From Microcella daejeonensis (GTDB taxonomy: Bacteria > Actinomycetota > Actinomycetes > Actinomycetales > Microbacteriaceae): a stretch of DNA of 64,000 bases. The number at the start of each line of letters is the position of its first letter. Positions within the stretch are counted from its first letter, which is position 1. Location of the stretch: assembly GCF_026625045.1 (NCBI RefSeq), contig NZ_CP113089.1, positions 62,001 to 126,000 on the forward strand, given 5' to 3'. This document shows positions 1 through 64,000 of this stretch, piece after piece. The position numbers and the translations under genes were made by a program. The notes under the pieces were generated by a model that did no database searches, had not been told where the DNA came from, and worked only from the letters and a program-made list of their open reading frames with translations.

Positions 1-499
1 GGAAGAGCGAGCCGGTGGTCGCCCGCACCGCTTTGGGGTTGAAGGGGTCGACGCTCGTGCCTGTGAGGATGACGGCGTCGGCGCCCGCGGCATCGGCGAC
101 GCGGATGATCGTTCCGGCGTTGCCCGGATCCCGCACCTCCTCCAGCACCGCGATGAGGCGCGGTCGCGCGGCGATGACCTCGTCGAGGCTCAAGGGGAAG
201 GTGGCGCAGACCGCGACCATTCCCTGCGGGGTGACGGTGTCGGCGATCGCGTCGAGCACCGGACCGGTGACCTGCTCGATGCGGATGCCCGCCGCCCGGG
301 CATCCCGGATGAGGGCGGACCCGCGCTCCTCGGCGGCGGGGGTGACGAAGATCTCGCGGATGAGCTCGGGGCGCCAGCGCACGGCCTCGTCGACCGCCTG
401 CGGCCCTTCGACCAGGAACAGCCCCGTCTCGGCGCGCTGGGCGCGCTTGGAGAGCTTCGCGGCCGCGCGCACGCGGGGCGATCGGGGGTTGTCGATCAT
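1..499 (-). CDS. TrmH/SpoU-family RNA 2'-O-methyltransferase (3' end outside window)
   Basis: This is the first 166 codons of a SPOUT-class RNA ribose methyltransferase that would modify rRNA or tRNA in the cytoplasm. The N-terminal ~95 residues look like a SpoU substrate-binding domain (LFLVEGPQAV near the start). The catalytic domain opens with EEVRDPGNAGTIIR, the family motif 1, followed by SVDPFNPKAVRATTGSLF. The ATG at 499 is chosen because an ATG nine bases upstream hits a stop at once. The C-terminal cofactor-knot motifs lie beyond the window. It follows the infC-rpmI-rplT operon on the same strand, after a strong hairpin, as in many actinobacteria. The exact RNA target cannot be told. 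Confidence 0.88.
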   Translation of the reverse strand, partial: MIDNPRSPRVRAAAKLSKRAQRAETGLFLVEGPQAVDEAVRWRPELIREIFVTPAAEERGSALIRDARAAGIRIEQVTGPVLDAIADTVTPQGMVAVCATFPLSLDEVIAARPRLIAVLEEVRDPGNAGTIIRVADAAGADAVILTGTSVDPFNPKAVRATTGSLF

Positions 500-543
500 G
501 GCGCCATCGTATCGACGGCCGCATGAACGAGGGGTGACACGCG

Positions 544-584
544 GACGGCGCGCTCCCCCGGGATTCCGGGGAGAGCGCGCCGTC
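544..584 (-). terminator. Hairpin terminator after rplT
   Basis: A 12-bp arm at 544-555 pairs perfectly with 573-584 and continues as a 6-bp inner stem (556-561 with 566-571) across one bulged A, closed by a 4-base loop. It lies 22 bp past the rplT stop. There is no clear U-tract, which is usual for intrinsic terminators in high-GC actinobacteria. Confidence 0.75.
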
Positions 585-606
585 AGGAGTGCTGCGGTGC
601 TGCGGA

Positions 607-993
607 CTACGCGGCGGCCTTCGGCGCCGAGGTGTCGGCGGGGAGAGCGGCCTTCGCCACGGCGACGATCGCGCTGAACGCGGCGGCGTCGTTGACGGCG
701 AGGTCGGCGAGCATGCGGCGGTCGACCTCGACGCCGGCCAGGGCGAGACCCTGGATGAGGCGGTTGTAGGTCAGGCCGTTCTGGCGCGACGCGGCGTTGA
801 TGCGCTGGATCCAGAGGCGACGGAACTCGCCCTTCTTCGCGCGACGGTCGCGGTACGAGTAGACGAGGGAGTGGGTGACCTGCTCCTTGGCCTTGCGGTA
901 CAGGCGCGACCGCTGACCGCGGTAGCCCTCTGCACGCTCGAGGATGACGCGACGCTTCTTGTGGGCGTTGACTGCCCGCTTGACTCTAGCCAT
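607..993 (-). CDS. rplT: 50S ribosomal protein L20
   Basis: The gene encodes ribosomal protein L20, which binds 23S rRNA early in large-subunit assembly. The 128-residue product starts [15 protein letters not shown] and carries the family signature [14 protein letters not shown] in its middle. The first ~117 residues match the usual L20 length; the last ~10 are an alanine-rich tail ending APKAAA, a common actinobacterial extension. It is the last gene of infC-rpmI-rplT, 32 bp after rpmI, and is followed by a strong hairpin. In other bacteria L20 represses this operon by binding its mRNA; I see no specific element proving that here. Confidence 0.98.
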
Positions 994-1025
994 GTTCGGA
1001 TTCCTTCAGTTCTGGTGGCTCGGCG

Positions 1026-1223
1026 TTACTTCTTGCCGATGAGCTTCTTGATGACCTTGGCGTCGGCGGGGGCCAGCACGACCTCCTTGTTCAGACGACG
1101 AGTGAGCTCGCTCGACTTCTTCTCGAGGTTGTGGCGCATACCGGCGCCCTGCTTCATGACCTTGCCGGAGCCGGTCAGCTTGAAACGCTTCTTCGCACCG
1201 GAGTGGGTCTTCTGCTTGGGCAT
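1026..1223 (-). CDS. rpmI: 50S ribosomal protein L35
   Basis: The gene encodes ribosomal protein L35 of the large subunit. The 65-residue basic product begins [15 protein letters not shown], the conserved start of the family, and has full length (62-66 residues is usual). It sits between infC (27 bp upstream) and rplT (32 bp downstream), the nearly universal order. A purine-rich ribosome binding site, GGAAGAGGAAC on the minus strand, directly precedes the ATG. Confidence 0.98.
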
Positions 1224-1250
1224 GGTGTTCCTCTTCCTTGTTCCAGGTAT

Positions 1251-2213
1251 CTACTCCGCCGTGGGGGCGGGGGTCTTCGGAGCCGCGGGCATGCGCGGCG
1301 TGGGGGCGTTCTTCGGAGTGGGCTTGAGCGGCGGCTTGCCGACGGCCGGCTTCGGCGTCGACTTGGCGGCGGGCTTGCTCGTCGCCGGCTTGCTCGCGGC
1401 GGGCTTGCTCGCCGCGGCCGGCTTCTCATCGGCCGTCGTCGGATCGGCCGCAGCCGCGTCGGACGCGGCCGGGGCGGTCTCGGCCGGTGCCTCGGCGGCG
1501 GGAGCCGCTGCCGGCGCCTTCCGCGCGGCGGCGGGAGCCTTCACGAACTCGGCGGGCAGCACCTCGGCCGGAGCCTCGGTCGCCGCGGTGCTCGCGGCAG
1601 CCTCCTCGGAGCGGTCGGCACCGGCGCTCGGGGCCGACTCGTCCGCCTTGCGGGCGGCCTTCGCCTGAGCGCGAGCGGCGTTCTGCTCGGCCTTCGCATC
1701 GGCCTTGTTCTTGTGGGGGCCGATGATCATGACCATGTTGCGACCGTCGATGGTCGGGGTCGACTCGACGGCCCCGAACTCGGAGACCTCCTCCGCGAAG
1801 CGCTGCAGCAGGCGGACGCCCATCTCGGGGCGCGACTGCTCGCGGCCGCGGAACAGGATCATGGCCTTGACCTTGTCGCCGGCCTGCAGGAAGCCCTCGG
1901 CGCGCTTGCGCTTGGTCTCGTAGTCGTGCTTGTCGATCTTCAGGCGGAAGCGCACCTCCTTGAGGATGGTGTTCGCCTGATTGCGTCGGGCCTCCTTGGC
2001 CTTCTGCGCAGCCTCGTACTTGAACTTGCCGTAGTCCATGACCTTGACCACGGGCGGCTTCGAGTTGGGGGCCACCTCGACGAGATCGAGGTCGGCCTCC
2101 TGCGCGAGCCGCAGGGCCACCTCGATCTTGACGACACCGACCTGCTCGCCTCCGGGCCCGACGAGACGGACCTCGGGGACGCGGATGCGGTCGTTCGTTC
2201 TCGGTTCGCTGAT
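1251..2213 (-). CDS. infC: Translation initiation factor IF-3 with AUC start and long C-terminal tail
   Basis: IF-3 binds the 30S subunit and checks the start codon and initiator tRNA. The canonical two-domain protein spans residues 1-190 ([28 protein letters not shown] linker; [11 protein letters not shown]). No ATG or GTG fits the conserved N-terminus. An ATC at 2213 does, with GAGGAG six bases upstream, matching the known use of rare AUU/AUC/AUA starts by infC for self-regulation. The product is 320 residues: the last ~125 are a low-complexity Ala/Pro/Lys tail with [19 protein letters not shown] repeats, dispensable by analogy. First gene of the operon with rpmI and rplT. An ATG-initiated upstream extension has no homology and is rejected. 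Confidence 0.93.
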
Positions 2214-2225
2214 GCGCTTCTCCTC
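2211..2225 (-). promoter_or_regulatory. infC ribosome binding site and AUC start codon
   Basis: On the minus strand GAGGAG (2220-2225) is followed after six bases by ATC (2211-2213), in frame with the IF-3 N-terminus. The strong Shine-Dalgarno paired with a rare start codon is the arrangement through which IF-3 represses its own translation in other bacteria. Assignment of AUC rests on frame, spacing and family precedent. Confidence 0.75.
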
Positions 2226-2350
2226 TTCATGACTGTGACAGCCGCCGGTCGGGGGGAACCCGGCCTGCGCGAAAGAGGGTGCTTCATCCGAACGGCGCAC
2301 AGCGCCGCTCCACCCACTGCATCGTGCGGCCGGAGCCGACGAGCGGGGTG

Positions 2351-2381
2351 CATCTACCCGGTAACCTAGTGAGGCGGTCAA
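2351..2381 (-). promoter_or_regulatory. Candidate promoter of infC-rpmI-rplT
   Basis: Reading the minus strand, TTGACC (2376-2381) is followed after 19 bp by TAGATG (2351-2356), resembling -35 and -10 boxes of the primary sigma factor. It would give an infC leader of about 130 bases. The spacing is slightly long, so this is a suggestion only. Confidence 0.4.
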
Positions 2382-2503
2382 GCGCGGGTGGGAGGAATCT
2401 CCACTTTCGTACCGGGGATCTGGCCCCGGAGCCCGCATAACACTAGCAGTACCGTCGCGTGCCGGGAAGTCACGCCCGAATCCAGCTCCCCCCGGAAGGC
2501 TCC

Positions 2504-2833
2504 ATGAGCGAGAACGACGCCGCCCGCGACATCGCGGACGTGCCCGCAGTCGAGATCATCAACACCGTCGCCGTGCACCTGCTCAGCGCCGCCGCCGTCA
2601 AGTGCGGCCTGTCCGAGGCCGGCGACGACGAGATCGACCTCGCCGAGGCCCGCAAGCTCATCATCGCGCTCGCCGGCCTGATCACGGCCTCGGCGCCGGA
2701 GCTCGGCGATCACCACGCGCGCGTCCTGCGCGACGGGCTCCGCTCGGTGCAGCTCGCGTTCCGGGAGGCCTCGCCGTTCCCCGACGCCCCGGGCCAGGGT
2801 CCGGGCGAGAAGTACACGGGGCCCGTCACCTGA
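2504..2833 (+). CDS. DUF1844 family protein
   Basis: The 109-residue product starts [15 protein letters not shown]. It has the helical DUF1844 core ([20 protein letters not shown], then [15 protein letters not shown]). The function of this family is unknown. The ATG at 2504 is preceded by GGAAGG and matches where homology begins; an earlier in-frame start at 2459 adds only unconserved residues. It is transcribed divergently from infC, next to which this family is commonly found in actinobacteria, and ends 40 bp before the convergent sseB-like gene. Confidence 0.85.
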
Positions 2834-2873
2834 TCCGGCGGCCGCCCGCTCGGCCGGAGACCGCTCCGGCCCG

Positions 2874-3680
2874 CTAGGCCGGGTCCTGCTCCGCCCCGCC
2901 CTCGGCCGGCAGCACCACGGGCTGGATCGAGAGCGAGTCGACCCGCTCCGCGACCATGGCGTCCTGCGACCAGCGCTCCCCGATCGCGCCGAGCACGGCA
3001 CGAAGTCGCTCCGGGCTCGTGCCGGCGGCCACCGCGAGCCGCACGACGACCTCGGCGCCCGCTCCCCGCGCGCCGGGGTCGCCCGCGACGGGCGCGACGG
3101 CGATGATCTCGGGATGCTCCTCGGCCGGCCCGGCGATGGCCTCGAGCACCTCGGCGTCGTCGAGCGCCGGGGTCCACTCCGCTCCGCGGGCGATCGCCCA
3201 CACGGCCGGGCGCGGGAGCACGACCTCGGTGTCGTCGCTGGTGGCGTCGATCACCACGCGGTCGGTCTGCTCGCTGGCCGCGGCGAGGGCGACCCGGCGG
3301 GCGTCGGCGGGCACGGGGCGAGCATCCGCCCGCCACCGCGCCATGGCCGCGACGGAGGAGAAGACGGGCAGGATCGGTCGACCGTCGGGGCCGGAGACGG
3401 TGATGATCGAGAGCTCCTGGGTCTTGTCGACCCGCAGGCCCTCCTCGGTCAGGCCCTCCTCGCCCGCGACCGCCACGAGCGGGATGAGGAAGCGGCTCGC
3501 CCGCACCGCATCGACCACGGCGGCCAGACCGGTCTCGCCCGCCCGGAACGCGGCCATCGCCGCGAGGAACGCGGGGGGCGCGCTGCCGTCATCGCTCGCA
3601 GCGGGATTGGGCGTGAAGGATCGGCCCGCCCACGGCTGGCCGGCGGAATCGGCCTCGTGCCCGTGCGCGTGACCCGGCAC
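2874..3680 (-). CDS. SseB family protein
   Basis: The 268-residue product has an SseB-type N-terminal domain at about residues 45-150 (FLIPLVAVAGEE, then ELSIITVSGPDGRPILPVFSS) followed by a domain with VVIDATSDDTEVVLPRPAVWAIARG. The family is soluble and of unknown role in actinobacteria. The GTG at 3680 is chosen because the frame opens 8 bp after the hisA stop, so translation is likely coupled; no good ribosome binding site is visible and the start is uncertain. It often follows hisA in Microbacteriaceae, with no evidence of a role in histidine synthesis. Confidence 0.78.
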   Translation of the reverse strand: MPGHAHGHEADSAGQPWAGRSFTPNPAASDDGSAPPAFLAAMAAFRAGETGLAAVVDAVRASRFLIPLVAVAGEEGLTEEGLRVDKTQELSIITVSGPDGRPILPVFSSVAAMARWRADARPVPADARRVALAAASEQTDRVVIDATSDDTEVVLPRPAVWAIARGAEWTPALDDAEVLEAIAGPAEEHPEIIAVAPVAGDPGARGAGAEVVVRLAVAAGTSPERLRAVLGAIGERWSQDAMVAERVDSLSIQPVVLPAEGGAEQDPA

Positions 3681-3688
3681 GGCGTCGA

Positions 3689-4438
3689 TCAGTTGCCGGC
3701 GACGTCGAGGGCTTCGGGGAGCGTGAAGGCCCCCGCGTAGAGCGCCTTGCCGACGATGGCGCCCTCGAGGCCGAGCGGCACGAGCTCGCGGAGGGCCGCG
3801 ATGTCGTCGAGGTTCGAGACGCCGCCCGAGGCGATGACGGGGCGGTGCGTGCGCTCCATGACCTCGCGCAGCAGCTCGAGGTTCGGGCCCTTGAGGGTGC
3901 CGTCCTTCGTGACGTCGGTCACGACGTAGCGGGCGCAGCCGGCCTCCTCGAGGCGCTCGAGCACGTGCCAGAGGTCGCCGCCCTCCTCCGTCCAGCCGCG
4001 CGCGGCCAGCGTCGTGCCGCGAACGTCGAGCCCGACCGCGATGGCCTCGCCGTACTCGGCGATGACGTGGGCCGCCCACTCGGGGTTCTCGAGCGCTGCC
4101 GTGCCGAGGTTGATGCGCTTCGCACCGGTGGCGAGCGCGGCCTCGAGGCTCGCATCATCGCGGATGCCCCCGGAGAGCTCGATGTTGACGTGGCGCGGGG
4201 TCGCCTTCACGACCTTCTGGATGACCTTGCGGTTGTTGCCGCGCCCGAAGGCGGCATCGAGGTCGACGAGGTGGATCCACTCGGCACCATCGCGCGCCCA
4301 CTCCTCCGCCGCGTCCACCGGGTCGCCGTAGCTCGTCTCCGAGCCGGCCTCCCCCTGGGTGAGACGAACGGCTTTGCCGCCCGCGACGTCGACCGCGGGG
4401 AGCAGGGTCAGCGCGGGGATGGTGGAGAACTCGCTCAT
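3689..4438 (-). CDS. hisA: Phosphoribosyl isomerase HisA/PriA
   Basis: The enzyme isomerises ProFAR to PRFAR in histidine synthesis. In actinobacteria lacking trpF the same protein (PriA) also makes the tryptophan intermediate CdRP; whether this copy is dual cannot be told from the window. The 249-residue TIM barrel shows [15 protein letters not shown] with the N-terminal catalytic Asp, [11 protein letters not shown], and [16 protein letters not shown] with the second catalytic Asp, then VIASGGVS for phosphate binding. The ATG at 4438 has GGAAAGA upstream; longer frames are not conserved. It lies 86 bp after hisH. Confidence 0.95.
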
Positions 4439-4524
4439 GATGTCTTTCCGTGGGTATCGAACGCGATTCGGGTGAAGTCGCAACGAGCACAGAAGCGTAC
4501 TCCCCTCCCGGGGAGCCGCCGTGC

Positions 4525-5163
4525 TCAGAGAGTGCTCAGCCAGTTCCCCAGCAGGCGCAGTCCGGCGTCGCCGGACTTCTCGGGGTGGAACTGCGTCGCC
4601 CAGAGCGGTCCGTTCTCGACGGCCGCGACGAAGCGCTCGCCGTGCTCGGAGAAGGTCACGAGCGGGGCGGCGATCGCGGCGTTGGTGACCTCGAGCTGCC
4701 AGCTGCGGGCGGCGTAGGAGTGGACGAAGTAGAAGCGCTCGTCGTGCAGGCCGTCGAACAGGCGCGACTCGGCGGGAGCATCCACCGTGTTCCATCCCAT
4801 GTGGGGCAGGACCGGCGCGTGCAGCTCGTCGACGGTGCCGGGCCACTCCCCCAGCCCCTCGGTGACCGTTCCGCGCTCGTCGCCGCTGTCGAACATGATC
4901 TGCATGCCGACGCAGATGCCGAGGACCGGCCGACCGCCCGCGAGCCGGCGGTCGATGAGCTCGTCGCCGCGCACGGCCCGGAGCTGCTGCATGACCGCGC
5001 CGAACGCGCCCACGCCGGGCACCAGCAGGCCGTCGGCGTCGCGGATGCGGCCACGATCAGCGGTGATCTCGACGCGCGCGCCGGCGGCCTCGACGGCCTT
5101 GGCGGCGGAGTGAATGTTGCCGGAGCCGTAGTCGAGCACGACGACGGTGGGACGGGCGCTCAC
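4525..5163 (-). CDS. hisH: Imidazole glycerol phosphate synthase, glutaminase subunit
   Basis: HisH releases ammonia from glutamine and channels it to HisF, which makes imidazole glycerol phosphate and AICAR. The 212-residue class-I amidotransferase shows [12 protein letters not shown] at its start, the nucleophile Cys84 in GICVGMQ, and His193/Glu195 in FHPEKSG. Its partner hisF is not in this window. It starts 2 bp after the hisB stop, so it is probably translated from the same message. Confidence 0.97.
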
Positions 5164-5165
5164 GG

Positions 5166-5771
5166 TCAGAGCGCACCCTTGGTCGAGGGGATGCCCGAGA
5201 CACGATCGTCGTGCTGCACCGCCTGGCGCAGAGCACGCGCGAAGGCCTTGAACTCGGCTTCGGCGATGTGGTGCGGGTCGCGCCCGGCGAGCACCGTGAG
5301 GTGCACGGTCAACCCGGCGTGCATCGTGATGGCCTCGAAGACGTGGCGCACCATCGAGCCGGTGAAGTGCCCGCCGATCAGGTGGAACTCGAAGCCCGCG
5401 GGCTCGCCCGAGTGGACGAGGTAGGGGCGGCCGGAGATGTCGACGACGGCCTGCGCGAGCGCCTCGTCGAGCGGCACCAGGGCGTCGCCGAAGCGCGCGA
5501 TGCCCGACTTGTCGCCGAGGGCCTTGGCGATCGCCTGGCCGAGGACGATCCCGGTGTCCTCCACGGTGTGGTGCACGTCGATCTGCGTGTCGCCGTGCGC
5601 CTCGACCTCGAGGTCGATGAGCGAGTGCTTCGCGAAGGCCGTGAGCATGTGGTCGAAGAAGGGCACGCTCGTCGAGATCGACGAGCGGCCGGTGCCGTCG
5701 AGGTCGAGGGAGAGGCGGATGCTGGACTCGCTCGTCTCACGACGGAGCTCGGCGGTGCGCGGGGAGGTCAC
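5166..5771 (-). CDS. hisB: Imidazoleglycerol-phosphate dehydratase
   Basis: HisB dehydrates imidazole glycerol phosphate to imidazole acetol phosphate, using two manganese ions per site. The 201-residue protein is the monofunctional form. Metal-ligand motifs are present: [13 protein letters not shown], then [16 protein letters not shown], and later [13 protein letters not shown] and [17 protein letters not shown]. It overlaps hisC by four bases (ATGA) and precedes hisH by 2 bp, marking a single operon. Confidence 0.98.
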
Positions 5772-6844
5772 CGTCCCATCCTACCGAGCACCTCGAGGAA
5801 CTCCGTGGTCTCGGCCTCGGTGCCCGCGGTCACGCGGAGGTGGTTCGGGATCGAGAGGTCGCGGATGAGGATGTCGTGCGCGAGCAGGTACTCGAAGACG
5901 CCCCGCGGGTCTGCCACCCCGCCGAACAGCACGAAGTTCGCCCAGCTCTCGTGCGGGTCGTAGCCGAGCCGCGCCAGTTCGACGACGAGGCGGTCGCGCT
6001 GCTCGCGGATCGCCCCGACGGTCGCGAGCATCGCCGGGGCGTGCTGCAGAGCCGCGACGGCCGCGGCCTGGGTGAGCGCCGACAGGTGGTACGGCAGGCG
6101 CACGAGTCGGAGCGCGTCGATCACGGCGGGGTCGGCGGCGAGGTACCCGAGCCGGCCGCCGGCGAAGGCGAAGGCCTTGCTCATCGTGCGCGAGACGACG
6201 AGACGCGGGCGGCCCTCGAGCAGGCTCAGCGCGCTCGGCTCGCCCTCGGGCATGAACTCGGCGTAGGCCTCGTCGACCATCACGATGCCCCGGCTCGCAT
6301 CGTGGACGGCCTCGATGACGTCGAGCCCGAGCGGCGTGCCCGTGGGGTTGTTCGGGGCGCAGAGGAACACGAGGTCGGGATCGTGGCGGTCGATCGCGGC
6401 GACCGCCGTAGCCTCCGTGATGCGGTAGCCGTCGTCGCGGTCGGCCGCGATCCACCGGGTGCCGGTGCCCGAGGCGATGATGGAGTGCATCGAGTAGGTG
6501 GGAGGGAAGCCGAGCACGCTGCGGCCCGGACCGCCGAAGGCCTGCAGGATGTGCTGGATGACCTCGTTCGACCCGTTCGCCGCCCATACCTGCGCGGGGG
6601 TCACGCCGCCGCCGAGGTAGTCCGCGAGGTGCTTGCGCAGGGCGGTGAACTCACGGTCGGGGTAGCGGTTGATGCTGCGCAGCTCGCGCTCGACCGCCTG
6701 CGTCACGTGCGCGATGACCTCGGCCGGGACAGGGTGCGTGTTCTCGTTGACGTTGAGAGCGATGCGCACGGGCTTCTGCGGCGCCCCGTACGGGGTCTGA
6801 CCGCGGAGGTCGTCGCGGATGGGGAGGTCGGCGAGGGAGGTCAC
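5768..6844 (-). CDS. hisC: Histidinol-phosphate aminotransferase
   Basis: HisC is a PLP-dependent class I/II aminotransferase that converts imidazole acetol phosphate and glutamate to histidinol phosphate. The 358-residue product shows NENTHPVP near the start, [29 protein letters not shown] (PLP-contacting Asp and Tyr), and [17 protein letters not shown], which carries the PLP-binding lysine. It is the first gene of the his segment here; hisD, often upstream, is absent from the window. A LysM gene lies 103 bp upstream on the same strand. Confidence 0.97.
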
Positions 6845-6943
6845 CGGTTCATCGTAAAGGCCGTGGCCCGAGCTGCGGATCGACGACGGCAGCCGCGCTG
6901 CGCCGTCGCGACAGGACGTCGAGGCGCTCGGCCGCGGGGCGGC

Positions 6944-7348
6944 TCAGTCCGCGTAGGCGGCGGGGAGGACGAGCGTCTGGCCGGCCTGCACGGCGCCGCC
7001 GTCGAGAGCGTTGACGGCGACGATGTCGGCCACCACATCGGCGGGGTTCGAGCCCGGAGCGATCGCTTCGGCAAGGGACCACAGCGTCTGACCCGCCGAC
7101 ACCGTCACCGTGACGGTGCTGCCGCCCTCGTCGGCCACGGCCACGCCCCCGTTCAGCAGCGCGAGGAGGATCGCGACCGTGAACGGGAGCGCGACGAGGA
7201 CGGAGAGCACCGCGCGACCGCGCGCCGTGATACGGAGGCGCGTGCGGGTGACCGCGGGCGCTGCGACCGGCGCAGGGGTGCGGAAGCCGGTCGTACGGGC
7301 TGCGGTCATGCTGCCTGCAGTCGTGCTGCCTGCGGTGATGCTGCTCAT
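6944..7348 (-). CDS. LysM-domain membrane protein, likely SOS-controlled
   Basis: The 134-residue product has a proline/threonine-rich basic N-terminus, one membrane segment at about residues 45-70 (VLSVLVALPFTVAILLALL) and an extracytoplasmic LysM domain (VTVSAGQTLWSLAEAIAPG through QAGQTLVLPAAY) that should bind peptidoglycan. The ATG at 7348 is preceded by GGGAGGA; an upstream start at 7408 lacks support. It is divergent from lexA with SOS-box-like sequences between. In Mycobacterium and Corynebacterium the gene in this place (Rv2719c/ChiZ, DivS) restrains division after DNA damage; the same role here is inferred from position and LysM only. Confidence 0.88.
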   Translation of the reverse strand: MSSITAGSTTAGSMTAARTTGFRTPAPVAAPAVTRTRLRITARGRAVLSVLVALPFTVAILLALLNGGVAVADEGGSTVTVTVSAGQTLWSLAEAIAPGSNPADVVADIVAVNALDGGAVQAGQTLVLPAAYAD

Positions 7349-7446
7349 GGTGTCCTCCCGGGGGAAGTAATGACAGGCCCCCGGCGACGGACGCCGCCGG
7401 GGTTGCACCGCCTCTCGGCCGGGAGAGACCGGTGCGAACCTGTGTT

Positions 7447-7462
7447 CCGAACATACATTCGA
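7447..7462. promoter_or_regulatory. SOS-box-like site proximal to the LysM gene
   Basis: CCGAACATACATTCGA matches the actinobacterial LexA site TCGAAC-N4-GTTCGA at 10 of 12 fixed positions. It lies 99 bp upstream of the LysM start. Confidence 0.6.
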
Positions 7463-7518
7463 TCGGACACGGATTCAAGCCCTTATTCGGAACTCGCACC
7501 AGGATCGACGCGACACAC

Positions 7519-7534
7519 TCGAACAGGTGTTTGA
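7519..7534. promoter_or_regulatory. LexA-binding SOS box upstream of lexA
   Basis: TCGAACAGGTGTTTGA matches TCGAAC-N4-GTTCGA at 11 of 12 fixed positions. It lies 89 bp before the lexA ATG and supports autorepression of lexA, and possibly control of the divergent LysM gene. Confidence 0.85.
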
Positions 7535-7623
7535 GCGCGCGGGGTGAACTGGATAGAGTTTCGAAGACTCACGGGCAGTCCATCGGGGACCACCGACATT
7601 TGTGAGGATCGGATGGAGCAGCC

Positions 7624-8340
7624 ATGGCGGCGAACAGCGGAGCGACCGGACGCGGCGGCGCGGAGCGGTCGTCGGATGAGTCCACCGGTGCCGGAACGCG
7701 GCGCCGGACGACGCTCAGCGACAAGCAGCGCTCCATCCTCGGCGTGATCCAGGCCTCGGTGGCGCAGCGCGGCTACCCGCCGAGCCTCCGCGAGATCGGC
7801 GAGGCCGTCGGGCTGTCATCGCTCTCGAGCGTCTCGCATCAGCTCGGGCAGCTGGAGCTCAGCGGGTACCTGCGGCGGGATCCGAACCGCCCGCGTGCGC
7901 TCGAGGTGCTCATCGACATCGAGGCGCCCTCGGCACCCGACTCCCCCACCAGCCCCTCGGTCGGCGACGCCGCCATGGTGCCGCTGGTCGGGCGGATCGC
8001 CGCCGGCATCCCGATCACCGCCGACCAGCAGGTCGAGGAGGTGTTCCCGCTGCCGCGGCAGCTCGTCGGCAAGGGCGAGCTCTTCATGCTCAAGGTCGTC
8101 GGCGACTCGATGATCGACGCGGCCATCTGCGACGGCGACTGGGTCGTCGTGCGGCAGCAGAGCACGGCGGAGAACGGCGAGATCGTCGCCGCGATGCTCG
8201 ACGACGAGGCGACCGTCAAGGTATTCCGCCAGCGCGACGGCCACACCTGGCTGCTGCCGCGCAACTCGGCGTTCGAGCCGATCGTCGGCGACTACGCGAC
8301 CATCCTCGGCAAGATCGTCGCGGTGCTGCGCTCCGTCTAA
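7624..8340 (+). CDS. lexA: LexA SOS repressor
   Basis: LexA represses DNA-damage genes and cleaves itself when RecA forms filaments on single-stranded DNA. The 238-residue product has an unconserved polar N-terminal stretch (1-29), a winged-helix domain ([13 protein letters not shown] to about 105, recognition region [17 protein letters not shown]) and an S24 autoprotease domain. The cleavage site is Ala127-Gly128 in GRIAAG; the catalytic pair is Ser162 in GDSMID and Lys199 in EATVKVF, with the usual spacing of 37. The ATG at 7624 is the only good start. An SOS box lies upstream. Confidence 0.98.
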
Positions 8341-8465
8341 GCCGGCGGATGCGCGTCAGGCGCGCGCTGGGATCGGCGCCATCGGCGAGACCGGTCCGCG
8401 CGGTGAGGTCAGCCCGCTCCGGGATCGCCGCGCGGTGAGACCCGCCCGCGCGCAGACCGGCGCGG

Positions 8466-10070
8466 TCAGGCGCCGACGACGGCGAACTCGGCGTACTGGG
8501 CAGCGAACTGCGGGTTGACGAAGGCGCGCACGCGCGTGCCCGCCTCCTCGTAGTCCGTCGAGACGATGCGGCCGCGGTCGTGCAGGAGGGCGACGAGGTC
8601 GCCCCGCTCGAAGGGGATGAGCACGTCGAGCTCGATATCGGGGTTCGGCAGCAGCTCGGCGATGCGCTGGCGCAGCTCGTCGACGCCCTCGCCCGTGCGC
8701 GCCGAGACGAACACCGCGGTCGGCTCGAGGCCGCGCAGCAGAAGACGGGCGTCGTCGTCGATGAGGTCGGCCTTGTTGAAGGCGATGATCTCGGGGATGT
8801 CGCGAGCCCCGACCTCGCCGATCACGTCGCGCACCGTGGCGATCTGCCCGGCCGGATCGGGGTGGGCCCCGTCGACGACGTGCACGATGACGTCGGACTC
8901 GCCGACCTCCTCGAGCGTCGAGCGGAACGCCTCGACGAGCTGGTGCGGCAGGTTGCGCACGAAGCCGACGGTGTCGGCGAGCGTGTACGGCCGCCCATCG
9001 GGGGTGGAGGACTTGCGGACCGTGGCATCCAGCGTCGCGAACAGCGCGTTCTCGACGAGCACGCCCGCCCGCGTGATGCGGTTCAGCAGACTCGACTTGC
9101 CGGCGTTCGTGTAGCCGGCGATCGCCACGCTCGGCACCGCGTAGCGGTCGCGGTTGGCCCGCTTGGCCTGCCGAGCCGGGGCGAAGCCCTTGATCTGACG
9201 GCGCAGCTTCGCCATGCGGGTGTGGATGCGGCGGCGGTCGAGCTCCATCTTGGTCTCACCCGGTCCGCGGCTGCCCATTCCCGCGCCCGCGCCGCCGACC
9301 TGGCCACCGGCCTGGCGCGACATCGACTCGCCCCAGCCGCGCAGGCGCGGCAGGAGGTACTCGAGCTGCGCGAGCTCGACCTGGGCCTTGCCCTCGCGGC
9401 TCGTCGCGTGCTGGCTGAAGATGTCGAGGATGACGGCGGTGCGGTCGATGACCTTGACCTTCACGACGTCCTCGAGCGCGCGCCGCTGGCTCGGGGCGAG
9501 CTCCGTATCGGCGATGACGGTGTCGGCGCCCAGCTCGGCGACGATCAGCGCGAGCTCCTGGGCCTTGCCCTTGCCCAGGTAGGTCGACGGGTCGGGATGC
9601 GGGCGGCGCTGCAGCAGGCCGTCGAGCACGACCGCGCCCGCGGTCTCGGCGAGTGCCGCGAGCTCGCGCAGGGAGTTCTCGGCGTCGGTCACGCCGCCCT
9701 GCGGGTGCACGCCGATGAGCACGACGTTCTCCAGCCGCAGCTGCCGGTACTCGACCTCGGTGACGTCCTCCAGCTCCGTGGAGAGACCGCGGACGCGGCG
9801 GAGGGCCGCGCGGTCCTCGCGATCGAACTGATCGCCGTCGCGGTCGTCGAGGTAGGCGCTGTCGACCTGCAGCGCGCTGGCACGCAGATCGTCGAGACCG
9901 TGGCGCCGGGCACGCACGTCGGCGGTGGCGAGCACGCGTGCGACGGCCGCAGCTCCGGCCTCATCACCCTGCGGCGCGCTCTCGCCCTGCCCCGCGGCGC
10001 CTCGCGCGCTCTCGTGCTGCGCGGCGTCGGCGTCGTGGTCGGAGCTTCGATCGGTCATCCCGTCCACCAT
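8466..10070 (-). CDS. hflX: Ribosome-associated GTPase HflX
   Basis: HflX binds the 50S subunit and splits stalled ribosomes under stress. The 534-residue protein has an acidic, unconserved first ~75 residues, the HflX N-terminal domain (VLIGVHPQG; RPHPDPSTYLGKGKAQEL; DTELAPSQRR), the glycine-rich linker GGQVGGAGAGMGSRGPGE, and a GTPase domain with GYTNAGKSS (G1), DTVGF (G3) and NKAD (G4). An ATG at 10058, four codons on, is an equally possible start. It is divergent from a methyltransferase gene and sits between dapF and lexA as in related actinobacteria. Confidence 0.96.
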   Translation of the reverse strand: MVDGMTDRSSDHDADAAQHESARGAAGQGESAPQGDEAGAAAVARVLATADVRARRHGLDDLRASALQVDSAYLDDRDGDQFDREDRAALRRVRGLSTELEDVTEVEYRQLRLENVVLIGVHPQGGVTDAENSLRELAALAETAGAVVLDGLLQRRPHPDPSTYLGKGKAQELALIVAELGADTVIADTELAPSQRRALEDVVKVKVIDRTAVILDIFSQHATSREGKAQVELAQLEYLLPRLRGWGESMSRQAGGQVGGAGAGMGSRGPGETKMELDRRRIHTRMAKLRRQIKGFAPARQAKRANRDRYAVPSVAIAGYTNAGKSSLLNRITRAGVLVENALFATLDATVRKSSTPDGRPYTLADTVGFVRNLPHQLVEAFRSTLEEVGESDVIVHVVDGAHPDPAGQIATVRDVIGEVGARDIPEIIAFNKADLIDDDARLLLRGLEPTAVFVSARTGEGVDELRQRIAELLPNPDIELDVLIPFERGDLVALLHDRGRIVSTDYEEAGTRVRAFVNPQFAAQYAEFAVVGA

Positions 10071-10099
10071 ACTCTCTCGGTATTCGCTAGATTCTGCCT

Positions 10100-10741
10100 A
10101 TGCCCCAGGAGCACTACTTCAGCGCGTCTCCGGGGGGCGAGATGGTTCTGAAGCCGCTCACCGTGACGCTCGCCGGCCGGCCGGTCGAGGTCGTCACCGC
10201 CGGGGGCGTGTTCAGCCCCGGCGGTCTCGACATCGGAACGCAGGTGCTGCTGTCGCACGTTCCTCCGCCCGCCCCGGGAGGCGATCTTCTCGACCTCGGA
10301 TGCGGATGGGGTCCGATCGCACTGAGCCTCGCCCTCGAATCCCCCCGCGCGACCGTGTGGGCCGTCGACGTCAACGAGCGATCGCTCGAGCTGACCCGCC
10401 GCAACGCCGAGGCCCTGGGCCTCACCAACCTCAACGCCGTGCGGCCGGAGGATGTTCCCGCTGGGGCGCGGTTCACCACGATCTGGTCGAACCCGCCCAT
10501 CCGCGTCGGCAAGGACGAGCTGCACGGCATGCTCGACCGCTGGCTGCCGCGCCTCGACGAGGGCAGCGACGCCTGGCTCGTGGTCTCGCGCAATCTCGGC
10601 TCGGACTCGCTGCAGCGCTGGCTCGAGGGCCGCTACGCGCCGGCCATGCAGGTCGGACGCGCCGCGACGCACAAGGGCTTCCGCGTGCTGCGGGTGCGCA
10701 ATCGTCGCGGCACCACGCACCCGGTCGACATCGTCGACTGA
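10100..10741 (+). CDS. Class I SAM methyltransferase, RsmC-like
   Basis: The 213-residue product is a single small methyltransferase domain of the type found in the C-terminal half of RsmC (16S rRNA G1207). The SAM site is DLGCGWGPIAL, followed by AVDVNERSLEL for the ribose contact, and the catalytic NPPIR motif of N-methyltransferases acting on bases. The N-terminal half-domain of RsmC is missing, as in other actinobacterial homologues. The substrate is likely rRNA but not certain. A TAGATT -10-like element only about 13 bases before the ATG hints at a leaderless message. Confidence 0.85.
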   Translation: MPQEHYFSASPGGEMVLKPLTVTLAGRPVEVVTAGGVFSPGGLDIGTQVLLSHVPPPAPGGDLLDLGCGWGPIALSLALESPRATVWAVDVNERSLELTRRNAEALGLTNLNAVRPEDVPAGARFTTIWSNPPIRVGKDELHGMLDRWLPRLDEGSDAWLVVSRNLGSDSLQRWLEGRYAPAMQVGRAATHKGFRVLRVRNRRGTTHPVDIVD

Positions 10742-10793
10742 CCGCGGCGGCCGGCGGCTCCGGCGCCGGGCACCGCTCCGGGGCGGGATGCCC

Positions 10794-11672
10794 TCAGACC
10801 ACCAGCTCGCCCTCGAAGACGAGCACCGCCGGACCGCTGAGCACGACGTGCTCGCCGTCCTCCTCGGCGACGACCCGCACGCCGAGCACTCCCCCGGGCA
10901 CCTCGACGCGCCACTCCTCGGGCGCTGCCGCACCCGCCCAGTGGCGGACGGCCATGGCGGCGGCGACGGCGCCGGTTCCGCAGGAGAGCGTCTCACCGCT
11001 GCCGCGCTCGTGCACGCGCATCCGGATGCGCCCGACCCCGTCGACCACCAGCGGGTCGCCGGGGACGACGAACTCGACGTTCGCACCCTGCGGCGCCGCG
11101 GGCTCGAGCAGCGGTGCCGCGCCGAGATCGATCGCGTCGAGCTCCTCGTCGCTCGCGACGGCGACGACGACGTGCGGGTTGCCGACTGAGATGCCGAGCC
11201 CCGGGCGCGCGACGGCGAGATCACGCGCGCGCACGAGCGGCTCGCCCCCGGAGAGGCGCCAGAGACCCATGTCGACCGCGTACCCCTCGGGCGTGCGCAG
11301 CACGGTCTTGACGCCCGCGCGGGTGCCGATCGGCAGGCTCGCGCCGACGGGCAGCTCGACCAGCCCGGCCGCGATCAGGTACTCGGTGAAGACCCTCACG
11401 CCGTTGCCGCACATCTCGCTGACGCTGCCGTCGCTGTTGACGTAGTCCATGAACCACTCGGCTCGCGGGTCCTCCGCGAGAGCAGCGGCGCCGTCGGGAA
11501 GGCTGCTCGAGCGGACGGCGCGGATGACCCCGTCGCCCCCGACGCCGACGTGACGATCGGCGATCGCCGCGAGCTGCTCGGGCGCGAGACCGTGCTCGCC
11601 GTGCGGGTCGGCGTAGAGGACGAAGTCGTTGCCCGTGCCGTGCCCCTTGGTGAAGCGGATGCTCGTCGCCAT
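10794..11672 (-). CDS. dapF: Diaminopimelate epimerase
   Basis: DapF converts LL- to meso-diaminopimelate, the precursor of lysine and a peptidoglycan crosslinking residue. The 292-residue cofactor-independent racemase shows [10 protein letters not shown] at its start and the two catalytic cysteines, Cys88 in [11 protein letters not shown] and Cys231 in LSCGTGAVA. Length is normal for actinobacteria. It follows miaA by 9 bp and ends the recA-recX-miaB-miaA-dapF run. dapA and dapB lie elsewhere in this window. Confidence 0.97.
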
Positions 11673-11681
11673 CCCGCGATT

Positions 11682-12617
11682 CTACGGGCGCGCTCCGGGC
11701 TGCTGATCGACGGCGAGCAGGTCGTCCACCCGCGCGAGGAGGTCGTCGTCGAGAGCGTCGACCCACTCGGTGGCCGCGTCACGACCGAACCAGCCCACCT
11801 GGCGCCGGGCGTAGCGGCGGGTGAGCGCCGCGGTCTCGGCGATCGCCTCGGCCTCGGTCGACTCGCCGGCGAGCTGCGCGAGCGCCTGGGCGTAGCCGAT
11901 CGCGCGGCGGGCCGTCACCCCCTGCTCGAGTCCGTGCGCGCGGAGCGCCTCGACCTCGGCGAGCATCCCCGCCGCCCACATGGCCTCGACGCGAGCGTCG
12001 AGCCGCGGGACGAGCTGCTCGCGGGGCATCCGCAACCCGATCTGCCGGTAGCGGCGCCAGGGGGTGTCGCGCGCGGCGAGACCCGCGCTGAAGGGCTCCC
12101 CGGTGAGGTCGATGACCTCGAGGGCGCGCACGACGCGACGGCCGTTCCGGGGGTCGATGGCCTCGGCGGCGCGTGGGTCGCGCTGCGCCAGCTCGCGGTG
12201 CAGCGCGTCGGAGCCGCGGCGCTCGAGCTCGTGCTCCCAGTGCGCGCGCAGCAGAGCATCCGTGCCGGGGAATCGGAAGTCGGTGAGCAGCGCGGCAACG
12301 TAGAGACCGGAGCCGCCGACCACGATCGGCACAGCTCCTCGCGACTGGATGCTCTCGATGACGTCGCGCGCCTCGATCTGGTAGCGGGCCGCCGAGGCCT
12401 CCTCCGTCACCTCGAGCACGTCGATGAGGTGGTGCGGCACGCCGCTGCGCTCCGCCACCGGGAGCTTCGCCGTGCCGATGTCCATGCCGCGGTACAGCTG
12501 CATCGCATCGGCGTTGACGATCTCGGCGGCGAGGCCGCGCGATGCCCAGCGCTCGGCGAGGGCCAGGCTCAGCGCGCTCTTGCCGGTGCCGGTCGCCCCG
12601 ACCAGCGCGACGATCAC
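11682..12617 (-). CDS. miaA: tRNA dimethylallyltransferase
   Basis: MiaA transfers a dimethylallyl group to N6 of A37 in tRNAs reading UNN codons. The 311-residue protein begins with a P-loop ([16 protein letters not shown]), then [24 protein letters not shown] and [13 protein letters not shown], all family motifs. It overlaps the 3' end of miaB by four bases, so the two steps of ms2i6A37 synthesis are translated from one message. It ends 9 bp before dapF. Confidence 0.98.
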
Positions 12618-14227
12618 GAGAGCAGGCGCTCGCCGTCGGCAGCGTCGTAGATCGGCGTCGTCGCGACGCGCAGGGTGGGGAGCCCCAGGGAGACCTTCGG
12701 CGCCGCGCCGCTCGAGGGCTCGGGTACCCCGCAGCTCTCGGCCTGAGCGCGATCCCAGGCATCGCCCGCGCGCGTGCGCCGGATGCGGGGCTGCTCGCCG
12801 GCGTCGGCGAGCAGGTGGAACGGTGCGGCGTGCGTGACCACGGCGGTCACGACGTCACCCGGCCGCGGGCGCTCGCCGGCGCCCTCGGGCAGGGCGACGT
12901 GCACGAGCCTGCTGTCCTCCGCTCGACCGGAGAGCCGATGGGACACGGCGTCCTTCCGCCCCTCGGTCGCGACGACGAGCACCTCGACCTCGCGCCCGAT
13001 CTGCGCAGTGTTCTGCTCGAGGCTGATGCGATCCTGCAGGGCGACGAGGCGCTCGTAACGCTCCTGGACGACGGCCTTGGGCACCTGGTCGGGCATCGTC
13101 GCCGCCGGAGTGCCGGGGCGGATCGAGTACTGGAAGGTGAACGCGCTCGCGAACCGCGCCTCCTCGACGACGCGCAGGGTCTCGGCGAAGTCCTCCTCCG
13201 TCTCACCGGGGAAGCCCACGATGATGTCGGTGCTGATCGCGGCGTAGGGGATGCGCGCCCGCACCCGGTCGAGGATTCCGAGGAAGCGGTCGGAGCGGTA
13301 GGAGCGCCGCATCGCCTTGAGCACGCGATCGGAGCCGGACTGCAGCGGCATGTGCAGCTGGGGCATCACGGCGGGCGTCTCGGCCATGGCGTCGATGACG
13401 TCATCGGTGAAGGCGGCGGGATGCGGACTCGTGAACCGGATGCGCTCGAGCCCCTCGATGCGACCCGCGGCACGCAGCAGCTTGCCGAACGCGAGACGAT
13501 CGCCGAACTCGACCCCGTAGGAGTTGACGTTCTGCCCGAGGAGCGTGACCTCGATGGCGCCGTCATCGACGAGGGCCTGGATCTCGGCGAGGATCTCGCC
13601 CGGCCGGCGGTCCTTCTCCTTGCCGCGCAGGCTCGGCACGATGCAGAACGTGCAGGTGTTGTTGCAGCCGACGGAGATGCTCACCCAGCCGCTGTAGCTC
13701 GACTCGCGCCGGGTGGGGAGGGTCGAGGGGAAGACCTCGAGCGACTCGAGGATCTCGAGCTGCGCCTCGCCGTTGTGCCGCGCGCGCTCGAGCAGCGCGG
13801 GCAGCGAGCCCATGTTGTGCGTGCCGAAGACGACATCGACCCACGGCGCCTTCTCGAGGATCGTCGTGGTGTCCTTCTGCGCGAGGCAGCCGCCCACGGC
13901 GATCTGGAGGTCGCCGTCACGCTTGCGCTTGACGCTCGCCAGGTGCCCGAGGTTGCCGTAGAGCTTGTTGTCGGCGTTCTCCCGCACGGCGCAGGTGTTG
14001 ATGACGACCACGTCGGCGATCTCCCCGCCGCTCGCCTTCACGTAGCCCGCCGCGTCCAGCGAACCGCTGAGCCGCTCGGAATCGTGGACGTTCATCTGGC
14101 ATCCGTAGGTGCGCACCTCGTAGGTGCGGGCCCGCCCGTCGGCCCTCCGCGCCGCCGGGGACGGCGCGATGGCCGTGACGCCGGATGCGGATGCGCGGGC
14201 GGAGGGTGCGGGCAGCGTGGTGCTCAT
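12614..14227 (-). CDS. miaB: tRNA-2-methylthio-N6-dimethylallyladenosine synthase
   Basis: MiaB is a radical-SAM enzyme that adds a methylthio group to i6A37 of tRNA. The 537-residue protein has the N-terminal MTTase domain with cluster cysteines in [16 protein letters not shown] and GGCLAQ, the radical-SAM cluster CNNTCTFC at about residue 185, and a C-terminal TRAM domain. The first ~35 residues and the last ~50 are unconserved and alanine/proline-rich. It lies 27 bp after recX and overlaps miaA by four bases. Confidence 0.97.
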
Positions 14228-14254
14228 GATGCCTGCCAGTGTACGGCGGCCCGA

Positions 14255-15106
14255 CTACTCGAACTCGACCGCGCGAGGGCCCGAAGCGGGTCCGTCCGCG
14301 TGCCGCGAGGACGCCGCCGAGGGGCGACGTCCGAAGCCACCGCTGCCGCCGCTGCCGCCCGAGCGGCCGAAGCCGCCGGAGCTCCCGCCGCGCTGACCGA
14401 AGCCCCCTCCGGGTGCGCGCTGACCGAAGCCCGTCCGCGGAGCCGGCTCGAGCCCGGCCTCGTCGAGCGCGCGGCGCACCGAGTCTCGTGCGGCGCTGCC
14501 GCCATGGCCCTTGCGCGCCAGGAAGGCGAGCAGGCGCCGCTCGGCGGTCTCCCGGTCGAGGGAGCCCATGCGCCGCAGCCGATCGTCGACGAGCCCGTCG
14601 AGCAGGGCGCCCTCGTCCTCCACCTCGCGCTCGGCGAGAGCGATCTCGATCGTGGCGGCGCTGAGCCGCCGACGCTGGAGCTCGGCGCGCAGAGCGCTCG
14701 GCCCGAGCTTCTTGCGCTCGGTCAGCCGCTCGACGAGCGTACGCGCCAGGGCGTCGTCGTCGATCAGCCCCGAGCCCTCGAGGCGCGCGATCTCGGCCTC
14801 GGCCACGATCGGATCGATCTCGCGGCGCTGAAGCAGATCGAGCACCTCGGCCCGCGACATGCCGCGGCGAGCGAGCCCGTGCATGCTGACGTTCTCGGCG
14901 CGGCGCTCGTCGGCCTCGCGCACGCCGGGGAGGAAGGCGACCTCGCCGACGGGCTCGGCGACCTCCTCGGGATGATCCACGGCCGCCGACGGCGCGCCCT
15001 GCTGGCCCCGCCGAGCGGCGAGGGGGATCACCGCGGCGATCCTCCCCCGCTCGCTCGTCGTGTCAGTGGTCTGCGGCGCTTCGCCGCCGTCGACGCCGTC
15101 GGACAC
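14255..15106 (-). CDS. recX: RecX regulator with glycine-rich C-terminal tail
   Basis: RecX binds RecA filaments and limits recombinase activity. The three-helix RecX repeats occupy about residues 75-220 (ALARRGMSRAEVLDLLQRR; GLIDDDALARTLVERLTERKKLG; ERRLLAFLARKGHGGSAARDSVRRAL). The first ~70 residues are unconserved. The last ~60 form an unusual Gly/Arg/Phe-rich tail with repeated GFGQR and GGFGR units. The gene starts 2 bp after the recA stop, so RecX is made with RecA. An internal ATG near residue 75 could also start a RecX core, but the upstream frame keeps similar codon usage. Confidence 0.92.
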   Translation of the reverse strand: MSDGVDGGEAPQTTDTTSERGRIAAVIPLAARRGQQGAPSAAVDHPEEVAEPVGEVAFLPGVREADERRAENVSMHGLARRGMSRAEVLDLLQRREIDPIVAEAEIARLEGSGLIDDDALARTLVERLTERKKLGPSALRAELQRRRLSAATIEIALAEREVEDEGALLDGLVDDRLRRMGSLDRETAERRLLAFLARKGHGGSAARDSVRRALDEAGLEPAPRTGFGQRAPGGGFGQRGGSSGGFGRSGGSGGSGGFGRRPSAASSRHADGPASGPRAVEFE

Positions 15107-15108
15107 GG

Positions 15109-16179
<1,071 letters not shown>

Positions 16180-16389
16180 TGCGGTCTCCTTGGAATCGTG
16201 ACGGGCTGCCTATCGGCTGTCGCTCCGCACCCCGCCGATGGAGCCGGGCGGCGCACCTTGCGACAAGGCGGTTGACGACGTTCGCCGACGAGGAGGACGG
16301 TACGCAGGACCTCCGACAAGCGGGGGTCGCACGCGGGTTCCGTGCACTAATCGTGTTCGAGTGCCGCTGGGGAGGAGTCTATGCCCGCA

Positions 16390-16405
16390 TCGGAACAATG
16401 TTCGA
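16390..16405. promoter_or_regulatory. Candidate SOS box upstream of recA
   Basis: TCGGAACAATGTTCGA matches TCGAAC-N4-GTTCGA at 10 of 12 fixed positions. The distance to recA (211 bp) is longer than usual, and the stretch 16180-16389 holds no gene, so a long leader is possible. It is also near the end of the upstream DUF3046 gene. Confidence 0.45.
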
Positions 16406-16473
16406 AGGAATGATCGGCGGCGTGTCGCGGGATGCCTCGCGCGGGCCGCACGATGGGGCCGGGCCCGCGGGGC

Positions 16474-16698
16474 TCAGCGCTTCGGCTGAGGCCGCCCCGC
16501 GCCGTGCCAGCGCTCGCGCGGGACATCCATCGCCGCGCACAGCGCGAACCACACCTCGCGGGGCGATGCGCCCGAGGCCAGCGCCTGATCGGCGGTGCGC
16601 TGGCCGAGCGGGTCGAGCACGAGATCCCGCACCAGGGTGCGGCCGTAGGCCTCGCCGAACTCGTCGGCGACGGCGCGGGAGAACTCGCTGCGGGTCAC
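16474..16698 (-). CDS. DUF3046 family protein
   Basis: The 74-residue product starts MTRSEFSRAVADEFGEAYGRTLVRDLVL and contains ASPREVWFALCAAMDVPRERWHG, matching the small actinobacterial DUF3046 family in full length. The function is unknown. Members are almost always found just upstream of recA, as here (295 bp before it on the same strand), and downstream of clgR. Confidence 0.9.
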   Translation of the reverse strand: MTRSEFSRAVADEFGEAYGRTLVRDLVLDPLGQRTADQALASGASPREVWFALCAAMDVPRERWHGAGRPQPKR

Positions 16699-16761
16699 GC
16701 GGCAACGCTAGCAAGCCCCGGCCGGGCATCCCTGCACCGCCCCCGTGCGCGCGCACGGAAC

Positions 16762-16790
16762 GGCCCCCGCCTGCCGAGCAGACGGGGGCC
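16762..16790 (-). terminator. Hairpin between clgR and the DUF3046 gene
   Basis: A 13-bp arm at 16762-16774 pairs with 16778-16790 with one G-T mismatch, leaving a 3-base loop. It lies 20 bp past the clgR stop. No U-tract follows, so attenuation rather than full termination is possible. Confidence 0.65.
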
Positions 16791-16809
16791 GGACGATCGA
16801 GACGATGCG

Positions 16810-17118
16810 CTAGCGGATCGCGAGATCGCCGTCGAACTCGGCGACGAGCTCATCGGGCAGCGTGTCGGGAACGGTCGTGATGCCCTCGATGACGGCGAGA
16901 CGGTCGCCGACCTCGCGCATAATGACCGAGATGGGCGTGTCGAGGGCCTCGGCGACGGAGGCGAGGATCTCGCTCGACGCCTCCTTCTGGCCGCGCTCGA
17001 CCTCGCTCAGGTAGCCGAGGGCGACGCTCGCGCGGCTGGCGACCTGCCGCAGAGTGCGACCCTTCTGCAGGCGCACATCGCGAAGGACGTCACCGATCTC
17101 CTGTCGGACGAGAATCAT
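16810..17118 (-). CDS. clgR: XRE-family transcriptional activator ClgR
   Basis: ClgR activates clp protease genes and other stress genes in actinobacteria. The 102-residue protein has a Cro/CI-type helix-turn-helix at about residues 8-62 (IGDVLRDVRLQKGRTLRQVASRASVALGYLSEVERGQKEASSEIL), nearly invariant in ClgR. The C-terminus ends ...FDGDLAIR, without the usual hydrophobic LAA degradation signal. The ribosome binding site GAAGGAGG precedes the ATG. It lies downstream of cinA, the conserved position. Confidence 0.93.
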   Translation of the reverse strand: MILVRQEIGDVLRDVRLQKGRTLRQVASRASVALGYLSEVERGQKEASSEILASVAEALDTPISVIMREVGDRLAVIEGITTVPDTLPDELVAEFDGDLAIR

Positions 17119-17224
17119 GGGTGCCTCCTTCTGGGTGGTGCGACGACTACAGGATTGAACTGTAACCGTCGACGGCTGTGGGAGCCGTGTCAGTCACCTG
17201 TCTGTAACACGACCGTCACCCCGG

Positions 17225-17743
17225 CTATTCCCGTGAGGCCGACGCTCGATCGGCCGCCAGCGCGAGGGCGGCGGCGACCGTCTGCACGCGGATCGCCGCG
17301 CGGTCGCCGAGGAGCCGCAGCTCTCGGACGACCTCGCCCCGGGCATCGGCGACGGCGATGAAGACGAGCCCGACGGGCGCCGAGCCCTGCGGATCGGGGC
17401 CCGCGACCCCCGTCGTCGACAGACCGAGGTCGGCCGGCGCCCCGTCGACCGCGGCGGTCGCGCGCACCCCGCGCGCCATGGCGAGAGCGACCTCGGGATG
17501 CACGGGCCCGTGCTCGGCGAGCAGGTCGGCGTCGACCCCGAGCAGGGAGTGCTTGAGCGCGGTGTCGTAGGCGACGACGCCGCCGCGGAGGACCGCGGAG
17601 GCTCCGGGCACGGCGACCAGGGCGGCGAGCAGCGCACCCCCCGTGAGCGACTCAGCGACGGCGAGGGTGCGGTGCGCCTCCGTGAGGCGGGCGATGAGGC
17701 CGGCAGCGGCATCCACCGGATCGGACGGAGCGGGGATGCTCAT
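17225..17743 (-). CDS. cinA: CinA C-terminal domain protein (nicotinamide-nucleotide amidohydrolase type)
   Basis: The 172-residue protein is the stand-alone PncC/CinA C-terminal domain, which deamidates nicotinamide mononucleotide in other bacteria. Motifs are VAESLTGGALLAALVAVPGAS, GGVVAYDTALKHSLLGVD and LSTTGVAGPDPQGSAPVGLVFIAV. The N-terminal molybdopterin-like domain of full CinA is absent, as usual in actinobacteria. It starts 7 bp after the pgsA stop and is followed by clgR. Confidence 0.93.
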   Translation of the reverse strand: MSIPAPSDPVDAAAGLIARLTEAHRTLAVAESLTGGALLAALVAVPGASAVLRGGVVAYDTALKHSLLGVDADLLAEHGPVHPEVALAMARGVRATAAVDGAPADLGLSTTGVAGPDPQGSAPVGLVFIAVADARGEVVRELRLLGDRAAIRVQTVAAALALAADRASASRE

Positions 17744-17750
17744 CGCCGGC

Positions 17751-18383
17751 TCAGCGCACCGTGCGGTTCTGGCGCCACGCCTGCCAGAGGTAGTCGATGC
17801 CGGTGACCACGGTGAGCACGACCGCCGCGGTCATCAGTCCGCCGTTCAGCCAGTTCACCCACTCGCCCCACCACTGCGCGAGCGGGACGAGGGCGAACCC
17901 GATCGCCACCGACTGCACGAGCGTCTTGAGCTTGCCGCCCCGCGACGCCGGGATGACCCGGTCGCGGAGCATCGCGAAGCGGAACAGCGTGATGCCGAAC
18001 TCGCGCACGAGGATGACGACGACGATCCACCAGGGCAGCTCGCCCAGCACGGCGAGCATGACCAGCGCGCTGCCGGTGAGCACCTTGTCGGCGATGGGGT
18101 CGAGCAGGATCCCGAGGTCGGTGATGAGGTTGCGGCTGCGGGCCAGGTGGCCGTCGAGGCTGTCGGTGGCGATCGCGACGATGAAGAGCAGGGCGGCGGC
18201 GATGCGGAGCGGCCCATCGGCGCCCGCGTCGAGCACCAGGAGCAGGATGAAGACCGGCGCGAGCAGGATGCGGATGACCGTGATGATGTTGGCGAGATTG
18301 CCCGTGCTCGCGGGCGACTCGCCCGCGCGGATGACGCGGCCGCGCATCGGGAAGGAGCGGGACTCGGAGCTCTGATCCGTCAT
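17751..18383 (-). CDS. pgsA: CDP-diacylglycerol--glycerol-3-phosphate 3-phosphatidyltransferase
   Basis: PgsA makes phosphatidylglycerol phosphate, the precursor of phosphatidylglycerol and cardiolipin, in the membrane. The 210-residue protein carries the CDP-alcohol phosphatidyltransferase signature with four metal-binding aspartates in DSLDGHLARSRNLITDLGILLDPIADK and about five membrane segments. The first ~25 residues are polar and cytoplasmic. It lies between ftsK (100 bp upstream) and cinA (7 bp downstream). Paralogues with other alcohol substrates share the motif, but the gene order favours PgsA. Confidence 0.93.
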   Translation of the reverse strand: MTDQSSESRSFPMRGRVIRAGESPASTGNLANIITVIRILLAPVFILLLVLDAGADGPLRIAAALLFIVAIATDSLDGHLARSRNLITDLGILLDPIADKVLTGSALVMLAVLGELPWWIVVVILVREFGITLFRFAMLRDRVIPASRGGKLKTLVQSVAIGFALVPLAQWWGEWVNWLNGGLMTAAVVLTVVTGIDYLWQAWRQNRTVR

Positions 18384-18443
18384 GCGGGCCCCTCTCCTCG
18401 TCGTCGGCGTGCGGTGCAGGGGCGGTGAAGCCCTCGGTCGTGC

Positions 18444-18462
18444 CCGGCCCGCGGCGGGCCGG
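18444..18462 (-). terminator. Short GC hairpin after ftsK
   Basis: CCGGCCC (18444-18450) pairs with GGGCCGG (18456-18462) over a 5-base loop, 22 bp past the ftsK stop. The stem is short and could arise by chance in such GC-rich DNA. Confidence 0.35.
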
Positions 18463-18483
18463 GGCGGGAGGCGGCGACGATGC

Positions 18484-21246
18484 TCAATCGCGATCCGTGA
18501 GCCCCCAGGCGTCCTCGTCGGACGACTCGGCCTCGACCTCAGGATAGCCCCGGGTCATGTCGTCGACGGGATCGGCGGAGTACATGCCTCCCCCGCCCGC
18601 GCCATCCGCGGGGAGGGCGGACCCGCCGCCGGACGACGCGGTCGAGGAGGCCGCATCGGAGCCGCGCAGGCGTGCGAGCACCTCGGGCAGCTGGTCGGGC
18701 AGGGCGAGCACGTCACGAGCCTTCGACCCCTCCGAGGGGCCCACGATCTCGCGCGACTCGAGCAGATCCATGAGCCGGCCGGCCTTCGCGAAGCCGACGC
18801 GGAGCTTGCGCTGCAGCATGGACGTCGACCCGAACTGCGTGCTGACGATGAGCTCGGCCGCGGCGAGCAGCAGCTCGAGGTCGTCGCCGATGTCGGCGTC
18901 GATCTGCTTCTTCTCGGCCTCGACGGCGACGTCCTGCCGGTACTCGGGGCGGGCCTGCTTCTTGACGTGCTCGACCACCGCGGCGATCTCGGGCTCGGTG
19001 ACCCAGGCGCCCTGGGCGCGCACCGCCTTGCTCGCCCCCATGGGGAGGAACAGCCCGTCGCCCTGGCCGATCAGCTTCTCGGCGCCGGGCTGGTCGAGGA
19101 TGACGCGGCTGTCGGTCATGCTCGACACCGCGAAGGCGAGGCGGCTCGGCACGTTGGCCTTGATGAGACCCGTCACGACGTCGACGCTCGGGCGCTGCGT
19201 GGCCAGTACGAGGTGGATGCCCGAGGCGCGCGCCAGCTGCGTGATGCGCACGATCGAATCCTCGACGTCGCGGGGCGCGACCATCATGAGGTCGGCGAGC
19301 TCGTCGACCACGACCAGCAGGTACGGATAGGGCTGGAGCTGACGCTTGCTGCCCTCCGGCAGCTCGATCTCGTCGGCGAGCACCGCGCGGTTGAAGTCGT
19401 CGATGTGGCGGAACCCGAACGACGCGAGGTCGTCGTACCGCATGTCCATCTCCTTGACGACCCACTGCAGCGCCTCGGCCGCCTTCTTCGGGCTCGTGAT
19501 GATGGGGGTGATGAGGTGGGGCACGCCCTGGTAGGCGGCGAGCTCGACCCGCTTGGGGTCGATGAGCACCATGCGCACCTCGGCGGGCTTCGCCCGCATG
19601 AGCAGGCTCGTGATCATCGAGTTGATGAAGCTCGACTTGCCCGAGCCCGTCGACCCGGCGACGAGCAGGTGGGGCATCTTGGCGAGGTTCGCGACGACGA
19701 ACCCGCCCTCGACGTCCTTACCGACGCCGATCGTCATGGGGTGCAGCGCCTTCGCCGCGGCGCTCGAGCGCAGCACGTCGCCGAGCGAGACGACCTCGCG
19801 GTCGACGTTGGGGATCTCGACGCCGATCGCGCTCTTGCCGGGGATGGGCGAGAGGATGCTCACCTCGTTGCTCGCGACGGCGTAGGCGATGTTCTTCGTG
19901 AGCGCCGTGAAGCGCTCGACCTTCACGCCGGGCCCGAGCTCCACCTCGTAGCGCGTGACGCTCGGACCGCGGCTGAAGCCCGTCACCCGGGCATCCACCT
20001 GGAACTGCGTCAGCACCTCGGTGATCGCGGCGACGACGGCGTCGTTCGCGGCGCTGCGCGACTTGGGAGGCGTGCCCGGCGCGAGCACCGCCTGGTTCGG
20101 CAGGCGGTAGGGCGGAGCGGTGCGGGCGATCGGCGGCGGGGCGTCGAATTCGCCCGCCTCGCCCTTCTCGCGCGCGCCCGTCGGGAATCCGGGGAGCACG
20201 GCGGGCTCCGCGTCGTCGCGCACGGCGCCGGGGTGGGCAGGCGCCTCGCCGGTGAAGCGCTCGACGGCCTGCTCGGCCTGGTCGAGCACGGCGGCGAGGT
20301 CGCCGGTGACCTTGTCGCGGGCATCCCGATCGATGACGCCCGTCTCGGCGTCGCGCTCGACGGGCGTGTCGAAGGCCGGGACCTCGGCGCGCGGCTTGCC
20401 CTTGCGCCACCACGGCATCGACGACTCGTCCTGGAGATCGAGCCCGAGATCGCTGAAGGTCCCCAGCTCGATCGGGGCGTCGTCGTCCTTCTCCTCCGCG
20501 GCGCGGGGCTCGCGCGGGGCGAGCTCGGCGCCGAAGAGGTAGGAGTACAGCTCGCGGAGCCGGTCGCCAATGCGGTTCGGCGGGGTCTTGGTCATGATGA
20601 GCACCGAGAGCAGGGCGATGATCACGAGAGCCGGCACGGCGACCCACACGGTCGCGAGCAGCAGCACGCCGCCGAGCAGCCAGCCGATGACACCGCCCGC
20701 CTGCGCCAGGCCGACCGCGCCGTCAGCGGGCTGCGGCGCGCCGAGGGCGACGTGGCAGAGGCCGCTCACGCTCGAGATGAGCAGGCCCAGCCCGATGCCG
20801 ATGCGGGTGTTGTCGTGCACGCTCGCCGGATGCCGGAACAACCACGCGGCGAACAGGATCATGATGACGGGCAGCGCGTAGGCGACGCGCCCCACGAGCC
20901 CGCCGAAGGTGTAGGCGTCGAGGGCGACGGCGACGGGGTCGGAGGCGGCGAACCACTCGACGACCGCCCCGACGAGCGCCAGGACGACGATGAGGAAGGG
21001 TACGCCGTCGCGCCGCTCCTCCTTCGCCAGCGTCTCCTTGCCGAGCACGCGGAAGGCACCCCCGGTCGCGTGGGCGAGACCCAGCCAAGCCCTCGTCAGG
21101 ATGCCCGGGCCGGGCTCGGGCGCGACGGGCAGCTTCTTCGTGGCCGCCGTGCGGGTGCTCGCGGGCTTCTTGGCCGCGGAGCCGGAGCGCCCGGCGCTCG
21201 CGGAACTACCGCGCGGGCGCGCCGGGGTGCGACTGGTCGAGGCCAT
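18484..21246 (-). CDS. ftsK: DNA translocase FtsK
   Basis: FtsK pumps chromosomal DNA through the closing septum and helps resolve dimers. The ~920-residue protein has a basic N-terminal stretch ([13 protein letters not shown]), four membrane segments at about residues 60-220, a charged linker, and the hexameric motor domain with [16 protein letters not shown] (Walker A) and [13 protein letters not shown] (Walker B). The C-terminal gamma winged helix has [16 protein letters not shown], the part that reads KOPS sites. The ATG at 21246 is preferred over 21348 because the extra residues are unconserved. It lies upstream of pgsA. Confidence 0.97.
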
Positions 21247-21325
21247 GCGCACACGGTACCCGCGAGGGGTGACGCCGGCCGGGATCGACACTCGCGGCAC
21301 CGAGGGCCCGCTCGGACGCGCGGGC

Positions 21326-22057
21326 TCAGACCGGGCATCCCCCGACACCGCCGTCGGTCGCGGCGACCGCGAACGGCGCGGCCCCCGTCGGCAGCGCCGT
21401 CATCGCGAAGACGCGGTCGAGCTCGGCGGGGCTCCAGTAGCCGGAGGGGTTCGCGGGGTCCTCCCACGCGACCTCGAAGACGAGGATGCCGTCGAGTCCG
21501 TCGAGCACATAGAGGCGTGTCAGCACCGCATCGATGGGCGTCGAGAGCGTCGGGTAAAGGGACAGCAGGTGATCGAGCGGGGTGCCGGCGACGACCCCCT
21601 CCGCGGTCGGGATGGGCGAGGGCGCGAGCACCTGGAAGGCGCCGATCGTGCCGTCGGCCTCCACCCCGGTGCCGAAGGCGAGCCCGCCGTACGAGAACCG
21701 GTAGGGCTCGGCCGCGACCCAGCGCTCGGCGTCGGGAGATCCGGCCGGGATGCCCGCGGACCCGCCCGCGCAGTAGTCGGGCTCGAGCACGACGATCGCC
21801 GCGTCGGCGGAGGGCGGCACCGCATCGCCGACCAGCAGCGGGCCGAGCGCCCCCGGGCCGATCACGAGGTCGACGAGGGCGGGCAGCGCGGCGGGCTCCG
21901 CGGTCGGGGACGCGCTCGGCAGCGGGCTCGCGGAGGGCGCGGCGGTGGAGGGCGTGCCCGGACTCGCGGACGGCGCGGGCGCGCCCGTCGAGCAGGCCGC
22001 GAGCAGCAGAAGCGGCGCGAGGGCGGCGGTGACGAGCACGCGAGCGGGAGTCCTCAT
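21326..22057 (-). CDS. Secreted lipoprotein of unknown function
   Basis: The 243-residue product has a lipoprotein signal peptide ([15 protein letters not shown]; lipid-modified Cys at about residue 21), an Ala/Ser/Pro linker (about 22-55), and a globular domain starting [20 protein letters not shown] with EPDYCAGG and [12 protein letters not shown]. It matches no family I can name. It is a distant relative of the lipoprotein at 22450-23190: both have LV..P..(I/L)G.L..G, a P.YC..G motif and an (L/A)..LYP or LAYP segment. It stands between ftsK and a duplicated RNase J 3' end. Confidence 0.8.
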
Positions 22058-22159
22058 GCGGGGAGCGTAGACCCGTGCCCCGCTCCCGCACACGGGCACT
22101 TCGTCCCCCGGCGGCGACGGGGCGACGCGGCCGCGCGGCCGGCGAGGAGCCGCCGGCGA

Positions 22160-22391
22160 CCGCTACGCGGTGATGACCACCGGCACGATCATCGGGCGGC
22201 GGCGGTGCTTCGAGTTGACCCAGCGGCCGACCGTGCGGCGCACGACCTGGCTGAAGCCGTGCGCGTCGCGCGTGCCGTTCTCCGCCGCCTCGCGCAGGGC
22301 CTTGACGACCTGCGGCACGACCTCGTCGAAGATGCTCTCGTCCGGGGCGAAGCCGCGAGCGTGGATCTCGGGGCCGACGACGGGGCGCCCG
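22160..22391. repeat. Direct repeat copy A of the RNase J 3' end
   Basis: This 232-bp stretch matches 23266-23497 with only about four mismatches, all aligned without gaps at an offset of 1106 bp. It includes the stop codon of the RNase J gene. It breaks off abruptly at both ends. Confidence 0.95.
22163..22391 (-). pseudogene. Duplicated 3' fragment of the RNase J gene
   Basis: The fragment encodes the last ~76 residues of RNase J (GRPVVGPEIHARGFAPDES through RRRPMIVPVVITA, then stop). It is in frame with a short chimeric reading frame from the downstream end of the neighbouring lipoprotein gene, but has no start, no nuclease active site and no sign of expression. The only amino-acid change seen against the intact copy is Asn-Ser for Asn-Thr near the end. 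See the intact gene at 23269-24945. Confidence 0.9.
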
Positions 22392-22449
22392 TCCGGGACG
22401 GATGCAGGCCGTAGCGAAGCCATCGAGGTCGAGGCGCCGAACTGCGGCC

Positions 22450-23190
22450 TCAGTAGGCGCACGCCGCGAGCACGTCGTCCGTCCGCCATCGCGTCCGCGG
22501 TTCTTGATCGCCATCGACCGAGCGCATCCCGATCACGTTGCCAGGTCGAACGGCCTCCGGATAGCTCGGCTCCATGGGCGCCGTTGCCGTGAGGAGTTCG
22601 AGCCACATCTGGTGCTCGTCTTCGCGGACGACGAACACCTCGGATTCCGGGCTCGTGGCCTCCACCCGAGCCTCTGGGTAGGCAAGTTCGACTTCAGCGC
22701 GCGTCGACCCGATACCGATCCCCTGCGCGGTCGTCACGTCGCTGAACCATCCGACCTCGACCCCCAGCAAGATCCCGCCGATGACCGCGGCCGAAAATGC
22801 GAAGATCTCGTCGCTTTCCGCCGTCGCGTACTGGTCGATCGGCACCCACGCATCCGAGTAGCTCGTCTCATCGGACCTCGTGTCGGTGCGGCCGTCGCCG
22901 CAATACCCCGGTCGAAAAGTCATCATGTCGTCGGGCTCGTCCCCGATGGCCTCAGTGGTACCGATGACGAGGTCGCCAATGCCGTCGGGGCGGAGGACCA
23001 GCTCCTCGACGGCCGGCGGGGCATCCGCCTCGATGGTCGGCGACGGCGACGGCTCCGGCTCCGCGGACGGCGTCGAAACTGACGGGCTCGGAGTCGCTTC
23101 CGCGACGGGCACGGAGGGCGTAGCGCATCCCGAGACGGTGAGCGCCGCCGCGAGCATGAGAGACGCAGCGGCGGGAAGTCGATGGATCAT
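22450..23190 (-). CDS. Secreted lipoprotein of unknown function, inserted behind RNase J
   Basis: The 246-residue product has a signal peptide with lipobox (LTVSGC; Cys at about residue 22), a Pro/Ser-rich linker, and a domain with ELVLRPDGIGDLVIG, RPGYCGDGRTD and GSTRAEVELAYPEAR. The ATG at 23190 directly follows an in-frame GTG; no good ribosome binding site is seen. It is distantly related to the lipoprotein at 21326-22057. The local DNA is visibly less GC-rich than its neighbours, and it is bracketed by two copies of the RNase J 3' end, which suggests recent acquisition. Function unknown. Confidence 0.82.
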   Translation of the reverse strand: MIHRLPAAASLMLAAALTVSGCATPSVPVAEATPSPSVSTPSAEPEPSPSPTIEADAPPAVEELVLRPDGIGDLVIGTTEAIGDEPDDMMTFRPGYCGDGRTDTRSDETSYSDAWVPIDQYATAESDEIFAFSAAVIGGILLGVEVGWFSDVTTAQGIGIGSTRAEVELAYPEARVEATSPESEVFVVREDEHQMWLELLTATAPMEPSYPEAVRPGNVIGMRSVDGDQEPRTRWRTDDVLAACAY

Positions 23191-23265
23191 CACGGATATG
23201 ACAGTATCGTCGTGGCGACCAGCAGTCCCGACCCTCTCGATCACGATTCCGTTGCGGAACGCGGC

Positions 23266-23497
23266 CCGCTACGCGGTGATGACCACCGGCACGATCATCG
23301 GGCGACGGCGGTGCTTCGTGTTGACCCAGCGGCCGACCGTGCGGCGCACGACCTGGCTGAAGCCGTGCGCGTCGCGCGTGCCGTTCTCCGCCGCCTCGCG
23401 CAGGGCCTTGACGACCTGCGGCACGACCTCGTCGAAGATGCTCTCGTCGGGGGCGAAGCCGCGGGCGTGGATCTCGGGGCCGACGACGGGGCGGCCG
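23266..23497. repeat. Direct repeat copy B of the RNase J 3' end (inside the intact gene)
   Basis: This is the in-gene copy of the 232-bp direct repeat described at 22160-22391. It covers the last ~76 codons of the intact RNase J gene and three bases past its stop. Confidence 0.95.
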
Positions 23498-24945
23498 GTC
23501 TGAGCATCCACCGCCACGAAGATCGAGATGAAGCCCTCCTCCGCGAGCACCCGGCGGTCCTTGAGGTCGGCGTCCGTGATCGTGCCGACCGAGGAGCCGT
23601 CGACGTAGACCTCGCCGAGGTCGAGCTGGCCGACGATGCGGGCGACGCCGTGCTGCAGGTCGACGACCGTGCCGTTGCCGGCGATGATCGTGTTGCGCTC
23701 GGGGACCCCGGTCTCGATGGCCAGCTGCTGGTTGGCGTAGAGGTGCCGGGCCTCGCCGTGCACGGGCATGACGTTCTTCGGGCGCACGATGTTGTAGCAG
23801 TACACGAGCTCGCCCGCCGAGGCGTGGCCCGAGACGTGCACCTTCGCGTTGCCCTTGTGCACGACGTTCGCCCCGAGCGCGATGAGGCCGTTGATGACGC
23901 GGTAGACGGCGTTCTCGTTGCCCGGGATGAGGCTCGAGGCGAGGATGACCGTGTCGCCCTCGCCGACCTCGACCTGGTGGTCCATGTTCGCCATGCGGGC
24001 GAGGACGGCCATCGGCTCGCCCTGCGAGCCCGTCGACATGTAGACGATGCGATCGTCGGGCAGGTCCTTCGCCTTGCGGTGATCGATGAGGATGCCCTCC
24101 GGCACCGTCAGGTACCCGAGCTCGGCGGCGATGGTCATGTTGCGCACCATCGAGCGGCCCATGAAGGCGACCTTGCGGCCGTTCGCGGCCGCGGCGTCGA
24201 CGACCTGCTGCACGCGGTGGACGTGGCTCGAGAAGCTCGCGACGATGACGCGGCGCGGCGCCTTGGCGATGACGCTCTCGAGCACGGGGCCGATGTCGCG
24301 CTCGCGGGCGGTGAAACCCGGCACGTCGGCGTTCGTGGAGTCGGTCATGAAGAGGTCGACGCCGCGCTCGCCCAGGCGGGCGAAGGCGCGCAGGTCGGTG
24401 ATGCGGCGGTCGAGCGGCAGCTGGTCCATCTTGAAGTCGCCCGTGTGCAGCACCGTGCCGGCGACCGTGTGGATCGCGACGGCGAGCGCATCGGGGATGG
24501 AGTGGTTGACCGCGACGAACTCGAGATCGAAGGGGCCGAGCTTCTCGGTCTGCCCCTCCTTCACCGCAAGCGTGTACGGCTGGATGCGGTGCTCCTTGAG
24601 CTTCGCCTCGATGAGGGCGAGCGTGAGCGTCGAGCCGATGAGGGGGATGTCGCTGCGCAGGCGCAGCAGGTACGGCACGGCGCCGATGTGGTCCTCGTGG
24701 CCGTGCGTGAGCACGACGGCGACGATGTCGTCGAGCCGATCGCGGATGGGCGAGAAGTCGGGCAGGATCAGGTCGACGCCGGGCTGGTGCTCCTCGGGGA
24801 AGAGCACGCCGCAGTCGACGACGAGCAGCTTGCCGTCGAGCTCGAAGACGGCCATGTTGCGGCCGATCTCGCCGAGACCGCCGAGGGGGATGACGCGCAG
24901 CGCTCCGGGCGCGAGGGCAGGGGCGTCTTCGATGGCGTGGGGCAC
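23269..24945 (-). CDS. rnj: Ribonuclease J
   Basis: RNase J is a metallo-beta-lactamase-fold endo- and 5'-3' exonuclease for mRNA decay and rRNA maturation. The 558-residue protein has the zinc-binding HGHEDHIGAVPYLL, further ligand motifs TGDFKMDQ and VSGHASAGE, and the beta-CASP region (PVHGEARHL). The C-terminal domain ends RRRPMIVPVVITA. The ATG at 24945 is near the conserved start; about 16 residues precede VIPLGGLGEIGRN. It follows dapA on the same strand (77 bp), as is normal, but its last 232 bp are duplicated downstream. Confidence 0.97.
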   Translation of the reverse strand: MPHAIEDAPALAPGALRVIPLGGLGEIGRNMAVFELDGKLLVVDCGVLFPEEHQPGVDLILPDFSPIRDRLDDIVAVVLTHGHEDHIGAVPYLLRLRSDIPLIGSTLTLALIEAKLKEHRIQPYTLAVKEGQTEKLGPFDLEFVAVNHSIPDALAVAIHTVAGTVLHTGDFKMDQLPLDRRITDLRAFARLGERGVDLFMTDSTNADVPGFTARERDIGPVLESVIAKAPRRVIVASFSSHVHRVQQVVDAAAANGRKVAFMGRSMVRNMTIAAELGYLTVPEGILIDHRKAKDLPDDRIVYMSTGSQGEPMAVLARMANMDHQVEVGEGDTVILASSLIPGNENAVYRVINGLIALGANVVHKGNAKVHVSGHASAGELVYCYNIVRPKNVMPVHGEARHLYANQQLAIETGVPERNTIIAGNGTVVDLQHGVARIVGQLDLGEVYVDGSSVGTITDADLKDRRVLAEEGFISIFVAVDAQTGRPVVGPEIHARGFAPDESIFDEVVPQVVKALREAAENGTRDAHGFSQVVRRTVGRWVNTKHRRRPMIVPVVITA

Positions 24946-25022
24946 TTAGGGGTTCCTCGTGTTCTCATGTGGCCGGCCGCTCTGCGGTCGGGGTGGACGG
25001 GGCCTCGTGCCCCGGTCAGCGT

Positions 25023-26000
25023 CTATCGGGTGGTGCCGGCCACCTTCGGCAGGGCACCGCCGGCCGCCGCGTTGCGGTCGGGCCGGAAGCGGGAGAGGTC
25101 GACGCCCGCGATGTCGCGCACGAGCGCCATCTCGTCCTCGATGATCGCCGCCTCGTGATCCTCGGGGCCGACGAGCGGCAGGCGCACGCGCGGGGAGTCG
25201 ATCCGGCCGAGGCCGTGCAGCACGTACTTGGCGGCGACGGTGCCCGGCACGTGCGTCATGATGGCGCGCACGAGGGGCTCCAGGGCCCGGTGGGCGGCCG
25301 TCGCGGTCGCGAGGTCGTTGCTGTTCACCGCGTCCACGATCGTTCGGTACGGCGCGGGCGCGATGTTCGCCGTGACGCCGATGAGGCCGGTGCCGCCGAT
25401 CGCGAGGGTCGGCAGCGCGTTGGCGTCGTCGCCGGCGAAGTACAGCAGGTCGGTCTGGTTCATGACGCGGCTGACCTCGCTGAGGTCGCCCTTCGCGTCC
25501 TTGACGGCGAGGATGTTCGGGTGCTTCGCGGCGCGCAGGATGGTCTCGTACTTGATCTCGATGCCGGCGCGGCCCGGGATGTCGTACAGGATGACCGGCA
25601 GATCGGTCGCGTCGGCGACCATGCGGAAGTGCGTGAGGACCCCGGCCTGCGTGGGCTTGTTGTAGTACGGCGTGACGACCATCACGCCGTCGGCGCCGGC
25701 CTTCTCGCTCGCCTTGTACAGCTCGATCGCGTGCGCGGTCTCGTTCGAGCCGCCGCCCGTGATGATGGATGCCCGGCCCGCGCTCACGGACTTGCCGACC
25801 TCGACCAGCCGCAGCTTCTCGGCGTCGGTCAGCGTGCTCGTCTCGCCCGTCGTGCCGGTGACGACGATGCCGTCGGCGCCGTGGGAGATGAGGTTGTCGA
25901 TGTGCTTCTCGACGCCCGGCCAGTCGACCTCGCCGTCGGCCGTCATCGGGGTCACCAGTGCGACCAGTACCTGGCCGAAGGGGTTGGAAGTCGCGGACAC
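25023..26000 (-). CDS. dapA: 4-hydroxy-tetrahydrodipicolinate synthase
   Basis: DapA condenses pyruvate with aspartate semialdehyde, the first committed step to lysine and diaminopimelate. The 325-residue TIM barrel shows GTTGETSTLTDAEK, VVTPYYNKPTQAG with the catalytic tyrosine, and YDIPGRAGIEI; the Schiff-base lysine is in ILAVKDAKGDLSE. It lies between thyX (51 bp upstream) and the RNase J gene, the classic actinobacterial dapB-thyX-dapA-rnj order, though dapB is here displaced by about 3 kb of redox genes. Confidence 0.97.
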   Translation of the reverse strand: MSATSNPFGQVLVALVTPMTADGEVDWPGVEKHIDNLISHGADGIVVTGTTGETSTLTDAEKLRLVEVGKSVSAGRASIITGGGSNETAHAIELYKASEKAGADGVMVVTPYYNKPTQAGVLTHFRMVADATDLPVILYDIPGRAGIEIKYETILRAAKHPNILAVKDAKGDLSEVSRVMNQTDLLYFAGDDANALPTLAIGGTGLIGVTANIAPAPYRTIVDAVNSNDLATATAAHRALEPLVRAIMTHVPGTVAAKYVLHGLGRIDSPRVRLPLVGPEDHEAAIIEDEMALVRDIAGVDLSRFRPDRNAAAGGALPKVAGTTR

Positions 26001-26051
26001 GTGCTTCAGGCTACCGCGCGCGGAGCGGAGCCGGGTGGTCGTCGCGCCCCG

Positions 26052-26786
26052 CTAGGGCGCCACGCGGCCGTTCGCGTCGAAGGTCTCGAAGGTGAGAGGC
26101 ATGAGCGCGGCGAAGTGCTGCTCCATCTGATCGGCGACCATCTCGATCTCGCGCTGCGGGAAGGAGGGGAACGTCGTGCCCTCGCGCTTGGTGCGCAGGC
26201 TGAGGAAGTTCATGAGCGAGCGGGCGTTCATCGTGACGTACATCGAGCTGTAGATCGTGACGGGGAGGACGGCGCGGGCCACCTCGCGCGCGATGCCCGC
26301 GTCGAGCATCCGCTGGTAGGAGGCGTAGGCCGCCTCGCAGACCCCGCGCACCTCCGCGTCGACGAGGGCGGTCTGCTCGGGGGTGCCGGGCAGGAACTCG
26401 TAGGCGCCGGGCTTGCCGACCTGCACGAGGTTGCGCTCGGGGCCGGGTACGTAGAAGACGGGGTTGAGCTCGCGGTAGCGGCCCGACTCCTCGTTGTAGG
26501 AGGCGATGCGGTGCCGCATGAACTCTCGGAACACGAAGATCGGCGCCTGCACGTAGAAGGTCATCGAGTTGTGCTCGAAGGGCGAGCCGTGGCGGTCGCG
26601 CATGAGGTAGTTGATGAGACCGCGGTCGCGCGCGGTCGCGTCGTCGCCGGCGGCGGCCGCATCGAGGGTCTTCTCCCCCTGCGTCGACACCCGGGCCGCG
26701 AACAGCACGTCGGAGTCGTGGGCGCTGGCCCGGACGAGCTCGACGGTCACGTCGGAGCGGAACTGGATCTGCTGCGGTTCGGCCAC
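26052..26786 (-). CDS. thyX: Flavin-dependent thymidylate synthase
   Basis: ThyX methylates dUMP to dTMP using FAD, NADPH and methylene-tetrahydrofolate. The 244-residue protein has the ThyX signature RHRIASYNEESGR (pattern RHR-X3-N-X2-S-X-R). The nucleotide-binding region NARSLMNFLSLR is followed by AQREIEMVADQM-like helices. Length is normal. It precedes dapA on the same strand; the gene upstream is divergent. Confidence 0.97.
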   Translation of the reverse strand: MAEPQQIQFRSDVTVELVRASAHDSDVLFAARVSTQGEKTLDAAAAGDDATARDRGLINYLMRDRHGSPFEHNSMTFYVQAPIFVFREFMRHRIASYNEESGRYRELNPVFYVPGPERNLVQVGKPGAYEFLPGTPEQTALVDAEVRGVCEAAYASYQRMLDAGIAREVARAVLPVTIYSSMYVTMNARSLMNFLSLRTKREGTTFPSFPQREIEMVADQMEQHFAALMPLTFETFDANGRVAP

Positions 26787-26894
26787 GCTCGAAACCCTAC
26801 CCGTGTCCTGTGCTCATGCGAGCACCGGGCCGCTGCCCGTCACGCGAGGACGCATTCGGGGAATATCCGGGCGTCCCCGCGTATTTTCCCCAGC

Positions 26895-27323
26895 ATGGAC
26901 CCGACCTCCGTTCTGCTCGTGCTCGTCGCGATCGTCGCCGCCGCGACGGCCGCCGGCCTCGTGATCCGCGCCCGCCGCGGGCGCGTCTCGGCCGTCTCCG
27001 ACGGGCGACGGGATGCCCGGCTCGCCGTCCCCGGCGCCGATCTCACCCTCGTGCAGCTCTCGAGCCCCGTGTGCTCGGCCTGCGGCGTGATGCGGCGGGT
27101 GACCGAGGAGATCGAGGCCGCCGACGCAGCGCTCGGCCGCCGCGAGCTCGACGTCACCGAGCACCCCGACCTCGCGCGGGATCACGCGGTGATGAGCACC
27201 CCGACCATCCTGCTCGTCGACGCCGCGGGGGCCGTGCGCTCGCGCATCATCGGTGCCGCCAAGCCCGCCGACGTGCGCGCGGCGATCGCCGATGCTCGCG
27301 CCGCCGCGGCGGTGGCCGCGTGA
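26895..27323 (+). CDS. Membrane-anchored thioredoxin-like protein
   Basis: The 142-residue product has one N-terminal membrane segment (LLVLVAIVAAATAAGLVI, about residues 7-25) and a thioredoxin fold with the redox motif Cys60-Ser-Ala-Cys63 in SSPVCSACG, followed by the cis-proline motif MSTPTILLVD. It probably moves electrons between thiols at the membrane. It overlaps the next gene (GTGA), encoding a DUF4395 membrane protein, and an OsmC gene follows: a common actinobacterial thiol-redox group. The ATG at 26895 is the first consistent with the domain. Confidence 0.87.
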   Translation: MDPTSVLLVLVAIVAAATAAGLVIRARRGRVSAVSDGRRDARLAVPGADLTLVQLSSPVCSACGVMRRVTEEIEAADAALGRRELDVTEHPDLARDHAVMSTPTILLVDAAGAVRSRIIGAAKPADVRAAIADARAAAAVAA

Positions 27324-27805
27324 GCGCCGCGACCGGCACCGGCGCCGCACCCGGCATCGATCCGCGCGGGCCGCGCTTCGGCGCCGCCATCACGGCGGTG
27401 CTGCTGCTCGTCGTGGTCGCGCTCGGCCTGAGCGGGGCATCCCTCGCCGCCGGCGGCCTGCTGACGGTGCTCGTCGCGATCTTCGCCTGGGGCGCGTTCG
27501 CGGGCATCCGCCGCCACCCCTGGGGCGCCGTCTACAAGGCGCTCGTCGCGCCGCGGCTCGCCCCGCCGACCGACCGCGAGGATCCGGCCGCGCCGACCTT
27601 CGCGCAGCTCGTGGGCTTCGTCATCACTGCCGCCGGGCTCGTGCTGCACCTGCTCGGCGTTCCGGGGGCGCTCGTCGTCGCCGCCGGCATGGCCTTCGTC
27701 GCCGCGTTCCTCAACGCGGTGTTCGACTACTGCCTGGGCTGCCAGCTGTACGTGCTGCTCGTCCGTGCCGGGCTCATCCGCCCGCGCCGGGCCGCCGCCG
27801 CCTGA
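27320..27805 (+). CDS. DUF4395 integral membrane protein
   Basis: The 161-residue product starts with GTG, overlapping the stop of the thioredoxin-like gene by four bases. It has a polar start, then about four membrane segments (AAITAVLLLVVVALGL; GGLLTVLVAIFAWGAF; FAQLVGFVITAAGLVLHLLG; LVVAAGMAFVAAFLNAVF). A conserved C-X2-C in DYCLGCQLY near the C-terminus is typical of DUF4395. The family is often linked to thioredoxin and rhodanese genes and presumed to take part in sulfur or thiol redox chemistry; the exact role is unknown. Confidence 0.87.
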   Translation: MSAATGTGAAPGIDPRGPRFGAAITAVLLLVVVALGLSGASLAAGGLLTVLVAIFAWGAFAGIRRHPWGAVYKALVAPRLAPPTDREDPAAPTFAQLVGFVITAAGLVLHLLGVPGALVVAAGMAFVAAFLNAVFDYCLGCQLYVLLVRAGLIRPRRAAAA

Positions 27806-27899
27806 GGGCTCCCCCGGTGCGGGTCGCGCGCCTACCGCGCGCCCAGGGGTGCGGCCTAGGCTGGGGCTCCCCCGTCGGGCGACTGCAAGGAGACGCATC

Positions 27900-28325
27900 A
27901 TGGCTGTGACCAGCGAATCGACCACCCTCTGGTTCGGATCCCTCATGGAGGGCAAGGGCACGACGAGCCTCGACTCCTCGGACGCCGCGGAGTTCCCCGT
28001 CACCTGGGCCGCCCGCGCCGAGGGCGAGGCGGGCCGCACCAACCCCGAGGAGCTGCTCGGCGCCGCCCACTCCTCCTGCTTCTCGATGCAGCTGGCCCAC
28101 AACCTCAGCCTGGCCGGGCACACGCCCGAGAGCCTGCAGGTGACCGCCGCCGTCACCTTCGTGCCGGGCGAGGGCGTCACCGGCAGCCACCTGCTCGTCA
28201 GCGCGAAGGTGCCCGGCATCAGCGCCGAGGAGTTCCAGACCTTCGCCGAGGAGGCGAAGGCCACCTGCCCCATCTCGAAGGCGCTCGGCGGCACGTCGAT
28301 CACCCTCGAAGCCTCGCTCGCCTAG
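27900..28325 (+). CDS. OsmC-family peroxiredoxin
   Basis: OsmC proteins reduce organic hydroperoxides with two cysteines. The 141-residue product shows both: Cys60 in AAHSSCFSM and Cys123 in ATCPISKAL, and the TNPEELLGAAHS helix. It is the OsmC rather than Ohr branch by the KG..S start and length. The ATG at 27900 is preceded by AAGGAGA. The next gene starts with a GTG overlapping the last base of its stop codon. Confidence 0.93.
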   Translation: MAVTSESTTLWFGSLMEGKGTTSLDSSDAAEFPVTWAARAEGEAGRTNPEELLGAAHSSCFSMQLAHNLSLAGHTPESLQVTAAVTFVPGEGVTGSHLLVSAKVPGISAEEFQTFAEEAKATCPISKALGGTSITLEASLA

Positions 28326-29347
28326 TGGCCGAGCCCCGCGAGCCCGGCGCGCCGCGCGCGCCACGGGCCCCTCGAACCGCGCCCGCGAAGAAGCGCTCCC
28401 CCCGGGCGACCCCGGCGGCAGCGGAGGCCCCGGCCGACGCGGCGCCCCAGCGGGTGCTCATCGCGGGAGCCTCCGGCATGATCGGCACCGAGCTGCAGCG
28501 CCAGCTGCACGAAGCAGGGCACACGGTGCTGACGCTCGTGCGGCGCTCCCCGCGCTCCGAGACCGAGTTCGCCTGGTCGCCCGAGTCGCGCGTGCTCGAC
28601 GCGCGCGTGCTCGACGACGTCGATGCGGTGATCAACCTCTCGGGGGCATCCATCAGCCGGATCCCGTGGACGGCGGGCTGGAAGAAGCAGATCCTCGAGT
28701 CGCGCATCTCGGCGACCCGGGCGCTCGCCGAGGGGATGGGGATGGCCGCCTCGCCGCCCGCGACCTTCATCAGCGGCTCGGCCGTGGGCTTCTACGGCGA
28801 CCGGCCGGCCGAGCGGCTCACCGAATCGGCCTCCCGCGGCGAGGGCTTCCTCGCCGACGTGGTGGAGGCGTGGGAGCAGGCTGCGGGACTCGCCCCCGAG
28901 GGGGTGCGCACCGTGCTCGCCCGTACCGGCCTCGTCATCGGCGACGGCGGAGCGATGGCCCCCCTGCGGCTGCTGACGCGGTTCGGTCTCGCCGCCCGGG
29001 TCGGCACCGGCGGCCAGCACTGGCCGTGGATCAGCCTGCACGACGAGGCCGCGGCGCTCGTGCACCTGCTCACCTCCCCGCTGCGGGGCCCGGTCAACCT
29101 CGCCGGTCCGACGCCGGCGACGGCCGATCGCATCACGCGCGCGCTCGCCCGGGCGATGCACCGGCCGCACGCCTTCGTGCTGCCCGAGACCCTCATCCGG
29201 CTCGGAATGGGCGAGGCGGGCGAGCAGCTGCTGCTGCCGAGTCAGAAGATGCTGCCGACGGCGCTGCTCGGCGACGGATTCCGGTTCCGGCATGAGACCG
29301 TCGAGCAGGCGATCGAGGAGCTCGTGCGGGGGCGCGCGGCCGCGTAG
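28325..29347 (+). CDS. TIGR01777-family NAD(P)-dependent epimerase
   Basis: The 340-residue product is an extended short-chain dehydrogenase of the TIGR01777 (YfcH/SulA-like) type. After a ~40-residue Ala/Pro/Arg-rich stretch it has VLIAGASGMIGTELQRQL for NAD(P) binding, INLSGASI, GSAVGFYGD with the tyrosine, and a C-terminal DUF1731-like segment ending LLGDGFRFRHETVEQAIEEL. The substrate is unknown. It starts with a GTG that shares its first base with the osmC stop, so the two are translationally coupled. An internal start after the low-complexity stretch is possible. Confidence 0.9.
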   Translation: MAEPREPGAPRAPRAPRTAPAKKRSPRATPAAAEAPADAAPQRVLIAGASGMIGTELQRQLHEAGHTVLTLVRRSPRSETEFAWSPESRVLDARVLDDVDAVINLSGASISRIPWTAGWKKQILESRISATRALAEGMGMAASPPATFISGSAVGFYGDRPAERLTESASRGEGFLADVVEAWEQAAGLAPEGVRTVLARTGLVIGDGGAMAPLRLLTRFGLAARVGTGGQHWPWISLHDEAAALVHLLTSPLRGPVNLAGPTPATADRITRALARAMHRPHAFVLPETLIRLGMGEAGEQLLLPSQKMLPTALLGDGFRFRHETVEQAIEELVRGRAAA

Positions 29348-29392
29348 CGCGAGCCCGGCGTTGACGTCGGGACGGGCATCCCGCACCGAGGG

Positions 29393-29848
29393 CTAGAGGG
29401 CCGAGGACGCCTTCGCGAAGGCGATCGACTGCCGCATCGCCCAGCGCGCCCGACGTCGGTCGCGGGCGGCGTCGTAGGCGAGCGCGAGCCGGAACCAGTG
29501 CGGCCACGACTCGGGGTTCTCGGCCACCTCGGCGGCGTACCGGTCGAAGACCGCGTCGGCGGCCTCGCGCTCGAGGCGACCGCTCGTCTTCGCGGGCAGC
29601 GCCTCCTGCGGGATGCCCCCCTCGGCCTCGAGCCGGCCGGCGAGCTTCTCGACGCGGTAGCCGAAGAGCAGCTCGGCCCCGAGCGCCCAGGCGCCGATGA
29701 GCGGCAGCACGATGAGCGCCCAGCCCATCGCCTGCACGATCGGCAGCGGATCCTGCAGCAGCCGCACGGCGTAGACCGCGCTGAAGACCAGGTACAGCGC
29801 GAGCAGCAGCGCCATGCCGATCGCGGCGAGACGGGGGCGGCCGCGCAT
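29393..29848 (-). CDS. Membrane protein with TPR-like C-terminus
   Basis: The 151-residue product has two N-terminal membrane segments (LAAIGMALLLALYLVFSAVYAV and GWALIVLPLIGAWALGAELLFGY) and a soluble helical C-terminus (DAVFDRYAAEVAENPESWPHWFRLALAYDAARDRRRARWAMRQ-like) reminiscent of a single tetratricopeptide repeat. The function is unknown. It starts at the dapB stop (one shared base) and is therefore coupled to dapB, a pairing seen in other Microbacteriaceae. Confidence 0.8.
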   Translation of the reverse strand: MRGRPRLAAIGMALLLALYLVFSAVYAVRLLQDPLPIVQAMGWALIVLPLIGAWALGAELLFGYRVEKLAGRLEAEGGIPQEALPAKTSGRLEREAADAVFDRYAAEVAENPESWPHWFRLALAYDAARDRRRARWAMRQSIAFAKASSAL

Positions 29849-30618
29849 CAGGGGGCGCTCTCCGCGGCGGGCGGCGCGACCGCCGGCGCCTCGAGCCCGA
29901 TGAGCGAGTCGAGGCCGACGATGAGGCCCGTCGACCGCGCGCTCGCGCGCAGCGCCAGCAGGATGCCCTGCTCGTACGCCGCGGAGGACAGGGTCTCGTG
30001 GCGGAGGGTGAGCACCTCGCCCGTGCCGCCGAAGTGGACGTCCTGCTGGGCGACGACACCCTGCAGCCGCAGCGAGTGGATGGGGACGCTCGAGACCTGC
30101 TGACCGCGGGCGCGCTGGTCGATGTGCGGCGCGACGACCGGCCCGAGCTCGGCCCGCGCGTGGCCGATGAGCTCGGCGGTGCGCACGGCGGTGCCGCTCG
30201 GCGAGTCGACCTTGGCGGCGTGGTGCGCCTCGACGATCTCGATCGACTCGAAGAAGCGGGCGGCGATCGTGGCGAGGTGGGTGGCGACGACCGAGCCGAC
30301 CGAGAAGTTCGGCACGACGACGACCGCGGAGCCCTCGTGGGCGGCGAGCAGGGTGCGCACGCCGCGAAGACGCTGCTCGCTCCAGCCGCTCGTACCGACG
30401 ACGACCTTCAGTCCCGAGCGCACCGCGTGGTCGACGACGGTGGGCGAGACGCCCGGCGTCGTGACGTCGAGCACCACGTCGGCCCCGAGCATCTCGTCGA
30501 GGTCGCTGCGGGAGTCGAGCCGGGCGACGAGCTCGAGATCGGACTGCTGCTCGATGATGCGGCAGGCGACGCCGCCGAGGCGGCCGCTCGCGCCGACGAC
30601 GGCGACCCTGATGACCAT
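29848..30618 (-). CDS. dapB: 4-hydroxy-tetrahydrodipicolinate reductase
   Basis: DapB reduces the DapA product on the lysine/diaminopimelate route, using NAD(P)H. The 256-residue protein has VAVVGASGRLGG for nucleotide binding, VVVGTSGWSE, PNFSVGSV, the catalytic EAHHAAKVDSPSGTA, and the C-terminal VGLDSLIGLE. It is on the same strand as thyX and dapA but separated from them by a divergent four-gene redox block. Confidence 0.97.
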   Translation of the reverse strand: MVIRVAVVGASGRLGGVACRIIEQQSDLELVARLDSRSDLDEMLGADVVLDVTTPGVSPTVVDHAVRSGLKVVVGTSGWSEQRLRGVRTLLAAHEGSAVVVVPNFSVGSVVATHLATIAARFFESIEIVEAHHAAKVDSPSGTAVRTAELIGHARAELGPVVAPHIDQRARGQQVSSVPIHSLRLQGVVAQQDVHFGGTGEVLTLRHETLSSAAYEQGILLALRASARSTGLIVGLDSLIGLEAPAVAPPAAESAP

Positions 30619-30686
30619 GCGCTCAGCCTACCGGCGGCCGCCCGGGCGCTCCTGCCCGCGGCGGGCGGGGCCGTAGGCTGGCGGGC

Positions 30687-31175
30687 ATGGTGACGTTCCG
30701 CCCCGCGCGCACGACCGATCCCGCCGCCGCCGCCCTGCTCGCGCAGTACTTCGACGCGCGCGCCGAGGGCTTCCCCGTCGAGCAGGGGCCGTACCGCTGC
30801 CCCGTGCCCGTGGAGGCGGACTTCGTGGAGCCGCACGGCGTGCTGCTGATCGTCGAGGGCGAGAACCTCGCGGGCGAGCCCGCCGATGTGGGATGCGGCG
30901 GGATCCGCACCGTGCCCGACGGCCCTCTCGGCCCGCGCCGCGAGCTCAAGCACTTGTGGGTGCAGCCGCATACGCGGCGGCTGGGCTACGGCCGCGCCCT
31001 CGTCGACGAGCTGGAGCGCCGCGCCCGCGCCATGGGCGCGGCCGAGCTCGTGCTCGACACCCACACGGCGCAGGCCGCGGCGGGCGCCCTCTACGCGAGG
31101 CTCGGCTTCGTGAGCATCCCGGCCTACAACGACAACCCGAACGCGACCGTCTGGCTCGGCAAGCCGCTCGACTGA
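30687..31175 (+). CDS. GNAT-family N-acetyltransferase
   Basis: The 162-residue product is a GCN5-related acetyltransferase. The acetyl-CoA loop is ELKHLWVQPHTRRLGYGRALVDELERRARAMG (Q/R-X2-G-X-G/A pattern), followed by ELVLDTHTAQAAAGALYARLGFVSI, and the C-terminus PNATVWLGKPL. The acceptor is unknown; small-molecule amines or protein N-termini are typical. It is divergent from dapB (68 bp) and convergent with the persulfide operon, ending 22 bp from its end. Confidence 0.88.
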   Translation: MVTFRPARTTDPAAAALLAQYFDARAEGFPVEQGPYRCPVPVEADFVEPHGVLLIVEGENLAGEPADVGCGGIRTVPDGPLGPRRELKHLWVQPHTRRLGYGRALVDELERRARAMGAAELVLDTHTAQAAAGALYARLGFVSIPAYNDNPNATVWLGKPLD

Positions 31176-31197
31176 ACGCCGTTCCGCCCGGTGCTCG

Positions 31198-31482
31198 TCA
31201 GGCCAGGCTGAGGAACATCCTCTCGAGGTCGGCCATGCGCACGGCGCGCTCGGCCTCGTCACCCTCGACCTCGTCCTCGCGCAGGCAGTCGCGCATCGCG
31301 GAGGCGATGATGGCGAAGCCGGCGCGGTCGATCGCGCTCGAGACGGCCGACAGCTGCGTGATGACCTCGCGGCAGTCTCGCCCCTCCTCGACCATCGTCA
31401 GCACCGCGGCGAGCTGCCCCTGGGCGCGACGCAGCCGGTTGGCGATGCGCTTGGCCTCCTCCGAGCCGACCGGGGCGCTCAT
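31198..31482 (-). CDS. cstR: CsoR/FrmR-family repressor, CstR-like persulfide sensor
   Basis: The 94-residue all-helical repressor has the family core (RIANRLRRAQGQLAAVLTMVEEGRDC and TQLSAVSSAIDRAGFAI). Copper-sensing CsoR uses Cys36-His61-Cys65. Here the cysteines are present as Cys37 and Cys66 with the same spacing of 29, but the His position is Ala62, and Tyr35 is Asp. That matches the CstR branch, where the two cysteines sense persulfides. Its operon encodes a rhodanese and a CoA-disulfide reductase/rhodanese fusion, the classic CstR targets. It overlaps the rhodanese stop by four bases. Confidence 0.85.
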   Translation of the reverse strand: MSAPVGSEEAKRIANRLRRAQGQLAAVLTMVEEGRDCREVITQLSAVSSAIDRAGFAIIASAMRDCLREDEVEGDEAERAVRMADLERMFLSLA

Positions 31483-31814
31483 GAGGAGGGCTCCGTCGCG
31501 ACCGGGCCGGAGTCGTAGTCGAGACCGCGCTGCACCCAGGCCGAGGTGCCGCCCGCGACGGAGATCGCGTTGCGCCCGTGCGCGACCAGGTAGTCGGCGG
31601 CCCGCTGCGAGCGCGCCCCCGAGTGGCAGATGACGTAGATCGTGCCGTCGTCGGGGATGGAGTCGACGGCGTCGGGGACGGTGCCGAGCGGCACGAGCCT
31701 CGCCCCGGGCACGCGGGCGGCGGTGAACTCGTCCGCCTCCCGGACGTCGATGAGCGTGATGGGGCCGACCGAGCGCTCGAGCACGAGCTGGTCCACGGTG
31801 ATCTCGTCCGCCAT
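31479..31814 (-). CDS. Single-domain rhodanese (sulfurtransferase)
   Basis: The 111-residue protein is one rhodanese domain with LIDVREADEFTAARVPGARLVPLGT at the start and the catalytic Cys63 in VICHSGARSQ, where persulfide forms. C-terminal VAGGTSAWVQRGL completes the domain. It would carry sulfane sulfur between small thiols in the cytoplasm. It lies 3 bp after the CoA-disulfide reductase fusion and overlaps the CstR-like gene (ATGA), so all three are one operon. Confidence 0.94.
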   Translation of the reverse strand: MADEITVDQLVLERSVGPITLIDVREADEFTAARVPGARLVPLGTVPDAVDSIPDDGTIYVICHSGARSQRAADYLVAHGRNAISVAGGTSAWVQRGLDYDSGPVATEPSS

Positions 31815-31817
31815 GAT

Positions 31818-33479
31818 CTAGTCCTCCTTGTTCGGAACCGCGTCGGCGGTCGCGGCGCGACCGGCCTGCCAGGTGAGCCATCCGCCGTCGAGGTTCGCCG
31901 CGATCACACCGTACTGCTGCAGCAGGCGGGTCGCGGTGTGGCCGCGCTGGCCGACCTTGCAGTGCACGATGACGCGCTCGCCGCGCAGCCTCTCGGCGCG
32001 CGTGCGCAGCTCGTCGAGCGGCATGAGCTCGGCGCCCTCGATGGAGCCGGCCTCGTGCTCGGCGGCCGTGCGCACGTCGACGATCCGCCAGCCCTCGGCC
32101 CGCCGGCGCTCGAGCTCGTGCCACTGCACGCTGAGCTCGCCGTCGAGCAGGTTGTCGTCGACGTAGCCGAGCAGGTTGATCGGGTCCTTCGCCGAGCCGT
32201 ACTGCGGGGCGTAGGCGAGCTCGAGGTCGGCGAGGCCGCGCCCGGTGATGCCGCCGGCCATGGCGGTCGCGATGACGTCGATGCGCTTCTCCGCGCCGTT
32301 CTCGCCGACCGCCTGCGCGCCGAGGATGGCGTCGGTCTCGGCGTCGAGGATGAGCTTGAGCGAGAGCATCGTCGCCCCCGGGTAGTAGCCGGCGTGATCC
32401 ATCGGGTGGGTGTGGATGACGCGGATCGCGCGACCCTCGGCCCGCAGGGCGCGCTCGGTGCGCCCGACGGTCGCGGCCGTCAGCCCGAGGAACCCGATGA
32501 CCGCCGTGCCGAGCGCAGGGGCGGCGGGATGCGCGACGCCGGCGATCGCGTCGGCCGCGAGCCGACCGTGCCGGTTCGCCAGGCCCGCGAGCGGCACGAG
32601 CGCGTCCTCCCCGTCGAGCACGGGCTTCGCGACCGCGTCGCCCACGGCCCACACGGCCGGGTCGGAGGTGCGCTGGAACGCGTCCACCACGATGCCGCCC
32701 CGGGCGTCGACCGCCAGGCCGGCGGCGACGGCGAGCGCGCTCTCCGGCTCGACGCCGACGGCCAGCACCACGAGGTCGGCGGGCAGGCGCTCGCCGTCGG
32801 CGAGCACGACCTCGGTCGGCTCGATCGCCGCGAGCCGCTGCGACAGCCGCACGTCGAGGCCGCGCTCCCGAGCCCGCTGCGCGAGCGGGTGCGCCATCTC
32901 GATGTCGAGCGAGCCCAGCAGCTGGGGCCCCGACTGCACGATGGTGACGGCGAGCCCCGCGGCGTGCAGGTTCTCGGCGAGCTCGAGGCCGATGTAGCCG
33001 CCGCCCGCGATGACGGCGGTGCGGGCATCCCGAGCGGCCTCGATGATGGCGTCGGTGTCGGCCAGATCGCGCAGCACGAGGCCGCGCTCGGCGCCCGGGA
33101 GGTCGGGGCGCTTCGGGGAGGCGCCGGGGCTGAGCACGAGGGCGTCGTAGGCGATGCGCTCCTCCTCCCCCGTCGCGAGGTCGCGCGCCGTGACGGTGCG
33201 GGCCGCCGTGTCGATGGCGATCGCCTCGGTGCGCACCCGCACGTCGAGGCCGAAGCGCGCCCCCAGGGCGGCCGGCGTCTGCAGCACGAGCGCCTCGCGC
33301 TGCTCGATGACCCCGCCCACGTGGTACGGCAGGCCGCAGTTGGCGAACGAGACGTCGGCACCGCGCTCGAGGACGATGATGCGCGCGCGCTCGTCGAGCC
33401 GGCGCAGTCGGGTGGCGGCCGACATGCCGCCCGCGACGCCGCCGATGATGAGATAGGTCGGAGCGGAGGTCGTGATCAC
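31818..33479 (-). CDS. CoA-disulfide reductase with C-terminal rhodanese domain
   Basis: The 553-residue flavoprotein reduces CoA disulfide or persulfide with NAD(P)H. It has an FAD motif (IIGGVAGGMSAATRLRR), the single active Cys48 in SFANCGLPYHVGG, the NAD(P)H motif AVIAGGGYIGLELAEN, VWAVGDAV, and a dimerisation domain to ~445. The last ~100 residues are a rhodanese domain with catalytic Cys507 in VIVHCKVGQRGHTA. This CoADR-RHD architecture is known from persulfide metabolism. The ATG is 12 bp from a CsoR-type palindrome; it is the first gene of the operon. Confidence 0.95.
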   Translation of the reverse strand: MITTSAPTYLIIGGVAGGMSAATRLRRLDERARIIVLERGADVSFANCGLPYHVGGVIEQREALVLQTPAALGARFGLDVRVRTEAIAIDTAARTVTARDLATGEEERIAYDALVLSPGASPKRPDLPGAERGLVLRDLADTDAIIEAARDARTAVIAGGGYIGLELAENLHAAGLAVTIVQSGPQLLGSLDIEMAHPLAQRARERGLDVRLSQRLAAIEPTEVVLADGERLPADLVVLAVGVEPESALAVAAGLAVDARGGIVVDAFQRTSDPAVWAVGDAVAKPVLDGEDALVPLAGLANRHGRLAADAIAGVAHPAAPALGTAVIGFLGLTAATVGRTERALRAEGRAIRVIHTHPMDHAGYYPGATMLSLKLILDAETDAILGAQAVGENGAEKRIDVIATAMAGGITGRGLADLELAYAPQYGSAKDPINLLGYVDDNLLDGELSVQWHELERRRAEGWRIVDVRTAAEHEAGSIEGAELMPLDELRTRAERLRGERVIVHCKVGQRGHTATRLLQQYGVIAANLDGGWLTWQAGRAATADAVPNKED

Positions 33480-33490
33480 CCTCGAAGTGT

Positions 33491-33506
33491 ATACCCCCTG
33501 GGGTAT
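33491..33506. promoter_or_regulatory. CsoR/CstR-type operator palindrome
   Basis: ATACCCCCTGGGGTAT is a perfect 16-bp palindrome (ATACCCC-CT-GGGGTAT arms, self-complementary outside the centre) of the class bound by CsoR-family repressors. It lies 12-27 bp before the start of the CoA-disulfide reductase gene, where it would overlap the promoter or first transcribed bases. Binding by the CstR-like protein of the same operon is inferred. Confidence 0.85.
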
Positions 33507-33581
33507 CTCCGCTCACCGCGGCGACCGCGCTCCCAGCCGCCTCACCCGCGGCCCCCAGAGCGATGTGGCACAGTCGGCGGC

Positions 33582-34511
33582 ATGCCCCGTCCCGCCGTCG
33601 TCGCCCGCGCCCGCGGGCGCATCCTCACGATGTTCTCCGGCGACCCGGACGGCGTGCCCGGCTGGGTGCGCGCGCTCGAGACCGGTGACGACGAAGGCTG
33701 GTTCGGGCCGGACTCGGCGGTGTGGGCCGTGCACAACGGCACCCCCACGATCGTCGCCGGCATCCGCGCGCTTCTCATGCAGACGCTGCACCCCGGCGCC
33801 ATGGCGGGCGTGCACGACCACTCGCGCTACCGGGAGGATCCGCTCGGACGCCTCTCCGGCACCGTGCGCTGGGTGCTGACCACCACCTTCGCCGACCGGG
33901 CGCAGGCCGAGACCGGATGCGCGTGGGTGAGCCGCCTGCACGAGCGCGTGCGGGGCGAGTACGCCGGCCCCGACGGCGACGCGGTCGCCTACGCGGCGGG
34001 CGATGCCGACCTCATCGGCTGGGTGCACTGCGCCTTCGCCGATGCGTTCATCGGCTCCCACGAGACCTGGGGCGGCCCCGTGCCGGGGGGATCCGATCAG
34101 TACGTGCGCGAGTGGGCGACGGCCGGTCGGCTCATGGGCATGGCCGACCCGCCGCGCTCGCGGCAGGAGCTCGACGACGCCATCGCCTCCTACCTCCCGG
34201 TTCTGCGGCGCGACGCGCGCGTCGACGAGGCCGTGCGCTGGCTGCGGGATCCGCCGCTCGGCCGCGGCGTCGGCCCGGTGTACCGCATCCTCTTCGCCGG
34301 CGCCGTCGCCTCGCTGCCCGCCCGGTACCGGGCCCTGCTCGGCCTGCGGCGCGCCTGGTGGCCCGCGATCACGCTCACCCGCGTCGCCCTGTGGGGGATG
34401 CGCACCGTGCTCGGCCCGGAATCGTCGAGCATGCGCTACACCCGGATGCGCCTCGACCGGCTCGCGGGCGCGCGGGCCGACGCGGCCAGCGACTCGGAGC
34501 CGACCCGCTAG
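33582..34511 (+). CDS. MpaB-like oxygenase family protein (DUF2236)
   Basis: The 309-residue protein belongs to the DUF2236/latex-clearing-protein relatives now called oxygenase MpaB family. Family features are LLMQTLHPGAMAGVHDHSRYREDPLGRLSGT, with conserved histidines, and WVHCAFADAFIGSHETWGG. Such proteins bind heme in characterised members; the substrate here is unknown. The ATG at 33582 lies about 100 bp from the divergent CoA-disulfide reductase gene, so both share the intergenic region with the palindrome. It ends overlapping the convergent phosphatase gene by four bases. Confidence 0.85.
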   Translation: MPRPAVVARARGRILTMFSGDPDGVPGWVRALETGDDEGWFGPDSAVWAVHNGTPTIVAGIRALLMQTLHPGAMAGVHDHSRYREDPLGRLSGTVRWVLTTTFADRAQAETGCAWVSRLHERVRGEYAGPDGDAVAYAAGDADLIGWVHCAFADAFIGSHETWGGPVPGGSDQYVREWATAGRLMGMADPPRSRQELDDAIASYLPVLRRDARVDEAVRWLRDPPLGRGVGPVYRILFAGAVASLPARYRALLGLRRAWWPAITLTRVALWGMRTVLGPESSSMRYTRMRLDRLAGARADAASDSEPTR

Positions 34512-35119
34512 AAGGGCTGCTCGACGGGGAGCCCCGTGCGCAGCTCCACCGGCAGATGGCCGAGGTCGTTGTGCACCACGAGCACCGGCGGCTTCGCCGT
34601 GCGCACCCGCAGGATAGTGAGCCCGCAGTTGGCCTGATTGAGACCCATCCAGCGCCAGGACGGCGCGTCGAGCACCTCGCGCACGAACCAGGCGATGACG
34701 AAGTTGTGCGTGATGAGGAGGTCGTGGCGGTCATCCCGTGACGGGGAGAGCCATTCGGCGGTCGCATCGGCCATCTGCGCCTCGCCGGCCGCGATCTCCT
34801 CCTCGGTGATGCCGCCGAAGAACGATTCGAAGGCGTGCGGCATCGCCGGCGACGGGCCCGAGGGGATGCAGTCCATGAGCAGCGAGGAGAGCTGCGGCTC
34901 CATCGAGGGCATCCGGTCGGTCATCTGCGTCGCCGTCTCGACCGCCCGCTGCAGGGGCGAAGTGTGCACGCTCGCGAACGGCACCCCGCTCAGGCGCTCG
35001 GCGATCGCACGGGCCTGACGCTGCCCGCGACCGCTCAAGGGTCCGTCGGGGAGCCCGTGCTCGGCATCCTGCTGCTCGCCGTGCCGGACCAGATACACGT
35101 ACCGAGACACGAGATCCAC
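34508..35119 (-). CDS. Histidine phosphatase family protein
   Basis: The 203-residue product is a branch-1 histidine phosphatase (phosphoglycerate-mutase fold) with YLVRHGEQ holding the nucleophilic His, LSGRGQRQARAIAERL, HTSPLQRAVETA, and LLITHNFVIAWFVREVL with the second His. The substrate cannot be predicted; the family includes phosphatases for sugars, nucleotides and proteins. The start is GTG. It overlaps the end of the MpaB-like gene on the other strand and is divergent from a TetR-family gene. Confidence 0.9.
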   Translation of the reverse strand: MDLVSRYVYLVRHGEQQDAEHGLPDGPLSGRGQRQARAIAERLSGVPFASVHTSPLQRAVETATQMTDRMPSMEPQLSSLLMDCIPSGPSPAMPHAFESFFGGITEEEIAAGEAQMADATAEWLSPSRDDRHDLLITHNFVIAWFVREVLDAPSWRWMGLNQANCGLTILRVRTAKPPVLVVHNDLGHLPVELRTGLPVEQPF

Positions 35120-35212
35120 ACTCCTTCGTCGCCGTCGAGCCTAGGCCAGACCTCGCCGTCGACAGTCGAGTCCGACTCGGTTCACAGCGCGCGCCGAAGA
35201 TGCCGGATGTGA

Positions 35213-35234
35213 GGACAGACAAAGCTGTCTGTCC
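35213..35234. promoter_or_regulatory. Palindromic operator upstream of a TetR gene
   Basis: GGACAGACA (35213-35221) and TGTCTGTCC (35226-35234) are perfect inverted repeats around a 4-base AAGC spacer. It lies 93 bp before the divergent histidine phosphatase/TetR pair's TetR start and is probably the operator for that TetR protein. Confidence 0.75.
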
Positions 35235-35326
35235 CTGCTACAGTCAGCATCACGGACCCTCCGTAGCCGTGCGTCGCTCCCCGAAGAGCGCGCGTCGGCG
35301 ATCCGCGCCAGCGAAAGGCCACCTCC

Positions 35327-35974
35327 GTGTCGGCGACCACCACCGCAGCCTCCCCCGCTGCGCACTCCCCCTCGTCCGCAGCGAGCCCGAACGAGGACGC
35401 CCCCGCCCCGGTCCCCCGGGTCGCCCCGGCGAAGGGCCGCATCCTCGCGACGGCGATGCGGCGGTTCTACGACGACGGCATCCGGCCCGTCGGCGTCGAC
35501 CTCCTCATCTCCGAATCGCAAGTCACCAAGGCGACGTTCTACAAGCACTTCGGCTCGAAGGACCGCCTGGTGCTCGACTACATCACCGCCCGGCGCGACG
35601 CGACGCTGGAGTCGATCACGAGCCTGCTCGCCGCCCACGAGGACGCCGCCGTCGGCCTGCGCCTCGTCGGCGACGCCGTGGTCGCGCAGATCCAGGCGCC
35701 CGGGTACCGCGGCTGCCCCTTCGTGAACGCCGCCGCCGAATTCGCCGACCCCGCCCACCCGGTGCGCGGCGTCGTCACCGGATTCCACGAGTCCATCCAC
35801 GAGCTCTTCGAGGGAGCGCTCGTGCGCCTCGGCCACCCCATGCCGGGCGAGGCCGCCGACCGGCTCGTCCTCGCCTACGTGGGCGCCATGACGTGGGCGT
35901 ACGTCGGCGACGTGATCGCCGCGAGCTCCGCCGTGCGCGGGACGATCGAGCGCATCACCGCCGAAGCGCGCTGA
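35327..35974 (+). CDS. TetR-family transcriptional regulator
   Basis: The 215-residue protein has a Ser/Ala/Pro-rich first ~35 residues and a TetR N-terminal helix-turn-helix (ILATAMRRFYDDGIRPVGVDLLISESQVTKATFYKHFGSKDRL-type, recognition helix near KATFYKHF). The ligand domain contains APGYRGCPFVNAAAEF, found in TetR_C relatives acting on aldehyde- and drug-related targets. The start is GTG 35327; an internal start could remove the disordered N-terminus. A palindrome lies upstream. The convergent aldo/keto reductase is a plausible but unproven target. Confidence 0.88.
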   Translation: MSATTTAASPAAHSPSSAASPNEDAPAPVPRVAPAKGRILATAMRRFYDDGIRPVGVDLLISESQVTKATFYKHFGSKDRLVLDYITARRDATLESITSLLAAHEDAAVGLRLVGDAVVAQIQAPGYRGCPFVNAAAEFADPAHPVRGVVTGFHESIHELFEGALVRLGHPMPGEAADRLVLAYVGAMTWAYVGDVIAASSAVRGTIERITAEAR

Positions 35975-36067
35975 GCCGCGCGGCACGACCCCGGCCGCGC
36001 GGCGACCGCCGCGCTCCGAGGCGATGCGCGACCGCACGGCGCGGTGCGACTGCGCGGCGCGGTGCGA

Positions 36068-37111
36068 CTACGCGCTGACGCGGTCGAGCTCGGTGAGCTG
36101 CTGCCTGCTGAGCGGTGTCGACGGCGCCGCCATGACGGCATCGAGCTGCGCGGGCTCGCTCACCGACACCACCGGCGCGACCACCCGCGGCCGGCTCAGC
36201 AGCCAGGCGAGCGACGCTGTCGTCACCGAGGTGCCGGTCTCGGCGGCGACGCGGTCGAGCGCCGCGAGCGTGCGCAGCCCCGCGCGGGTGAGGTACCGCG
36301 TCGCCTCCCCGCCCCGCCGCAGCCGCTCGACATCGGCGCGCGAGCGGTACTTGCCCGTCAGGAACCCGCCGGCCAGGGCGAACCGCGGCATGACGCCGAG
36401 ATCGAGCTGCGCGGCGACGCGAGCGAGGTCGCCCTCGTACTCGGTGCGGTGCATGAGGTTGTAGTGGTTCTGCACGGCGATCATGGGAGCGACACCGAGC
36501 ACCCCGACGGCGATCCGCGCCTCGATGAGCCGATTGCCGGTGTGGTGGCTGCCGCCGAACCAGCGCACCTTGCCGTCGCTGATCAGGTCGTCGACCGCGG
36601 CGAGCGTCTCCTCGAACGGCACCTCGTCGTCGTCGATGTGCAGGTAGAGCAGATCGATCGCGTCGACGCGCAGCCGGCGCAGCGACGCCTCCACGGCCTG
36701 ATGGATGGCGCGGGCCGACAGGCCCGGGTTGTCGGGACCCTTGCCGACCTTGGTCGCAATGGTGGTCTGGTGACGGCGACGGGATGCGCTCATCCAGTTG
36801 CCGATCATGATCTCGCTGCGGCCGCCGGCGTAGGAGTCCGCCGTATCGATGAACGTGCCGCCGAGCTCGGCGTACCGGTCGAGGATGGCCGTCGTCGTCG
36901 GAGCGTCGGCCGTCCAGCCGAAGACGTTGCCGCTGAGCGCGATGGGGAATACCCGCAGGTCGCTCGGGCCGATGCGCCGCGCGATCGACGGCGAACCGGC
37001 GGGCGATGCCGGGGTGACGGGCGACGCGCCCGTCGACGCGGTCACGACCTCCCCCGTGGGCGCCGCCATCACGGCGGTGCCGGGGTCGGGGTGCCCCGTC
37101 GGGTCGTTCAC
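36068..37111 (-). CDS. Aldo/keto reductase
   Basis: The 347-residue protein is an NADPH-dependent aldo/keto reductase of the sugar-aldehyde type. A TIM barrel begins after about 45 low-complexity residues, with SGNVFGWTAD, the catalytic Asp and Tyr in FIDTADSYAGGRSE, the Lys in TIATKVGKG, and the His in LLYLHIDDD. C-terminal LAWLLSRPRVVAPVVSVS binds the cofactor. The GTG at 37111 has GAGAGG eight bases upstream. The stop overlaps a short duplicated GC-rich motif. Substrate unknown. Confidence 0.92.
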   Translation of the reverse strand: MNDPTGHPDPGTAVMAAPTGEVVTASTGASPVTPASPAGSPSIARRIGPSDLRVFPIALSGNVFGWTADAPTTTAILDRYAELGGTFIDTADSYAGGRSEIMIGNWMSASRRRHQTTIATKVGKGPDNPGLSARAIHQAVEASLRRLRVDAIDLLYLHIDDDEVPFEETLAAVDDLISDGKVRWFGGSHHTGNRLIEARIAVGVLGVAPMIAVQNHYNLMHRTEYEGDLARVAAQLDLGVMPRFALAGGFLTGKYRSRADVERLRRGGEATRYLTRAGLRTLAALDRVAAETGTSVTTASLAWLLSRPRVVAPVVSVSEPAQLDAVMAAPSTPLSRQQLTELDRVSA

Positions 37112-37222
37112 GGTGGTGCCTCTCGTGCGTCGGGTGGGAAGCCCGCTGGGTCGATGAGGCACACGGTATCGCCGCCCGCGGCGCTGCGCCCGCCCCCGCG
37201 CCCAATCGTTATGCGAACGACG

Positions 37223-37255
37223 AGCGCCGCGCCCGGGGAACCCGGGCGCGGCGCT
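37223..37255. terminator. Perfect 15-bp hairpin between rhodopsin and aldo/keto reductase genes
   Basis: The arms 37223-37237 and 37241-37255 pair perfectly around a 3-base GAA loop. It is the second of two strong hairpins after the rhodopsin stop. It also lies in the leader of the aldo/keto reductase gene. Confidence 0.6.
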
Positions 37256-37270
37256 GACGGTGATGACCAC

Positions 37271-37304
37271 GGCGCGGTCGCTCCCCCACAGGAGCGACCG
37301 CGCC
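37271..37304 (-). terminator. Perfect 14-bp hairpin terminator after the rhodopsin gene
   Basis: The arms 37271-37284 and 37291-37304 pair perfectly around a 6-base loop, 17 bp past the rhodopsin stop. No U-tract is present. Confidence 0.7.
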
Positions 37305-37320
37305 GGGGGTTCGGGAGTCG

Positions 37321-38055
37321 CTAGGCCGAGGGCTCCAGCTGACGGGCGACCGAGGACTTCTTGGCCGCGTTGACCGCGATGATGCCGAAGCCGACCTTGT
37401 TCACCACGTCGGCCACGACGTAGATGCAGGCCGCGACGCTCGCCGCGATCGCGATATCGGCGCCGCCGATCTCCAGGAACTCCTGCAGCGCGGTGCCGAT
37501 CGGGTAGATCGCCCATCCGATGATCACGAAGAGCCGCATGATGCGAACGGCGCTCTGCACGTGGTCCGGGGCCCCGGAGACGTTGATCTTCAGGATGACG
37601 AAGATGATGTAGATCCACGCGGCCGACGAGATGACGAAGTAGATGACGTTCGCGACCGAGCCGGGCTCGCCCATCTCGCCGAGGTACCCGGTGACGATCA
37701 TGATGATGTCGGCGATGACGATCTTCGTCAGCAGGCCCTTCTTGACCGCGCCCGCGAGCGCGACGATGAGCACGAACTCGATGAGCAGCAGCGGCGTGGT
37801 GATGAGCCAGTCGATGTACCGCAGCGGCGCGGTCGCCTCGACGTCATCGGCGGTGATGGCGCCGCCCGGGAACTGCACGACGTCCTTCATGACGTAGTAG
37901 AGGATCGCCGCGACGAAGGTGATCACGGCGGCGTAGGTCGCGACCGACCGCAGCTCGGGCTTGAGATCGTTGCGCTCGAGCACGAACCAGACGGTCCCCG
38001 CGGCCATCGCCACGAACCCCAACATGAAGAAGGCCTGCACGATTTGGAAATCCAT
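37321..38055 (-). CDS. Light-driven proton-pump rhodopsin (DTE type)
   Basis: The 244-residue seven-helix protein is a microbial rhodopsin. It carries the DTE proton-pump triad Asp82, Thr86 and Glu93 (RYIDWLITTPLLLIEF; proteorhodopsin D97, T101, E108), and the retinal Schiff-base Lys220 in DVVNKVGFG. Leu90 at the tuning position predicts green absorption. By alignment from memory the helix-B His75 is Tyr54, and the carotenoid-fenestration glycine of xanthorhodopsin is Phe140. The ATG at 38055 has AAAGGA upstream; a longer frame to 38112 is rejected. No retinal or carotenoid synthesis gene is in the window. Followed by two hairpins. Confidence 0.96.
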   Translation of the reverse strand: MDFQIVQAFFMLGFVAMAAGTVWFVLERNDLKPELRSVATYAAVITFVAAILYYVMKDVVQFPGGAITADDVEATAPLRYIDWLITTPLLLIEFVLIVALAGAVKKGLLTKIVIADIIMIVTGYLGEMGEPGSVANVIYFVISSAAWIYIIFVILKINVSGAPDHVQSAVRIMRLFVIIGWAIYPIGTALQEFLEIGGADIAIAASVAACIYVVADVVNKVGFGIIAVNAAKKSSVARQLEPSA

Positions 38056-38330
38056 GATTGTCCTTTTGAATCGGAGGACGACGCGCGATCGGCATGCGTC
38101 CGGGTGATCCATCGGGTCGTGGGCCCCTTTGGCTATGTTTTGACTGTACGCCGAACTTCGTGCGGATGATCCAGGATCGATGACGAGTCGCTGGGTATCG
38201 ACTGCCGTTTAGCTGGGAGCGGTCGGAACGGAGTGCTTCGCCTCCCTCGACGGCATCCGGGTGGCTTCGGGATGCTCGCAGAGTGCCGTGCGACGGTGGC
38301 GGTGACACCGATTCCCGATGGAGGAGATCC

Positions 38331-38861
38331 ATGACGAACGACCCGATGTGGCGCATGCCCGAGGTGCCCGCCTTCACACTCACCAGCCCCGACGTCGCCG
38401 AGGGCGAGCGACTGCCCGACTGGGCGCGCTCCGGCATCGCGGGCGCGGGCGGCGACGACCGCTCCCCTGCCCTGGAGTGGAGCGGCGCGCCCGAGGGCAC
38501 GCAGAGCTACGTCGTGACGATGTACGACCCCGACGCTCCGACCGGCAGCGGCTGGTGGCACTGGACGGTCTACAACATCCCGGCGACCACGACCTCCCTG
38601 CCGGCGAACGCCGGCGACCCCGCGGCGGGCCTGCTGCCCGAGGGAGCCGTCACCGTGGCCAACGAGCTCCGGCTCGAGCGGTTCCTCGGCGCCGCCCCGC
38701 CCTCGGGCCACGGCGAGCACCGCTACGTCTTCGCGGTCAGCGCTCTCGACGTGCCGAGCATCGAGGTGCCGGAGGGGGCGACGCCCGCCCTGGTCGGGTT
38801 CATCCTGCGCGACCACATCATCGGTCGCGCGCTGCTGACGGCCACGCAGAGCACCGACTGA
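38331..38861 (+). CDS. YbhB/YbcL-family (PEBP-like) protein
   Basis: The 176-residue protein is a bacterial homologue of phosphatidylethanolamine-binding proteins. The ligand-pocket motifs are SPALEWSGAPEGTQSYVVTMYDPDAPTGSGWWHWTVYNIPAT and GHGEHRYVFAVSALD. No signal peptide is seen, so it is cytoplasmic. The role is unknown; E. coli YbhB/YbcL are not essential. A good GGAGGAGA ribosome binding site precedes the ATG. It is divergent from the rhodopsin gene, with 275 bp between that show no other gene. Confidence 0.92.
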   Translation: MTNDPMWRMPEVPAFTLTSPDVAEGERLPDWARSGIAGAGGDDRSPALEWSGAPEGTQSYVVTMYDPDAPTGSGWWHWTVYNIPATTTSLPANAGDPAAGLLPEGAVTVANELRLERFLGAAPPSGHGEHRYVFAVSALDVPSIEVPEGATPALVGFILRDHIIGRALLTATQSTD

Positions 38862-38874
38862 CCGATCTCGGCGC

Positions 38875-38917
38875 GACGACGGCGCCCGACTCCCCTTCCG
38901 GAGCGGGCGCCGTCGTC
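38875..38917. terminator. Bidirectional hairpin between convergent genes
   Basis: A perfect 14-bp stem (38875-38888 with 38904-38917) with an inner 4-bp stem lies between the ends of the PEBP-like gene and the convergent carboxylate carrier gene. Confidence 0.8.
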
Positions 38918-38931
38918 ATGCCGGCGGGCTC

Positions 38932-40443
38932 TCAGCGGCGTCCGGCGCCCGAGGCCCGCGCGTCACCGTCGACGAGCTGCTCGAGCTCGCGCGTGGTGGG
39001 CGCATCGGCTCCGTCCGCTGCGGCGCCCGACTCGGCGGCTCCGTGCTCGTCACGGGCCGAGAAGGCGCTCTCGTCGAAGGGGCGCCGACCCGCGAGCACC
39101 TCGCGGACCTGCTCGGCGTCGACCTCCTTCGTCCACGTTCCGATGAGGAGCGTCGCGACGGCGTTGCCGGTGAAGTTGGTCACCGCGCGGGCCTCCGACA
39201 TGAAGCGGTCGATGCCGACGATGACGCCGACGCCGTCGACCAGATCGGGCCGGTAGGTCTGCAGACCGCCCGCGAGGGTCGCGAGCCCCGCTCCGGTGAC
39301 GCCCGCGGCGCCCTTGGAGGCGACGATCATGAAGACCAGCAGACCGATCTGCTCGGGGATGCTCAGCGGGGTGCCGAGCGCCGTGGCGATGAACAGCGAC
39401 GCCATCGTGAGGTAGATCGCCGTGCCGTCGAGGTTGAACGAGTAGCCGGTCGGGACGGTGATGCCCACGACGGGCTTCGAGACGCCGACGTGCTCCATCT
39501 TGGCGATGAGGCGCGGCAGCGCGGCCTCGGAGGAGGAGGTGCCGACGATGAGCAGGTACTCGCGGCCGAGGTACTTCATGAGCCGGAAGATGTTGACGCC
39601 CGTCACGAGACGCAGCAGCAGACCGAGCACGACGACCACGAACAGCGCGCACGTGATGTAGAAGCCGATCATGAGGGTCGCGAGGCTCACCAGGGCGCCG
39701 GCGCCGGTGCGCCCGACGACCGCCGCGATCGCCCCGAAGGCGCCGATGGGCGCCACCCACAGGATCATCGCGAGAACGCGGAAGACGAGCACCTGCAGGC
39801 TCTTGATCGCGTCGAGGATCGGCTCGCCCTTGCGCCCGAGACCCTGCAGGGCGAAGCCCACCAGCAGAGCGACGAAGAGCACCTGCAGGATGCTGCCGGA
39901 GACGAGGGAGGAGACGAGCGTGGTCGGGATGATGCCGAGCAGGAAGTCGGTGGTCGAGGTCGCCTCCCCGGTGACCTCGTACTCGGCCGATCCGATGTCG
40001 AGGCCCTCGCCCGGCTGCAGGATGTTGCCGACGACCAGGCCGATCGCGAGGGCGAAGGTCGACATGAGCATGAAGTAGCCGAGCGCGAGACCGCCGACCT
40101 TGCCCACCGTGGCGGCCTTCGCGATGGAGCCGACGCCGATGACGATCGTGCAGAAGATGACCGGGGCGATCATCATCTTGATGAGCGCGACGAAGCCGGT
40201 GCCCACCGGCTCGAGCGCGACGCCCGCCTCGGGCGCGACGATGCCCACGACCGCCCCGGCGACGACGGCGACGATCACCGCGATGTACAGGTAGTGGTTG
40301 CGGTCGATCCGCCGCAGCCTGCTCAGCATCTTTGCCATGGTCTGTTCCCATCCGGCCGGGACGACGTCGTCGGCGGCCTTCGTGCGGTACTGGTGAACGG
40401 TCATCGTGCGCCGGGCGGCGGGGGCGGGGGAACTTGTGGTCAT
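38932..40443 (-). CDS. dctA: C4-dicarboxylate:cation symporter DctA
   Basis: The 503-residue protein belongs to the dicarboxylate/amino acid:cation symporter family, with about eight membrane helices and two re-entrant loops. The serine-rich loop is GTSSSEAALPRLI and the substrate/cation motif is SFNLDGTAIYLTMASLFIA, followed by AAGVTGAGLATLAGGL. The N-terminal ~35 residues and the ~60-residue C-terminus are soluble. It is divergent from a CitA/DcuS-like kinase, supporting malate, succinate or fumarate as substrate; glutamate-type carriers of the same family are the alternative. Codon 13 (Met) could also be the start. Confidence 0.92.
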   Translation of the reverse strand: MTTSSPAPAARRTMTVHQYRTKAADDVVPAGWEQTMAKMLSRLRRIDRNHYLYIAVIVAVVAGAVVGIVAPEAGVALEPVGTGFVALIKMMIAPVIFCTIVIGVGSIAKAATVGKVGGLALGYFMLMSTFALAIGLVVGNILQPGEGLDIGSAEYEVTGEATSTTDFLLGIIPTTLVSSLVSGSILQVLFVALLVGFALQGLGRKGEPILDAIKSLQVLVFRVLAMILWVAPIGAFGAIAAVVGRTGAGALVSLATLMIGFYITCALFVVVVLGLLLRLVTGVNIFRLMKYLGREYLLIVGTSSSEAALPRLIAKMEHVGVSKPVVGITVPTGYSFNLDGTAIYLTMASLFIATALGTPLSIPEQIGLLVFMIVASKGAAGVTGAGLATLAGGLQTYRPDLVDGVGVIVGIDRFMSEARAVTNFTGNAVATLLIGTWTKEVDAEQVREVLAGRRPFDESAFSARDEHGAAESGAAADGADAPTTRELEQLVDGDARASGAGRR

Positions 40444-40499
40444 ACTGGTCGCCGCGCTCCGAGCCGCGACCGCTTAGCGTGGAGGGCGGAGGTGCCGCG

Positions 40500-42092
40500 A
40501 TGGTGCGCAGGCGGGATCGCTCGGTCGCCGGGCGGGTGTTCGGCCTGCAGGTGCTCGCCGCCCTCCTCGTCGCCCTCGTGCTGACCGTGGTGCTCGCCGT
40601 CGACGCGCGCCGCGCGGTCGGCGACGACGCCGCGCGCGTGAGCCTCGCGGTGGCGAGCACGATCGCCGCGGATCCGGCCGTGCGCGAGGCGCTGCAGGAG
40701 CCGGACCCCTCCGCGCGGCTGCAGCCGTACGCCCTGGCCGCCATCACCGCCGCCGAGGTGGACTTCGTGACGGTGATGAGCCCCGAGGGGCTCCGGTACA
40801 CGCATCCCGACCCCGCTCAGATCGGTCGCCCCTTCCTCGGGACCATCGCCGGAGCGGTGGCCGGAGGAACGGTCACCGAGACCTACACCGGCACCCTCGG
40901 GCCATCCGTGCGGGCGGTCGTGCCCGTGCTCGACGACGCCGGTGTGATCGGCCTCGTGGCGGCGGGGGTGACGACGCGCGAGATCAGCGAGGACCTCGCG
41001 CCGCGCATCCCGTTCGTGATCGCGGTGGGCCTCGTCGTGATCGCCGTGGGCGCGATCGCCGCGGCCCTCACGAGGCGCTCGCTGCGGCGCAGCACGGGCG
41101 ACCTCGACGCGGAGGGCATGCGCACGATGGTGCGCTTCTACGAGTCGGTGCTGCACGCGGTGCGCGAAGGGGTCGTGCTCACCGATGATCGCGGGCGGGT
41201 GGTGCTCTACAACGACGAGGCCGCCGAGCTGCTGGGCATCGAGGCCGCGGGAGAGCATCCCGCCCCGCGGAAGCCGGCGGAGCTGGGCATCGATGCCGGC
41301 ATCGCCGCCCTTCTGACCACGGGCCGACGCGTCGTGGAGGAGAGCCACGTGGCGGGGGCGCGGGTTCTGCTGCTCAACCAGGAGAGCGCTCCCGGTGCGC
41401 CGAGCGACGGAGGACGCTCCCCCGCCGTGATGACCATGCGCGACCAGAGCGTGCTGCAGGAGCTCGTCGGCGAGCTGGAATCGGTGCGCACCGTGAGCGA
41501 GGCGCTGCGCGCGCAGGCGCACGAGCACGCCAACACCCTGCACACCGTCCTCTCGCTCGTCGAGATGGGCAGGGGCGACGAGGTGGCCGGCCTCGTCGGC
41601 GAGTCGGTGCGCGCCAGTCAGGGCCTGGTCGACGCCACGCTCGTCCCCGACGAGGATCCCGTTCTGACCGCGGTGCTGCTGGGCAAGGCCGCGATCGCGA
41701 GCGAGCGCGGCGCGGCGCTCGAGCTCGACCGCGAGGAGGGGGTCGCCCTGCCGCTCTCCCCCTCCGACACCGTCTCGCTCGTCGGCAATCTCGTCGACAA
41801 CGCCCTCGAGGCCTGCCTGCGCGGCGCGCCGCCCCACCGCGTGGTCGTGCGGCTCGACCGCGTGAACGAGGGCGTGCGCCTCGCCGTCGCCGACAGCGGA
41901 CCGGGTGTGGCGCCGGAGATCGCCGAGCGGGTGTTCGACGCGGGGGTGAGCACGAAGACGGATGCCGGACCGGGGCACGGGCTCGGCCTCGCCGCCGTGC
42001 GCGGCATCGTCGAGCGCGCGGGAGGCGCCGTCGCCTTCCGCCCCAGACGACCGACCACCGTCGACGTGATCCTGCCGGAGGCGCGCTCGTGA
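40500..42092 (+). CDS. CitA/DcuS-like sensor histidine kinase
   Basis: The 530-residue membrane kinase has a first membrane helix at about 15-36, an extracytoplasmic sensor domain (YTHPDPAQIGRPFLGTIAGAVAGGTVTETYTGTLGPSVRAVVPV, the citrate/C4-dicarboxylate-type fold), a second helix at 183-205, a cytoplasmic PAS domain (VLHAVREGVVLTDD), and the phosphoacceptor region RAQAHEHANTLHTVLSLVEMG. The ATP site has NLVDNALEA and GPGHGLGLAAVRGIV. The ATG at 40500 has GGAGG upstream. Overlapping response regulator follows; divergent dctA is the likely target. Confidence 0.94.
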   Translation: MVRRRDRSVAGRVFGLQVLAALLVALVLTVVLAVDARRAVGDDAARVSLAVASTIAADPAVREALQEPDPSARLQPYALAAITAAEVDFVTVMSPEGLRYTHPDPAQIGRPFLGTIAGAVAGGTVTETYTGTLGPSVRAVVPVLDDAGVIGLVAAGVTTREISEDLAPRIPFVIAVGLVVIAVGAIAAALTRRSLRRSTGDLDAEGMRTMVRFYESVLHAVREGVVLTDDRGRVVLYNDEAAELLGIEAAGEHPAPRKPAELGIDAGIAALLTTGRRVVEESHVAGARVLLLNQESAPGAPSDGGRSPAVMTMRDQSVLQELVGELESVRTVSEALRAQAHEHANTLHTVLSLVEMGRGDEVAGLVGESVRASQGLVDATLVPDEDPVLTAVLLGKAAIASERGAALELDREEGVALPLSPSDTVSLVGNLVDNALEACLRGAPPHRVVVRLDRVNEGVRLAVADSGPGVAPEIAERVFDAGVSTKTDAGPGHGLGLAAVRGIVERAGGAVAFRPRRPTTVDVILPEARS

Positions 42093-42781
42093 TCCGCGTG
42101 CTCATCGTGGACGACGAGCCCCTCGTCGCCGCCGCCCACGAGCAGTACCTCGGCCGTCTCGACGGCTTCGTCGTCGTCGGGGTCGCACACAGCGCTGCCG
42201 AGGCGCTCGCGCTGCTCGCCCGCGGGCTCGAGACGGGCGCGACCGCCGACCTGCTGCTGCTCGACGTCGGGCTGCCCGATGCCAACGGCCTCGACCTCGC
42301 CCGGCGACTGCGGCAATCGCGGATCGACGTCGACATCATCGCCGTGACCGCCGTACGCGACCGCGCCTCCGTGCAGGCGGCGGTCGCCGTGGGCGCGGCG
42401 CACTACCTGATCAAGCCGTTCGGCTTCGCGGCCTTCCGCGACAAGCTCGAGCAGTACGCCCGCTACCGCGCCCGACTCGGCACCGCGGCCGGCAGCGCCA
42501 CCCAGGAGGAGGTGGACGAGCTGCTCGCAGCGCTGCGGGCCCCCGCGCGGTCGAGCCTGCCCAAAGGGCTCTCGGCCCCGACGCTCGACCTCGTCTCGGC
42601 CCACCTCGACTCGCGCGAGGAGGCGGTCTCGGCCGCCGAGGCCGCCGAGGCGCTCGCCCTGTCGCGCGTGACCGCCCGTCGGTATCTCGAGCACCTCGCC
42701 GATACCGGGGTGCTGCAGCGCGAACCCCGCTACGGCTCCCCCGGCAGGCCCGAGGTCGCCTACCGCCGGCGCGGCGCCTGA
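42089..42781 (+). CDS. CitB/DcuR-like response regulator
   Basis: The 230-residue protein has a receiver domain (IVDDEPLVA; phosphorylated Asp in LLLLDVGLPDANGLDLA; Lys in YLIKPFGF) and a C-terminal winged-helix region (VSAAEAAEALALSRVTARRYLEHLADTGVLQREPRYGSPGRPEVAYR) of the CitB class. The start is a GTG overlapping the kinase stop by four bases. It should act on dctA, which is divergent from the kinase gene, in response to external carboxylates. Confidence 0.94.
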   Translation: MIRVLIVDDEPLVAAAHEQYLGRLDGFVVVGVAHSAAEALALLARGLETGATADLLLLDVGLPDANGLDLARRLRQSRIDVDIIAVTAVRDRASVQAAVAVGAAHYLIKPFGFAAFRDKLEQYARYRARLGTAAGSATQEEVDELLAALRAPARSSLPKGLSAPTLDLVSAHLDSREEAVSAAEAAEALALSRVTARRYLEHLADTGVLQREPRYGSPGRPEVAYRRRGA

Positions 42782-42848
42782 GCCGTCCGCGCGGCACGCG
42801 CGGGCAGGTCGTATAGTCGGCGGCACCACCCGCCCGAGGAGGCCGCCG

Positions 42849-43787
42849 ATGACGTCCGCGATCGCGATCACCTCGCTCACCAAGCGGTTCGGCCGGCACA
42901 CCGTGCTCGACGGCATCGATCTCGCGGTCGAGACCGGGCGCGTGGTCGGGCTCATCGGGCCGAACGGCGCCGGCAAGACGACGACCATGCGAACCCTCGT
43001 CGACATCGTGCGGCCGACGAGCGGCACCGTCCGGGTGCTCGGTGTCGACCCGCGCACGGGCGGCGCGGCGCAGCGCCGCCGCATCGGCTACCTCCCCGGC
43101 GAGCTCGCGATGGACTCCCGCCAGACGGCCCGCAGCGTGCTCGCGCACTACGCCGCGCTCGACGGCGCCTCCGGCGCCCCCGCGCGCATCGTCGAGCTCG
43201 CCGCGCGGCTCGGACTCGACCTCGACCGCCCGGCCCGCGCGCTCAGCAAGGGCAATAAGCAGAAGGTGGGCGTCATCCAGGCCTTCGCGCACGACCCCGA
43301 GCTGCTCGTCCTCGACGAGCCGACGAGCGGGCTCGATCCGCTCGTGCAGCAGGAGTTCCTCCGCATCGTGCGGGAGGCGCGCGATGCGGGCCGGACCGTG
43401 CTGCTGAGCTCGCACGTGATCAGCGAGATCGCCCACGTCGCCGACGAGGTCGCCGTGCTGCGGGAGGGCCGGGTCGTCGCCCGCAGCAGCATCGCCGCGC
43501 TGCGGGCGGCGGCGCCGCGCGAGGTGCGCGTGCGCGTCGACCCCGCGCACCACGACGCGCTGCTGCGGCGCATCGCGGCGGTGCCCGGGCTCGAGCTCGC
43601 GCGACGCCGCGCCGATGATCCCGAGGGCGGGGCGAGCGGCACCCTCTCGGGCGAGATCGGCGCCTTCGTCGCGGCGCTCTCCGGGCTCGCCGTGCGCGAC
43701 CTCGTGGTGCAGGAGCCCGACCTCGAGCGCGCGGTGCTCGCCTACTACGGCCCCGAGCGGGCCGTCGGCGACGGGAGCGCGCCGTGA
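42849..43787 (+). CDS. ABC transporter ATP-binding protein
   Basis: The 312-residue ATPase has Walker A in GPNGAGKTTT, the signature LSKGNKQKVG (variant of LSGGQ), Walker B in LLVLDEPTSGLDP and the switch His in LLSSHVISE. After residue ~215 is a C-terminal extension of the type in drug and antibiotic exporters. It lies four bases into the permease gene (overlap) and is preceded by 67 bp after the response regulator. The pair is an ABC-2-type exporter; the substrate is unknown. Confidence 0.94.
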   Translation: MTSAIAITSLTKRFGRHTVLDGIDLAVETGRVVGLIGPNGAGKTTTMRTLVDIVRPTSGTVRVLGVDPRTGGAAQRRRIGYLPGELAMDSRQTARSVLAHYAALDGASGAPARIVELAARLGLDLDRPARALSKGNKQKVGVIQAFAHDPELLVLDEPTSGLDPLVQQEFLRIVREARDAGRTVLLSSHVISEIAHVADEVAVLREGRVVARSSIAALRAAAPREVRVRVDPAHHDALLRRIAAVPGLELARRRADDPEGGASGTLSGEIGAFVAALSGLAVRDLVVQEPDLERAVLAYYGPERAVGDGSAP

Positions 43788-44581
43788 GCATCCTGCCCCT
43801 CGCCCGTCGCGACCTCGTCGAGGGCCGACGCGGACTGCTCGGCTGGGCGCTCGGGTTGACCGCCGTCACCTCGCTCTACCTGCCTCTCTACCCCTCGATC
43901 GGCGGCAATCCCGAGTTCGCCGCTGTGATCGAGGGTCTGCCGCCCGAGCTCGTGCAGACGCTCAACTACGACGACATCCTCTCGGGCGCCGGGTACACCC
44001 AGGGCACGGTCTACGGTCTGCTCGGCTTCGTGCTGCTCGTCATCGCCGCGACGGCCTGGGGCTCGGCCGCGATCGCCGGCGACGAGGAGCGCGGCGGTCT
44101 CGAGCTCGTGCTCGCGCACGGCGTCAGCCGCGAGCGCGTGCTGCTCGAGCGCGGTCTCGTCGTGCTGCTGAAGCTCGTGCTGCTCGTGACGCTCGTCACG
44201 GCCCTCGTCGCCGTGTACTCGACCGCGTTCGACCTGGGCGTCGACGCGGGAGGCCTCGTCGGCGGCGGGCTCGCGCTGCTGCTGCTGAGCACCCTCAGCG
44301 GGGCGGCGGCGCTCGGAGCGGGAGCGGCGACCGGGCGGCGCATTCTCGCCATCGCGGGAGGCGCGGGCGTCGCCGTGATCGGCTACGCGCTCAACGCCCT
44401 CGGCAACCAGAGCGCCGACCTGGAGTGGGTCGGCGCGCTCTCGCCCTACTCGTGGGCCTTCGGCGAGGAGCCGCTGCGGAACGGCGTCGACCTCGGCGGG
44501 CTCGCGCTGCTGCTCGCGCTCTCCGTGCTCGCGGTCGTCATCGGGATGCTCGTGCTGCGCCGCCGCGACATCGGCCGCTGA
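43784..44581 (+). CDS. ABC transporter permease (ABC-2 type)
   Basis: The 265-residue protein is a six-helix permease. Helices are at roughly 15-35, 85-105, 125-150, 165-185, 190-205 and 235-255; the extracellular loop holds GLPPELVQTLNYDDILSGAGYTQGTVYGLLGF. It partners the ATPase whose gene it overlaps by four bases. The closest functional class is ABC-2 exporters of the NatB/YhaP kind. Substrate unknown. Confidence 0.9.
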   Translation: MSILPLARRDLVEGRRGLLGWALGLTAVTSLYLPLYPSIGGNPEFAAVIEGLPPELVQTLNYDDILSGAGYTQGTVYGLLGFVLLVIAATAWGSAAIAGDEERGGLELVLAHGVSRERVLLERGLVVLLKLVLLVTLVTALVAVYSTAFDLGVDAGGLVGGGLALLLLSTLSGAAALGAGAATGRRILAIAGGAGVAVIGYALNALGNQSADLEWVGALSPYSWAFGEEPLRNGVDLGGLALLLALSVLAVVIGMLVLRRRDIGR

Positions 44582-44619
44582 GCGGGCGGCCGCGCCCGGA
44601 CGGGGCACGGGCGGGAACG

Positions 44620-44658
44620 ACGGATGCCCGCCCCGAACGAGTCGGGACGGGCATCCGT
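44620..44658. terminator. Hairpin between the ABC permease and pnp
   Basis: An 11-bp perfect stem (44620-44630 with 44648-44658) continues with a 5-bp inner stem. It lies between the convergent ends of the permease gene and pnp and can end both transcripts. Confidence 0.8.
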
Positions 44659-44683
44659 TCGCGCGATGCGCGGTGGGCGGAGG

Positions 44684-46963
44684 CTAGGCCTCGGCGCCCT
44701 CCGCGGGAGCCGCGGCGGCCTCGGCGCCATCGGCGCCCTCGGCCAGCACGGGCGAGAGCGACAGCTTGCCGCGGTCGTCGGTCTTCGTGATCTCGACGAG
44801 GATCTTCTGACCCACGCTGAGCACATCCTCGACGTCGTCGACCCGCTTGCCGCCGGCGAGCTTGCGCACCTCGCTGATGTGGAGCAGGCCGTCCTTGCCG
44901 GGCATGAGCGAGACGAAGGCACCGAAGGCGGCGATCTTGACGACCGTGCCCAGGTACTGCTCGCCGACCTCGGGGTTGATCGGGTTGGCGATCTGGTTCA
45001 CCCGAAGGCGGGCGGCCTCGGCCGAGGGGCCGTCGACGGCGCCGATGTAGACCGTGCCGTCCTCCTCGATCGAGATCTGGGCGCCGGTCTCGTCCTGGAT
45101 GGAGTTGATCGTCTTGCCCTTCGGGCCGATGAGCTCGCCGATCTTGTCCGCCGGGATCTGCACGCTGATGACGCGGGGCGCGGTCGGCGCCATCTCGTCG
45201 GGGGCGTCGATCGCCTGGTTCATGACGTCGAGGATCGCGAGGCGGGCCTCGCGGGCCTGCCCGAGCGCACCCTGCAGCACCGACGACGGGATGCCGTCGA
45301 GCTTGGTGTCGAGCTGGATGGCCGTGACGAACTCGCTCGTGCCGGCGACCTTGAAGTCCATGTCGCCGAGGGCGTCCTCGGCGCCGAGGATGTCGGTGAG
45401 GGCCGCGTAGCGGGTCTCGCCGTCCACCTGGTCGCTGATGAGGCCCATGGCGATGCCCGCGACGGGCGCGCGCAGGGGCACGCCGGCGTTGAGCAGCGAC
45501 AGGGTCGAGGCGCAGACCGAGCCCATCGAGGTGGAGCCGTTGGAGCTCATGGCCTCGCTGACCTGACGGATCGCGTAGGGGAACTCCTCGCGCGGGGGCA
45601 GCACCGGCACGAGGGCGCGCTCGGCGAGGAAGCCGTGCCCGATCTCGCGACGCTTGGGGCTGCCGACGCGGCCGGTCTCACCGGTCGAGTAGGGCGGGAA
45701 GTTGTAGTGGTGCAGGTACCGCTTGCTCGTCACGGGGTTGAGCGAGTCGATCTGCTGCTCCATCTTGAGCATGTTCAGCGTGGTGACGCCGAGGATCTGC
45801 GTCTCGCCGCGCTGGAAGATCGCGGAGCCGTGCACGCGCGGGATGACCTGCACCTCGGCGTCGAGCGCCCGGATGTCGGCCAGGCCGCGGCCGTCGATGC
45901 GGACGCCCTCGGTGAGCACGCGCGTGCGCATGATCTTCTTCGAGACCGACTTGTACGCGGCGCCGAAGTCCTTGAGCGACTCCTCGGGCAGCTCGCCGGC
46001 GGCGATGCGGCCCTCGACGGCGACCTTGACGCGCGCCTTGAGGGCGTCGTCGGCGGTCTGACGCTCGACCTTGTCGGCGATCTGGTAGACGCCGGCGAGC
46101 TCGTCGCGCGCGATCTCGTCGACGGCGCTGTAGAGCTCGGCGCTGTACGAGAGGAAGACCGGGTAGTCCTGGATCTCCTTCGCGCTCTGCGCGGCGAGCT
46201 CGAGCTGCGCCTGCGCGAGCTGCTTGATGAACGGCTTGGCGGCCTCGAGGCCCTCGGCCACGACGGCCTCGTTGGGCTTGATGGCGCCGCCCTGGATGAG
46301 GTTCCAGCTGCCCTCGGTGGCCTCGGCCTCGACCATGGTGATCGCGACGTCCTGCTCGCCGTTCGCATCGGTGACGACGCGGCCGGCGACGATGATGTCG
46401 AAGACGGCCTCGGCGAGCTGGCTGTGCTTCGGGAAGGCGACCCACTGACCGCCGCCGTTGTTGTCGGGCATGAGCGCGAGGCGCACGCTCGCGATCGGGC
46501 CGCTGAAGGGCAGGCCCGAGATCTGGGTCGACGCCGAGGCGGCGTTGATGGCCAGCGCGTCGTAGAACTCGTCGGGCGCGATGCTCAGCACCGTGATGAC
46601 GATCTGCACCTCGTTGCGCAGACCCTCGATGAAGGTCGGGCGCAGGGGGCGGTCGATCAGGCGGCACACGAGGATGGCCTCGGTCGAGGGGCGGCCCTCG
46701 CGGCGGAAGAACGAGCCGGGGATCTTGCCGGCGGCGTACGAGCGCTCCTCGACGTCCACCGTGAGGGGGAAGAAGTCGAAGCCCTCGCGGGGGTGCTTGC
46801 CGGCGCTCGTCGCGCTCAGCAGCATGGTCTCCTCGTCGAGGTAGGCGGCCACGGCGCCCTGAGCCTGCTGCGCGAGGCGGCCGGTCTCGAAGCGGACCGT
46901 GCGGGTGCCGTACTTGCCGTTGTCGAGAACGGTCTCGGCGAACTTGATTTCAGGACCTTCCAT
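44684..46963 (-). CDS. pnp: Polyribonucleotide nucleotidyltransferase
   Basis: PNPase degrades RNA from the 3' end with phosphate and can add tails. The 759-residue protein has two RNase PH domains (first ending near [21 protein letters not shown]; second with [13 protein letters not shown] and [14 protein letters not shown]), an all-alpha domain between them, then KH ([30 protein letters not shown]) and S1 ([27 protein letters not shown]) domains. The ATG at 46963 has GGAG upstream. The rpsO gene, normally next to pnp, lies about 7 kb away. Confidence 0.98.
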
Positions 46964-47278
46964 TGAGGTCTGTCTCCTTACACGTCTGCGCGCCGGGCAC
47001 CCCGTATGGGTGCGCGGCGCAACGCGCGGAGCAGGAGCGGGCAGGAAGGGACGCGGCGTTCTGTGCCGCCGGGTCTGCTCTGGCCAACAGTAGACATCCA
47101 CCGTTCCGCTCGCGCTCGTGCGCTGCGTGACGGGAGATCACCACCGGTGACCAGCTTCGCGCCGGCCTGCTCCATGCGGTTTTCATTTGATGGCGCGAGG
47201 TCGCGCCAGTGATCAGGGTATCAGCACGGCGTGTCGCGGCCTAGGTCCGCTCGGGCGACGCGCCGCGCGCGGTGCCGC
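46964..47278 (-). other. Gene-free leader region upstream of pnp
   Basis: About 315 bp separate pnp from the next upstream gene stop. The half nearer pnp is unusually rich in short GC runs and should contain the pnp promoter and 5' leader. I see no clear promoter consensus, protein gene or known RNA element in it. Confidence 0.5.
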
Positions 47279-47776
47279 TCACGCCCCGTGCTGGACGCTC
47301 GGCGGGTCGCCGGGGATGTCGATCACCGGCACCTCGAGCCGGGCCGCGAAGGCCTCGATGCGCACCGGGTCGAGCTCCTCGCCGATCGGCGTCGCGATGC
47401 GGCCGTTCTCGATCACCCAGTGCTCGGGGCGCGGGCGGCGCTCGTGCATCCAGCGCCCGATGACGAGGTTGGCCGACAGCGGGTGCACGGCCACGGCGAA
47501 AGGCGCGCGCACCACGAGGGCCTCGCCGTCGAAGCGCAGGCTCGTGCGCCACCGCGTCGTGATCTGCATCATCGACGCCGCGAGGAGCCCGAAGCCGCCG
47601 AGGCTTCCGATCACGGCGAGAGCGGTCGGGATGCCCGGCGGGGCGACCTCGGCCAGCAGCGCCGCGCAGCCCGCCACCATGACCACGAACCCGATGACCA
47701 GGCGGGCGCCCCAGCGCCCGGCCCCGGCGCGGGTGACCAGCTGCGGGGGCTCGGTCGGGGCATCCATAGGGGTCAT
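47279..47776 (-). CDS. PH-like membrane protein of unknown function
   Basis: The 165-residue product has two close membrane segments (GARLVIGFVVMVAGCAALLA and IPTALAVIGSLGGFGLLAASMM) and a soluble C-terminal part with a PH-like beta pattern (WRTSLRFDGEALVVRAPFAVAVHPLSANLVIGRWMHERR). No family name fits with confidence. ATG at 47767 is an alternative start three codons downstream. It is on the pnp strand, 315 bp upstream of it, and next to the lipoprotein operon. Confidence 0.75.
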   Translation of the reverse strand: MTPMDAPTEPPQLVTRAGAGRWGARLVIGFVVMVAGCAALLAEVAPPGIPTALAVIGSLGGFGLLAASMMQITTRWRTSLRFDGEALVVRAPFAVAVHPLSANLVIGRWMHERRPRPEHWVIENGRIATPIGEELDPVRIEAFAARLEVPVIDIPGDPPSVQHGA

Positions 47777-47844
47777 TCTGCGACGGTCGGCCGCGATGCT
47801 GCTGACAGCCGACGGACGCGGGATCGGTGACGATGGTCGAAGGC

Positions 47845-47891
47845 GGCCCCGGGCGGAGCGGGAACCATGCGTGGAGCGCTCCGCCGGGGCC
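47845..47891. terminator. Long hairpin after the lipoprotein operon
   Basis: The arm GGCCCCGGGCGGAGCG (47845-47860) pairs with 47877-47891 over a single bulged base. With the next hairpin at 47899-47923 it follows the lipoprotein triplet, which is transcribed leftward. Confidence 0.65.
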
Positions 47892-47898
47892 GCGGCCC

Positions 47899-47923
47899 CG
47901 AGTCCGCTTCGGGCTCGGACTCG
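47899..47923 (-). terminator. Short hairpin after the lipoprotein operon
   Basis: An 8-bp perfect stem (47899-47906 with 47916-47923) around a 9-base loop lies 51-75 bp past the last lipoprotein stop. Confidence 0.6.
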
Positions 47924-47973
47924 TCACGCCGCAGGAGTGCTTCGGAGCATCGGCCCGCGCGGCTTGCCCGGGG

Positions 47974-48741
47974 TCAGAAGTCGGCGACGGGCAGGTCGAG
48001 TCGGCTGAGCGGTCGCGAGCCCCGGTCGCCCGTCGCCTCGGCGCGCGGCAGCGCCCGCTCGAGCAGCATCTCGCCGGGCGGGCACAGCGCCGCGGCGCGG
48101 GCGCGGGTGGGAGGGTCGAGGCCCGTGAGCGGATCCCAGGGGCGCCCCTCGGCGGCGCGCTCGGCGAGCCGCGCGGGCGGAGCGGAGACGACCGGGCCCG
48201 CGCCCGCCCGGCGCAGGCAGGGCAGCAGGCGCGTGAGCGCGTCATCCCGCCACCACGCCCGCTCGACATCGTCGATGCCGCCGAGCGCGGGCACGGCGGG
48301 CAGGTGGCGCACGGCGCAGACGCGCACCGCGAGGGCGAGGCGCTCGAGGGCGGCGAGGCGGTCCTCGACGATCGGCAGCGCCCCGTCCTGGCTCACGGAC
48401 CACTCGACGAGCTCGCCCGTCGGGTCGATGCGCAGCGATGCGCTCGAGACCGTCGGATCCTGCTCGGCGATGCACGTGGACGTGACGGCGGACCACTCCC
48501 CCTCCGGCAGGGTGCCGCGGTAGGCGGGGGCGGGCAGGCCGAAATCGGCGATCCGGCGGCCGTCGCTCTGCACGAGCCGCTCGACGCGCTCCCGGCCGAA
48601 GCGCTCGGCGAGGCGCTCGCGCGCATCGATGACGTCGTCGACGCCGATCGCGCCCCGCTCAGCCGGCGTCGACGCGCATCCGGCGAGCGCCGCGACCATC
48701 GCGAGAGCGGCGGCGAGCGGCAGCAGCACGGCCCGCCTCAT
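47974..48741 (-). CDS. Four-cysteine lipoprotein, third of a triplet
   Basis: The 255-residue product has a lipoprotein signal (AAALAMVAALAGC; Cys at about 22). The mature part shares a pattern with the two upstream lipoproteins: a cysteine in STC, one in RVC, one in LLPCLRRAG, and a last one in AALCPPGE. The pattern suggests two disulfides and an extracytoplasmic role, but no function is known. It overlaps the preceding lipoprotein gene by four bases. A hairpin pair follows. Confidence 0.82.
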   Translation of the reverse strand: MRRAVLLPLAAALAMVAALAGCASTPAERGAIGVDDVIDARERLAERFGRERVERLVQSDGRRIADFGLPAPAYRGTLPEGEWSAVTSTCIAEQDPTVSSASLRIDPTGELVEWSVSQDGALPIVEDRLAALERLALAVRVCAVRHLPAVPALGGIDDVERAWWRDDALTRLLPCLRRAGAGPVVSAPPARLAERAAEGRPWDPLTGLDPPTRARAAALCPPGEMLLERALPRAEATGDRGSRPLSRLDLPVADF

Positions 48742-49418
48742 TGCCCACCGGCCGGAGGGATGCGGGCGAGGGAGGCCAGGGGGTCGGGGCAGAGAGCCTC
48801 GGCGCGGGCAAGAGCGGCGGGGTCGGTGCGCACCCTCGCGTAGGGATCGCCCTCGGACCCGCCCGCGATCGGCACGCCGTGCCCCAGCAGGCATCGCGGC
48901 AGCTCGACCTCGATCGCCTGCCGTCGCCACTCGAGCTCGAGGGGGCCGGGAGGCCCGCTGCCGATCGAGGGCGGCGGCAGGATGCTCTCGCACACGAAGA
49001 TCGCCAGCTCCAGCGTCCTCGTCTCCGCGTCGGAGGTCGGGCGGCCGAGCGTCACCGATCCCGTCGCGCCGTCGGGCACGACCGGCACCGCCGTGCGCAC
49101 GGAGAGGCAGGCGGCGTAGGCGCTCGGCCACGCCGAGGCGTCGAGCCATTCGGGCGTGCCCGCCTCGGGCACCGCGATCCCCGGCCACCGGTCGCGCAGG
49201 TACCCGGCGTGCGAGTCGAGCAGCACGGCGAGCCGCTCCTCCGCCCGCTCGGCGCGCTCCCTCGCGACGTCGTCGAGCGCGGGGGCCCCCGGGGCGGCCT
49301 CGGTGGAGCATCCCGCCAGGAGGATCGCGGCCGGGACCAGCACGGCGGTCAGCAGCACCGCGCGCCGCGACGGGGCCGCCCGGCGCGCGGGTCGACGGCG
49401 CGGGGCTCGAGGCCTCAT
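48738..49418 (-). CDS. Four-cysteine lipoprotein, second of a triplet
   Basis: The 226-residue product has an arginine-rich signal peptide with lipobox (VLVPAAILLAGC; Cys at about 37). The mature domain has HAGYLRDRWPGIAVPEAGTPEW, which closely resembles the first lipoprotein of the triplet, and the same four cysteines (AACLS, FVCES, PRCLLGHG, ALCPDP). It overlaps its neighbours on both sides by four bases, so all three are translated in turn from one message. Confidence 0.82.
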   Translation of the reverse strand: MRPRAPRRRPARRAAPSRRAVLLTAVLVPAAILLAGCSTEAAPGAPALDDVARERAERAEERLAVLLDSHAGYLRDRWPGIAVPEAGTPEWLDASAWPSAYAACLSVRTAVPVVPDGATGSVTLGRPTSDAETRTLELAIFVCESILPPPSIGSGPPGPLELEWRRQAIEVELPRCLLGHGVPIAGGSEGDPYARVRTDPAALARAEALCPDPLASLARIPPAGGQ

Positions 49419-50107
49419 GGCACCGCGTCGAGCAGGGTCTCGGGAGCCGGGCAGCGGGCCTCGGCGGCGGTGCGCTCGAGCGGGCCGGGGCCGACGAGGC
49501 GGTAGGGGTCGAGCGCGCCATCGGTGCGCCAGGTCTCCGCGAACTCCTCCGCGCTCGGCACCGGTGCGGCGCGGTAGCCGTGGGAGCGCAGGCACGGCGC
49601 GAGCACCGTCTGCCAGTAGTCGAGCGCCCAGGGCGCCTCGACGCTCTGCAGCTCGGCGGAGTACCACTCGCGCACCGGATGCTCCGCCTGGCAGCCGAAG
49701 GCGGCGACGTCGAGCTCGTACAGATCGCGGGTGCTCACGACGGCGACGCGACCGTAGTCGATGCGATCCCCCTCAGGGGTCGGACGCGCGCCGGGGAATC
49801 CGCGATCGTCGAGGCAGCGCGAGACCTCCGCCGCCCACTCGTCGGCGGCGACCCACTCGTACGAGGCGGTCTCGGGCACGGAGATCGGACCCCAGCGGTC
49901 GCGCAGGTAGACGCCGAACCGCTCGGTATCCGCCTCGTGGGCCGCGAGGGCGACGGCATCGCGCTCGCGGTTGAGCTCGGCGAGGCTGGCGTCGAGGCGC
50001 CCGCCCGGCTGCGCCGCGCATCCAGCCAGGAGCCCCGCCGCGACGACCGCGACGACGGCGATCGCGGGCACGCCGACGGCCGAGCGGGCGCGGCGGCGAG
50101 CGGGCAT
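49415..50107 (-). CDS. Four-cysteine lipoprotein, first of a triplet
   Basis: The 230-residue product has a signal peptide with lipobox (VVAAGLLAGC; Cys at about 30). The mature domain has FGVYLRDRWGPISVPETASYEW and the four cysteines SRCLDDRG, FGCQAEH, APCLRSHG and ARCPAPET. The ATG at 50107 is chosen because the longer frame adds a non-signal stretch. It is the first gene of the triplet and is divergent from the ABC exporter operon; the 147-bp gap holds the paired palindromes. Confidence 0.82.
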   Translation of the reverse strand: MPARRRARSAVGVPAIAVVAVVAAGLLAGCAAQPGGRLDASLAELNRERDAVALAAHEADTERFGVYLRDRWGPISVPETASYEWVAADEWAAEVSRCLDDRGFPGARPTPEGDRIDYGRVAVVSTRDLYELDVAAFGCQAEHPVREWYSAELQSVEAPWALDYWQTVLAPCLRSHGYRAAPVPSAEEFAETWRTDGALDPYRLVGPGPLERTAAEARCPAPETLLDAVP

Positions 50108-50173
50108 GGGCTGAGAGTGGCACCGCCACCGGGGGAATCGCTGGATGCCCCGCATAGGGATTCCTGGGGTTAT

Positions 50174-50206
50174 GTGCAGTTACTGCACCTAACTCTGCAG
50201 TTACTG
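50174..50206. promoter_or_regulatory. Paired palindromic operators between lipoprotein and ABC operons
   Basis: GTGCAGTTACTGCAC (50174-50188) is a perfect 15-bp palindrome. A second near-copy, CTGCAGTTACTG, occupies 50195-50206. The TGCAGTTACTG units are 21 bp apart, two turns of the helix, 49-81 bp before the ABC start. A TetR-family repressor at 52301 in the same operon is the natural candidate ligand. Confidence 0.8.
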
Positions 50207-50254
50207 TCGAATCACTCGCTCCCGCTCGGGGGCCCCGGGAACAGGAGCACTGCC

Positions 50255-50977
50255 ATGACCGATCGACCGCCGCCCGCGCTCCGCGCGCAGGGTCTCTCCA
50301 AGCACTACGGCACGGGCGCGAGCCGGTTCGACGCGCTGCGCGACGTGGACCTCGAGATCGATCCGGGCGAGTGCGTCGCGATCGTCGGCAAGAGCGGCTC
50401 GGGCAAGTCGACCCTCATGCACCTGCTCGCGGTGCTCGACAGCCCGTCGAGCGGCAGCGTGAGCATCCACGGAACCGATGCGGCGACCCTCAGCGGGCGC
50501 GAGCTCGACCGCCTGCGCAATCGCGAGTTCGGGTTCGTGTTCCAGCAGTTCTTCATGGTGCCGCAGAGCACCGTGCTCGAGAACGTGGCGCTGCCCCTCA
50601 CCATCGCGGGGCGCGGACGGCGCGAGCGTCGTGAGCGCTCCCTGGCGATGCTGCGGATGCTCGGCCTCGAGGAGAAGGCCTCCGCCCGCGCCGCGACCCT
50701 CTCGGGCGGGCAGAAGCAGCGCGCCGTGATCGCCCGCGCGCTCAGCGGGGATCCGAGCATCATCTTCGCCGACGAGCCGACGGGCAACCTCGACTCGACC
50801 ACCGGCACCATCGTCGAGGAGACCCTGCTCGGCCTCAACCGCGACCGCGGCATCACGCTCGTCATCGTGACCCATGACGAGGAGCTCGCGGCACGGTGCG
50901 ACCGCCGCATCACCGTGCGCGACGGCCGAATCGTCGACGACTCCCGCTCGGCCGTCGGGGCGGGGGCCGGGCGATGA
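50255..50977 (+). CDS. MacB/LolD-type ABC transporter ATP-binding protein
   Basis: The 240-residue ATPase has Walker A in GKSGSGKST, signature LSGGQ in ATLSGGQKQRAVIARAL, Walker B in IIFADEPTGNLD and the switch His in VTHDEELA. This is the profile of the MacB/LolD/FtsE group. The ATG at 50255 has a weak GGAG six bases upstream. It overlaps the permease gene by four bases and is preceded by the paired palindromes. Confidence 0.95.
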   Translation: MTDRPPPALRAQGLSKHYGTGASRFDALRDVDLEIDPGECVAIVGKSGSGKSTLMHLLAVLDSPSSGSVSIHGTDAATLSGRELDRLRNREFGFVFQQFFMVPQSTVLENVALPLTIAGRGRRERRERSLAMLRMLGLEEKASARAATLSGGQKQRAVIARALSGDPSIIFADEPTGNLDSTTGTIVEETLLGLNRDRGITLVIVTHDEELAARCDRRITVRDGRIVDDSRSAVGAGAGR

Positions 50978-52284
50978 AGGCCGTCGACCTCGTGCGCAGC
51001 GCCGCCGCGAACACCGTGCGCAGCCGACTGCGCACGACCCTCACCGTGCTCGCGCTCTCCGTGGGCGCGTTCACCCTCACCATCACGACCGCGCTCGGGC
51101 AGGGAGTATCGAGCTACATCGACGCCCAGGTCGCCACGCTGGGCTCGGACGACGTCGTGCTCGTGCAGCTCGCCGCCGACCCGGCCGACGCCCTCGCGGC
51201 CGATGACGGGCCCGCGGAGTACGAAGAAGGCACCCCCGCCGCCGCAGGGGGCCTCGGCGCCCCTCCCGGATTCGGGGGCAGCGACCCTCTCAGCGCGGAG
51301 GACCTCGACCGCATCGCCGGGATCGACGGCATCGCCGAGGTGGAGCCCGTGCGGGCGGTCGCGGTCGACTACGTGGAGGGCGCGTCGGGAACGCGGTACG
51401 TGTTCACCATCAACCCCCAGTCGGCCGTGACCCGCTCGGATCTCGAGGCGGGCGCCCAGCTCGACCACACCGCCGACGACTACGAGGTGGTGCTGCCGAG
51501 CGAGTACCTCGAGCCGCTCGGCTACCCCTCGGCCGACGAGGCCGTCGGCGAGACGGTGACGATCGCCGCCACCGATGCCGCGGGGGCGCAGCAGACGCTC
51601 GAGGCGACCCTCGTCGGCGTCAGCCGGGCGAGCCTGCTCGCGAGCGGCGCGGGGGCGAACAACGCCCTCATCGGCGCGATCGCCGATCTGCAATCGGCCA
51701 CGGCGGGGGCGGCGGAGGATGCGGCCGGCGCCAGCGTCGCCATCGCCTACCTCGACGACGGCGCCGACGGTGCGGACCTGGACGCCGTGCGCAGCGCCCT
51801 CGCCGATGGCGGGTACAGCGCGCAGACCGTCGAGGATCAGCTCGGCATCGTTCAGACCGTGATCATCGGCATCACCGGAGTGCTCAACGCCTTCGGTGTG
51901 ATCGCCCTGCTCGCCGCGGCGTTCGGGATCGTGAACACCCTGCTCATGAGCGTGCAGGAGCGCACCCGTGAGATCGGGCTGATGAAGGCGATGGGCATGA
52001 GCAGCGGACGGGTATTCGCACTGTTCAGCCTCGAGGCGGTCGTCATCGGGCTGCTCGGCAGCGCGCTCGGCGTGCTGCTCGGCGTCGGTGCCGGCAGCGC
52101 TCTCTCCGCCGCCCTCGGCGCAGGGCCGCTCGCGGGACTCGAGGGTCTCACCCTGCTGGCGTTCGATCCGCTCGGCGTGCTCGGGGTCGTCGTGCTCATC
52201 ACCGCGATCGCGTTCGTCTCGGGCACGCTGCCCGCCGCCCGCGCCGCGCGGCAGCGCCCCATCGAATCGCTACGCTACGAGTGA
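50974..52284 (+). CDS. MacB/FtsX-type ABC transporter permease
   Basis: The 436-residue protein has one N-terminal membrane helix (LTVLALSVGAFTLTITTAL, about 27-45), a large extracytoplasmic domain (about 50-275), and three C-terminal helices (GVLNAFGVIALLAAAFGIVNTLL; VFALFSLEAVVIGLLGSALGVLLGVGAG; PLGVLGVVVLITAIAFVSG). The FtsX-core motif QERTREIGLMKAMGMSSGR lies between the first two of these. It overlaps the ATPase by four bases. Substrate unknown; export of lipoproteins, peptides or antibiotics is typical. Confidence 0.93.
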   Translation: MKAVDLVRSAAANTVRSRLRTTLTVLALSVGAFTLTITTALGQGVSSYIDAQVATLGSDDVVLVQLAADPADALAADDGPAEYEEGTPAAAGGLGAPPGFGGSDPLSAEDLDRIAGIDGIAEVEPVRAVAVDYVEGASGTRYVFTINPQSAVTRSDLEAGAQLDHTADDYEVVLPSEYLEPLGYPSADEAVGETVTIAATDAAGAQQTLEATLVGVSRASLLASGAGANNALIGAIADLQSATAGAAEDAAGASVAIAYLDDGADGADLDAVRSALADGGYSAQTVEDQLGIVQTVIIGITGVLNAFGVIALLAAAFGIVNTLLMSVQERTREIGLMKAMGMSSGRVFALFSLEAVVIGLLGSALGVLLGVGAGSALSAALGAGPLAGLEGLTLLAFDPLGVLGVVVLITAIAFVSGTLPAARAARQRPIESLRYE

Positions 52285-52300
52285 TCCGACGAGGGGCGCG

Positions 52301-52948
52301 ATGACCGAGACACGAGCAGCGGCCGTGCGCCCCCGCGCGCGGGCGACGGCGCTGGCGATCGAGCGCAGCGCCGTCGCCCTCGTGCTCGAGCAGGGCTACG
52401 AGACCGTGACGGTCGACATGATCTGCGCCCGCGCCGGCGTCTCGCAGCGCACGTTCTTCAATCGCTTCGCCACGAAGGACGCCGCGATCATCGGCGCCGA
52501 GGCGCCCGCGCTCGACGAGAGCGCCGTCCGCGCCTTCATCGCCTCGACCGGCGCCGACGTCCTCGGCGAGGCCGTCGGTCTCGTCGCGACGGCGGCGATC
52601 GACGCCGGCCCTGATCCGAGCCTCATGCTCGATCGCATGCGCGCGGTCACGTCGAGCCCGCATCTCGTCCAGCGTCAGATGGAGCGCTTCGCCGAGCTCG
52701 AGTCGGAGCTCGCCGAGGTGCTGCGCTACCGGCTGGAGCGGTCGCGCACGCCCGCCGACGACGAGGCGTCGCTCCAGCGGCAGTCGCACCTCGCGGCCCA
52801 GATGCTGGCCGGCGTCATGCGGTACGTCGCCATGACGGCGATCGGCGAGGAGCCGGCCGCGCTGCCGGCGACGGTCGAGCGGACCCGCGCGACCCTGGGC
52901 CAGCTGCTGCCGAAGCTCGCGGGAACCGCGGAGGGCACCCCGGCCTGA
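52301..52948 (+). CDS. TetR-family regulator of the ABC operon
   Basis: The 215-residue protein has the TetR helix-turn-helix (AIERSAVALVLEQGYETVTVDMICARAGVSQRTFFNRFATKDAAI, recognition helix SQRTFFNRF) and a ligand domain (SPHLVQRQMERFAELESELAEVL). It is the third gene of the ABC operon, 16 bp after the permease, and likely represses it by binding the TGCAGTTACTG palindromes at 50174-50206. GAGGGGCG precedes the ATG. Confidence 0.92.
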   Translation: MTETRAAAVRPRARATALAIERSAVALVLEQGYETVTVDMICARAGVSQRTFFNRFATKDAAIIGAEAPALDESAVRAFIASTGADVLGEAVGLVATAAIDAGPDPSLMLDRMRAVTSSPHLVQRQMERFAELESELAEVLRYRLERSRTPADDEASLQRQSHLAAQMLAGVMRYVAMTAIGEEPAALPATVERTRATLGQLLPKLAGTAEGTPA

Positions 52949-52999
52949 GCCGACGGCGACCGGCGCCCGAGGGGACGGCGACGCACAGGGCTGCTGCGC

Positions 53000-53590
53000 T
53001 CAGGCGGCGGCGAACCCCGCGCTCAGGCGGCGCAGGGCGGCGTCGATCGCCTCGCCGGGCTGCCCCTCGCCGTGGCGCGCCCACCACACGGCGGCGTTGT
53101 GCGCGCACAGCACGACCGCTCCGCCGACGACCGCCGCGACGAGCGAGTCGTGCGCGACGCCCGCCCGATCGACGACGGCCCGCGCGATGATGCCGTCGAC
53201 GCCGTGGAAGCGCTCGACCCCGTCGGCGAGCAGTGCGGGGTTGTCGCCGATGAGGCGCAGGCGTCGGCGCGTGAGCTCCCAGTGCTCCTCGGGTACCGCC
53301 GAGGCGCGCACGTAGGCCTCCCGCACGGCGTCCATGGCCGGCAGCTGCGGGTCGACGGCGGCGAGGTGGTCACGCAGGGCATCCACGAAGCCGTCGGCGG
53401 ATGCCCAGACGAGCGAGCTCTTCGTCGGGAAGTGCCGGAAGACCGTGCGGCGGCTGTGGCCGGAGGCTCGGGCGACGTCGTCCATCGTCACGGTGTCGTA
53501 GCCGTGCTCGAGGAAGAGGTCGAGGGCCACCTCGCTGACGCGGGCGATGTCGAGCTCTACGGGACGCCCACGCCGTCGGGGTTCGGTCAT
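53000..53590 (-). CDS. TetR-family transcriptional regulator
   Basis: The 196-residue protein has a TetR helix-turn-helix (ARVSEVALDLFLEHGYDTVTMDDVARASGHSRRTVFRHFPTKSSL) and a C-terminal domain with EHWELTRRRLRLIGDNPAL, the MftR-like TetR_C fold. It is convergent with the ABC operon, and no adjacent divergent target is evident, so its target is unknown. The first ~10 residues are Arg-rich. Confidence 0.9.
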   Translation of the reverse strand: MTEPRRRGRPVELDIARVSEVALDLFLEHGYDTVTMDDVARASGHSRRTVFRHFPTKSSLVWASADGFVDALRDHLAAVDPQLPAMDAVREAYVRASAVPEEHWELTRRRLRLIGDNPALLADGVERFHGVDGIIARAVVDRAGVAHDSLVAAVVGGAVVLCAHNAAVWWARHGEGQPGEAIDAALRRLSAGFAAA

Positions 53591-53692
53591 GGCGTCACCC
53601 TAGTGGCGGCGCGGCGCCCGAGCGCCATCGCAGTGCCACAATTCTCACAGCGCGCACTCAGCACGGCCGGGCGCGGCCGGCGCGGGAACGAC

Positions 53693-53726
53693 GAAGGCCG
53701 CCTCCCGCAGTGCGGGGGCGGCCTTC
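53693..53726 (-). terminator. Hairpin terminator after rpsO
   Basis: A 10-bp stem (53693-53702 with 53717-53726) plus a 5-bp inner stem (53704-53708 with 53712-53716) and a 3-base loop lies 51 bp past the rpsO stop. Confidence 0.8.
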
Positions 53727-53776
53727 TCGAACGTTCGAAGCGCGTGTCTGTCGACGCGGCGCCGGGCGGGCGACGA

Positions 53777-54046
53777 CTAGCGGCGCAGGCCCAGACGCTC
53801 GATCAGCGAGCGGTAGCGCGCGATGTCGATGTTCTGGAGGTACCCCAGAAGACGACGGCGCTGACCCACGAGCAGCAGGAGGCCACGACGCGAGTGGTGG
53901 TCGTGCTTGTGCTCCTTGAGGTGCTCGGTGAGGTCCTTGATGCGCTGCGTCAGCATCGCCACCTGGACCTCGGGGGATCCCGTGTCACCGGGGTGGGTCG
54001 CGTACTCGTCGATGATCGCCTTCTTGACGTCTGCTTCCAGTGCCAT
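53777..54046 (-). CDS. rpsO: 30S ribosomal protein S15
   Basis: S15 binds helix 20-22 of 16S rRNA in the 30S subunit. The 89-residue protein starts [18 protein letters not shown] and contains [53 protein letters not shown], all family-conserved, and ends [11 protein letters not shown]. The ATG has AGAGGGGA upstream. It lies in the usual position upstream of pnp on the same strand, but about 7 kb of other genes now lie between. Confidence 0.98.
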
Positions 54047-54236
54047 AGGTGATCCCCTCTCTGCTCGTTGCGCGGCGCCGGCTCCAGGGGTGGAGCGGCT
54101 CTCTTGATCCGCGGCCGTTGGACGGCAACCTTCAGATACTACCAGCCGGTGCGCGGTCGCCGCGCTCTGCTCCGATCCGCTCATGCCAGGATCATCACGG
54201 GCGCGCCGTTCGCCCCCTTCCATGAGAGGCCCCGGG

Positions 54237-55415
54237 ATGCTGCTGCCGCTGATCCTCGACGTGCTCCTGCTGCTCGCCATCGTCGCCGCCGTCGCCCGGG
54301 GCGCGAGCCGGGGGCTGATCTCGACCGCCGGCTCCACCCTCGGCGCCATCGCCGGAGCGATCATCGCGTTCCTCCTCCTCCCCCTCATCACCGAGTGGGT
54401 GCCGCTGCCCGAGTGGCGCACGCCCGCCGTCTTCCTCGTGCTCGCGCTCCTCATCGGCGGCGGCCTGACCGTCGGCGAGCGGCTCGGCACCGCCGGCCGC
54501 CGCTCGGTGCCGAAGCGCGCGCGCCCGCTCGACCGGCTCGGCGGCGCCCTCGCCGGCGGCGTCGTGGCGCTGCTCGTCATGAGCCTGCTCGGCTCGACGG
54601 TGACGGCGCTCGGCATTCCGCTCGCCTCGCCGACGACGGCGAGCTCGACGGTGCTGCGCACGATCGACCGCTTCACGCCCGTTCCCGTCGCACGCGCGCT
54701 CGGGCAGGTGCGCGGTCTCGTGGTGGCGGAGGGCATCCCGCGCATCGCCGACGCCTTCGGCGCCACCGCCCCTCCCCCGCCGCCCACGGTCGACGCGGCG
54801 ACGCCCGCCCTGCAGGCCGCGGCGACCCGCGTCGGCCGGATCACCGGAGCCGCGTACGCCTGCGGGCAGGTGCAGTCGGGCACGGCCTTCGTGATCGGCG
54901 AGGACCGCCTGCTGACGAACGCGCACGTCGTGCAGGGCGTCACCGAGCCGACCGTGGAGCTGCCCGGCCTCGGCGGCCGCGCCGGGCGCGTCGTGTACTT
55001 CGACGCGCAGCAGGACGTCGCCGTGATCGCCGTCGACGGGCTCGGCATCGAGCCGCTGGCCCTCACCGCGACCCAGCCCGCCGGCACCGTCGGCGCGGTG
55101 CAGGGCTACCCCTACGGCGGGCCCTTCGTGAGCGGCGGCGCCGAGGTCGTCGACGCGGGCGTCATCCTCGCCGACGACATCACCGGCAGCTCGCGCGCCC
55201 CGCGCGAGACCTACACGCTCGCCGCCGATGTGAACCCCGGCAACTCGGGCGGCCCGGTGCTGACCCTCGACGGCGCCGTCATGGGCATGGTCTTCGCCCG
55301 CAGCGAGAGCACCGACGACGTCGGCTACGCGCACACGATGGCCGAGCTCGACCCCGTGATCGCGAGCTCGGGCGAGCTGAGCGCCCCCGTCGCGACGGGG
55401 AACTGCCAGGGCTGA
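54237..55415 (+). CDS. MarP-like membrane serine protease (CvpA and trypsin domains)
   Basis: The 392-residue protein has four N-terminal membrane helices of the CvpA/colicin V type (residues ~1-140, e.g. [18 protein letters not shown]) and an extracytoplasmic trypsin domain with the catalytic His in [10 protein letters not shown], Asp in [12 protein letters not shown] and Ser in [11 protein letters not shown]. It matches Mycobacterium MarP (Rv3671c), needed for survival in acid and oxidative stress. The ATG at 54237 has GAGAGG seven bases upstream; earlier ATGs at 54183 and 54222 are less good. Convergent gene follows at 10 bp. Confidence 0.92.
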
Positions 55416-55425
55416 GCGCGCGCGG

Positions 55426-56361
55426 CTAGCGCCCGGCGGTCAGCACGACCTTGCCGCGCACGTGCCCGGTCTCGAGGCGCTCGAAGGCCGCGCGGGCCTC
55501 GGCGAGCGGGAACTCCGCGGCGATCGGGATGCGCAGGATGCCGTCGGCGACGAGGCCGGCCAGGGCATCCAGCGTCGACGGCCTGACCGCGCCGCGCCCG
55601 ACCGCGCGGATTCCGAACGGGGTCGGATCGGTCGCGTTGGTGTTGATGCGCTCGGCGGGCACGCCCCACTCGAGCGCCGCGCGGATGGTGTCGGGGCCGT
55701 GCAGGTCGAAGACGGCGGTGACGGGATGCTCGCGCAGCGCCCGCAGGCGCTCGAGCAGTCCCTCGCCGTACAGCACGGGCTCGACGCCGATCGAGCGCAG
55801 CCAGTCGTGGTTGCCCTCCCCCGCCGTACCGATCACCTCGATACCGCGCGCGACGGCGAGCTGGCAGAGGATGCCGCCCACCCCGCCTGCGGCGGCGCTG
55901 ACGAGGATGCTGTCGCCGGAGCGCAGGTGCTGCGAGTCCAGGGCATCCCACGCCGTCTGGCCGGCGAGCGCGAGTCCGCCCGCGACCGGCAGCGGCACGC
56001 CGTCGGGCACGCGGGCGATGACGTCGGCGCAGACGAGCACGAGCTCGCTGAAGGCGCCCTGCGGGATGGAGCCGAAGACGCGGTCGCCGATGGCGAAATC
56101 CTCGACGGCCTCGCCGACGGCGTCGATCACCCCCGCGAACTCGCGACCGGCCGTGATCGGCAGCGGGAAGGAGTACCGCGAGGCGCCGCGGCGGATCTTG
56201 TAGTCGACGGGGTTGAGCCCGGCGGCGCGCAGGCGCACGCGCACCTGCTCGGGGGCGGGTCGGCCCACCTCGCGCTCGACGACCTGCAGCACCTCGGGCC
56301 CGCCGAAGGCCTCGTAGACGATGGCGGCGGCGCGCTCGGGCGCGACGGCAGCGGCGCTCAT
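55426..56361 (-). CDS. Zinc-type alcohol dehydrogenase-like NADP oxidoreductase
   Basis: The 311-residue protein is a medium-chain dehydrogenase/reductase of the quinone oxidoreductase group. It has the GroES-like N-terminal domain (VRVRLRAAGLNPVDYKIRRG; GREFAGVIDAVG) and the Rossmann motif SAAAGGVGGILCQLAVARG. Zinc-ligand cysteines are missing, so it is zinc-free, probably reducing quinones or enones with NADPH. It overlaps the small membrane protein gene upstream by four bases and is convergent with the protease gene. Confidence 0.93.
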   Translation of the reverse strand: MSAAAVAPERAAAIVYEAFGGPEVLQVVEREVGRPAPEQVRVRLRAAGLNPVDYKIRRGASRYSFPLPITAGREFAGVIDAVGEAVEDFAIGDRVFGSIPQGAFSELVLVCADVIARVPDGVPLPVAGGLALAGQTAWDALDSQHLRSGDSILVSAAAGGVGGILCQLAVARGIEVIGTAGEGNHDWLRSIGVEPVLYGEGLLERLRALREHPVTAVFDLHGPDTIRAALEWGVPAERINTNATDPTPFGIRAVGRGAVRPSTLDALAGLVADGILRIPIAAEFPLAEARAAFERLETGHVRGKVVLTAGR

Positions 56362-56543
56362 GAGGAGCGGCGGCGGCGCAGGGCGCCCCAGGCCAGCCCG
56401 ACCAGGACGACGGCGAGCACGAGCGCGAGCGCGAGCTTGACGAGGAGGAACACCGCCTCCAGCACGAGCTCAATCACCGCCCAGGCGATGAGGAAGGCGA
56501 TGACGCCCAGAACGATCAGAAGGATTCGGGCGCCCCAGCTCAT
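56358..56543 (-). CDS. Small membrane protein
   Basis: The 61-residue product is almost wholly hydrophobic: WGARILLIVLGVIAFLIAWAVIELVLE and FLLVKLALALVLAVVLVGLAWGAL form two helices, with a basic tail RRRRSS. It overlaps the oxidoreductase gene by four bases and probably is translated with it. Function unknown; conserved in related genera as a short membrane protein, by my recollection only. Confidence 0.72.
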   Translation of the reverse strand: MSWGARILLIVLGVIAFLIAWAVIELVLEAVFLLVKLALALVLAVVLVGLAWGALRRRRSS

Positions 56544-56690
56544 GCCCCCAGGCTGTCACAGGGCGGGGCGCCGCGCACCCGGCGTGCGCGCATCGGGACC
56601 TTCGGCTCTGTCGGGGGACGGTCGTGGAGCGGTGCACTGGCCCTGCGGGACGACGCACCGCGACCCGGCCGAGACGACGAGGATCCCCGC

Positions 56691-57140
56691 ATGGCGAGCA
56701 CCCAGGATGCGCACCGCGCCGACCCCCGCACGGGCGCGCTCGACGCGGTCGAGTGCTGGCGGCTGCTGCGCGGCGCCGGACGCGGGCGCATCGCCGTCGC
56801 CGCGGGCGGCAGCATCGACATCGTCCCCGTCGACTTCACCGTCGACGGCGCGGCGCTCGCGTTCCCGACCGCGCCGGGCGCCGCACCCCTGCAGCTCGCC
56901 CTCGACGACCGCATCGCGCTCGAGACCGACGGCGATGACGCCCTCGGGCACTGGAGCGTCGTCGCCGTCGGCCGTGCGACCCCGCTCGAGCGCCGCAGCG
57001 ACATCGAGCGGGTGGAACGGCTCCCCCTCGCCCCGTGGCCCCCCGCGCTGCCGCGCCGCTGGATGCGCATCGCGGTCGACCAGGTGCGCGGGCGGCGCGC
57101 GCCCGGCGTCGCCGGAACGGCACCCGCTGCTGAGGGCTAG
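56691..57140 (+). CDS. Pyridoxamine 5'-phosphate oxidase-related flavoprotein
   Basis: The 149-residue protein has the split-barrel PNPOx-like fold (VECWRLLRGAGRGRIAVAAGGSIDIVPVDFTVDGAALAFPTAP; SVVAVGRATPLERRSDIERVERLPLAPWPPALPRRWMRIAVDQVRGRRAPGV). Related proteins bind FMN, F420 or biliverdin; it is not the true PdxH, given the short length. It is divergent from the small membrane protein. Function unknown. Confidence 0.87.
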   Translation: MASTQDAHRADPRTGALDAVECWRLLRGAGRGRIAVAAGGSIDIVPVDFTVDGAALAFPTAPGAAPLQLALDDRIALETDGDDALGHWSVVAVGRATPLERRSDIERVERLPLAPWPPALPRRWMRIAVDQVRGRRAPGVAGTAPAAEG

Positions 57141-57251
57141 CGTCGCCGTCGAGGCCGCTCGCGCGCGTCCATGTCGGGGCCGCCGCGGACCCGCGGCGAT
57201 CGTTCCCGTCGCCTGACCGAGCACCCCCGCCCGGGGCGGCAGACTGGAGGC

Positions 57252-57800
57252 ATGACCGACGCTCCCTCCGCCCCCACCCGCACCGCGCGACCGGCCCTGC
57301 TCCTCAGCGGCCTCGCCGCCGTCGCCCTCGGTCTCGCCGCGCTCGTCTGGCCGGAGCGCTCGCTGCTCGTCATCGGCGTGCTGTTCGGCGTCTTCCTCAT
57401 CCTGACCGGCGCGCTGCGGCTCGTCACCGCTCTGCGCACCCCGCTGCCGGGGGTGCTGCGCGGCTTCGTCGCCGTGCTCGGCGCCCTCGTGCTCGCCGCG
57501 GGCGTGCTCACGCTCGTGAACCCCTTCGACGGGCTCGAGGTGCTCGCCTACGTGATCGGCATCGCCTGGATCGCCGACGGCGTCGCGGGACTCTTCGGGG
57601 GGATGCCCGATGCCGACCTCGTGCCCCGCGGCCTGGCCGTGGCGAGCTGCGCCGTGTCGATCCTCGGCGGCATCGCCATCCTGCTGCTGCCCGGCATCGC
57701 GATCGCCGGCTTCCTGCTGCTCGGTGCGATCCTGCTGCTGCTCAGCGGCGTGCTGCTCGTGCTCGTCTGGGTGCTGATGCGTCGGAGGGCGCGCGCCTGA
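57252..57800 (+). CDS. HdeD-family (DUF308) membrane protein
   Basis: The 182-residue protein has six predicted helices (LLSGLAAVALGLAALVWP; LLVIGVLFGVFLILTGALRLVTAL; GFVAVLGALVLAAGVLTLV; VLAYVIGIAWIADGVAGLFGG; VASCAVSILGGIAILLLPGIAIAG; FLLLGAILLLLSGVLLVLVWV). That pairwise repeat is typical of HdeD/DUF308. E. coli HdeD is linked to acid resistance; the role here is unknown. The ATG at 57252 has GGAGGC upstream. Confidence 0.87.
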   Translation: MTDAPSAPTRTARPALLLSGLAAVALGLAALVWPERSLLVIGVLFGVFLILTGALRLVTALRTPLPGVLRGFVAVLGALVLAAGVLTLVNPFDGLEVLAYVIGIAWIADGVAGLFGGMPDADLVPRGLAVASCAVSILGGIAILLLPGIAIAGFLLLGAILLLLSGVLLVLVWVLMRRRARA

Positions 57801-57850
57801 CCGTCATCGCGCGCCGCGGCTGAGGGGCGCGCGCCTCGTCGCGTCCGTGC

Positions 57851-58639
57851 TCAGACGTCGAGCGTGCCGCGCACGACCGAGTCGCCCGAGTGCGCGGGGT
57901 CGCCGTCGAGCGGCTCCTCGCTGATGTCGACGATCGGGTAGTCGGCGAGATCCACCCCCGCGGGGATGACGAACTCGTCCGAGGAGCCCTCCAGGTACCC
58001 GAGGCTGATGAGTCCGTCGACCTCGGGGGTGAGCAGCCAGACCTCGCGCAGGCCCGCGCCGGCGGGGGCATCCACCGAGATGGTGACGACGCGCTCGTCA
58101 TCGCGCTCGAGCACGAGGGCGGAGCCCGTGGCACCCGTCCAGGCGGGCAGGGCGTCGAGCGAGGCCGAGGCGACCGTGACGGCGGGATCGACCGGCGCAG
58201 CGGCGCCCCACCAGAGGATTCCGCCCGCGACGAGCGCGGCGGCGGCCGCGGAGGCGGCAACGGGGACGACGACCGAGCGGATCGGGCGACGACGGCGGCG
58301 GGCCTCGTCGAGGGAGGCGACGGGCGCGATCGCGCGGGAGTCATCGCCGGTGTCGCCGCGCGATGACGGGGCGGCGGCCACGGCGGCAGCCTCGACGGGC
58401 GGTCGGATGCCCGGGGCGAGCCCCAGCTCACGGTGGATCGCCGACCACACCGCGCCACTGGGGGCGCTCAGCGCGCCCTCGCCGACGGTGGAGCGCGCCA
58501 CGGAGACGGTCTGGCGCAGGGCGTCGAGCTCGCTGCGGCACTCGGCGCAGGCCGAGAGGTGCGAGGTCTGCCGCGCGTCGGATGCGGGCGCCTCGCCGAT
58601 CGCGATGAGCGCGAGGGTCTCGGGATCACAGTGCTCCAT
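57851..58639 (-). CDS. RskA-like anti-sigma factor
   Basis: The 262-residue protein has an N-terminal zinc-binding anti-sigma domain (His27, Cys31 and Cys34 in SHLSACAEC, the HxxxCxxC motif), one membrane segment at about 140-160 (VVVPVAASAAAAALVAGGILWW), and an extracytoplasmic RskA domain (VSASLDALPAWTGATGSALVLERDDERVVTISVDAPAGAGLREVWLL). It should hold the sigma factor encoded by the overlapping gene until released by regulated proteolysis. Overlaps that gene by 14 bases. Confidence 0.93.
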   Translation of the reverse strand: MEHCDPETLALIAIGEAPASDARQTSHLSACAECRSELDALRQTVSVARSTVGEGALSAPSGAVWSAIHRELGLAPGIRPPVEAAAVAAAPSSRGDTGDDSRAIAPVASLDEARRRRRPIRSVVVPVAASAAAAALVAGGILWWGAAAPVDPAVTVASASLDALPAWTGATGSALVLERDDERVVTISVDAPAGAGLREVWLLTPEVDGLISLGYLEGSSDEFVIPAGVDLADYPIVDISEEPLDGDPAHSGDSVVRGTLDV

Positions 58640-59186
58640 GGTTCACCTCCAGTCGTTCGCGGAGCCGCGTCAAGCTGCGGCGGATATGGGACTTGACGGT
58701 GCCGACCGGCATGTCGAGCCGCTCGGCGATCTGCGTGTGGGTCAGGTCGTCGAAGAAGGCCAGCTGCACCACCTGCCGGGGCACGGCATCGAGCTTGGCC
58801 ATCTCGTCGGCGATGACGAGCCGCTCCGCGAGCACGGACTCGTGCCCGGGCACGGCCTCGTCGGCCGCGTGAATCGCGGAGTTCTGCATGATGGCCCGGT
58901 CGCGGGCCCGAGCGGCGTGAGCGTCGGCGGTGACGTTGCGGGTGATGCCGACGAGCCAGGCCGAGAGGGATGCCCGCTCGGCGTCGTACCGGTGCCGGCT
59001 CTGCCACGCCGAGACGAAGACCCGCTGCGTCGCATCCTCCGCATCGGTGACGTCGCCGAGCGACCGCAGGGCGAGGGAGTAGACGAGCGACGACCATCGG
59101 CCGTAGATCTCGGCGAGCGCCCGCTCGTCGCCGGCGACGAATCGCTGGGCGACACGAGTCGCGTCGTCGTCGATCACTGAGGTCAC
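58626..59186 (-). CDS. ECF sigma factor, SigK-like
   Basis: The 186-residue protein has sigma region 2 (ALAEIYGRWSSLVYSLALRSLGDVTDAEDATQRVFVSAWQSRHRYDAERASLSAWLVGITRN) and region 4 (AVPRQVVQLAFFDDLTHTQIAERLDMPVGTVKSHIRRSLTRLRERL) joined by a linker. The GTG at 59186 is preferred: an ATG at 59267, overlapping the sortase stop by four bases and with GGAG upstream, would add 27 residues whose third-codon-position GC is clearly lower than nearby genes, suggesting non-coding DNA. Directs genes such as the DUF4397-sortase pair, by analogy to SigK. Confidence 0.93.
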   Translation of the reverse strand: MTSVIDDDATRVAQRFVAGDERALAEIYGRWSSLVYSLALRSLGDVTDAEDATQRVFVSAWQSRHRYDAERASLSAWLVGITRNVTADAHAARARDRAIMQNSAIHAADEAVPGHESVLAERLVIADEMAKLDAVPRQVVQLAFFDDLTHTQIAERLDMPVGTVKSHIRRSLTRLRERLEVNHGAL

Positions 59187-59263
59187 GGCGCGGTCGCCTC
59201 CACGGTCAGCCGACCGGCGACGATCACCGGCGATTGCTCGCGTCATCGTAACGGTCGTGGCCG

Positions 59264-59905
59264 TCATGCGATCTTCTCCGCCGTCACGATGTAGTTGTCG
59301 GTGTAGCTGCGGGCGGCCCGGTCGAAGGCCCCTCCGCAGGTGATGAGCACCAGGTGCGGCGCCCCGGCCTGCGTGAAGACCCGATCCAGCGGCACCTCCG
59401 ACTTCACGATGCGCTCGACGCTCGTCACGCGGTACACGTGCGTCGTGCCGGCCGCGTCCACCACCGTGGCCTCCGCCCCCACCTGCGCCTCGCGCAGACG
59501 GGCGAAGGGGCCGATGCCCTGCACGGGGTCGTCGACGTGCGCGGCGATCACCGTGGAGCCGGACTCGCTCGCGGGACCGGCGCCGAACTCGTACCAGCCG
59601 GCGACGTCGATGTCCTCGGGGATGGACATGTACCCGTCGGGCTCGACGCCCTCGGGCGACACCGGCACCTCGATGCCGAGCGAGGGGACGCTCAGCCGAC
59701 CGGGGGCGACGGTCGCGACCGTCTGCTGCTGGGCGGGATCTCCCGGCCCGGTCTGCGCCTCGATCGGGAAGGGCTCGGCCGGGGCGGCGGGCGGGGGCGT
59801 GCTCGGCGCCGCCGCCGGAGGGGCGGGCGGCGCCGAGCACGACGCGAGGAGGAGGACTCCTGCCGTCGCCAGGGCGAGCTGAGCGGGAATCCTCCTCCTC
59901 GTCAT
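59264..59905 (-). CDS. Class F-type sortase with lipoprotein signal
   Basis: The 213-residue protein has a lipobox (VLLLASC; Cys at about 23) instead of the usual membrane anchor, a long Pro-rich linker (25-45) and a sortase domain with His123 in IAAHVDD, catalytic Cys190 in LVLITCGGAFD and Arg199 in RAARSYTDN. It would attach proteins to peptidoglycan or pilus-like structures. Being a lipoprotein is unusual; the signal could also be read as a normal anchor. It lies 17 bp after a DUF4397 gene, its probable substrate or partner. Confidence 0.9.
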   Translation of the reverse strand: MTRRRIPAQLALATAGVLLLASCSAPPAPPAAAPSTPPPAAPAEPFPIEAQTGPGDPAQQQTVATVAPGRLSVPSLGIEVPVSPEGVEPDGYMSIPEDIDVAGWYEFGAGPASESGSTVIAAHVDDPVQGIGPFARLREAQVGAEATVVDAAGTTHVYRVTSVERIVKSEVPLDRVFTQAGAPHLVLITCGGAFDRAARSYTDNYIVTAEKIA

Positions 59906-59922
59906 TGCTGTCGTCCTGCCGT

Positions 59923-60774
59923 TCAGCGCTTCGCGGAAGCGGTCTGGCGACGGACCACGATGCCGACCGCGGCGAGCGCGGCGAGCATCAGGGCGACGGC
60001 CGCACCGATGATGCCGGCGTTGCCGCCCTCGGCGACGAGACCGGCGGAACCGGCGGGAACGCCCTCAGGAGCGGCACCGAGGCCGTCGATGGTGATCACG
60101 GCGAACTCGAGGGTGTCGCCGTCGAGGCTGCCGATCGCGTGGACCAGCGTGTTGGTACCGGCGGCGAGCGGCAGGGCGGCCGGGCCGATCAGCGGGTCGG
60201 TGGAGCCTGCCGCGGCGACGGCGGCCTGGATCTCACCGGCGGGCAGGTCGATGTCGCCCGCGTTCGGGTTGGTGACGCCGGCGAACGCCTCGACGGCGGT
60301 GCCGTTGGCGAGCACGTCGACGGCGGGCGCCGCGGCGGTGTGACGCACCGTGAGGCGGGCCTCGCCGGCGGCGATCGCGCTGATGTCGTTCTCGAACGCG
60401 GTGATGTCGGGGTCGCCGGCCTCGGTCGCGTGCGCGACGACCGTGTAGCTGCCGCCGGCGACGAGCGCGGCGTCGATCTCCAGGGCGGGCGTTCCGGTGC
60501 CGTCAGCGGCGTCGGCGGGGAAGACGTCGATGTTGTAGTCGCCGGCCGGGAGCGCGAGGGGCTCGGCGGTGACGGTTCCGAAGTCGATGTCCTGAAGGCC
60601 GGCGACGGGCTCGCCGTTGGCGTAGATGTCGACAGGGAACGTGCCGGCCTCGGCGGCGAAGCCGTGGACGACGTACAGGTCGGCGGTGCCGGCGGTGGCG
60701 GCGGTCGCCGGGGCGGCGACGCCCACGGTGGCGAGAGCGGCGACGCCGACCCCCGCGAGAATACGGTTGCGCAT
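59923..60774 (-). CDS. DUF4397 secreted surface protein
   Basis: The 283-residue protein has a signal peptide (about 1-26, GVGVAALATVGVAAPATA), two DUF4397 repeats (ADLYVVHGFAAEAGTFPVDIYANGEPVAGL; ARLTVRHTAAAPAVDVLANGTAVEAF), and a C-terminal anchor (GNAGIIGAAVALMLAALAAVGIVVRRQTASAKR). The anchor has no clear LPXTG or LAXTG motif, only GLVAEGGN before the helix. It is the first gene of the operon with a sortase, sigma and anti-sigma factor. Presumably on the cell surface; ligand unknown. Confidence 0.9.
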   Translation of the reverse strand: MRNRILAGVGVAALATVGVAAPATAATAGTADLYVVHGFAAEAGTFPVDIYANGEPVAGLQDIDFGTVTAEPLALPAGDYNIDVFPADAADGTGTPALEIDAALVAGGSYTVVAHATEAGDPDITAFENDISAIAAGEARLTVRHTAAAPAVDVLANGTAVEAFAGVTNPNAGDIDLPAGEIQAAVAAAGSTDPLIGPAALPLAAGTNTLVHAIGSLDGDTLEFAVITIDGLGAAPEGVPAGSAGLVAEGGNAGIIGAAVALMLAALAAVGIVVRRQTASAKR

Positions 60775-60930
60775 GGTTCCTCCTAGTAGACGCCCGTCCG
60801 GCCGGTGCCGGAGGGGGTTCGTGCGGAATGCCTTACATGGATCACTTCCGCGTGGAGGCCGCGTTTGGATGCGCTGGAACCTGGCAGAACCCTGGGAGCG
60901 CGTCGACCGCGGGTCGAGAGACGGGATGCC

Positions 60931-61632
60931 TCAGCCGAGCGCGGCGGTGAGCGTCGTCAGCGTGACGATAAGGCCGATGAGCCACAGCACGAGGTTCATC
61001 GCGCCGATCACGAGCCCCGCGACCGCGAGGCCGCGACCGCGGGTGATGCCGTTCGCCGTCTCGCGCAGGCCGCGGCCGGCGGCGATCGCGCACACGGTGA
61101 GCAGCGCGGCGTTGATGACGAAGACGAGGGCGAGCGCGACGAACACCGGCGTCCATGCTCCGCTCGTGACCCCCGCCGCGGACTGGGCGGCCGCCTGCTC
61201 GGTCAGGTCGGCGGCGACCACGTTGCCGACGAGGGAGACCAGCAGCGGAGCGAGTCCCGTGGCGAAGGCCGCGGTGGCGGCATGGCTGCGCGCCGCGGGC
61301 GCCGCCCAGCGGCGACCCTTGGGCATCGGCGGCACCGCGGGGGCGATGGTGAGCACGGCCCCCGTCGACTCCTCCGCGCCGGAGGCGGAGGGGATCGCGT
61401 CCTCGGCGCGGGGCCTGTCGCCGACCGGCGGTGGTCCGATCACCAGGCGGGAGGGATCGGGAGCGGGCGCCTCCGCGACGGCGGGGACCTGGGTCTCGGT
61501 CTCGGCGGGCGCCTCCGCGACCGCGGGGACCTCTGCGACGGCGGGCGCCTCCGCGACGGCGGGCGCCCCGCACCGGGTGCAGAACCGCGCGCCGACGCGC
61601 ATCCCGGCATGGCAGCGGGTGCAGGTCGCCAT
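60931..61632 (-). CDS. Zinc-ribbon membrane protein (DUF4190-like)
   Basis: The 233-residue product has a zinc ribbon at its N-terminus (CTRCHAGMRVGARFCTRCG), a linker of Ala/Val/Glu/Pro repeats (AVAEAPAVAEVPAVAEAP), and a C-terminal region with three membrane segments (FATGLAPLLVSLVGNVVAA; PVFVALALVFVINAALLTVCAIA; GLAVAGLVIGAMNLVLWLIGLIVTL). The latter resembles the DUF4190 fold. Function unknown. It is separated from the DUF4397 gene by 156 bp and from a PrsW-like gene by a 567-bp gene-free region. Confidence 0.82.
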   Translation of the reverse strand: MATCTRCHAGMRVGARFCTRCGAPAVAEAPAVAEVPAVAEAPAETETQVPAVAEAPAPDPSRLVIGPPPVGDRPRAEDAIPSASGAEESTGAVLTIAPAVPPMPKGRRWAAPAARSHAATAAFATGLAPLLVSLVGNVVAADLTEQAAAQSAAGVTSGAWTPVFVALALVFVINAALLTVCAIAAGRGLRETANGITRGRGLAVAGLVIGAMNLVLWLIGLIVTLTTLTAALG

Positions 61633-61805
61633 GCCACCCGCCCTTCCGCCCGCGACCGATCCGAACGGTTCGGGGGCCTCCCTCAGGCTAGTGATCGCGG
61701 GGTCGGATGCTCTTCCCCCCGTCGTGGGGAGGGAGCGCCGCGCCGCCGCGCCGCCCGAGGGGCCTTGACGCCACCGGGAAGCGGGAGCAGGATGGGCGCA
61801 GATCA

Positions 61806-61856
61806 ACTCACCGCCCAGCTGAGCCGGAGGCATCGCCCCGCCACTGGGCGGTGAGT
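61806..61856. repeat. Perfect 13-bp inverted repeat
   Basis: The arms 61806-61818 and 61844-61856 are perfect complements around a 25-base loop, in a gene-free region. Purpose unknown. Confidence 0.8.
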
Positions 61857-62061
61857 CTGTTAAGCCCTCCGCATCCGTCCTCAGCCGAGCGTCCACGCCC
61901 GGCCTCCTCTCCCCCGTCCGGCTCTGCGCTGGAGTCCTCTCCCCCGAAGTGGGGGTGCGCTGCGGGGCCATCCGGGCCAACCGTCCGGGCCGAGGCACCG
62001 AACGTCACATGCATGGGGAATCGCACCACCCCCGGCCGGCAGGGGGACTGCCGCCCGGGAT

Positions 62062-62088
62062 CGCCTCGTCGAACGGGTCGACGAGGCG
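62062..62088 (-). terminator. Hairpin, possible terminator of the PrsW-like gene
   Basis: An 11-bp perfect stem (62062-62072 with 62078-62088) around a 5-base loop lies 112-138 bp past the stop of the PrsW-like gene, which is transcribed from right to left. Confidence 0.6.
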
Positions 62089-62199
62089 CGGAAACGCGGT
62101 GGTCCGGTCGTTGCGCTGGGGAGCTCGACGACCGGACCCGCATCCCGCATCCGCCGCCCCTCCTCGCCTGACGGCGGCCCGGGGCGGCGGAGCGGCGTA

Positions 62200-63402
62200 T
62201 CAGCCGCGCGGCGCGTTCGCCCGCAGAGCGTGCCGCGCCGCGGAGACCCGCTCGAGCAGCTGCGCCTCGTCCGCACGCGCGCCGATGCGATCACGACCGA
62301 CGACGATGCGCTGGCGCGCGTGCGCGAGCCGCGTCGCGTCGCGGATGAACGCGGCCATGAGCCGGGACGCTCCCGAGCGGGCGGCCCACGCGGTGGCCGC
62401 GCGGCGCCCGGCGGGGGTGGCGAGCATCCCCACCTCGTCGGCGTGCAGCCAGCCCGCCTGCGCGTACTCCGACAACCGTGCCTGGGTCAGCCGCATCTCC
62501 TGCCGCCGCAGCATCGTGACGAGGGCGATGCCGACGAGGAACAGTGGCACTTGCACGAGCAGGTAGTAGCCGTAGAAGTCGCCGACGAAGAAGAGCGCGC
62601 CGTTCCAGAACGCGTGCAGCAGCACGGCGGGCACGAGACCGAGCAGGAAGGCCCCGAGGGCCAGGCGCGATCCGCGCTGCGCCGCCGCCCCCAGCGCGGC
62701 GCCGATGAGAGCCGTGAACATGACGTGGGCGAACGGCGACATGATGCCGCGGATGATGAAGATCTCGATCGTGCCGGTGGTGAGGAGACCGCCCTCGGTG
62801 AGCTGCACCCCGAAGTAGAGGATGTTCTCGGTGAACGCGAATCCGCCGGCCACCCAGGCCGCGTAGACGATGCCGTCGACGGGACCGTCGAAGTGCCGGC
62901 GCGCGCCCCAGAGGATGAGGAGGACGCCGATGCCCTTCGCGAGCTCCTCGACGATCGGCGCCTGGATGGCGGCCCCGAAGAACTCGGATGCGCCGTTCGG
63001 GCCGCCCGCCGTCGCGACGATGCCCTGGATCTGCACGTCGACGAGCAGGGCGATGAGCACGCTCGCCCCGGCGCCCCACAGGAAGGCGAAGACGAGGGCG
63101 CCGCGCGGCTCGGGCTCCCAGCGGTCGATCCAGCGCACGCCGAGGAACACGATCGTGAGCGGCACGAGCGCCATGATGCCGGCGATGATGACGCCATAGG
63201 CCCCCAGCCCGGAGACGAGGTAGGCCAGCACCGCCAGGGTCAGCAGCGAGACGAGGATGAGCCCGATGACGGCGAGCAGAGTGGCCCCCGCGCCGCGCGC
63301 CCGCCGGCCGGTGAGCGCCGGGGGCTGCGCGGGGCTCGCCGTCTCCGCGCGCACGGGCTCCGGCGCGAGGGCGAGCGGGTTCGGGGCGTGCGGCTCGGTC
63401 AT
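62200..63402 (-). CDS. PrsW-family intramembrane metalloprotease
   Basis: The 400-residue protein has about eight membrane segments at residues ~35-310 and the PrsW motifs: VEELAKGIG (EExxK-type), [29 protein letters not shown] and [10 protein letters not shown]. Bacillus PrsW cleaves the anti-sigma factor RsiW. It may therefore act on the RskA-like anti-sigma in this window, but that is only an inference from family. The ~80-residue C-terminus is polar. The ATG at 63402 is preferred to a GTG at 63411. Confidence 0.9.
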
Positions 63403-63479
63403 GCTGTGCACTCTACTGGCGGCGCCGCAGTGTCCGATTCCCGCTGGTGGAGCCGGGCATCCCGTGTCAGGGTGGCGTC

Positions 63480-64000
63480 ATGCCCGCCCTCGATCACGAC
63501 CTCTGCTACCGCGCGCTCGCCTCCCGGGACGCGCGGTTCGACGGGCAGTTCATCGCGGGCGTTCGCACGACCGGCATCTACTGCCGACCCTCGTGCCCCG
63601 CCATGACGCCGAAGCCGGGCAACGTCGACTTCTACCGCACGGCCGCCGCCGCGCACGAGGCCGGCCTGCGGGCGTGCAAGCGATGCCAGCCCGACGCCGT
63701 GCCGGGCAACCCCGACTGGAACCGCCGAGACGATCTCGCGGGGCGCGCCATGCGGCTCATCCTCGATGGCGCGATCGAGAGGGAGGGCGTCCCCGGGCTC
63801 GCCGCGCGGCTCGGCTACTCCAGCCGGCAGCTCACGCGCGTGCTCGCCGCCGAGCTCGGCGCCGGTCCGCTGGCCCTTGCCCGCGCGCACCGGGCCGAGA
63901 GCGCGCGGGCGCTGCTGGCGGGCACCGATCTGCCGGTCGCTCAGGTCGCGTTCGCGGCGGGGTTCGCGAGCATCCGCCAGTGCAACGACACGGTGCGCGA
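63480..64000 (+). CDS. Ada/AlkA-type alkylation repair protein (3' end outside window)
   Basis: The visible 173 residues begin with the Ada N-terminal zinc domain. Its four zinc cysteines, Cys35, Cys39, Cys66 and Cys69, sit at exactly the spacing of E. coli Ada (38, 42, 69, 72), Cys35 being the phosphotriester methyl acceptor. An AraC-type helix-turn-helix follows ([40 protein letters not shown]), then the opening of the second helix pair. The rest, likely an AlkA glycosylase domain or Ogt-type domain, is beyond the window. It is divergent from the PrsW-like gene. Confidence 0.9.

Follow-up and report, generated by a model that had tools for sequence, protein, structure and literature searches.

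An extra lipoprotein gene and a duplicated rnj 3' end in the rnj-ftsK gap of Microcella daejeonensis

Comparison with the nearest relative (genome G005) shows that Microcella daejeonensis gained a divergent lipoprotein gene, here called lipo2, after the two lineages split. Judged from the two sequences, a segment of ∼1.1 kb was added between the RNase J gene (rnj) and the lipoprotein gene already resident at the locus (lipo1). Both the rnj and the lipo1 flanks were kept, and host DNA was duplicated, not deleted. The event looks real and recent, and the process looks similar to known kinds of DNA insertion. Its likely effect is the addition of a second, very different lipoprotein of a locus-resident family. 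A compact genome can thus gain a divergent surface gene without harm to the neighboring gene, as the incoming piece restores the gene end.

The locus lies in a window of 64,000 nucleotides (the whole stretch of DNA analyzed), and all positions given below are those of the window. Along the minus strand, rnj is followed by lipo2, an rnj fragment, lipo1, and ftsK. Sequence self-comparison returned a 232 bp direct repeat with copies at 22160-22391 and 23266-23497, 1106 bp apart from start to start and exactly where the earlier note had placed them. The copies are near-identical, as that note said, but they differ at five positions (22199/23305, 22213/23319, 22343/23449, 22358/23464, and 22388/23494) and not at about four. 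Copy 1 (23266..23497, minus strand) is the 3' end of intact rnj and comprises the last 229 bases of the gene and 3 bases past its stop. Intact rnj itself (23269..24945, minus strand) is an ORF of 558 aa, the product of which scored 480 bits against TIGR00649 (cut-off 400) and 542 bits against NF047419 (cut-off 820). Behind it are a candidate −10 box of lipo2, TACTGT (23201..23206, minus strand), 7 bases ahead of a GTG start, and the lipo2 ORF (22450..23193, minus strand), encoding a type C lipoprotein with the lipobox VSGC. A 58 bp tail past the lipo2 stop (22392..22449, minus strand) is joined to rnj codon 484 and is the putative non-homologous junction of the insert. Copy 2 (22160..22391, minus strand) follows; it spans rnj codons 484-558 and the stop, and it still scores as an RNase J C-terminal domain (PF17770, E 1.6e-12). 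The resident lipo1 (21326..22057, minus strand) encodes a type B lipoprotein of 243 aa. The gene on the far flank of the variable gap (18484..21243, minus strand), found behind rnj in congeners, is ftsK-like and is called ftsK here after the earlier note. On the other side of rnj, the constant flank is a dapA-like gene (25023..26000, minus strand), which we presume from its sequence to be dapA.

We also compared 464 kb of the genome piece by piece with itself (the window and 20 stretches of 20 kb). This returned no further direct repeat of 60 bp or more with 80% identity or more, and the 232 bp repeat is therefore not a chance feature. The GC content is 67.2% in the insert (22392-23265), 69.8% in rnj, 76.2% in lipo1, and 72.8% in the whole window. 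The insert is thus lower in GC than its surroundings, as had been claimed, though it is little below rnj.

To decide which rnj end is native, we compared the locus across the genus. rnj was present in 24 of 26 genomes, M. daejeonensis included (one match at E 1e-50), and ftsK lies behind it in 23 of these 24. In the 23 judgeable genomes (G023 was left out, as its contig stops 246 bases past rnj), a second rnj 3' end was detected at E 0.01 in M. daejeonensis alone (1/23), so the fragment is not a feature shared throughout the genus. The rnj-to-ftsK alignment that the earlier note had called for revealed a single lipoprotein and no fragment in the nearest relative: G005 has the order rnj-lipo1-ftsK, its rnj being 99% identical and its lipo1 82.7% identical to ours. 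The rnj end, intergenic region, and lipo1 of G005 align as a single stretch with the fragment, the intergenic region, and lipo1 of M. daejeonensis, and colinearity continues to the start of ftsK. This colinearity indicates, at the level of sequence, that the rnj fragment is the displaced native gene end and that the insertion is derived. As had been proposed, intact rnj was kept whole; it now runs into the new segment, with the native end displaced.

The two rnj ends are close to each other and to G005. Over 226 coding positions, the intact copy shows 5 differences to the fragment, 6 to G005, and 28-46 to the 22 other congeners, and the fragment shows 9 to G005. Five positions set both copies apart from G005; of the five positions where the copies differ from each other, it is the fragment that deviates from G005 at four, and the intact copy at the fifth. 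In addition, the terminal codons ACC GCG TAG occur, among the genus loci, only in M. daejeonensis and G005. The shared positions and these codons place both rnj ends in the host lineage by descent of sequence. Any donor of an rnj end would then have belonged to the same species-level lineage, or conversion would have erased the difference; conversion between the copies could have erased the rnj end of a distant relative. Another sampled congener as the source of an rnj end was rejected on the 28-46 differences in 226 positions and on the clade-specific terminal codons.

The lipoproteins behave differently from the rnj ends. At 27% identity across 184 aligned columns (E 6e-11), lipo1 and lipo2 are, as the alignment reads, distant relatives, as the earlier note had observed. 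Its argument against a simple tandem duplication of rnj end plus lipoprotein also held, and we rejected that explanation: the rnj ends are 98% identical and the lipoproteins 27%.

lipo2 encodes 247 aa from the GTG at 23191-23193 or 246 aa from the ATG at 23188-23190. The candidate −10 box is spaced 7 bases from the GTG and 10 from the ATG, which makes the GTG the likelier start. Applying the lipobox rule by eye, we read LTVSGC in lipo2 and LLAAC in lipo1, and the lipobox cysteine column was nearly invariant in an alignment of 28 sequences. No Pfam family matched lipo1 or lipo2, and the lipoprotein matches in NCBIfam were far under cut-off. The predicted model of lipo2 (mean pLDDT 83.6) had a weak structural likeness to YfeY and to a DUF4309 protein; fold matches as weak as these, made with a predicted model, assign no function to lipo2.

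A search of a 5.8-billion-protein database at E 0.001 returned three sequences, namely lipo2 itself, P0002 (54% identity), and P0003 (44%), the latter two both on short contigs from one metagenomic source, that of P0002 being 1791 bp long. A profile of these three recovered two more proteins (five in total) among the best 7997 candidates. Our tree unites lipo2 with P0002 and P0003 at full support, and it places lipo1 with the G005 lipoprotein (full support), then with that of G007 (94/89), and then with the second lipoprotein of G008/G009 (85/94). Sixty-two of 398 genomes of the family matched lipo2, many of the weaker matches spanning only the signal peptide and a proline-rich stretch. None of the 398 carries a close lipo2 beside rnj (above 38% identity, the best match), and no lipo2 relative was found in genome_contigs, from which the M. 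daejeonensis genome or very near ones may be absent. The first 20 lipo2-like loci (L070-L089) take in M. daejeonensis, four congener loci, and 15 loci from other genera. rnj or ftsK adjoins (within 1.5 kb) in 17 of these 20 and in 12 of the 15 from other genera, from which we conclude that the lipo2-type family is often resident at the rnj-ftsK locus. For the larger set of 29 loci (L070-L098), the count is 18. Tandem arrays of three and two such lipoproteins stand beside ftsK in G193 and G283, respectively (L075 and L086).

The earlier note had proposed import, from a relative, of a segment carrying a different lipoprotein with its own rnj 3' end. Our results partly support this idea, which is right in outline: lipo2-like loci adjoin rnj or ftsK in other genera, and gap content varies between species. 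Relatives of lipo2 do lie next to rnj or ftsK elsewhere; no close one beside rnj was found in the genomes searched, the best genomic match being 38% identical. The part that did not stand is the rnj end of a distant relative, since both ends are of the host lineage; nothing foreign is visible within the rnj copies themselves, which also counts against the mechanism that we propose below. The GC3 of lipo2 (0.81) is inside the range of congener lipoproteins at the rnj-ftsK locus (0.79-0.95), so its low GC is no proof of a foreign genus. When positions 22380-22470 were searched against the 26 genus genomes for the origin of the 58 bp tail, only short matches were returned outside the genome itself, the best being 38 bases at 87% in G004 (E 1.9e-4).

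Counting ORFs of at least 90 aa, we observed six content states of the rnj-ftsK gap in the 23 genomes: no lipoprotein (9 genomes), type A (7), type B (2), types A and B together (2), an opposite-strand gene pair (2), and types C and B with the rnj fragment (M. daejeonensis). The opposite-strand pair fills the gap in G017 and G022 (L066 and L062); we take its genes, from their sequences, to be glycosyltransferase-like and TetR-like, and no rnj fragment was found beside it in either genome. On the rnj-ftsK tree, the states change 9 times. Shuffled states needed 12.4 changes on average, and 2 of 200 shuffles needed as few as the real ones, suggesting that the states partly follow descent. The dapA-rnj gap measures 56-100 bp in 22 of 24 genus loci, M. 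daejeonensis included (the other two were unmeasurable), and 11-137 bp in 22 loci from Agrococcus, the genus to which G322 belongs. This narrow range indicates that large variation is confined to the ftsK side of rnj. The lipoprotein family, often found between rnj and ftsK in Microbacteriaceae and without a Pfam or NCBIfam entry, changes faster at this locus than its flanks.

A TANNNT box ends 6-10 bases ahead of the start in all 15 lipoprotein genes tested at the genus locus, compared with a mean of 0.65 and a maximum of 3 in a shuffled control, a difference whose strength is overstated, as the starts were hand-picked after some boxes had been seen and these genes share ancestry. Actinobacteria are known to have leaderless genes (PMC3160421), and the lipoprotein genes at this locus seem, from these boxes, to carry their own leaderless-type promoter.

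We then surveyed other genomes for rnj scraps with the last 76 RNase J residues at E 1e-6, settings that shorter or older scraps would escape. Among the 398 family genomes, 384 had a match and 12 a double match. Besides M. daejeonensis, the double matches were eight paralogues (second match 27-34% identical, in a long open frame), a split gene in G399, contig ends in G272, and one true case in G322. In G399 (C6:42455-42717), the rnj 3' end is apparently split over two frames, a possible frameshift or sequencing error. In G272, it stands at two contig ends (C17 and C170) with ∼37 codons in common, perhaps as a repeat that broke the assembly. Clear cases of an insert flanked by a second rnj end numbered two in the 398 family genomes. 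Order-wide, 14 of 396 genomes, M. daejeonensis included, had two C-terminal RNase J matches. Twelve of the other 13 second matches lie in open frames of at least 564 aa and were rejected as scraps, being paralogues, and one (G533) is at a contig edge; no further clear case was found among these 396 genomes, some of which belong to the same family.

G322 is Agrococcus sp. Marseille-Q4369 (the name on its cargo protein), a member of the Microbacteriaceae with a single-contig genome. Its insertion (L131, G322:C1:873500-883500) has the same anatomy with an unrelated, low-GC cargo: the 988 bp behind rnj have a GC content of 59%, against 72% for the locus, and contain two ORFs on the opposite strand, neither of which had a Pfam match. 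The rnj fragment is 97% identical over the last 141 bp, with the repeat ending at the stop codon, and ahead of these 141 bp are an inverted 78 bp piece and a weaker direct piece. Altogether, the duplicate measures ∼244 bp (codons ∼475-557), compared with 232 bp in M. daejeonensis. The empty site is seen in G286 and G419 as rnj, ∼115 bp, and the next gene, and beyond its fragment G322 matches these two genomes. In the last 141 bp, 4 positions distinguish the two copies, and G414, another Agrococcus species, differs from either copy at only 2; towards its front, the fragment is 74-86% like any of the sequences compared. By these comparisons the rnj end could have come from a donor in another Agrococcus, and the lineage of the rnj ends is less clear in G322 than in M. 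daejeonensis. Searches with the cargo protein gave weak matches in 16 further genomes of the 398 and a 76% relative on a 4296-base contig. The anatomy is rare; it was found twice, in two genera and with different cargo.

The mechanism that we consider best, and which in our estimate falls only just on the probable side, is a natural insertion-duplication in which a lipo2 segment with a same-lineage rnj end entered by one crossover. The incoming segment would have consisted of the 232 bp of same-lineage rnj end, a promoter, lipo2, and the 58 bp tail. Its rnj end would have recombined with the resident one in a single homologous crossover, the other end of the segment being joined without homology at rnj codon 484. 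The segment might have been a small DNA circle, closed at the codon-484 joint and integrated in the Campbell fashion, or a linear fragment that bridged two sister chromosomes at offset positions. rnj would be left whole, lipo1 would retain its own promoter box, and lipo2 would bring one. lipo2 may first have come to stand behind a same-lineage rnj via replacement in a sibling strain; no strain with rnj-lipo2-ftsK minus the fragment was found in the 398 family genomes or in genome_contigs. The 232 bp repeats would permit later loss of the segment.

The end of the repeat, 3 bases past the stop, is expected where two alleles of the locus diverge. With G005 taken as ancestral, the fragment has changed letters at repeat positions 3, 33, 48, and 178, and the intact copy has one at 192. 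Their order fits one crossover between 178 and 192, and random placing gives such a fit in 19-44%. The changed letters in the last 141 bp of G322 run intact, fragment, fragment, intact, and a single crossover there would need one further mutation. The last change in the intact copy falls on different codons in the two genomes, by alignment. The letter order is weak support for one crossover.

An integron gene cassette is a small unit of one gene and one recombination region that joins a fixed site. The segment described here resembles it as a small one-gene unit with one recombination region at a fixed site, but no integrase was seen, and the shared region is the end of a housekeeping gene. 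In Campbell-type insertion-duplication, a single crossover with a circular molecule in E. coli gave duplications in 56 of 60 clones, measuring 109-950 bp in 14 sequenced clones (PMC3240628). The arrangement of intact gene, insert, and duplicated gene part is found here as well, the partial copy being of the same lineage; however, that account concerns a laboratory plasmid at lacZ, whereas ours is a natural one-gene segment of 1.1 kb, for which a circle is our inference. Interchromatid integration of transforming DNA is described as giving duplications of mostly ∼100-900 kb (PMC3784515). Homology-facilitated illegitimate recombination, as portrayed in PMC3240628, likewise has one homologous and one non-homologous joint and a short foreign fragment, but it generally combines the insertion with a deletion of similar size, where we see a duplication. 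Variable surface-lipoprotein loci of Borrelia, as described in PMC11389397, share a lipoprotein locus and recombination between relatives, though in a different bacterial group. Our literature searches found nothing on the RNase J gene as a genomic-island integration site, nothing on this rnj-ftsK locus among the titles and abstract openings listed, and nothing that joins single crossover or circularization, gene acquisition, and a partial or truncated gene copy.

The rnj end might instead have arrived on a site-specific integrative element with an attachment site near rnj codon 484 that brought along the remaining rnj codons and the stop. What is seen now would be a minimal or decayed island, its integrase lost or acting from elsewhere. 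Such an element would explain a restored gene with its displaced end on the far side, an anatomy like that of prophage e14 in E. coli icd, where the incoming DNA supplies the gene end and the displaced native end remains as a 163 bp icd' duplicate (PMC6379469). The duplicates are also similar in length (232 bp here and ∼244 bp in Agrococcus), and in both cases the repeat ends 0-3 bases from the stop. Unlike in the account of e14, however, we found no integrase or phage gene and no definable attachment core. No integrase-like gene was found in the 0.9 kb insert: Pfam gave no match for lipo2 or for the two longest ORFs on the opposite strand (22402-23082 and 22880-23503), and PHROGs gave none below E 0.19. 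Moreover, the rnj ends belong to the host lineage, the two cases have different 5' borders, and the other second matches in the 398 family genomes, save that of G272, are explained otherwise. We regard an integrative element as distinctly unlikely. Repair of a break just behind rnj, mended with a captured lipo2 fragment and the rnj end of the sister chromosome, is rather unlikely. The duplication would be a by-product with no donor rnj, which suits two rnj copies of the host's own lineage, and template switching would leave an inverted piece like the one of 78 bp in the Agrococcus fragment. Yet the repeat stops 0-3 bases from the stop in both cases, in gaps from rnj to the next gene that measure ∼90-115 bp in the nearest relatives of both; two random breaks would be unlikely to do so, and this end of homology favors the joining of two alleles over random break repair. 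Furthermore, the lipo2 family is frequent at this very locus, as a randomly captured piece would not be.

We give very little credence to an old tandem pair of lipoproteins behind rnj, between which a later exchange with an rnj-lipo1 allele put the rnj end. Two lipoproteins do stand in a row in G008 and G009, and lipo1 and the second of these fall in one group with middling support (85/94), but the fully supported group that lipo2 forms with P0002 and P0003 does not include the first lipoprotein of G008/G009, and lipo2 is absent from G005. Lastly, a repeat is involved and the case is judged from the assembly, so an assembly error or strain mixture has to be weighed. This is unlikely, to the point of being barely credible: the assembly is one contig of 2,720,089 bases with 99.98% completeness and 0.07% contamination, the copies differ at five positions with unique sequence between them, and a like case exists in another single-contig genome.

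Should strains of this species exchange segments of this kind, the rnj-ftsK locus would offer a simple natural setting in which to study how actinobacteria gain genes by homologous recombination. A wider reading, which we think improbable, is that the rnj 3' end is a recurrent docking site in Microbacteriaceae, where close relatives trade small rnj-end cassettes without an integrase. One- or two-gene cassettes with ∼230-250 bp of rnj end would be joined by homologous recombination, rnj would be kept whole, and an rnj scrap would be left as a scar. One locus could then hold several very different surface or secreted proteins.

Two further observations concern the rnj end. In G008, 4.2 tandem copies of a 59 bp unit lie between rnj and the first lipoprotein gene (L067:5454-5701), and the unit extends into the rnj stop region. 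In G006, G007, G008, G009, G012, G016, G019, G020, G022, and G023, the last rnj codons and the stop are inside a perfect or near-perfect hairpin, for example GTGATCGAGGC-GTA-GCCTCGATCAC, with paired changes between species; the end of the rnj coding sequence apparently also serves as one arm of a terminator-like structure.
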